22,647 nt of DNA, from IMG/VR virus record IMGVR_UViG_3300028711_000002, positions 1-22,647 of that record, one strand, 5' to 3'. The position numbers and the translations under genes are program-made. Positions 1 to 22,647 of the stretch are shown here, piece by piece. Each line of letters starts with the position of its first letter. The first letter of the stretch is position 1. The notes beneath the pieces are model-generated. The model was given only the letters and a program-made list of their open reading frames with translations. It was not told the DNA's origin and searched no databases. This stretch comes from a virus.

Positions 1-93
1 CAGCGCCAGGACCTGTCCCAACTGGGACGCCCGCTCGACGCGCCGCCCCGCCCAAAAGCTGCCCGACACGAGCAGCCAGAGCAGCAGACACAC
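1..93 (-). CDS. Membrane-anchored protein, N-terminal fragment (runs off left edge)
   Basis: An open frame follows directly after the coiled-coil membrane gene at 105-692 and stays open to the window edge. About 31 residues are visible from a GTG at 91-93, beginning MCLLLWLLVSGSFWAGRRVE, which is a hydrophobic anchor followed by a charged helical stretch. The frame is also open a few codons further upstream, where a GTA codon overlaps the previous TAG stop as GTAG. No strong Shine-Dalgarno sequence is seen. Its place at the end of the small membrane-protein cluster suggests a lysis or envelope role, for instance a second spanin subunit, but the fragment is too short to assign. Confidence 0.4.
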   Translation of the reverse strand, partial: MCLLLWLLVSGSFWAGRRVERASQLGQVLAL

Positions 94-104
94 ACCGATG
101 ACTG

Positions 105-692
105 CTACCGGCGCGTAACCAGCAGAAAAGCCGATAGGGCCACGAGTGGAAGGGTATAGCTCCGGGCGCGCCAGAAGGAGCGCAGTCCGAGGAAGCCCGG
201 CTGATTCTTGCGCTGTTCGGTATGCCATGCCACCTCCGTATGCTGGAGGAGAAGAACGGTCTGCGTCAAGACCATCGAGTCGCCGTGGGCCCGTGCTTCG
301 GCATTGAGCGCGCGGAGCTCGCAGTTCCCGAGGAGCGCCTGACACGCCTGCGTCTCGCCCGCAAGGGAATCGAAGACGAGACGTACCCCGACACGCAGCG
401 TATCCGGGAGACGCGCCAGCAGACTATCGGCGGTGCGGTGCGCGCGGCGTGCCGCTTGTGACGCACTGGCGTAGCGCAGCGCGAGCACCTGAGAATCGGC
501 CCGCAATCCCCGAGCGATACCGACGAGACTATCCCGGCTGGCCATCCACCGGGATGCGGAATCACGTTGCGCGGCTAACGCTGCTTCCAGCCGAATCTCG
601 GCATCCGTCGCGCGGCCGGCTTGATGTGTGCCAAATGCGATTCCGCCGATGGCGAGTCCGACGAGCAGGACGACGAGCGGAGAGATTTTCAC
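105..692 (-). CDS. Coiled-coil protein with membrane segments at both ends (spanin-like)
   Basis: A protein of 195 residues beginning at a GTG whose bases overlap the previous TGA (GTGA). Residues about 3-22 form a hydrophobic helix (PLVVLLVGLAIGGIAFGT), residues about 25-160 are Ala/Arg/Asp/Ser-rich, strongly helical and probably coiled coil, and a second hydrophobic stretch (LPLVALSAFLLV) lies just before the C terminus. Helical periplasmic proteins anchored in membranes are typical of spanins, which fuse inner and outer membranes in Gram-negative lysis. No lipobox is seen at the N terminus, so this is not a standard outer-membrane or unimolecular spanin. The spanin call rests on topology and position among small membrane genes, not on sequence family. 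A longer start 23 codons upstream would run into the Fis-like gene and is not preferred. Confidence 0.6.
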   Translation of the reverse strand: MKISPLVVLLVGLAIGGIAFGTHQAGRATDAEIRLEAALAAQRDSASRWMASRDSLVGIARGLRADSQVLALRYASASQAARRAHRTADSLLARLPDTLRVGVRLVFDSLAGETQACQALLGNCELRALNAEARAHGDSMVLTQTVLLLQHTEVAWHTEQRKNQPGFLGLRSFWRARSYTLPLVALSAFLLVTRR

Positions 693-922
693 GCGCTTAC
701 TCTCAGAGGCGGCCGTAACCCGGCTAGCGGTTCCAGTGCGTCGCGTTTTCGAATCGCGCACAACATCGGCGTCAAACCGAGACGCTTTATCAAACGGTAG
801 AGCGTCTGCCGATCTAGCCCGGCGACTGCGCGCGCCCGGATGAGATTGCCACCCGTTGCCGTGAGTAGATCGGTGAGATAGCGGCGCTGCCAGTTCGCTC
901 GCTCCACCCGGTATGACTTCAC
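689..922 (-). CDS. Small Fis-type helix-turn-helix DNA-binding protein
   Basis: A 77-residue protein starting at a GTG that overlaps the upstream stop codon as GTGA, and ending in another GTGA overlap with the next gene. Residues about 10-50 match the Fis/NtrC C-terminal HTH pattern (HTH_8): a Trp-Gln-Arg-x-Tyr-Leu start, the TGGNLIRARAVAGLDRQTLY core, then RLIKRLGL. The remaining 27 residues are basic and unrecognised. Known family members bind DNA, usually as the output domain of sigma-54 activators or as the nucleoid protein Fis. Here the domain stands alone in the lysis cluster, so it could regulate late or host genes. That role is inferred. A longer in-frame start near 1174 would overlap the whole preceding membrane gene and is rejected. 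Confidence 0.75.
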   Translation of the reverse strand: MKSYRVERANWQRRYLTDLLTATGGNLIRARAVAGLDRQTLYRLIKRLGLTPMLCAIRKRDALEPLAGLRPPLRVSA

Positions 923-1197
923 AGCAACCAGCTCACGAGGCCCAGCCCGGCTGCGGGGGCCAGCACGTCCATGGCGCGATCCAGCCACGGCTGCTTGCCG
1001 ACCGCGAAGGCGGTGTGTACCGCTTGCTCGGCTTCCCGCACGAGAAACGCAAATACACTGGCTACACAGGCCGCCGTCCAGCCAACGAGCGGCGTCAGCA
1101 GTGCGGCGAAGAGCAGTGCGATCCCCGTGTGCGTGAGCCACGAGCGCCAGTCGGCGACTTCTTGCCAGACCCACAGACGGCGAAGGAATGCGATCAT
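919..1197 (-). CDS. Small membrane protein, holin candidate
   Basis: A 92-residue protein starting at an ATG that overlaps the DUF5675 stop codon (ATGA). It opens with a Trp-rich segment (MIAFLRRLWVWQEVADWRSW), has two hydrophobic stretches at about 23-52 (HTGIALLFAALLTPLVGWTA and onward) and a third weaker one at the very C terminus (APAAGLGLVSWLL). Small size, multiple membrane segments and coupling to a probable lysis protein make a holin role reasonable, but I do not recognise a named holin family. It could equally be another accessory membrane protein of the lysis cluster. Confidence 0.65.
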   Translation of the reverse strand: MIAFLRRLWVWQEVADWRSWLTHTGIALLFAALLTPLVGWTAACVASVFAFLVREAEQAVHTAFAVGKQPWLDRAMDVLAPAAGLGLVSWLL

Positions 1198-1589
1198 ACG
1201 CCTCCTAGTTCGTGAACAGTCAGGTAGTCTTGCTGCACGCCCCCCATCACGTCCATGAACTTCCGCAACGCCTGCCTGCTCTGCAGCACCGCCAGATGAT
1301 CGAGGTAAAATCCCAGTTGTTTCCCCGGAGCAATGCAGCCTTCCAGTTCACTGGCGAGATTCGCGGCGTGAATCAGAATCCGGTCCCGTCCTGGCACGAG
1401 GATCAAATAGGCCGGGTACCCGCCTTTGTGGTAGGTGTCGAGTTGCATCTCGTACAACCCTGCGGAAATCCGGGGATGCTCGCCCGTACTCATGCGCTCC
1501 AAGGTGTACAGCGTCGAAGAGTCGTTGAGCGTGAACTGCCCGACCGTGCCGTGTGCCGTCTCAAGATAGCGCCGCAGCGTGACGGGCAT
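1194..1589 (-). CDS. DUF5675 family protein, probable lysis-module protein
   Basis: A 131-residue protein beginning MPVTLRRYLE at an ATG that shares one base with the previous TAA (TAATG). The family-like features are the early 'TLYTLER' strand, a Pro/Gly turn plus 'ISAGLYEMQL', 'LILVPGR', and the signature ILIHAANLASELEGCIAPG at about residues 78-96, followed by a helical tail. DUF5675 proteins are common in phage lysis or tail regions. The conserved His and Cys in the IH...GC pattern recall the catalytic His and Cys of L,D-transpeptidase (YkuD) folds, so an action on peptidoglycan is possible, but this is inference. No other candidate endolysin is present in the window. A start 97 codons further upstream is open but would overlay the membrane gene at 1589-1852 in a different frame. 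Confidence 0.75.
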   Translation of the reverse strand: MPVTLRRYLETAHGTVGQFTLNDSSTLYTLERMSTGEHPRISAGLYEMQLDTYHKGGYPAYLILVPGRDRILIHAANLASELEGCIAPGKQLGFYLDHLAVLQSRQALRKFMDVMGGVQQDYLTVHELGGV

Positions 1590-1852
1590 TAGGTCGGGGG
1601 GGCTCCGCCGTCGGCTGCCTTCGCCGCACGGAAATCCGTCCGCCTTTTCACGCCGAAATGCGTGGTCGCGATGCCGTGGAGTCCCGCCAAGAATAGCAAC
1701 CATCCATCGGGAGGAGTCCGGCCGAGTATCCAAGCAAACGCGGTGAGAAAGTCGAGCGCGATCGCGCTGGCGATGACCGCATTTGTACTTGGAAAAGTTG
1801 AGAGATGCGGCCAGCGATCGAGCCGCAGCTCGTGCGTGTCGCGCGCCGTTAT
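1589..1852 (-). CDS. Small two-helix membrane protein with a non-standard start codon
   Basis: This 87-residue frame has no ATG, GTG or TTG but has clear coding character. It runs from an ATA at 1850-1852 that overlaps the upstream TAA stop by four bases (ATAA) to a TAA at 1589-1591 that shares a base with the DUF5675 ATG. Reading from ATA, the protein begins with a polar stretch containing LRLDRWPHLSTFPSTNA. It has hydrophobic segments at about 26-45 (AVIASAIALDFLTAFAWIL) and about 51-65 (WLLFLAGLHGIATTHFGV), then a basic Ala/Pro-rich tail. A weak Shine-Dalgarno (GGCGGA) lies just upstream. The frame fills exactly the gap between its neighbours with the same overlap style, which supports it being a gene. 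It resembles small phage membrane proteins of lysis clusters and may be a holin. Confidence 0.65.
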   Translation of the reverse strand: MTARDTHELRLDRWPHLSTFPSTNAVIASAIALDFLTAFAWILGRTPPDGWLLFLAGLHGIATTHFGVKRRTDFRAAKAADGGAPPT

Positions 1853-2163
1853 GGCGTCCGCCGTGACCCGGTGAAGTCATTCGGATCCACGCAGTTTTGC
1901 CAGGGCGTCCGTTGCTTCTCCGCCACAGTCAGACAGAGCTGCTGCCGAATCAGGTCTCGTACGCCCTTGAGCTCATTCTCCATCTGCTGGCGATCAGCAT
2001 CGCTTTCAATGGCCTTCACTTCCAACACGGACACCTTTTGGGGAATCTCCGACCAGCCCGAGAGCAGTGCCCCAGCACTTAACCCGCCGACGAACAGCGC
2101 GGCCATGATCCCCGCCGCCTTCCAGACATCAGGGACACGCGCTAAGAGTCTGAGCAACGCCAT
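1849..2163 (-). CDS. Membrane protein with periplasmic coiled coil (lysis cluster)
   Basis: A 104-residue protein with an excellent ribosome-binding site (AGGAGG six bases before the ATG). Residues about 15-36 form a transmembrane helix (AAGIMAALFVGGLSAGALLS), residues about 43-80 are charged and likely coiled coil (VSVLEVKAIESDADRQQMEN and following), and the C-terminal tail contains two Cys residues (QLC and QNC). An N-terminal anchor with a coiled-coil outer part is typical of i-spanins and of several small phage envelope proteins. It is the first gene after the terminator at 2178-2224, so it heads the lysis cluster, which needs either readthrough or a promoter I cannot identify. Confidence 0.65.
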   Translation of the reverse strand: MALLRLLARVPDVWKAAGIMAALFVGGLSAGALLSGWSEIPQKVSVLEVKAIESDADRQQMENELKGVRDLIRQQLCLTVAEKQRTPWQNCVDPNDFTGSRRTP

Positions 2164-2177
2164 GCGGGTCCTCCTGG

Positions 2178-2224
2178 AAAACGAAAAGCCCCCATCGCGC
2201 CCAGTGCGGGCGAAACGGGGGGCT
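2178..2224 (-). terminator. Intrinsic terminator on the minus strand
   Basis: Read on the minus strand, the seven bases AGCCCCC (2218-2224) pair perfectly with GGGGGCT (2187-2193). An inner hairpin CGCCC-gcact-GGGCG lies between the arms, and a T-rich tail TTTCGTTTT follows immediately. This is the best intrinsic terminator in the window. It lies downstream of the structural genes after the plus-strand cassette, and directly upstream of the gene starting at 2163. Confidence 0.75.
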
Positions 2225-2349
2225 CGTGGTTATGAGTTATCCCCAGTCCTCAGACCTAATGTGGGGTTTTCCCGTGGCTTAGGCAATAGTTCCTATGGTT
2301 CGGGCTTCCTTCCCGCTTGCGCGGGCCGATGCTTGCGCTAGCTTGTGGC
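2225..2349. other. Noncoding spacer upstream of the plus-strand cassette
   Basis: This 125-base spacer holds no convincing gene. It contains a small hairpin CCCGC-ttgc-GCGGG at 2312-2325. A promoter for the plus-strand pair should lie here. A loose TTGCGC/TAGCTT pair is present close to the ATG at 2350, but I cannot call a promoter with confidence on either strand. Confidence 0.4.
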
Positions 2350-2484
2350 ATGGTCAAACGCATCAAAAATCCGGACGCCGCTCGACTGGCAAAGTTGCGT
2401 CATGCAAAGTTGACGCCCGAACAGCGGTCAGCAATTGCGAAGAAGGCGTCCCTCGCTCGTTGGGCCAAGACGAGGAAACCGTGA
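2350..2484 (+). CDS. Basic 44-residue small protein
   Basis: A short plus-strand ORF starting MVKRIKNPDAARLAKLRHAK and ending in a TGA that shares one base with the next ATG (TGATG). The C-terminal half follows a pattern often seen in very small phage and plasmid proteins, LTPEQRSAIAKKASLARWAK, with alternating Lys/Arg and Ala suggesting a helix that could bind nucleic acid. It is followed without a gap by the secreted metallopeptidase, so the two form an operon. No strong Shine-Dalgarno is seen before its ATG. Function is unknown. Its coding potential is supported by the coupled overlap and by the recognisable C-terminal pattern. Confidence 0.65.
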   Translation: MVKRIKNPDAARLAKLRHAKLTPEQRSAIAKKASLARWAKTRKP

Positions 2485-2984
2485 TGCGCTACACCATCGT
2501 TCTACTCGCCCTGCTCGCCCTCCCCGCCATGATCGAGGGCCAGACGCTACCCGTGCAGTACAAGGGCCTCGTCGACAGCCTCATGATAGCGGTCGGTACC
2601 TCGCCGACATCGCTAGTATATGAGCGACCAGTCGCCCCGGGTTCCGCTCTCGTAACGGCCATCGGCGAATTCAATGTTGCGACGGGGGGGATGACATTGT
2701 CACCGATGGCGCCGCGGCCGCGGCATACCTTGGCGCATGAGTTCGGCCACCTGTTGCAGTTCACCGACATGGGGCTGTTCTCGGAATGGTTTCATCAGGT
2801 TGACCGAGACTCGCTAGCCGGGCCGACAGTGGACGACCTCGAACATTTTGCTGATGACTTCGCCGATACATGGGAAGCGCTCGCTTCTCACAAGATCAAG
2901 GCGGCGACACGCGGCCGGCGGGCAGTCATCGCGACTTACTTGCGCAATCGGGCACCATTCATGAGCGAGAGCTCCGCACGGTAA
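2484..2984 (+). CDS. Secreted HExxH zinc metallopeptidase (possible phage cargo gene)
   Basis: A 166-residue plus-strand protein starting MRYTIVLLALLALPAMIEGQ, a clear signal peptide with likely cleavage near Glu-Gly-Gln. The start at 2484 has an AGGA eight bases upstream; an in-frame extension back to 2295 lacks a sensible N terminus and would overlay the 44-residue gene. Residues about 81-91 read HTLAHEFGHLL, the HExxH zinc site, and about 30 residues later comes EHFADDFADTW, whose Glu would be the third ligand in the gluzincin manner of HExxH...E-x-FAD-x-FA proteins. The mature enzyme would act in the periplasm or outside the cell. It is on the opposite strand from all structural genes and converges on the tail-tip gene with only 12 bases between. 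Substrate is unknown. Confidence 0.8.
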   Translation: MRYTIVLLALLALPAMIEGQTLPVQYKGLVDSLMIAVGTSPTSLVYERPVAPGSALVTAIGEFNVATGGMTLSPMAPRPRHTLAHEFGHLLQFTDMGLFSEWFHQVDRDSLAGPTVDDLEHFADDFADTWEALASHKIKAATRGRRAVIATYLRNRAPFMSESSAR

Positions 2985-2996
2985 TCTCCGCATTCT

Positions 2997-5900
2997 TTAA
3001 GCAGTGGTGTAGGTGATCACGATAAGACCCTGGCGTCCGTTACCGCCGGACGTGAAGCTAACACCATCAGCACCCGCGCCCGCTCCCCCGCCGCCGTCGA
3101 CTCCACCGGCACCACCGATTTGGAGGTTAGTCCCCCCCCCTCCACCACCGCCCGCGCCCGCCGTCGCACCGCCCGGCGCAGATGTGAATACGGTTCCTGC
3201 TCCACCATTGCCACCCCCAGCGCTGCCAGCCGCACCGCCGCTCGCCGTCCCGCCTGCTCCTCCAGCACCACCGGTCCCACTCACGGAGCTTGCGCCAGCT
3301 CCTCCAACGCCCGTCGTTCCTCCCGCGCCGCCGCCGCCGCCGCCACCGCGATTCCCACCGCCGCTTGATCCAGCGCCACCCGCGCCGCCATTGAAGTTGG
3401 CAGCAGCGCCCGTCCCGCCCGTTCCACCCGCACCACCGGAGGCACCGGGCGCCCCCGTTCCCTTCTTCGCGACGAGAGAGGTGACGTTGAATGTCGTATC
3501 TGTGCCATCGGCACCGGCCGCACCCTCAGAGCCGGAACCACCTGCGCCGCCCTGTCCGACGACATATGCGACTGTCGAACCACCCGGCGAGAAATTGGTG
3601 ATCTTGCGATATTCCCCGCCACCGCCACCACCACCACCACCACCAATAGGAATGCTGATACGACTCGCCGCGCCGCCGCCGCCGCCACCGATCCCCTGTA
3701 TGCTGTTGTTGGCTGCGTTGAAATCGCCCGGGACCGTCCAACTCGTCCCCGAGGTGAGGAAGATCACTTTGGTCGTGGCGGGGATCGGCTGCGCCGTGAT
3801 TTGAGCCTGGCGGAGCATCCCCTCTGCCCCCGAACCGTTCGCATTCTCAATCGGCAACACACAGACGTACATGGTGGCCAATGTGGCGAGCGCCCCGAGA
3901 TCAATGACCGCATTGCCCGCAGCATCAAGGACCACAAGGGTCCCTGCTTCGGTGGTGGCCTGGCTAGGAAACCCAGTCGTTGAGGTGGCCCAGCGGATAG
4001 CTCTACTGGCGGTCGCGCCGATGGTCAGGGTAACCTGTTGGGTGGCACTGATGGACAATGCGAGACTCGAAATATCCGGAGCCGCAAAGCCGATCCGGGT
4101 GCCGGCTTCTGTACTGCCCGTGATGTCCGCCCAGGAGCGCATGAATAGGGCGAAGGTCCGGAAGTCCTCGCTCGCAGCAGCGATGACGCCGATCGCCTCG
4201 ACCTCCCCCGAGACCGGCCGGTCGTTCATCGGGTCGCGGCCAGCGAACAGATCCGTCGGGACCGCGACGCAGTCGCCCGGCTCGAGCTGCGGCTCGGGCG
4301 TATCGACCTCGAAGAACCAGAGCATCATCCCGGCACCGAAGGCCCCGACGTGCCGCTTGCCGATCCGGTCCGCCAGTGTCGCGCTTGGGATCCACTTCGT
4401 GATCACGTCCGGCAGCAGCTGGGGCGGGTCGATCCGCGCGCGCCCGAGCCGGAGGACCGCGGCCGCGTTCACCGCCTTGTGCTCCGACTGGTAGCGCTCC
4501 TCGGTGTCGTTCCATTGCCAGGGGATCCGTACCTCCGGGGCGCGCTGTCGATAGCCTGGCGTCACCGATGTCCACTTGATCCGCTCGCGGGGGAAGACGC
4601 GCGCGACCGCCTTGTCACCGAACATCCGGACCGACTTGATCCGCCCCTGCGAGGAGATGCGCGCCGAGCCGTCGAGGAAGTTGAGCGCATCGAGCTCGGC
4701 CTTCGCTTCCGACTCGGTCAAGATCTTCGAGACGAGCGTCGCGGCGTCCTGAATGCCCGGACCGAGGAAGCGACCCGAGACGCCGATCTTTGTGAGGATG
4801 TCGTCATAGGCAAATGCGAGGCTTTTGTTCGCATAGACGAGCGGCTGCGCGCTCTCCGTGACCGAGTCGAAGACGGGCAGGGTCCCCCGCTCGAGGCAGG
4901 TCACACCAAGCGCCGGGATGCCAACCTCGCCGTCGCCCGACTCCTCGTCGTCGATCAGGAAGTCGTCGATGTGCATCCAGCGCGGCCGCTCGGGCGTACC
5001 GACCCAGACCCGGAGTGTGACCTGGCCGATGAAATAGCCGCGGAGGAATTCGGTGACCCGATCGTAGGGGTTCTTTGGATCGCGCGGCAGAACGATGCGG
5101 GCGTTCGTTGTCTCCGCCACGAGCTGCAGCGGATCGACCGCCCAGCGCGCGGATTGGAGCCGCGCCCCATGGTGGAGCGGAACGGTCGTCAGCTCCCGCA
5201 TTCCGAACTCGAATACCAGCGGTGTGGCATCGAGGTTCGGCGTCGATGTGAGGATGACCTGGCCCTTGCGGGTCTGCGTCTTCGTGATGCCGACGAGGTC
5301 ATCTGTCGTCTGTCCGTCCGTGACGGTGACCCATGCAGCGTCGGCATCGTTGCGGAGTTGAAAGACGGCGGAGGCCCCGGGAGGGACATCGGCGCGGCAG
5401 ATGAACTGGACCGTCTTGGTCGGTACGACCCCGAGGTCGAATCGCGAACCAGCGCCGGCGCCGGTGAAGGCAACCGTCGCCGTGCTCGGGTAGTCCCCCG
5501 ACTCGACCCGGCAGCGGAGACACGCCCGGGTTGCCGCCCCACGCTCGGGCGATTCAAGGACCCACTTCCCGGTCAGGTCGAGGATCCGCATCTGCACGGT
5601 CTTGAGCGTCCGGCTGCCGGACACGATCACCGCAGTCGCCGAGTCCTGGCCCCATCCGACGTTCGTCGCCGGTGTCCCGTCCCGCTGCTGCGCCCAGATG
5701 AGGAACAGGGTGACCGGGCCGTCGAGGCTCGAGGCCGGGGTCGCAAGACTCGGGACGTAGCGCTTCGGGTGCGGCTTGTCGGCCTCCGGCTTCGTGGCCC
5801 AAGAGAAGACGACCTCCTCCGGCGTGTCGCCAGCCGTAGCGAAGACGCCGAGCGTGCTCGAAAGCGGCGTGACCTCAATGTCGAGGTGGTTCGAGAGCAG

Positions 5901-6821
5901 GGTCGGGTCGACCTGCGTTTGGTTCCATGCGTTGCCGCTCTCCGTCGCGCGATCGCCAAGCCTCGTGACGGCGTAGGGCCGCATCAGCCAGAGGTGTACG
6001 TTCCGCGGCTGCCCACCATCGACCCGGGGGTTCAGATAGGCAACAAAGCGATCAAGCGGGATGTCGCGAACGTCGTCTTTCCCCCATGCCATCCGAGCCA
6101 ACAGGAAGGGACTCGCCGCCGCGCTGGCGTAGCTCCCGTCGAGGTCCTGCTGATAGCCATCCGAGACTGCATTCTCGACCAGCGTCTTGACCTTGTCAGC
6201 GAGGGCGACGCCACCATCGACCGGGAAGTCGACCGCGAGACCGGTGTGATAGTTGACGCCCGCCACGGCATCCCCGTTCGTGGCGAGGTTGTAGCCATGG
6301 ACGACGAAGGCCCAGCCCCCCGGCCCGCTCGCCGACTTGATCCGCAGACGGAGCTCGCTCGTTGAGATAAGGCCGCCGAGTCGGATCAGCTCGTCCTCAT
6401 GCAGCCAGCGGACGATCGCCCCATTCTGCCCGGCTGTTCGGAGGACCTCGTAGCGAATGGCCGCGCGCTCCGTCCAGGCGCCGGCGGCGGGGCGGGTGTC
6501 GATCGCTACCTCGACGACGTGCGTGTTCGTGCCGGCGCCCGGGATTACTGGCGTGATTTGGACGAGGAAGTGAACCTCGTAGAGGTCGTTCCCTGCCGGC
6601 GCATTCGCGAGGGTCAGGGCCGTCGTCTGTCCGGCGGCGGTCAGTGCGCTCGAGGCCGGGAAGTCGTGCGTCCGCAGCACAACCGAGTCGGCGAGCATCC
6701 ATTGCGCGCGCCGGCGCCGCACGTCGGAGGAGACCTCGATCTCGGCGTCGATGAAAGTCCGAATCCTGGAGTCCGGGCGCCGACATTCGATCTCAAGGTC
6801 TGAGGTGAACCCCGCTCTCAT
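2997..6821 (-). CDS. Large tail-tip / receptor-binding protein with C-terminal polyglycine domain
   Basis: A 1274-residue protein starting at an ATG that overlaps the upstream TGA (ATGA). Residues 1 to about 890 are a mixed beta-rich region that I cannot assign to a named family; by position it should be the baseplate hub or central tail-tip protein. Residues about 900-1010 look like an Ig/FN3-like spacer. From about 1015 the pattern is the familiar adhesin ending: TSWTVPGDFNAANNSIQGIG, then long Gly runs with 'GGGGEYRKI' and 'AYVVGQGGAGG', closing with GRQGLIVITYTTA. Such Gly-rich ends form polyglycine-II bundles in tail-tip adhesins and bind host receptors. Hub and adhesin are usually separate proteins, so this fusion is notable. 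The opposite strand carries long open shadows caused by GC-rich codons. Confidence 0.85.
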   Translation of the reverse strand: MRAGFTSDLEIECRRPDSRIRTFIDAEIEVSSDVRRRRAQWMLADSVVLRTHDFPASSALTAAGQTTALTLANAPAGNDLYEVHFLVQITPVIPGAGTNTHVVEVAIDTRPAAGAWTERAAIRYEVLRTAGQNGAIVRWLHEDELIRLGGLISTSELRLRIKSASGPGGWAFVVHGYNLATNGDAVAGVNYHTGLAVDFPVDGGVALADKVKTLVENAVSDGYQQDLDGSYASAAASPFLLARMAWGKDDVRDIPLDRFVAYLNPRVDGGQPRNVHLWLMRPYAVTRLGDRATESGNAWNQTQVDPTLLSNHLDIEVTPLSSTLGVFATAGDTPEEVVFSWATKPEADKPHPKRYVPSLATPASSLDGPVTLFLIWAQQRDGTPATNVGWGQDSATAVIVSGSRTLKTVQMRILDLTGKWVLESPERGAATRACLRCRVESGDYPSTATVAFTGAGAGSRFDLGVVPTKTVQFICRADVPPGASAVFQLRNDADAAWVTVTDGQTTDDLVGITKTQTRKGQVILTSTPNLDATPLVFEFGMRELTTVPLHHGARLQSARWAVDPLQLVAETTNARIVLPRDPKNPYDRVTEFLRGYFIGQVTLRVWVGTPERPRWMHIDDFLIDDEESGDGEVGIPALGVTCLERGTLPVFDSVTESAQPLVYANKSLAFAYDDILTKIGVSGRFLGPGIQDAATLVSKILTESEAKAELDALNFLDGSARISSQGRIKSVRMFGDKAVARVFPRERIKWTSVTPGYRQRAPEVRIPWQWNDTEERYQSEHKAVNAAAVLRLGRARIDPPQLLPDVITKWIPSATLADRIGKRHVGAFGAGMMLWFFEVDTPEPQLEPGDCVAVPTDLFAGRDPMNDRPVSGEVEAIGVIAAASEDFRTFALFMRSWADITGSTEAGTRIGFAAPDISSLALSISATQQVTLTIGATASRAIRWATSTTGFPSQATTEAGTLVVLDAAGNAVIDLGALATLATMYVCVLPIENANGSGAEGMLRQAQITAQPIPATTKVIFLTSGTSWTVPGDFNAANNSIQGIGGGGGGAASRISIPIGGGGGGGGGGEYRKITNFSPGGSTVAYVVGQGGAGGSGSEGAAGADGTDTTFNVTSLVAKKGTGAPGASGGAGGTGGTGAAANFNGGAGGAGSSGGGNRGGGGGGGAGGTTGVGGAGASSVSGTGGAGGAGGTASGGAAGSAGGGNGGAGTVFTSAPGGATAGAGGGGGGGTNLQIGGAGGVDGGGGAGAGADGVSFTSGGNGRQGLIVITYTTA
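3025..3716 (-). repeat. Low-complexity Gly-codon region encoding the polyglycine domain
   Basis: Repeated GGN codons (seen on the plus strand as NCC runs) make up most of this segment, including stretches of seven or more consecutive Gly codons near 3134-3150, 3335-3350, 3617-3646 and 3673-3689. It encodes roughly residues 1035-1265 of the tail-tip protein. Repeats like these are prone to slippage and recombination, so length variation between relatives would be expected. Confidence 0.85.
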
Positions 6822-8074
6822 GGGACGGCCAGCGCTTCGGCGAGCGTGTGGAGATCTCGGATGACCAGCAGGTCCAAGAGGACGCCGTAGAGCGAGACCG
6901 TAGTAGTGCCACCCACTTCAAGTGTCTGTATACCGAAGCTGGCAATGGGACCCGCCGCCGAACTCTCAGCCGTGAAACCACTGCCTACGTCGAGTTTGGT
7001 TAACCCGCCCGTCGTGAGCAGCCGATATTGCACACACATCTTCAATTCTGCACCAGCCGGGATGCCAGTTGTCTGCTGCACATCGGTCCCAGTGGAGTCG
7101 ATGAACGATCGCAGTAGGCGTGTAGCCTGTTGAAAGTTGCCGCGGATCGCGGGTGACGTGGTCGAGATTCGATAGACCTGGGGTTCAGAGCCCAGGTCGC
7201 CAGAGGCGTCGGCATGGATCGGCCGCGCCATCCGTGCTAGCGCGGTGAGATCCATTGGCCCGAAGTTGAACGGTAGGGTGAGGCTGTCCGCTGCCCGGGT
7301 GAGCGGTACGGTCAGCGTCGGGATCGCACTGCTGGCGAACGCGCCGAGTTCGAATTGCGGCACATCGACCCACACGTCAAAGACGGGCTGCGCGGCGGTG
7401 TTGGTGATGATGTCCACGACCACGCCGGTCGTGCTGCCCGGGGCCGTGCCCGCCACCAGCAGGCGATTCCATCCGGCAACGAGGGTGACTGGCGTCCCGG
7501 CACTGGTCGAGATGTACGCAGCGCCATTGTACCAGTCGATTTGCACGCGCATGGCCTGCCCAATGGCGCTACCCGTCGCGAAGACCCAGCCGCTTGCCGA
7601 ATAAACGCTGCCCGGAGACGCAGCGGGCTTGGCGCCGCTGCGTGTGGTGATGACGATTCCCGAGAACGTGTTGAGGACGGTCGTGCACTTGAGCGCCCAC
7701 GATCCCCTTAGCGCATGGGCATTGTCACGGACAACCGTCGAACCGGCATAGGAGCCCGATCCCACGATGTCGGCTTCGTAATCGCTGTTATCGAGGAGAT
7801 TCTGGCGGATTCCCTCCAAGAGAATCCCCGGCGTTTCCCGAATCCCGTCGCCGTCGAGATCCACCCACTCGATGCGCGGCACGTTCGCTGCGGCCAGTCG
7901 GATGATGCCGTCGCGGTCGATATACGTGGCGCACGTCGTCGCGTCGGCCCGGGTGAACGTCTCCTTGATTTCTTCCGTGCGACCGATTCCCACGCTGCCT
8001 ACCGCGAGAACTCCGTAGCGTTGCAGGGTCCGACCGCCGACACGCAAGAGAATATTTCGCTCCATCACCTCCAT
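6818..8074 (-). CDS. Tail protein with carbohydrate-binding-like jelly-roll domains
   Basis: A 418-residue protein. The ATG at 8074 follows the previous TAG directly and has AAGGAGG eight bases upstream; a second in-frame ATG three codons later has a poorer spacing. Residues about 45-95 carry a block widespread in phage tail and head fibres: RDGIIRLAAANVPRIEW, then DLDGDGIRETPGILLEGIRQ and NLLDNSDYE. After this come a beta-rich jelly-roll of the carbohydrate-binding type (about 95-245) and a second beta domain (about 260-410). The role would be host surface contact or decoration of the tail tip. It lies between the distal tail protein and the large tip protein, with ATGA overlap into the latter. 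Confidence 0.75.
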   Translation of the reverse strand: MEVMERNILLRVGGRTLQRYGVLAVGSVGIGRTEEIKETFTRADATTCATYIDRDGIIRLAAANVPRIEWVDLDGDGIRETPGILLEGIRQNLLDNSDYEADIVGSGSYAGSTVVRDNAHALRGSWALKCTTVLNTFSGIVITTRSGAKPAASPGSVYSASGWVFATGSAIGQAMRVQIDWYNGAAYISTSAGTPVTLVAGWNRLLVAGTAPGSTTGVVVDIITNTAAQPVFDVWVDVPQFELGAFASSAIPTLTVPLTRAADSLTLPFNFGPMDLTALARMARPIHADASGDLGSEPQVYRISTTSPAIRGNFQQATRLLRSFIDSTGTDVQQTTGIPAGAELKMCVQYRLLTTGGLTKLDVGSGFTAESSAAGPIASFGIQTLEVGGTTTVSLYGVLLDLLVIRDLHTLAEALAVP

Positions 8075-8932
8075 CTAGGCAGCCTCCTTCGCGCTATGCT
8101 CGGTCCACTCGAAGTCGACGCGCGGATAGAACCAGTTGCGGCCCCTCTGCTCGATCTCGATCGTCCCGAGCCGCGGCAGGGCAAGGACCGCCCGGTCCGC
8201 CTGCTCCTCGTCGTGAATGATCCACATCGGCCGATTGAGGCCGAATTGGTACTGGATCTGATCACGCGCGACGCTGTAATCCAGAGGAAGCATCAGCCGC
8301 ATTGAGACCCGGCCCTTTCGGCGGACCCAGACGCCCGATCGGATCTCCCATCCAGACTGCGTAACCGAGGCGCTCCCGCCGATCTCATGGGAGTCCGGCG
8401 CGATCGGCGTATCGAGCAGCGCTGGCGACCAGGCCAGGTCGAGCCAAATGTTCACGACCTGCGGCTTCAGGGAGGCGCCCATCGCCGGGATCCGAACTCG
8501 CCAATATTTCCCGGACCGCATGGGGAACCGCTTGATCCACGCGCCCTCCTCGGTCCGGACGCCGAGGGCGTCGTCGATATCTCCAGTCGCCGTCACCGTC
8601 GGCAGGACACAATCGAACGCCACTTGCGCGCTCGAGAAGTCGGAGACGTCGGCGACCTCCCCGATCACCTGCTTCCCGGCCAGGTTGTGCCCGCGGTCGA
8701 TCACGCAGGTATCGGCCGATCGGGAGCGATCGCACGTCACCGCGCCGCGGACCTCCGTGTTCGCCGTTTCGTTCGTCCAGTAGTCGAAGGGGTCGCGGCA
8801 GGCGTCGCCGATCCGAGCGAACTCATTGCCGGCAATCTCCCCAGCCCCCGAGGCGGCCGTCGCGGCGAGGATGTGTAGCGGGTAGATGCGCCGACTAAAG
8901 AGGTTGCGGACGAGGAAGACCGGCTGGCCCAT
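8075..8932 (-). CDS. Distal tail / baseplate protein (unnamed family)
   Basis: A 285-residue protein placed directly after the tape-measure gene with one base between stop and start. It begins MGQPVFLVRNLFSRRIYPLH and contains five Cys-bearing or polar beta segments (GDACRDPFDYWTNE, AVTCDRSRSADTCVIDRG, VAFDCVLP) followed by a second half with WKR-type beta strands (GKYWRVRIPAM, VNIWLDLAWSP, RPMWIIHDEEQADRAVLALP, RNWFYPRVDFEWTEHS). In siphophages the gene just after the tape measure normally encodes the distal tail (Dit-like) protein, and the size fits. I do not recognise the family by sequence, so the role rests on position. Confidence 0.65.
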   Translation of the reverse strand: MGQPVFLVRNLFSRRIYPLHILAATAASGAGEIAGNEFARIGDACRDPFDYWTNETANTEVRGAVTCDRSRSADTCVIDRGHNLAGKQVIGEVADVSDFSSAQVAFDCVLPTVTATGDIDDALGVRTEEGAWIKRFPMRSGKYWRVRIPAMGASLKPQVVNIWLDLAWSPALLDTPIAPDSHEIGGSASVTQSGWEIRSGVWVRRKGRVSMRLMLPLDYSVARDQIQYQFGLNRPMWIIHDEEQADRAVLALPRLGTIEIEQRGRNWFYPRVDFEWTEHSAKEAA

Positions 8933-8933
8933 A

Positions 8934-10283
8934 TTATCCCCCTACCCGGACGAGGACGCCGCGCGGGATCCGGATGACTCGATCAAGGCGGGTCCGCCGC
9001 CCGAGTTCGTAGACGATCTCGTCCATCATCTCCCCCGTCGACGACGAGAGAATCTGCAGCGTGAAGCGGTCGATCCCTTCGGGCCGCAGGTCTGCGGCAT
9101 TGGTAACCTCGACCGGCAGCGGCCTCGAGCGCCCGAATAGGCCGCCCAGCAGCCCACCGACGAAGCCGATGACGCTCGACTCGATCGGCGTCACGCCGGG
9201 CAGGGCCTGCGCGATCTGCGTGACCGACTGGAGGGCACTTTGCACGACCGCCTGCATTGACTCCGCCGCTGCGGCGCCCATTGCCGCGAAGGCCTGCGGC
9301 AGCTGCGACCGCAAGACGCTAACCGCCTTGACGTTCGCGGCCGTCTCCCGCTCTCGCGCCGCCGTGGTCTGCGCAATCGCGCGCGGCATCCCGGCTCGCA
9401 CGAGCTCCTCGATCCGGAGCGCCGCCGTTACGTCTTGCTCGGAGGCCCACAGCATCCGGTTCGCGATCGCGGCATCCTCCGAGGCCTCCCGCGCATTCTT
9501 CTGCGCGTCAGTCGAGAGATTGATAGCGGCCGCCCGCCGCTCCTCGGCCGCGACCTGGATCGCGACATCGCGGGTCCGTGGATCGGCCTGCAATTCGTTC
9601 TGACGCATGCGCTGGCGCACGTCGAGGTCGGAGGCTAACTCCCCGCCTGGCATAAGCGCGCCACTCATCTTCTGACGGTCGATCGCCTGGCGCATTCCGA
9701 GGGCCGCGTCCTGCTTCGCCCGGGTCGCCGCATCGGCAAAGTCCTGCATCGCCTTGTTGATGATGTTCTGCTGCTCGGCGATCTCCCGGTTGATCTGCTC
9801 GAGCTCCTCGGGGCGCCAGCCACCGCCGATCCGCGGTCCCGACAAGAGAGGTGCGCGCTTGAACCGCTGGGCAAGCGTTGGCTGGTCGCGTTCCTGAATC
9901 AGGTCGGCGATCTTGAGTTGGGCAGCATGAGCGACGCCAGAGGGCCCGAGCTTCGCGATCTCGGCTATCATGTCCTTCTGCGCCTGCGCGTTGTCCCGAG
10001 CGTCCTTCGTCAGGGCGCGGATCGCGAAGCCGACCAGCGCGAGGCCGGCCACGGCCCCAACCATGAGCGCAGATCCGCCGCCGATCTGCAGCAGCCCACT
10101 CGCCACGCGCCCGAGCGGCCCCGGGATGCCCACCGCCTGGAAGGCAAGCATCCGGATCCCCTGCTCGACTCCCCGCACGCCTTGCCCGGCGTCCGGCCCG
10201 GAGCGCTTCAGTTGCCGGAGCTGGTCGTTCGCCTTCTCAAGTCCAGCCGAGAGGCCGGAGTCTGAAAAGAAGGCTCTTACCAA
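8934..10283 (-). CDS. Tape measure protein (5' end uncertain)
   Basis: At least 449 residues, Ala/Gln/Arg-rich and largely helical, with a hydrophobic segment at about 63-90 (GGGSALMVGAVAGLALVGFA) and a second near 365-380 (SSVIGFVGGLLGGLFG). These are hallmarks of tape-measure proteins, which set tail length and form a channel during DNA entry; a 450-residue protein would suit a short tail. Only a TTG at 10281-10283 is available as a standard start. The reading frame stays open upstream to 10376, and the residues just before the TTG (ATVAFDFLVRAFFSDSGLSA) look like a normal tape-measure N terminus. No ATG or GTG exists in that extension. The neighbouring HNH gene seems to have replaced the original start. 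Confidence 0.8.
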   Translation of the reverse strand: MVRAFFSDSGLSAGLEKANDQLRQLKRSGPDAGQGVRGVEQGIRMLAFQAVGIPGPLGRVASGLLQIGGGSALMVGAVAGLALVGFAIRALTKDARDNAQAQKDMIAEIAKLGPSGVAHAAQLKIADLIQERDQPTLAQRFKRAPLLSGPRIGGGWRPEELEQINREIAEQQNIINKAMQDFADAATRAKQDAALGMRQAIDRQKMSGALMPGGELASDLDVRQRMRQNELQADPRTRDVAIQVAAEERRAAAINLSTDAQKNAREASEDAAIANRMLWASEQDVTAALRIEELVRAGMPRAIAQTTAARERETAANVKAVSVLRSQLPQAFAAMGAAAAESMQAVVQSALQSVTQIAQALPGVTPIESSVIGFVGGLLGGLFGRSRPLPVEVTNAADLRPEGIDRFTLQILSSSTGEMMDEIVYELGRRTRLDRVIRIPRGVLVRVGG

Positions 10284-10294
10284 AAAGTCGAACG

Positions 10295-10978
10295 CTACGG
10301 TCGCACCCTCGCCACCAGATGTGGCATGGTTGTGTGCTTGTGACGATTGCAGGAAGCGCAGGCTGGCCGAAAATTGCTAGGCCAGTTGCTACCGCCGCGC
10401 GCTAGGGGAATAACATGGTCTAGGTGTTCCCAGGGAGCACCACAGATCCAGCAGCGCCAGCCGTAGAACGCGATCCGCGCATCCAATTGGGCGGCGGATG
10501 CCGTCCCTTGGGCTCTGATTTTCCTTGCCCTACGGCGATTTTCCTTGAAGCGGCAAAGCTCCCTGTGACGCTCACGATGTGATGCCTTCCATGCGTTCGC
10601 GCGCGCAATGATCTGCTTGCGGTGCGCTTCCAGATAACGCTGGAGCGCGGCGTCACGATCACCGCCGTAACCGTGCATTCGGCTGCGATGAATGCTAGCC
10701 GCCTTCAGTGTCGCGAATCGGTGCCCGCAATCCGAGCAGCCATACAACCCCGTTCCACGTTCCTGCTCGCGCTGCCACCGGCGGTAGTGCATCGGACAGA
10801 GACCGCGCGCGCCCCCGTAGATCGACTTCCTGCAGTGCTCGACCGAGCACGGGCGAGTCCCACGCCCCCAATGCAGGCGGGCGTGAACATCCAAGGCATC
10901 GGCCTTCCAGGCGGCTTGGTAGTGCCGTCGGCAGAGTCCGCGTGCGATCGCCACCGCCCCGCAGATACAGGTCGTCAG
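10295..10978 (-). CDS. HNH endonuclease with N-terminal zinc motifs (free-standing homing type)
   Basis: About 227 residues if begun at a CTG (10976-10978) overlapping the chaperone stop as CTGA, or 219 from a GTG at 10954. The CTG start adds TTCICGAVAIARGLCRRHY, completing a Cys-x-Cys...Cys-x2-His knuckle that the GTG start cuts in two. A second copy follows (CSVEHC...ARGLCPMHYRRW). At about residues 78-100 lies a C2H2 finger, CSDCGHRFATLKAASIHRSR then MH. The C terminus is the nuclease: CWICG, then HLDHVIPLARGGSNWPSNFR, then CASCNRHK. Such genes are mobile and often sit between structural genes. The AGGGGGGT just before CTG could serve as ribosome-binding site. Its 3' end overlaps the tape-measure frame, which seems disturbed by its arrival. 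Confidence 0.85.
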   Translation of the reverse strand: MTTCICGAVAIARGLCRRHYQAAWKADALDVHARLHWGRGTRPCSVEHCRKSIYGGARGLCPMHYRRWQREQERGTGLYGCSDCGHRFATLKAASIHRSRMHGYGGDRDAALQRYLEAHRKQIIARANAWKASHRERHRELCRFKENRRRARKIRAQGTASAAQLDARIAFYGWRCWICGAPWEHLDHVIPLARGGSNWPSNFRPACASCNRHKHTTMPHLVARVRP

Positions 10979-11268
10979 GCTACCCCCCTCGGGAAGCTTG
11001 GTCGGCCGATGCCGGCGAGCCGCTCGAGCGCTGCCTTGTGCATCGACTTCATGGCCAGCTCAGCGCCGTCGTTCGCGGGCTGGGCGAGTTGGAAGGCGTC
11101 CGCTCGGAAGACCCGCTCGCGCGCCTCGTAGCGCCCAGTGCGATCGACGAGGCTCGTGAACTCGTGCCAGGTCATGGCCTCAGGCGGATAGTGCTTGTAG
11201 CGGTCCAGATAATCCCCGACCATGTCGACGAGGCTCGGGGGCTGCTCCGCCGGGACCTCGCCGCTCAC
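10975..11268 (-). CDS. Tail assembly chaperone, second ORF (GT-like)
   Basis: A 97-residue protein starting at a GTG that overlaps the previous TGA as GTGA. It contains PPSLVDMVGDYLDRYKHYPP, MTWHEFTSLVDRTGRYEARE and a helical tail ending in RPSFPRGVA. Between tail tube and tape measure siphophages carry two overlapping chaperone ORFs, the second read through a -1 frameshift. This ORF is in the -1 frame relative to its partner, and the frame stays open upstream for at least 140 bases, so it could be made as a fusion or by reinitiation. The chaperones coat the tape measure during tail assembly. Confidence 0.7.
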   Translation of the reverse strand: MSGEVPAEQPPSLVDMVGDYLDRYKHYPPEAMTWHEFTSLVDRTGRYEARERVFRADAFQLAQPANDGAELAMKSMHKAALERLAGIGRPSFPRGVA

Positions 11269-11660
11269 GCGCCCGTCAGCACGGCCGATGCGGGTGCCGC
11301 GGGGGCCACGGTAGACCCGGGCGTCATAGTCCCCAGACGGGCCGCGGTACGCCCTGGCCGCAGCGCGTAGATGAAACGGCTGATCAGGTCCGTCAGCTCG
11401 AGCATCGTGATCTTCGGCTCGCCCGACGGCAGCTTCCCGAGTTTCTCGATCAGCGCCGCCTCGGTGATGCCGGTCGCCTCCTCGAACTTCGCCCAGAGCT
11501 TGTTGAAGTCCTCCTGCTCGAGCGTCTCGGAGAACTTGTAGAGCAGCGCCTTGAGCGTGAGGCCGGTCCGGAAGCCAATCAGGTGTCCCGTGATCGGCGC
11601 GCCGTTCGGGAGTTCGAGTTCGAGCTCAATATAGGAGTCGCGTGCGTCGTTGTCTGGCAT
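11265..11660 (-). CDS. Tail assembly chaperone, first ORF (G-like)
   Basis: A 131-residue acidic protein beginning MPDNDARDSYIELELELPNG, with a helical middle (LTLKALLYKFSETLEQEDFN, EATGITEAALIEKLGKLPSG, ELTDLISRFIYAL) and an Ala/Pro/Thr-rich end. Size, acidity and position after the tail tube fit the upstream tail assembly chaperone. It is separated from the tail tube by a structured 132-base spacer. Near its end a GGCCCCC run (11301-11307) offers a possible but non-canonical slip site for the -1 shift into the next ORF; a standard slippery heptamer is not seen. Confidence 0.7.
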   Translation of the reverse strand: MPDNDARDSYIELELELPNGAPITGHLIGFRTGLTLKALLYKFSETLEQEDFNKLWAKFEEATGITEAALIEKLGKLPSGEPKITMLELTDLISRFIYALRPGRTAARLGTMTPGSTVAPAAPASAVLTGA

Positions 11661-11792
11661 GAGTCATCCGTGCCGGCAAGGCCGGCGGTCTTCGGTGAGG
11701 CTGACCCGGTCGCTGGGGGACTGGGCCGGAGGGAAGCGATCCGGGAAGCGGCAGCCCTGGCTTATAGCGGGCCGCTCCCCGGGGTCATGCGG
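11661..11792. other. Structured spacer between tail tube and chaperone genes
   Basis: No gene is visible in these 132 bases. Close to the chaperone start is a perfect hairpin GCCGGC-aag-GCCGGC (11672-11686), and next to the tail tube stop is AGCGG-g-CCGCT (11766-11776) followed by CCCCGGGG. These may stabilise or terminate part of the abundant tail-tube transcript, lowering expression of the chaperones, but there is no T tract. Confidence 0.5.
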
Positions 11793-12725
11793 TCAATCGA
11801 ATTGCAGCGTCCATTGCTCAACGAAGGCGTCAAGGTCCCAATTGGCGAACCCCTTCGCCGCAGCGAACCGATGCTCCGTGAGGGAGAGGTTCGTCGACAC
11901 CAGCTTGATCCGATTGAACGCGACGGCCGGACCGAAGGTCATCAACAGCGCCCGGGTTGTCCGGGCCTTGAGATCCGCCATCGGATCATAGGTCGCGAGA
12001 GCGATCTTCCGGAAGTTGAGCTTGAAGCGCGGGTCCGTATCACCGTAGTCGAACCCGGCAATTCCGTCGAGCGCGTTGCCGGACTCGAGAAGTTCGGGGT
12101 CCATTCCGATCGGGTCGAACTCGCCCGAGAGCCAGTCGACCGCCACGCCGCCAACCGAAAGGCCCGTATTGACGCCAGCTACCGGTTCGGTGGAATCGTA
12201 TACGAAACCGCCCGGCAACGCCGTCGTCGCGGGATCCGCGAACAGCATGCCGAACATCACGAACTCGTGGATCGCCACCTCGCCGACGGCGAGCGGCCAG
12301 CGGAAGCGACCGCGACAGTCCCCAAGCTTGAACAGAGCGCCGCCAGCGTAGGCATATAGCGCCGCCATCTCATGCGACTGCGAGGCCTGCGTGTACTGCC
12401 AGAGTGAGGTTCCGTCGATCTGCGTGAAGCCGCAAGCGCGGAACAAAGGGTCGGCCTCGGGCGGGACGTCGGAGCCAGCCCCGCGTGCCTCCCAGGCCAC
12501 GGTAATCTTGCACCAGCGGCCCCGTGGGAGCGCTGGCTTCGCGCGGGAGATGGTCCCGGTCGCGACGGCCTCGCGCATGTTCTTCCACTGGTAGTCGATG
12601 ACGATGTTCGACCACAGCCTCCGGTTGATCCGGACGGCGTCGGTGCCGACGACCGGCACGGGGTCCGTAAACGGGGTCGGCTGGATTTTGGCCAGGAGAC
12701 CGTCGAGCCGTTCAACTTCTGGCAT
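11793..12725 (-). CDS. Major tail tube protein
   Basis: A 310-residue protein with a good ribosome-binding site (GGAGGAG six bases before ATG). The central part (residues about 95-165) has the tail-tube pattern FRACGFTQIDGTSLWQYTQA, then EMAALYAYAGGALFKLGDCR, GRFRWPLAVGEVAIHEFVMF; in siphophage tube proteins a strand naming the polymer surface is followed by a 'dG..g.v.g..g.' hairpin like this one. The C-terminal half (about 195-310) also repeats beta-rich segments, including GDTDPRFKLNFRKIALATYD. It is longer than many tube proteins, perhaps because of an added C-terminal domain. Position between the tail terminator and the chaperones fits. Confidence 0.85.
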   Translation of the reverse strand: MPEVERLDGLLAKIQPTPFTDPVPVVGTDAVRINRRLWSNIVIDYQWKNMREAVATGTISRAKPALPRGRWCKITVAWEARGAGSDVPPEADPLFRACGFTQIDGTSLWQYTQASQSHEMAALYAYAGGALFKLGDCRGRFRWPLAVGEVAIHEFVMFGMLFADPATTALPGGFVYDSTEPVAGVNTGLSVGGVAVDWLSGEFDPIGMDPELLESGNALDGIAGFDYGDTDPRFKLNFRKIALATYDPMADLKARTTRALLMTFGPAVAFNRIKLVSTNLSLTEHRFAAAKGFANWDLDAFVEQWTLQFD

Positions 12726-12728
12726 ACC

Positions 12729-12920
12729 CTACTCCTCCCGCTCGCGCTGGTGGACCCTCTCCTCCGGCGGCGCCTCGAGGCACTCGCCCGTCTCGGCGTC
12801 GTAGGATCCGCCCTTGGGCGCCTCTTTGGTCGGCTCAGTTCGCAGCGACTTCACCTCTTCCGGCACGGCTGTAGTCTTTACCTCTTCCGGCACGGCTGCA
12901 GTCTTTTTCTTCGTTTCCAT
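12729..12920 (-). CDS. Small charged protein with an internal repeat
   Basis: A 63-residue protein with a perfect ribosome-binding site (AGGAGG directly after the preceding TAG and six bases before ATG). It begins METKKKTAAVPEEVKTTAVP and carries two copies of a nine-residue TxAVPEEVK unit encoded by a 27-base tandem repeat, then a Glu/Lys/Arg-rich disordered tail. It lies between tail terminator and tail tube. No function is recognised; disorder suggests a binding or scaffold role, or that it is non-essential. The strong ribosome site argues that it is translated. Confidence 0.65.
   Translation of the reverse strand: METKKKTAAVPEEVKTTAVPEEVKSLRTEPTKEAPKGGSYDAETGECLEAPPEERVHQREREE
12853..12906. 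repeat. 27-bp tandem repeat, two copies
   Basis: Copies at 12853-12879 and 12880-12906 differ at one position (T versus C). Each begins ACCTCTTCCGGCACGGCT on the plus strand. The unit length is a multiple of three, so the frame of the 63-residue protein is kept, and the repeat may vary in copy number. Confidence 0.9.
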
Positions 12921-12930
12921 CTGTTGCCTC

Positions 12931-13434
12931 CTAGACTGGTTCGTCCCGATCGGTCAGCGGGAAGGTCACGCGCGCGGTCCTGTACCATTTCCCGGCGCCG
13001 TCCTTCTCGTAGCCATCACTCAGGTCGACGCGCGCGGACCCGACCATCTCGGCCGCGCCGAAGACGCCTCCCGAGCCGCCGCTGTTCGGCATCTTGTCGA
13101 CGCAGCGCATCAGCGCCTCGGCGGCGAGCTCAGCCTGGATCGCGACCGCAACGGGATCGGTCCCATTGCAGAAGTAGTCGAGGAGGACAGCATTCACGTT
13201 GTCTCGCCAGCCGGTCCCGACCTTCGCCTGCGTGTCGGCACCGCGGCCCCAGATGCTGATCGTCGGCTTCGCCGCGCCAAGCGTGATCGACTTTCGAACG
13301 TCCTGTCGCTTCTCGATGGTCGCCGTCGCGACGATGCCCGTCAGGCCCGCCTTGCTCGCGATCACGGCCGCCATGTCCGTTGCATAGTTGGCGAGGATGA
13401 TCTCGTGGGCCTTTTCGACCGCATCGTATATCAC
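12931..13434 (-). CDS. Tail terminator / tail completion protein (positional)
   Basis: A 167-residue protein starting MIYDAVEKAHEIILANYATD with ATGA overlap. It continues with helical N-terminal and beta-rich central segments, including AAKPTISIWGRGADTQAKVG and TGWRDNVNAVLLDYFC, and ends in KWYRTARVTFPLTDRDEPV. Proteins of this size placed between the gp10-like protein and the tail tube usually form the ring that caps the tail and joins it to the head. The family is not recognised directly; the call depends on order and the alternating beta pattern. The Gly-rich stretch (NSGGSGGVFG) near residue 118 may be a loop. Confidence 0.65.
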   Translation of the reverse strand: MIYDAVEKAHEIILANYATDMAAVIASKAGLTGIVATATIEKRQDVRKSITLGAAKPTISIWGRGADTQAKVGTGWRDNVNAVLLDYFCNGTDPVAVAIQAELAAEALMRCVDKMPNSGGSGGVFGAAEMVGSARVDLSDGYEKDGAGKWYRTARVTFPLTDRDEPV

Positions 13435-13931
13435 TGGCCGAATGTCCTCCGCAGCTGCGCCTCGAGGCTCGCGATGATCTCGGCCCGCTGGGACTCAAAG
13501 GCGTCCTCAACCCATGGATTGCCGGGAACGAAGCCGATCGCGCCGGCCTCTCGCCGCGCCTTGAGGCTCGCCCGCAGCTCCGCCCGGCGCTGCCGCTTCT
13601 TGCCCCGCGGCGCCTGGTCGATGGAGTCGCGGCCCGGCCCGCGCGGGACGATCTCGTGCCCCTCGGCCACGAGGTGCGCCACGGGGTCGCCAGAGCCGAC
13701 GAGGACCTTGACGCCATTGATCAGGCCGGCCGATACCGCAGTCATCCGCAGGCCGAACCCCGCCTGTCGCAACTTTCCGGTCTTGCCGACCGGCGCCCCC
13801 TCCTCGAGTACCCCGAGTAGCGGCTGGAACGCCTCCGGGAGGGCGCGCTGGATCTCCTGCCAGACCTCTTTCCCGTTCATCCGCTCGAGCTCGGGCGGGA
13901 TCTCAATGACGACCGTCTCAAGGTTCGGCAT
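13431..13931 (-). CDS. HK97 gp10-like neck/tail protein
   Basis: A 166-residue protein of the HK97 gp10 family type. It has a helical start (ERMNGKEVWQEIQRALPEAF), an 'APVGKTGKLRQ' block at about 46-56 typical of the family, a 'DPVAHLVAEGHEIVPRGP' segment near 82-98 that fits its usual 'a.y.efGt' region, and a C-terminal FVPGNPWVEDAFESQRAEII helix. In relatives this protein lies between head closure and tail terminator and contributes to the head-tail joint. It starts with a one-base TGATG overlap and ends in ATGA overlap. Confidence 0.8.
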   Translation of the reverse strand: MPNLETVVIEIPPELERMNGKEVWQEIQRALPEAFQPLLGVLEEGAPVGKTGKLRQAGFGLRMTAVSAGLINGVKVLVGSGDPVAHLVAEGHEIVPRGPGRDSIDQAPRGKKRQRRAELRASLKARREAGAIGFVPGNPWVEDAFESQRAEIIASLEAQLRRTFGQ

Positions 13932-14245
13932 CAGGCCGCCAGGCTCACAATCTCGTGCGTCACGAGGTCAAGTATCTGCCGCGCTCCATCAGGATCGGAG
14001 ATGGAATCGATCTCCCAGCGCCGACCGATCTCCTCAACGCACATCTTGACGGTGAAATCCGCGCGATACCGGATCCGGAAGACGGTCGCGCCCTCCGCAA
14101 CTAGGCCGGATCTATCCGTCCCGCCGAGGTCCTTGCGCGAAGCCCAAACCTTGGCGACGAGGTTGTAGGTGACCTGCGCATCCCCAGCGGTCTCCGTCGG
14201 AGTGGTGATCGAAACGAGATGGTTGAGACTACCCGCTGCTATCAT
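13931..14245 (-). CDS. Head-tail joining (head closure) protein
   Basis: A 104-residue protein, MIAAGSLNHLVSITTPTETA at the start, matching the phage head-tail joining family (Phage_H_T_join type): 'G.L.h.v.i..p', then 'VWASRKDLGG', 'FRIRYRADFTVKM', 'RRWEIDSISDPDGARQ' and a final hydrophobic strand. It closes the portal channel after packaging. The ATG at 14245 has AAGAGG upstream with good spacing; a TTG one codon earlier is less likely. Confidence 0.8.
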   Translation of the reverse strand: MIAAGSLNHLVSITTPTETAGDAQVTYNLVAKVWASRKDLGGTDRSGLVAEGATVFRIRYRADFTVKMCVEEIGRRWEIDSISDPDGARQILDLVTHEIVSLAA

Positions 14246-14264
14246 CAAGTCCTCTTATGCGAGA

Positions 14265-14292
14265 ACGCCCGCCCGATGCGCTGGGCGGGCGT
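14265..14292. terminator. Perfect 10-bp hairpin after decoration gene (possible attenuator)
   Basis: ACGCCCGCCC (14265-14274) and GGGCGGGCGT (14283-14292) form a perfect stem with an eight-base loop. It lies between the decoration protein stop and the head-closure ribosome site. On the minus strand only TTCTC follows, so it is a poor classical terminator; it could slow polymerase or protect the 3' end of the capsid-decoration transcript. Confidence 0.5.
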
Positions 14293-14323
14293 CCCCATGG
14301 TCCTGCTGCAAAGCCGCCCCGAC

Positions 14324-14800
14324 CTAGTCGGTAATGACCGTCGGCGGCGTCACCTGCGGATACCGCGGCTCCAGAATCGCGACCGCCGCAGTGAGGTTCG
14401 CTACGTTCGAGGCACCCGTGGTGATCGCGATGCAGTCGAACCCGCCGCCCACGTCAAGCGCCGCAGCCTCGATCTGGAAGGCCACCACTTTTCGCTTCAC
14501 CGCAGCATCGGTCGTATACGACGTGCCGTCCGCGGCCCGCACAAGCGCCTCGGTCGTCACCTCGTCGAGACATGCCCAAATCGGGACGACGTTCGCCAGC
14601 ACCTTAGAGCCGGTGCCAGCGACCGCCGTCGCCTGCTTCGGCGTCAGCGCGATCGTAGCCGCATTGGCCTGGTCCATGTAGACCAGGATCCACGCACGGA
14701 GCGCGTCCTTCACGGTGATGTAGCGGCTCGTGCGCCCCGCCGCGTCGGTCGCCGGTGGAAGAAGCCCGACAACCTTTGCCCCTTCTGTGAGATGCAACAT
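14324..14800 (-). CDS. Probable head decoration protein (conserved phage family after capsid)
   Basis: A 158-residue protein with GGAAGGAG eight bases before the ATG at 14800; a GTG three codons earlier is less well spaced. It starts MLHLTEGAKVVGLLPPATDA and contains ITVKDALRAWILVYMDQANA, ATIALTPKQATAVAGTGSKV, VPIWACLDEVTTEALVRA, and a tail with 'FDCIAITTGASNVANLTAAV' and 'RYPQVTPPTVITD'. I know this as a frequent unnamed family directly after HK97-type capsid genes; position and size suggest that it decorates the capsid. Its gene is bounded by a palindrome upstream and a perfect hairpin downstream, as if its mRNA were separately stabilised. Confidence 0.6.
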   Translation of the reverse strand: MLHLTEGAKVVGLLPPATDAAGRTSRYITVKDALRAWILVYMDQANAATIALTPKQATAVAGTGSKVLANVVPIWACLDEVTTEALVRAADGTSYTTDAAVKRKVVAFQIEAAALDVGGGFDCIAITTGASNVANLTAAVAILEPRYPQVTPPTVITD

Positions 14801-14819
14801 GTCCTTCACTCCTTCCCGG

Positions 14820-14835
14820 GAGTCCCCGGGGACTC
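14820..14835. other. 16-bp perfect palindrome between capsid and decoration genes
   Basis: GAGTCCCCGGGGACTC is its own reverse complement and lies four bases past the capsid stop, just before the ribosome-binding site of the next gene. It could fold as a six-base-pair hairpin with a CCGG loop, or be a protein-binding site. Confidence 0.6.
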
Positions 14836-14839
14836 AGGG

Positions 14840-16156
14840 TTACCGGGTCTGCAGCGTGACGATGTTCGACAACGTGTTCGTACCCTTGAACGGCGTCAGC
14901 GCCGAGTTGAGCCATGACTCACCGTCGACCGCGAGCATGAAGCGGAACGCGGTTTCAGCGAACTCGAACCGGACGTGGATCGACGTGGCGTACTTCAGGC
15001 CGGCCGATCGCACACCCGTGAGGTACGTCTGCAAGTTCACGAGAATGACGTCGCCCTCGGTGGTGAGCGACTGGCAGTACTCGACGAACCGGATGGGGCG
15101 CCCCTTCAGCGTGTTTCGCTCGGCGTTGTAGATCATGGATGCGAGGCCACCGACGTTCTCAGACCCCGCCACGTTCTTGATGGAGGTGAAGAAATCGTCG
15201 AGCGTGGGCTCCACATCCACATTCATCAGCCAGACTGCGCCCCCGCGGAGCCGGGGGTGCATGCGCGCCCACATCTTGTTCGCGTTGGCCTTGAGGAAGG
15301 TGCCGCTCGCCTGGGAAGTTTCCTTGTTGACGACAACCTTCGAGCCCGATCCCATCAGGCCTTTCGGCTGGCCACCCCCGATACCGTTCACGATCGCGTC
15401 GCCGATCAGGAAGCCCAGCTCGTCCTTGGCGGCCCGCGAGAGGAACTGCTCGAGCGCGGCCGCATTTTGCAGCGCCTTGTCCGTGCAGTAGACGAGCACG
15501 GCTAGCTCTTTCGGCTCGATCTTGATCTGGCGGAGCTTGGGCTTGGACTTCGTGATCTGGTCCGCTTCGTTGATCCAGTAGCCCTGGATCCCGCCGTAGC
15601 GCGAGCCGTTCACGCGAGACGTTTCGGCGTTGGCGTTGAAGGTCAGCGACTCGCCCTCAACGGAGTACTGATCAGTCTCGCCGATCAGATTATCGGCTTG
15701 TGCGTTCAGGCCATCCCAGATGGTGGTAACGAACTGCGGTGCCACCGCGAATCCGCCCTCCGACGGCACCATCTGGTTCATGCCGCTGGCAGCGGCGAAG
15801 AGGCGTTTGTCGAAGGTCATGCCCGGCGAGTAGGCCGCCCGAATGGCCTGCATTTGCTCGCCGAAGGTGAGCCAGGGGCGATCGGCTTCGCGCTCATGTC
15901 CACCCGTGACGACGAGCTCGGCGCCTGGCTGAGCGGGGACGGTCGCGACAGCAGTCGCTTTTCGCTCGGCGTCCATCACGGACTTCTCGCGGTCGATCGA
16001 CGCTTCGAGGTCCTTCCGGACGAGGTCGAGCCGCTTGTAGTCCTTGTCCTGCTCGGCCGTCAGGATCCCGTTTGTGGCCTCAGCCGCTTCGAGGATGGCT
16101 TTCATGGCCACCACCGTCTCGCCGTGCTGGGCCTGGTACTTCTCCAGTCGCGTCAT
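14840..16156 (-). CDS. Major capsid protein, HK97 fold
   Basis: A 438-residue protein starting MTRLEKYQAQHGETVVAMKA; GGAG upstream of the ATG at 16156 supports this start, while an open GTG at 16231 lies inside a hairpin. Residues about 1-75 are helical and Lys/Glu/Ala-rich, the delta (scaffold) domain that the S49 protease removes. The mature part starts about residue 90-110 and has the family features: an N-arm with 'GGFAVAPQFVTTIWDGL' (the usual 'GG.lvP..f...i'), E-loop 'YSVEGESLTFNANAETSRV', 'AVLVYCTDKALQNAAALEQF', 'DAIVNGIGGGQPKGLMGSGS', and the P-domain with 'AVWLMNVDVEPTL', ending near 'GESWLNSALTPFKG'. Next to portal and protease in the normal order. Confidence 0.93.
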   Translation of the reverse strand: MTRLEKYQAQHGETVVAMKAILEAAEATNGILTAEQDKDYKRLDLVRKDLEASIDREKSVMDAERKATAVATVPAQPGAELVVTGGHEREADRPWLTFGEQMQAIRAAYSPGMTFDKRLFAAASGMNQMVPSEGGFAVAPQFVTTIWDGLNAQADNLIGETDQYSVEGESLTFNANAETSRVNGSRYGGIQGYWINEADQITKSKPKLRQIKIEPKELAVLVYCTDKALQNAAALEQFLSRAAKDELGFLIGDAIVNGIGGGQPKGLMGSGSKVVVNKETSQASGTFLKANANKMWARMHPRLRGGAVWLMNVDVEPTLDDFFTSIKNVAGSENVGGLASMIYNAERNTLKGRPIRFVEYCQSLTTEGDVILVNLQTYLTGVRSAGLKYATSIHVRFEFAETAFRFMLAVDGESWLNSALTPFKGTNTLSNIVTLQTR

Positions 16157-16216
16157 GCGTCCGCTCCGTGTTGGGCGGGCCTTGATCGCAACCGCGTGAT
16201 TGTGGGGAAAGACGAA

Positions 16217-16273
16217 AGCGGGCAAGGACACCGCGCCAGAGTGTGTGCTCTAGTCGCTAAGTCCCCGCCCGCT
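16217..16273 (-). promoter_or_regulatory. Terminator-like hairpin in the capsid leader
   Basis: On the minus strand AGCGGGC-gg-GGAC pairs with GTCC-tt-GCCCGCT across a 31-base loop, which itself can pair AGAG with CTCT. The sequence TTCGTCTTTCC follows, similar to the tail of the terminator at 2178. It lies 60 bases before the capsid ATG and may be an attenuator or RNA-processing site. Confidence 0.5.
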
Positions 16274-16321
16274 GCCGCGTAACGGATGACCGACGTCGAT
16301 TTTTACTGCTGGTGCCGTCAG

Positions 16322-16337
16322 GGACGCTGCCGCGTCC
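16322..16337. other. Hairpin downstream of the protease stop
   Basis: GGACGC-tgcc-GCGTCC is a perfect six-base-pair stem with a four-base loop, about 25 bases after the protease TAA on the minus strand. With the larger hairpin at 16217-16273 it makes the 203-base protease-capsid spacer the most structured noncoding stretch here. No T tract follows. Confidence 0.55.
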
Positions 16338-16359
16338 ACCTCGGGCGTCAGACCTTACG

Positions 16360-17265
16360 TTAGGAGATCTCCGTCCGGCTGTCAAGTTCTAACCGTCGGC
16401 GAAGGATATCAGCTCGGGGCCCCGTACGCAGCGTGACCCGTTTGGCGAGTCCCGCCAGGGCGTCGTCGAAGCCGCCGACGCGATCGGCAAGATTCGCTTT
16501 CACCGACTGTGTGGCGCCAAGCATGCGGCCCTCGCCATAGCCGTTGCGCACGTTGGTCTGCGTGTCGCGCCGGCCCGCGGCCACCGCCTTCACGAACCAG
16601 CCGTAGACCTCGTCGACCCGCTGCTGAATGAACGCCTCGAACTCGGGATCGAGGGGCTCCCACTTCGCGCCCTCGAGCTTGTACTTCCCGGCGCTGATCG
16701 CGCGGACCTTGATGCCTTCGCTCGCCAGCTTCTGCGACCAATCCTCGTGCAGCATGTACACGCCGATCGAGCCGACCTGGCCAGAGGGAGTCACGACGAC
16801 CTCGTCGGCCTGGGAGGCGAGCCAGTACGCCGCCGACGCGATGAAGCTGTTCGCGAATGCGGTGATCGGCTTGATGCCGCGGGCGGCCGCGATCTTCATC
16901 CCGAGCTCAGGAATGCCGTCCACCGTGCCACCCGGCGAGTCGATGTCGAGGAGGATGGCATCGACCTGCGGGTTGCTGAGCGCCGCGGCGAGCTTCGCAC
17001 CGATCTGGTCGGTCGATGTGCCCAGACTCTGGGGGTGCTGCGCGATCATTCCGTAAATCGGGATCACCGCCACCGTGGTCGGCGTAGCCGCTTTGCCCCG
17101 TTGCGCTGGCGTCGCGGCGCCGAGCTCGGCATGCAGCTCGGCGCCATCGAACGCTTCGCCGCCGAGCTTGCGCTGGAAGATCTGCGCGAGCTTGACCAGT
17201 GTGTCGTGCTCGAGGAGGACGGGTTGAGAGAGCGCGCGGACCAGCTGAACGATCTGGCTTCCCAT
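16360..17265 (-). CDS. S49 family prohead protease (SppA/lambda C-like)
   Basis: A 301-residue protein. Residues about 65-75 read 'VAVIPIYGMI', the family start; 'ILLDIDSPGGTVDG' near 103-116 is the signature; 'ITAFANSFIASAAYWLAS' follows; the catalytic Ser is in 'GQVGSIGVYML' (about residue 166) and the Lys in 'SAGKYKLEG' (about 194). The Ser-Lys pair is intact. Its known job is to cut the scaffold part of the capsid protein and then itself during head maturation. It lies between portal and capsid, three bases after the portal stop. No separate scaffold gene is seen; the capsid's own N-terminal helical region may serve. Confidence 0.93.
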   Translation of the reverse strand: MGSQIVQLVRALSQPVLLEHDTLVKLAQIFQRKLGGEAFDGAELHAELGAATPAQRGKAATPTTVAVIPIYGMIAQHPQSLGTSTDQIGAKLAAALSNPQVDAILLDIDSPGGTVDGIPELGMKIAAARGIKPITAFANSFIASAAYWLASQADEVVVTPSGQVGSIGVYMLHEDWSQKLASEGIKVRAISAGKYKLEGAKWEPLDPEFEAFIQQRVDEVYGWFVKAVAAGRRDTQTNVRNGYGEGRMLGATQSVKANLADRVGGFDDALAGLAKRVTLRTGPRADILRRRLELDSRTEIS

Positions 17266-17268
17266 GGA

Positions 17269-18891
17269 CTACTCCTGTCGCGCGGCCGCGCCGGCTGTGA
17301 AAGTCTCCTCGAGGATTTCCGTAATCTCGTCCCGCCGACGCGCCAGGAAGTCAGGTACCGCGGCCGCGATCAGGCCCTCGGCTGTCCGCTGAATCGACCC
17401 GGCCGCCTCCTCAAGCACCCAGTGCTCAAAGCCAAACGCCTCGCCGATCGGTGCCAGGACCTTCACGACGTAGTCGCGATGGGCGGCGTAGTACTTCGTC
17501 ACCCAGGCCGCCCACTTCACCGTATCCGTGGCGCGCGCCGCTCGACGGCCGACATCATCAATCTCCCGGCTCGCGATCCGGTGCACCGCATCCGCCAACA
17601 GCGGCGCCGGGATGATCCGAGCCTGTTCCTGAGGTTTCGGCTTCGGGTCCGGCTCCTTCGGTCCTGTCCCCGCGTTCGGGGCCGCACCGGTCGGCGTATC
17701 GAGATACTCCTCCCCGCCGCCATCCTTGCGGGGATTCATGTTGTCGCTGAGGCGCCACTCGTCCGGGTTGATCACTCCGTTCCGCCGCTTGATCTCGTTC
17801 ACCTGGGCGCGCTGCATCGAGTCCCCACGCAGCAATCCGTCGAGGTTGAACTCGAAGAAATACTCCTCTTGCTCCTCGGGCTGCAGCAGATCCCGATTGA
17901 GTGCCTGTTCCCAGCGCACGATACTCGGTAGCATCCCGTAATTGATCCACGCTTGTGTCTGCTGCTCGATGCCCGTGCCCCACGTCGTGGACTTCTCCTC
18001 GAGGCCGATCATAAACAGCGGAATCCGACCGAAGAAGCGAGCAATGTCGGCGACTTGGTAGTTCCGGGGATCGACAATGAAGCCGTTGTCGTCATGCTTG
18101 CCGAGCTCTGTCGCCGTCATGCCGCCCCAGAGGAACATGGTCTTGGAGCGGTTACGCCAGCCGGCGTAATTGTCGTTCACCATCTGGCGATAGGCGGCCT
18201 TCGTCTTCTCGTCCGGGTTCGTCGGCAAGCTCAGCGCGAGGCGTCCGGTCGCGTCATTGCGGAAAAAGCCCCCGACGAAGGCCTCAGCCGCGGCCGCAAC
18301 GGCGATTGCTTCTTGGGCAACCACCGCGCGCCCGACGGCTGCGAAGCCATCCTGCATGAGGTCGCGCACATAGAGCACCTCATCCTGCAACAGGATCTTG
18401 GACTGGCGGGTGACTGGATCGATGACCTCCCAGCGCAGTCGGTTGCCATCGAGGAGCTCGGTTTTTGTGATGTCACTCGTCTTGTACGGCACTAGTTCGA
18501 CGCGATCGCGACGGGTATGGATTTCCGCCAATGCGAGCCCGCTGAGGTTGACGCGACTTTCGCCCCGGGTAAAAAAGTCGATCGCCGTATCCTGTCCGTT
18601 CGGAGTTTGGCGCGCGGTGCGGTAACAGCGGTGCTCCTTCGCCCGCTCGCGACCGCCATTGTCTAGCCGGCGATAGAGGTGACACGGAAGCGTGCCGATC
18701 GTTTCCGCCTTCAGGCTCACACAAGCGAACACGGTCGAGATCCGCATCACCGTCTCACGGGTGATTGGATAACCGGCCGCATTGCTCGCATCCCAGGAGT
18801 TGTACGGGGTCCAGAGCCGCGGATCATCGAAGGGGAGCGAGCCCTGATCAGCGCGCAAACCGGAACGCTCGAGCGTCGAGATAATGCCCAC
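17269..18891 (-). CDS. Portal protein, HK97 family, with C-terminal extension
   Basis: A 540-residue protein starting at a GTG directly after the previous TAA, with GGAAGGGG upstream. Family features: 'RISTVFACVSLKAETIGTLP' near 50-70, 'LYRRLDNGGRERAKEH', 'SGLALAEIHTRRDRVELVPY', 'YVRDLMQDGFAAVGRAVV', 'VADIARFFGRIPLFMIG' near 280-300 and 'GIEQQTQAWINYGMLPSIVR'. The core ends at about residue 395. A Pro/Lys-rich linker (about 395-425) then leads to some 115 helical residues with a Tyr-Tyr and Trp-rich patch, longer than the usual 400-430. The portal forms the 12-subunit DNA channel and binds terminase. Confidence 0.92.
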   Translation of the reverse strand: MGIISTLERSGLRADQGSLPFDDPRLWTPYNSWDASNAAGYPITRETVMRISTVFACVSLKAETIGTLPCHLYRRLDNGGRERAKEHRCYRTARQTPNGQDTAIDFFTRGESRVNLSGLALAEIHTRRDRVELVPYKTSDITKTELLDGNRLRWEVIDPVTRQSKILLQDEVLYVRDLMQDGFAAVGRAVVAQEAIAVAAAAEAFVGGFFRNDATGRLALSLPTNPDEKTKAAYRQMVNDNYAGWRNRSKTMFLWGGMTATELGKHDDNGFIVDPRNYQVADIARFFGRIPLFMIGLEEKSTTWGTGIEQQTQAWINYGMLPSIVRWEQALNRDLLQPEEQEEYFFEFNLDGLLRGDSMQRAQVNEIKRRNGVINPDEWRLSDNMNPRKDGGGEEYLDTPTGAAPNAGTGPKEPDPKPKPQEQARIIPAPLLADAVHRIASREIDDVGRRAARATDTVKWAAWVTKYYAAHRDYVVKVLAPIGEAFGFEHWVLEEAAGSIQRTAEGLIAAAVPDFLARRRDEITEILEETFTAGAAARQE

Positions 18892-19095
18892 TTAGGGCCC
18901 CTTCCGTGGGAGAATCCGCGGCAGAAAGACGCCGAGGAGGGCCAGCGCGACGCCGAGGCCGATCGTTGCCCACGGCCGCGAGAGTTGCGCCGCGCCCCAC
19001 GTTGCGAGCGCGAGCCCGATGTAGACGTGCACGTCGCGCACATCCACATCGGGACGCGGAATGCGGGGAAATCGGAGCCAGGAGGGCCGCTTCAT
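18892..19095 (-). CDS. Small membrane protein between terminase and portal
   Basis: A 67-residue protein starting MKRPSWLRFPRIPRPDVDVR with ATGA overlap of the terminase stop. Two hydrophobic stretches (VYIGLALATWGAAQL and ATIGLGVALALLGVFLPRIL) separated by a short polar turn make a helical hairpin, with basic ends. A longer start 11 codons upstream would overlap the terminase. Small membrane proteins in this slot are known from some HK97-type phages, but their function is not known to me. Confidence 0.7.
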   Translation of the reverse strand: MKRPSWLRFPRIPRPDVDVRDVHVYIGLALATWGAAQLSRPWATIGLGVALALLGVFLPRILPRKGP

Positions 19096-20879
19096 GCGAA
19101 TTCCATCAGGAGCCCGCCGTCGCCCCAACTCTCGCGGATCACGCCGTCGATGCCAAAGATCGTCGCCACGGTGCCATCGATGCGCTTCGACTGGCGTTTG
19201 GGCTTCACGGGGCGGATCCGGCCCGCATCGTCCCGTTTCACGGATACGTTTTCCATGTTCCAGCGCAAAATCCGCTGGCCGTCATGGCGCACGCGCTTCG
19301 CGCGGATCAGCGACTCGAAAACCATGCTCGGCTCGGAGAGATATTTGTAGTTCTGTAACAGCTCGACGCAGCGAAACCCGGCCGCCAGCAGATTGATCGC
19401 GATGGACGTGGCGAAGGCTGGGTCATACTTGAACGTGGCTTCCCGAATCCGGGGGAAGCGCTCGGCAATCGGGCCGCGGATATCGCGCAGGATACGATTT
19501 TCGTCGATCATCGGCCCCGGGGTCGCCGTCACGAGCCCCGCGCGCACCCACTGTTCATAGGGTACGCCATCCATCTTTTCGTGCTCGCGCATCGTATCTT
19601 CGGGAATCCAGAAGAATGGCACGCACGTGATCGCAAAATTGAGCGACAGGACCCGTTTTTCGGGCAGAGCGTCCCCACCAACCACTTCGACGTCGAGCGC
19701 CGGCTCCTCAAGTCGCCGGGGGAACGTCAACACCAGCGACGCCAGATCGTGCTTCTGAGCCATGTCAAAGCCGGGGAATACCGGCAACTGGAGGAGCTCC
19801 GCATCCGTGAAATCACCGCGGCAGGCATCCCACCAGTCGATCGGAATCCATGCCGAGGCCTGATTAACCCATCGATTCCCGTGGAATCGCAGGAAATCGT
19901 TCAGTTTCCGCGGCTCAACCTTGGCTTCCTCGCACTCCGCCGCGATGCCGTCGACCTGGACGGTGATACCGTAGCCGGGGTTCACGCGCGCCCAGACCTT
20001 CGGATCCTTCCAGTCATCCTCCGGCGTCATCTCGAAGATCACCGGCAGGCACGATTCGTCCGGGATTTTGCCGCTCAGCACGCCTTTCGCGTACTCGTAC
20101 TCCTCATAGCAGATGCCTTCGTCATCGTCGCCGGCATGCGTGATCATCAGCAACAGCGGCTGGCGTCGCTTCACGAGCGACTTCTTCAGCGCCTCGTACA
20201 GATCACGGTTCGGCTGGGCGTGGAACTCGTCGAACAGCACGCCGTGCGGGCGGAATCCGTGTTTCGTCGACGCATCCGAGGAGAGCACGCTGTAGGCCGA
20301 GCGACTCGCCGGGTGGTAGATCGAGTCGCGCCGCACCTCGCACATCTCGAGCAGCTCCCGGGATTCCTCAACCATGATCTTGGCGTTGTCGTGAACGATC
20401 CGCGCCTGTTTGGTATCGGCCGCGACCGCGTAGATCTCGGCCCCTGGCTCGTTGTCGCAGAGTGCGAGATAGATACCCGTGCCGGATGCCCATGGGCTCT
20501 TGCCGCCTCCCTTCGGAATGAAGGCGAACACTTTACGAAATCGACGCATGCCGTCACCGGCCCTTTTCCAGCCGAAGATCGGACGCGTGAGCAGCAGTGC
20601 TTGATAATCCATCAAGTCGAAGGCTTTGTGCGCGAATTCCCCGATATGGTGCGTCAAATAGGCGGGGAAAAAGTCTACCGCCTTGTCGGCCGTCTTCGTG
20701 TCATAGAAGTACTTCCCGCCATGCGACTCCCAGCGACTGCGCTCCTCACACCATGTCGCCTGGATCCGGATGCTGGTGCCAGGCCAACGATCCCATGGTG
20801 CGGGACCATCACCCCACCACCCGCCGGCAGGCCGTTTCGGCTTCCCGGATCGCCGCGATCGCGTCGCCGTGGCAGTCAT
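19092..20879 (-). CDS. terL: Terminase large subunit (HK97/Terminase_1 type)
   Basis: A 595-residue packaging motor and nuclease. The ATPase part has 'FAFIPKGGGKSPWASG' at about 113-128 as Walker A (a variant of the usual PRKNGKS form), 'GVLFDEFHAQ' at about 211-220 as Walker B with the catalytic Glu, and 'LLLMITHAGDD' as coupling motif. The nuclease part starts with 'FPGFDMAQKHDLASLVL' (first acidic site, about 365-380) and has 'ATFKYDPAFATSIAINLL' near 480-497 as the later acidic site. Start by ATGA overlap with the small subunit. All key motifs are present, so it should be active. Confidence 0.95.
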   Translation of the reverse strand: MTATATRSRRSGKPKRPAGGWWGDGPAPWDRWPGTSIRIQATWCEERSRWESHGGKYFYDTKTADKAVDFFPAYLTHHIGEFAHKAFDLMDYQALLLTRPIFGWKRAGDGMRRFRKVFAFIPKGGGKSPWASGTGIYLALCDNEPGAEIYAVAADTKQARIVHDNAKIMVEESRELLEMCEVRRDSIYHPASRSAYSVLSSDASTKHGFRPHGVLFDEFHAQPNRDLYEALKKSLVKRRQPLLLMITHAGDDDEGICYEEYEYAKGVLSGKIPDESCLPVIFEMTPEDDWKDPKVWARVNPGYGITVQVDGIAAECEEAKVEPRKLNDFLRFHGNRWVNQASAWIPIDWWDACRGDFTDAELLQLPVFPGFDMAQKHDLASLVLTFPRRLEEPALDVEVVGGDALPEKRVLSLNFAITCVPFFWIPEDTMREHEKMDGVPYEQWVRAGLVTATPGPMIDENRILRDIRGPIAERFPRIREATFKYDPAFATSIAINLLAAGFRCVELLQNYKYLSEPSMVFESLIRAKRVRHDGQRILRWNMENVSVKRDDAGRIRPVKPKRQSKRIDGTVATIFGIDGVIRESWGDGGLLMEFA

Positions 20880-21268
20880 GTACCGAAAAACCGCTTCCGC
20901 TTCGCATCAGGCTTCGATTGCGACGGCGTTTTGATGCGTGTGCGCGCGACGGGATCGAACCCGAGATCGCCCAGCAGTTTGTCGTAGCGCTTACCATCTG
21001 CCGTCGTTAGCTCGTTACGGCGCGATTTCGCCCACAGCTTGGCCGTTTCCTCGAGCTTCGGACGTTCCGCTTGCGTGAGCCATATCTGCCCAAGCGTCGC
21101 CAACTCGCGCCAGCGCGCGCGCGCTTCGGGACCGAGGTAAGACGGAGGCTTCCCGACGCCCAATGTCGGCTCCGGCTCGCCCTCGCGATCCTTTTTCCGC
21201 TGCGGATTGCGCCGAAACGCGCCGCGGATCTCGAGGATCTTTGTCGGTGTGCGTTTACGACCTCTCAC
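20876..21268 (-). CDS. terS: Terminase small subunit (P27-like)
   Basis: A 130-residue protein starting at a GTG with GGGGA upstream. The N terminus MRGRKRTPTKILEIRGAFRR is typical of the P27/Terminase_4 family ('GR.p.pt..l...g'), followed by basic 'NPQRKKDRE', a Pro-rich 'GKPPSYLGPEARARWREL' element (the usual 'P..L...a...W..l'), and a helical region with 'KLWAKSRRNELTTADGKRYDKL'. The end 'LGFDPVARTRIKT' matches the family's 'fGltP.sR.ri'. It recognises packaging-start DNA and passes it to TerL. Confidence 0.88.
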   Translation of the reverse strand: MRGRKRTPTKILEIRGAFRRNPQRKKDREGEPEPTLGVGKPPSYLGPEARARWRELATLGQIWLTQAERPKLEETAKLWAKSRRNELTTADGKRYDKLLGDLGFDPVARTRIKTPSQSKPDAKRKRFFGT

Positions 21269-21367
21269 GAAATCCCCATATGCTCAGGAACGCCAATTCC
21301 GTGGACGTGCGCGCGAAGGCTTCTGGTGGTCTTGGGCGCAGGGCGCCAGAGTTTTGATGCCCCCCCC
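21269..21367. other. Noncoding spacer upstream of terS
   Basis: These 99 bases hold no gene. There is a hairpin GGCGC-agg-GCGCC at 21335-21347 and a run of nine C at 21360-21368 ending in the adaptor stop codon. Because small terminase often binds DNA close to its own gene, this is a candidate for the packaging (cos or pac) site, but no direct evidence is visible. Confidence 0.4.
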
Positions 21368-21991
21368 CTACTCATAGCGAAACTCATGCAGGCAGCGGTG
21401 GCTCGTCATCAGCCGCTCGTAAATGGGCAGGTTGTTCACGATCGTCCCGGTGAGCGTAGGCTCGCGGTGCGTGTACATGTCGGCTGCTGCCTGCTTGATG
21501 GCCATGCGAATAAGCTCCGGGACTTCCTCACCTGTCACCTTACCAGCCACATAGGTGATGATGACCGCATTCGGTACAGTTCTCGTCGCTGGCCACACTT
21601 GGTTAGGAGCGAGATGAATGCGTGCTGGATCGGATGCGGTATCCACCACATAGACCGATCCACTGAGCACAATCGTATTCCCATCCGCGTCCACATACTG
21701 CAGTTGCGTCACACTGGTGAGGTAGGGTCCATCCTTAGGTGCTGGTCTGGGCAGCAGGATCTCCCAGCAGGGGAACGCATCTAGGCGTAGTACCCATGTT
21801 TGCGCCGTGAGTGCACGAGAGAGCTCTTTCTCAACTTCTTCCTCCGCAGCGAGAGCGATGTCCTCGATGCTGTCATTCTCCTCGTCCCATGTCACCCGCA
21901 GGTAGTGCTTCAGCTCATCAATGCCGACGACACGAACGGCGGGGGCAACCGTGCGCACGAGATTCCAGGGGATCGCCGCATAGTCCCTCAT
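21368..21991 (-). CDS. Head-tail connector/adaptor (gp6-like, phiE125 gp8 type)
   Basis: A 207-residue protein; the ATG at 21991 overlaps the HNH stop (ATGA) and has GGAGGAG six bases upstream, which decides against an ATG 11 codons earlier. Family pattern: 'VVGIDELKHYLRVTWDEEND' (the 'i.leelK.hLRvd...dD' motif) at about 22-41, 'LAAEEEVEKELSRALTAQTWVLRLDAFP' (the 'i.aA...ie..tgr.l..qtw...ld.fp'), then 'LTSVTQLQYVDADGN', 'VWPATRTVPNAVIITYVAGK' and a helical end 'ELIRMAIKQAAADMYTHREP'. It extends the portal ring for tail attachment. Normally the gene follows the capsid; here it lies ahead of terS. Confidence 0.85.
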   Translation of the reverse strand: MRDYAAIPWNLVRTVAPAVRVVGIDELKHYLRVTWDEENDSIEDIALAAEEEVEKELSRALTAQTWVLRLDAFPCWEILLPRPAPKDGPYLTSVTQLQYVDADGNTIVLSGSVYVVDTASDPARIHLAPNQVWPATRTVPNAVIITYVAGKVTGEEVPELIRMAIKQAAADMYTHREPTLTGTIVNNLPIYERLMTSHRCLHEFRYE

Positions 21992-22437
21992 TGCTCTCCT
22001 CCGAACGCTTTCAGGTAGCGCCATCCCTGCGGTGCCGGCGCGCCTGTCTTGGCTCCCTCTTCACGCAGGCGGATACCGAAGAACAGATCGCGCCGCTCCA
22101 TCGCCGTCTTGAACGAGTGACACGCACCGCGGGGGCCGATCGGTCCGGGCGCGCCGCAGAGTCCTTGTCCATTCTCATAGCTCCAGTCATCAGCACTAGG
22201 CTTCCGGGGGATCACATGATCCGCATGGGTGCTCGGCACCGCGCCACATCCACGGCAAATGGGATCTCGCGAGAGAATGTCCTTACGCCATTCCCGCTGT
22301 TGAGCACCAAGACCTCGCGCAGTGCTCGATCCTCGCTGACGCTCGCGCGCACGTTGATGCTCGGGACAAGGCCCGCCCGTCGAAGGATTCGGGCAGTACG
22401 GACTCGCCGAACAGGTCTTCAGTGGCGCGCACGCCAT
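21988..22437 (-). CDS. HNH endonuclease associated with packaging
   Basis: A 149-residue protein starting MACAPLKTCSASPYCPNPST at an ATG that shares one base with the previous TGA (TGATG). A Cys-rich start (CSASPYCPN, 'GGPCPEHQ') is followed by the nuclease: 'CRGCGA', then 'STHADHVIPRKPSADDWSYE' with the HNH first His, 'NGQGLC', and 'CHSFKTAMERRDL'. The two Cys pairs probably hold a structural zinc. HNH enzymes next to terminase genes are needed for cos-end cutting in HK97-like phages; that role is plausible here. A start 45 codons upstream would overlap the neighbour and is rejected. Confidence 0.88.
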   Translation of the reverse strand: MACAPLKTCSASPYCPNPSTGGPCPEHQRARERQRGSSTARGLGAQQREWRKDILSRDPICRGCGAVPSTHADHVIPRKPSADDWSYENGQGLCGAPGPIGPRGACHSFKTAMERRDLFFGIRLREEGAKTGAPAPQGWRYLKAFGGEQ

Positions 22438-22647
22438 CAGCTGCTCGCCTTCGGCACAACGGTCACATAGATGTAGCCGGACGTTGGGAACACCGCCGGC
22501 CCGCCCGAGAGCCCCGTGACGGTGAACTGCCCGTAGTAGACGCCTGGCGTATCGCTGTCCACACCCGCCCATAGGTATTTCACCATGCCAGCAACTGCGC
22601 TCACGATCACCACCGGTGCCGCATTCACCTTCACGGCGCCCGTGCGC
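22437..22647 (-). CDS. Ig-like phage structural protein, C-terminal part (runs off right edge)
   Basis: The last 69 residues of a gene that begins outside the window. The frame is open to the edge, and a GTG at 22634 is internal because the preceding residues (RTGAV) continue the same strand. The pattern 'GMVKYLWAGVDSDTPGVYYG', 'QFTVTGLSGGPAVFPTSGYI' and 'YVTVVP' matches the beta-sandwich with '.Y.w...Dt.tpG.Y...f......g....fP..gy..v.v' seen in small proteins of phage head-tail regions and in BppU-like N-terminal domains. The exact role is uncertain. Confidence 0.6.
   Translation of the reverse strand, partial: RTGAVKVNAAPVVIVSAVAGMVKYLWAGVDSDTPGVYYGQFTVTGLSGGPAVFPTSGYIYVTVVPKASS

Follow-up and report, generated by a model that had tools for sequence, protein, structure and literature searches.

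A putative homing-type HNH gene at the first codons of a tape-measure gene in an uncultured tailed phage

Gene order and the HNH open reading frame

The window, meaning the whole stretch of DNA analysed, is a 22,647-base IMG/VR virus record whose late genes lie on the minus strand. At the junction under study (11268-8934, minus strand), a GT-type tail assembly chaperone gene is followed by an HNH gene and then by the tape-measure protein (TMP) gene, with these features:

11265 to 11660, minus strand: G-type tail assembly chaperone gene, 131 aa, ATG start, directly after the tail-tube gene
10975 to 11268, minus strand: GT-type tail assembly chaperone gene, 97 aa; its GTG start overlaps the G stop, and its own stop is TGA 10977-10975
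10983 to 10990, minus strand: GAGGGGGG, a strong Shine-Dalgarno-like site, that of the old TMP start and now before the HNH gene
10973 to 10978, minus strand: CTG ACG, probable HNH start (CTG 10978 or ACG 10975), the ACG standing at the position of the relatives' TMP ATG
10295 to 10978, minus strand: HNH endonuclease ORF of 227 codons when read from CTG; it has zinc knuckles, an intact HNH motif and the stop TAG 10297-10295
10970 to 10974, minus strand: left CGACC copy, not above chance
10299 to 10303, minus strand: right CGACC copy, not above chance
10284 to 10304, minus strand: orphaned TMP 5' end reading A T V A F D F, with no standard start codon, aligning with the N termini of L016, L047 and L046
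10281 to 10283, minus strand: TTG, the sole standard in-frame TMP start left, with no Shine-Dalgarno site (+0.4 kcal/mol), 11 nt past the HNH stop
8934 to 10283, minus strand: TMP gene (449 aa when read from TTG), positioned between GT and the next tail gene

The G-type product is presumed to be a tail assembly chaperone from its gene position, and homologues occupy the same place in the contigs L016/L017 (30%) and L046 (51%). Homologues of the GT-type chaperone lie immediately upstream of TMP in L016/L017, L046 and L047/L048, and the N-terminal ~100-145 aa of the TMP share about 47-51% identity with the TMPs of L016, L046 and L047. A second HNH-bearing contig shows 2 differences from the window in 20.8 kb, none of them at the junction, and has the identical insertion. 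As these two near-identical contigs form the single HNH-bearing lineage known, the polarity of the insertion rests on parsimony. Elsewhere in the window, a plus-strand ORF (2295-2984) facing the late operon has a signal-peptide-like start (at an internal ATG) and a HEFGHLLQ zinc-metalloprotease motif.

Regarding the HNH ORF, family matches above cut-off were obtained with Pfam HNH (6e-9) and HNH_5 (6e-9), and it matches PHROG 1271 at 3e-16. The catalytic HNH motif is present together with Cys zinc ligands, and C176, C179, D187-H188, N202, C207, C210 and N211 are conserved in the alignment with L034/L035; from its family, the gene is putatively of the homing type. Its GC3 is 0.69 vs 0.78-0.89 in most neighbours, the exceptions being terS? 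(0.70) and p6818 (0.74). The first zinc knuckle (C4, C6, C16 and H19, counted from CTG) aligns with the HNH proteins of L034 and L035, and the stretch from the second Cys to HYQAAWKA aligns with L040-L043. Since the C-x-C half of this knuckle (C4, C6) lies upstream of GTG 10954, in the same frame, the HNH start is probably CTG 10978 or ACG 10975 rather than that GTG. The HNH relative in L034 (4695-5480) has about five Cys/His zinc knuckles before its HNH domain, and the window protein has fewer; the compressed form of the first knuckle in the window (C-x-C) was possibly produced by trimming at insertion.

HNH genes are common beside phage packaging genes, and a second, unrelated-looking HNH protein (HADHVIPRK...) is encoded upstream of the terminase genes (21988-22572, minus strand).

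HNH-free relatives and the empty site

The sequence-only reading of this locus had proposed that the HNH gene landed in the 5' end of the TMP gene, and had expected HNH-free relatives to join a chaperone stop directly to a TMP start with a homologous N terminus. Relatives were found step by step, by scanning with alignments of the capsid, the tube and the tape measure, and the HNH-free chaperone-TMP order was seen in five IMG/VR contigs from three lineages (L016/L017, L047/L048 and L046), all with the upstream chaperone and all with the insertion site empty. The junction is GGCTGATGGCACAA (GGC TGATG GCA) in L016/L017, where the TMP begins with MAQGWDVVVRAFF; it is GACTGATGGCCTTC (GAC TGATG GCC) in L047/L048, with the N terminus MAFFDVVARFLF, and GCATAGCGCATGGCC (GCA TAG CGC ATG GCC) in L046, with MAWDVIIRTFL. 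Thus, the TMP ATG stands at the chaperone stop in two lineages (TGATG, TGATG) and 3 nt past it in the third (TAGCGCATG), which bears out the expected junction, and the empty junction and homologous N termini both support the proposed insertion.

The N termini of the relatives match (T)TVAFDFLVRAFF of the window, including an aromatic-Asp motif upstream of TTG. D6 and R10 are invariant in the N-terminal alignment, and D6 falls upstream of the window's TTG. After AD/TD, the relatives' TMPs continue with GGLSAGLAKAN or SGLSAGLAKAN, and the window continues with SDSGLSAGLEKAN. The distance from the start to RAFF is nine residues in L016 and also nine in the joined window when counted from ACG (TTVAFDFLV).

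These observations bear on the reading in which the HNH gene has long been sitting between the genes, the TMP always started at TTG and the similarity upstream of it arose by chance. In its favour, TTG 10283 is the sole standard in-frame start, with the conserved RAFF core right after it. Upstream of TTG the TMP frame does lack ATG and GTG, as the sequence-only reading had stated; it is open back to 10376, with stop codons just upstream of that position, i.e., within the HNH segment. However, the three HNH-free lineages start by ATG at or next to the chaperone stop, and the residues that they share with the window upstream of TTG are similar beyond chance, as the aromatic-Asp match occurs in 0.23% of random in-frame hexapeptides (P about 0.002). 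Neither a TMP start at the TTG position nor an unrelated N terminus was found in any of the three lineages, and the always-TTG reading is regarded as improbable.

Removal of 671 nt had been said to give CTG ACG ACC GTA GCG TTC GAC, an in-frame TMP start overlapping the chaperone TGA. The TMP frame and the overlap with TGA (10977-10975) hold, but the old start corresponds to ACG and not to CTG: comparison of TGATG with TGACG places the old TMP start position at ACG 10975-10973, one codon after CTG 10978. This ACG may have mutated later from ATG or may have arrived with the insertion. No HNH-free relative above 60% identity was found, which leaves both the site of insertion and the start codon of the ancestor fixed only within a few bases.

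The repeat CGACC, also put forward as a sign of insertion, does occur at both HNH ends at the positions claimed; as evidence it carries no weight. By chance, two windows with this base composition have a 5-mer in common in 26% (20 nt) to 54% (30 nt) of cases, real 30-nt window pairs from the same sequence do so in 57%, and a second 5-mer, GTAGC, is common to the same two ends. A 5-bp repeat at chance level was thus rejected as a target-site duplication, and the case for insertion must rest on the relatives. Homing needs no target-site duplication.

Other searches returned little. Single-sequence scans of IMG/VR with TMP, GT and tube gave the near-identical contig only, and when TMP, tube and the next tail gene were compared by tblastn with 50,697 phages, nothing matched, no close relative being present in that collection. 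The tube-alignment scan of genome contigs had no match; the MCP scan of the same kind of contigs gave 4 distant loci, the closest of which, L049, had no TMP or chaperone match, and a search through 400 genomes of the Chloroflexi MAG's phylum gave one distant tube match without TMP. The MCP-based route led to relatives with other tail modules (L008, L013, L014). L008 (11143-12237) shows 74% capsid and 47% tail-tube identity, with unrelated genes right after the tube at the place expected for chaperones, which marks a module boundary at the tube gene.

Translation of the HNH and tape-measure genes

The HNH ORF shares its frame with the old TMP start and follows GAGGGGGG, whose duplex with the anti-Shine-Dalgarno is calculated at -11.4 to -11.8 kcal/mol; Shine-Dalgarno-like sites at the same place in the relatives reach -5.6 to -10.0. 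At the other end, the stop TAG 10297-10295 falls within ACC GTA GCG, which is TMP sequence read in another frame, and the HNH alignment with L034 ends just before it. As its start region and stop both lie in target sequence, the invading ORF appears to use the start region and the stop of its target. Consequently, since the HNH gene took the TMP ribosome site and start, the TMP must start in some weaker way. Close to the HNH 3' end, a GCGAGGGT stretch (10312-10305) lies at Shine-Dalgarno distance from the orphaned TMP codons, with no in-frame start codon. RNA structure is nothing unusual at either junction (z -1.3 and +1.5).

The best explanation, to which a probability of about 85% is given, is that a putative homing-type, free-standing HNH gene was inserted at the first codons of TMP, at the chaperone/TMP junction. 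The insertion could have arisen by double-strand-break repair or by illegitimate recombination during the spread of the HNH gene. The HNH ORF would then be translated with the help of the old TMP ribosome site, beginning at the old start position (CTG/ACG, which overlaps the chaperone TGA), where ribosomes finishing the chaperone would reinitiate weakly at CTG or ACG. After HNH translation stops at TAG 10297, some ribosomes may reinitiate 11 nt on at TTG 10283, producing a TMP that would lack the first ~8 residues, the conserved Asp included. Reinitiation at TTG is considered the most likely route of TMP translation, and the 11 nt from the HNH stop is within the reinitiation range of terminating ribosomes; coupling and a window of seven codons have been described for T4 endonuclease genes, mobE among them (PMC2988022). 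One point against the insertion model is the weakness of the starts that it needs, CTG or ACG for HNH and, for TMP, a TTG without Shine-Dalgarno. As tape measures are low-copy virion proteins, a low TMP supply could be enough.

In an unlikely alternative, the contigs come from a prophage that is defective or decaying and whose TMP gene was broken by the insertion, so that TMP is no longer made efficiently. Such decay agrees with the splitting of the start codon and the Shine-Dalgarno site from the TMP frame, but the downstream TMP frame is intact over 449 codons, the window's remaining structural genes are open, and the two HNH-bearing contigs are nearly identical.

Recoding from the old start, through a -1 frameshift close to the HNH stop or an ACC-to-ACC jump, would let both proteins share one start. 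The ORF would then borrow the start and stop of its target, with one non-AUG start serving HNH and, via recoding, TMP. The common frame of the HNH start and the old TMP start and the identical ACC codons flanking the insert fit this proposal; nevertheless, by-eye inspection found no slippery heptamer at the HNH end, the flanking repeat is at chance level, and the jump would span 671 nt vs roughly 50 nt in T4 gene 60, making recoding, and the shared start with it, highly improbable.

Introns and inteins are frequent carriers of HNH genes, and the joined frame is correct, as would be expected if a group I intron or an intein were spliced out to restore TMP. However, the window has no Rfam match, the HNH protein has no intron family match, and the ORF takes up nearly the whole insert, so that a ribozyme would not fit. 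A group I intron was therefore rejected, and an intein is excluded because the insert length of 671 nt cannot be divided by 3 and a stop codon (TAG 10297) closes the HNH frame within it. The HNH gene is thus not embedded in either element, and splicing is scarcely credible.

Meaning and comparison with known systems

Insertion at the TMP start, as favoured here, shows how tightly a selfish endonuclease gene can fit into a phage late operon, depriving an essential structural gene of its ribosome site, its stop-start overlap and its start position. If the phage is viable, it would offer a case, open to testing, in which reinitiation keeps a structural gene alive; if the insertion reading is true, an HNH-free relative with >80% identity would read TGATGACCGTAGCGTTCGAC or similar. 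Caution is also required for start calling beside HNH genes, as automatic annotation would give both genes starts that are wrong or doubtful (GTG 10954, TTG 10283).

The locus is a new case of HNH insertion, in an uncultured tailed phage, of a kind of gene invasion already known. T4-like phages are well known to carry free-standing homing genes of the HNH and GIY-YIG types, both at gene junctions and within genes (PMC2988022), and for actinophages there are descriptions of HNH genes that entered on their own, in a different frame (PMC11855218). T4 MobE is a free-standing HNH homing endonuclease at the nrdA/nrdB junction, and the mobE AUG overlaps the upstream stop (UAAUGA), which suggests translational coupling (PMC2988022). 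Both are free-standing HNH genes at a junction of co-oriented genes; in contrast, the window gene, a putative nuclease, has no standard start at the overlap and took the start site of the downstream gene. An endonuclease gene likewise lies inside the coding region of an important phage gene where mobE interrupts nrdA in Aeh1 and where mobA interrupts gene 60 in T4 (PMC2988022), but these insertions split the gene mid-way into two polypeptides, whereas the window loses only the TMP start. In ShiLan, an out-of-frame HNH insertion with zinc-finger motifs, neither intron nor intein, lies in a phage DNA methylase (PMC11855218). The two cases agree in that an HNH gene alone sits within a phage gene and is read in a different frame; however, the methylase frame is open through the insertion, while the TMP frame of the window is closed inside the HNH segment.
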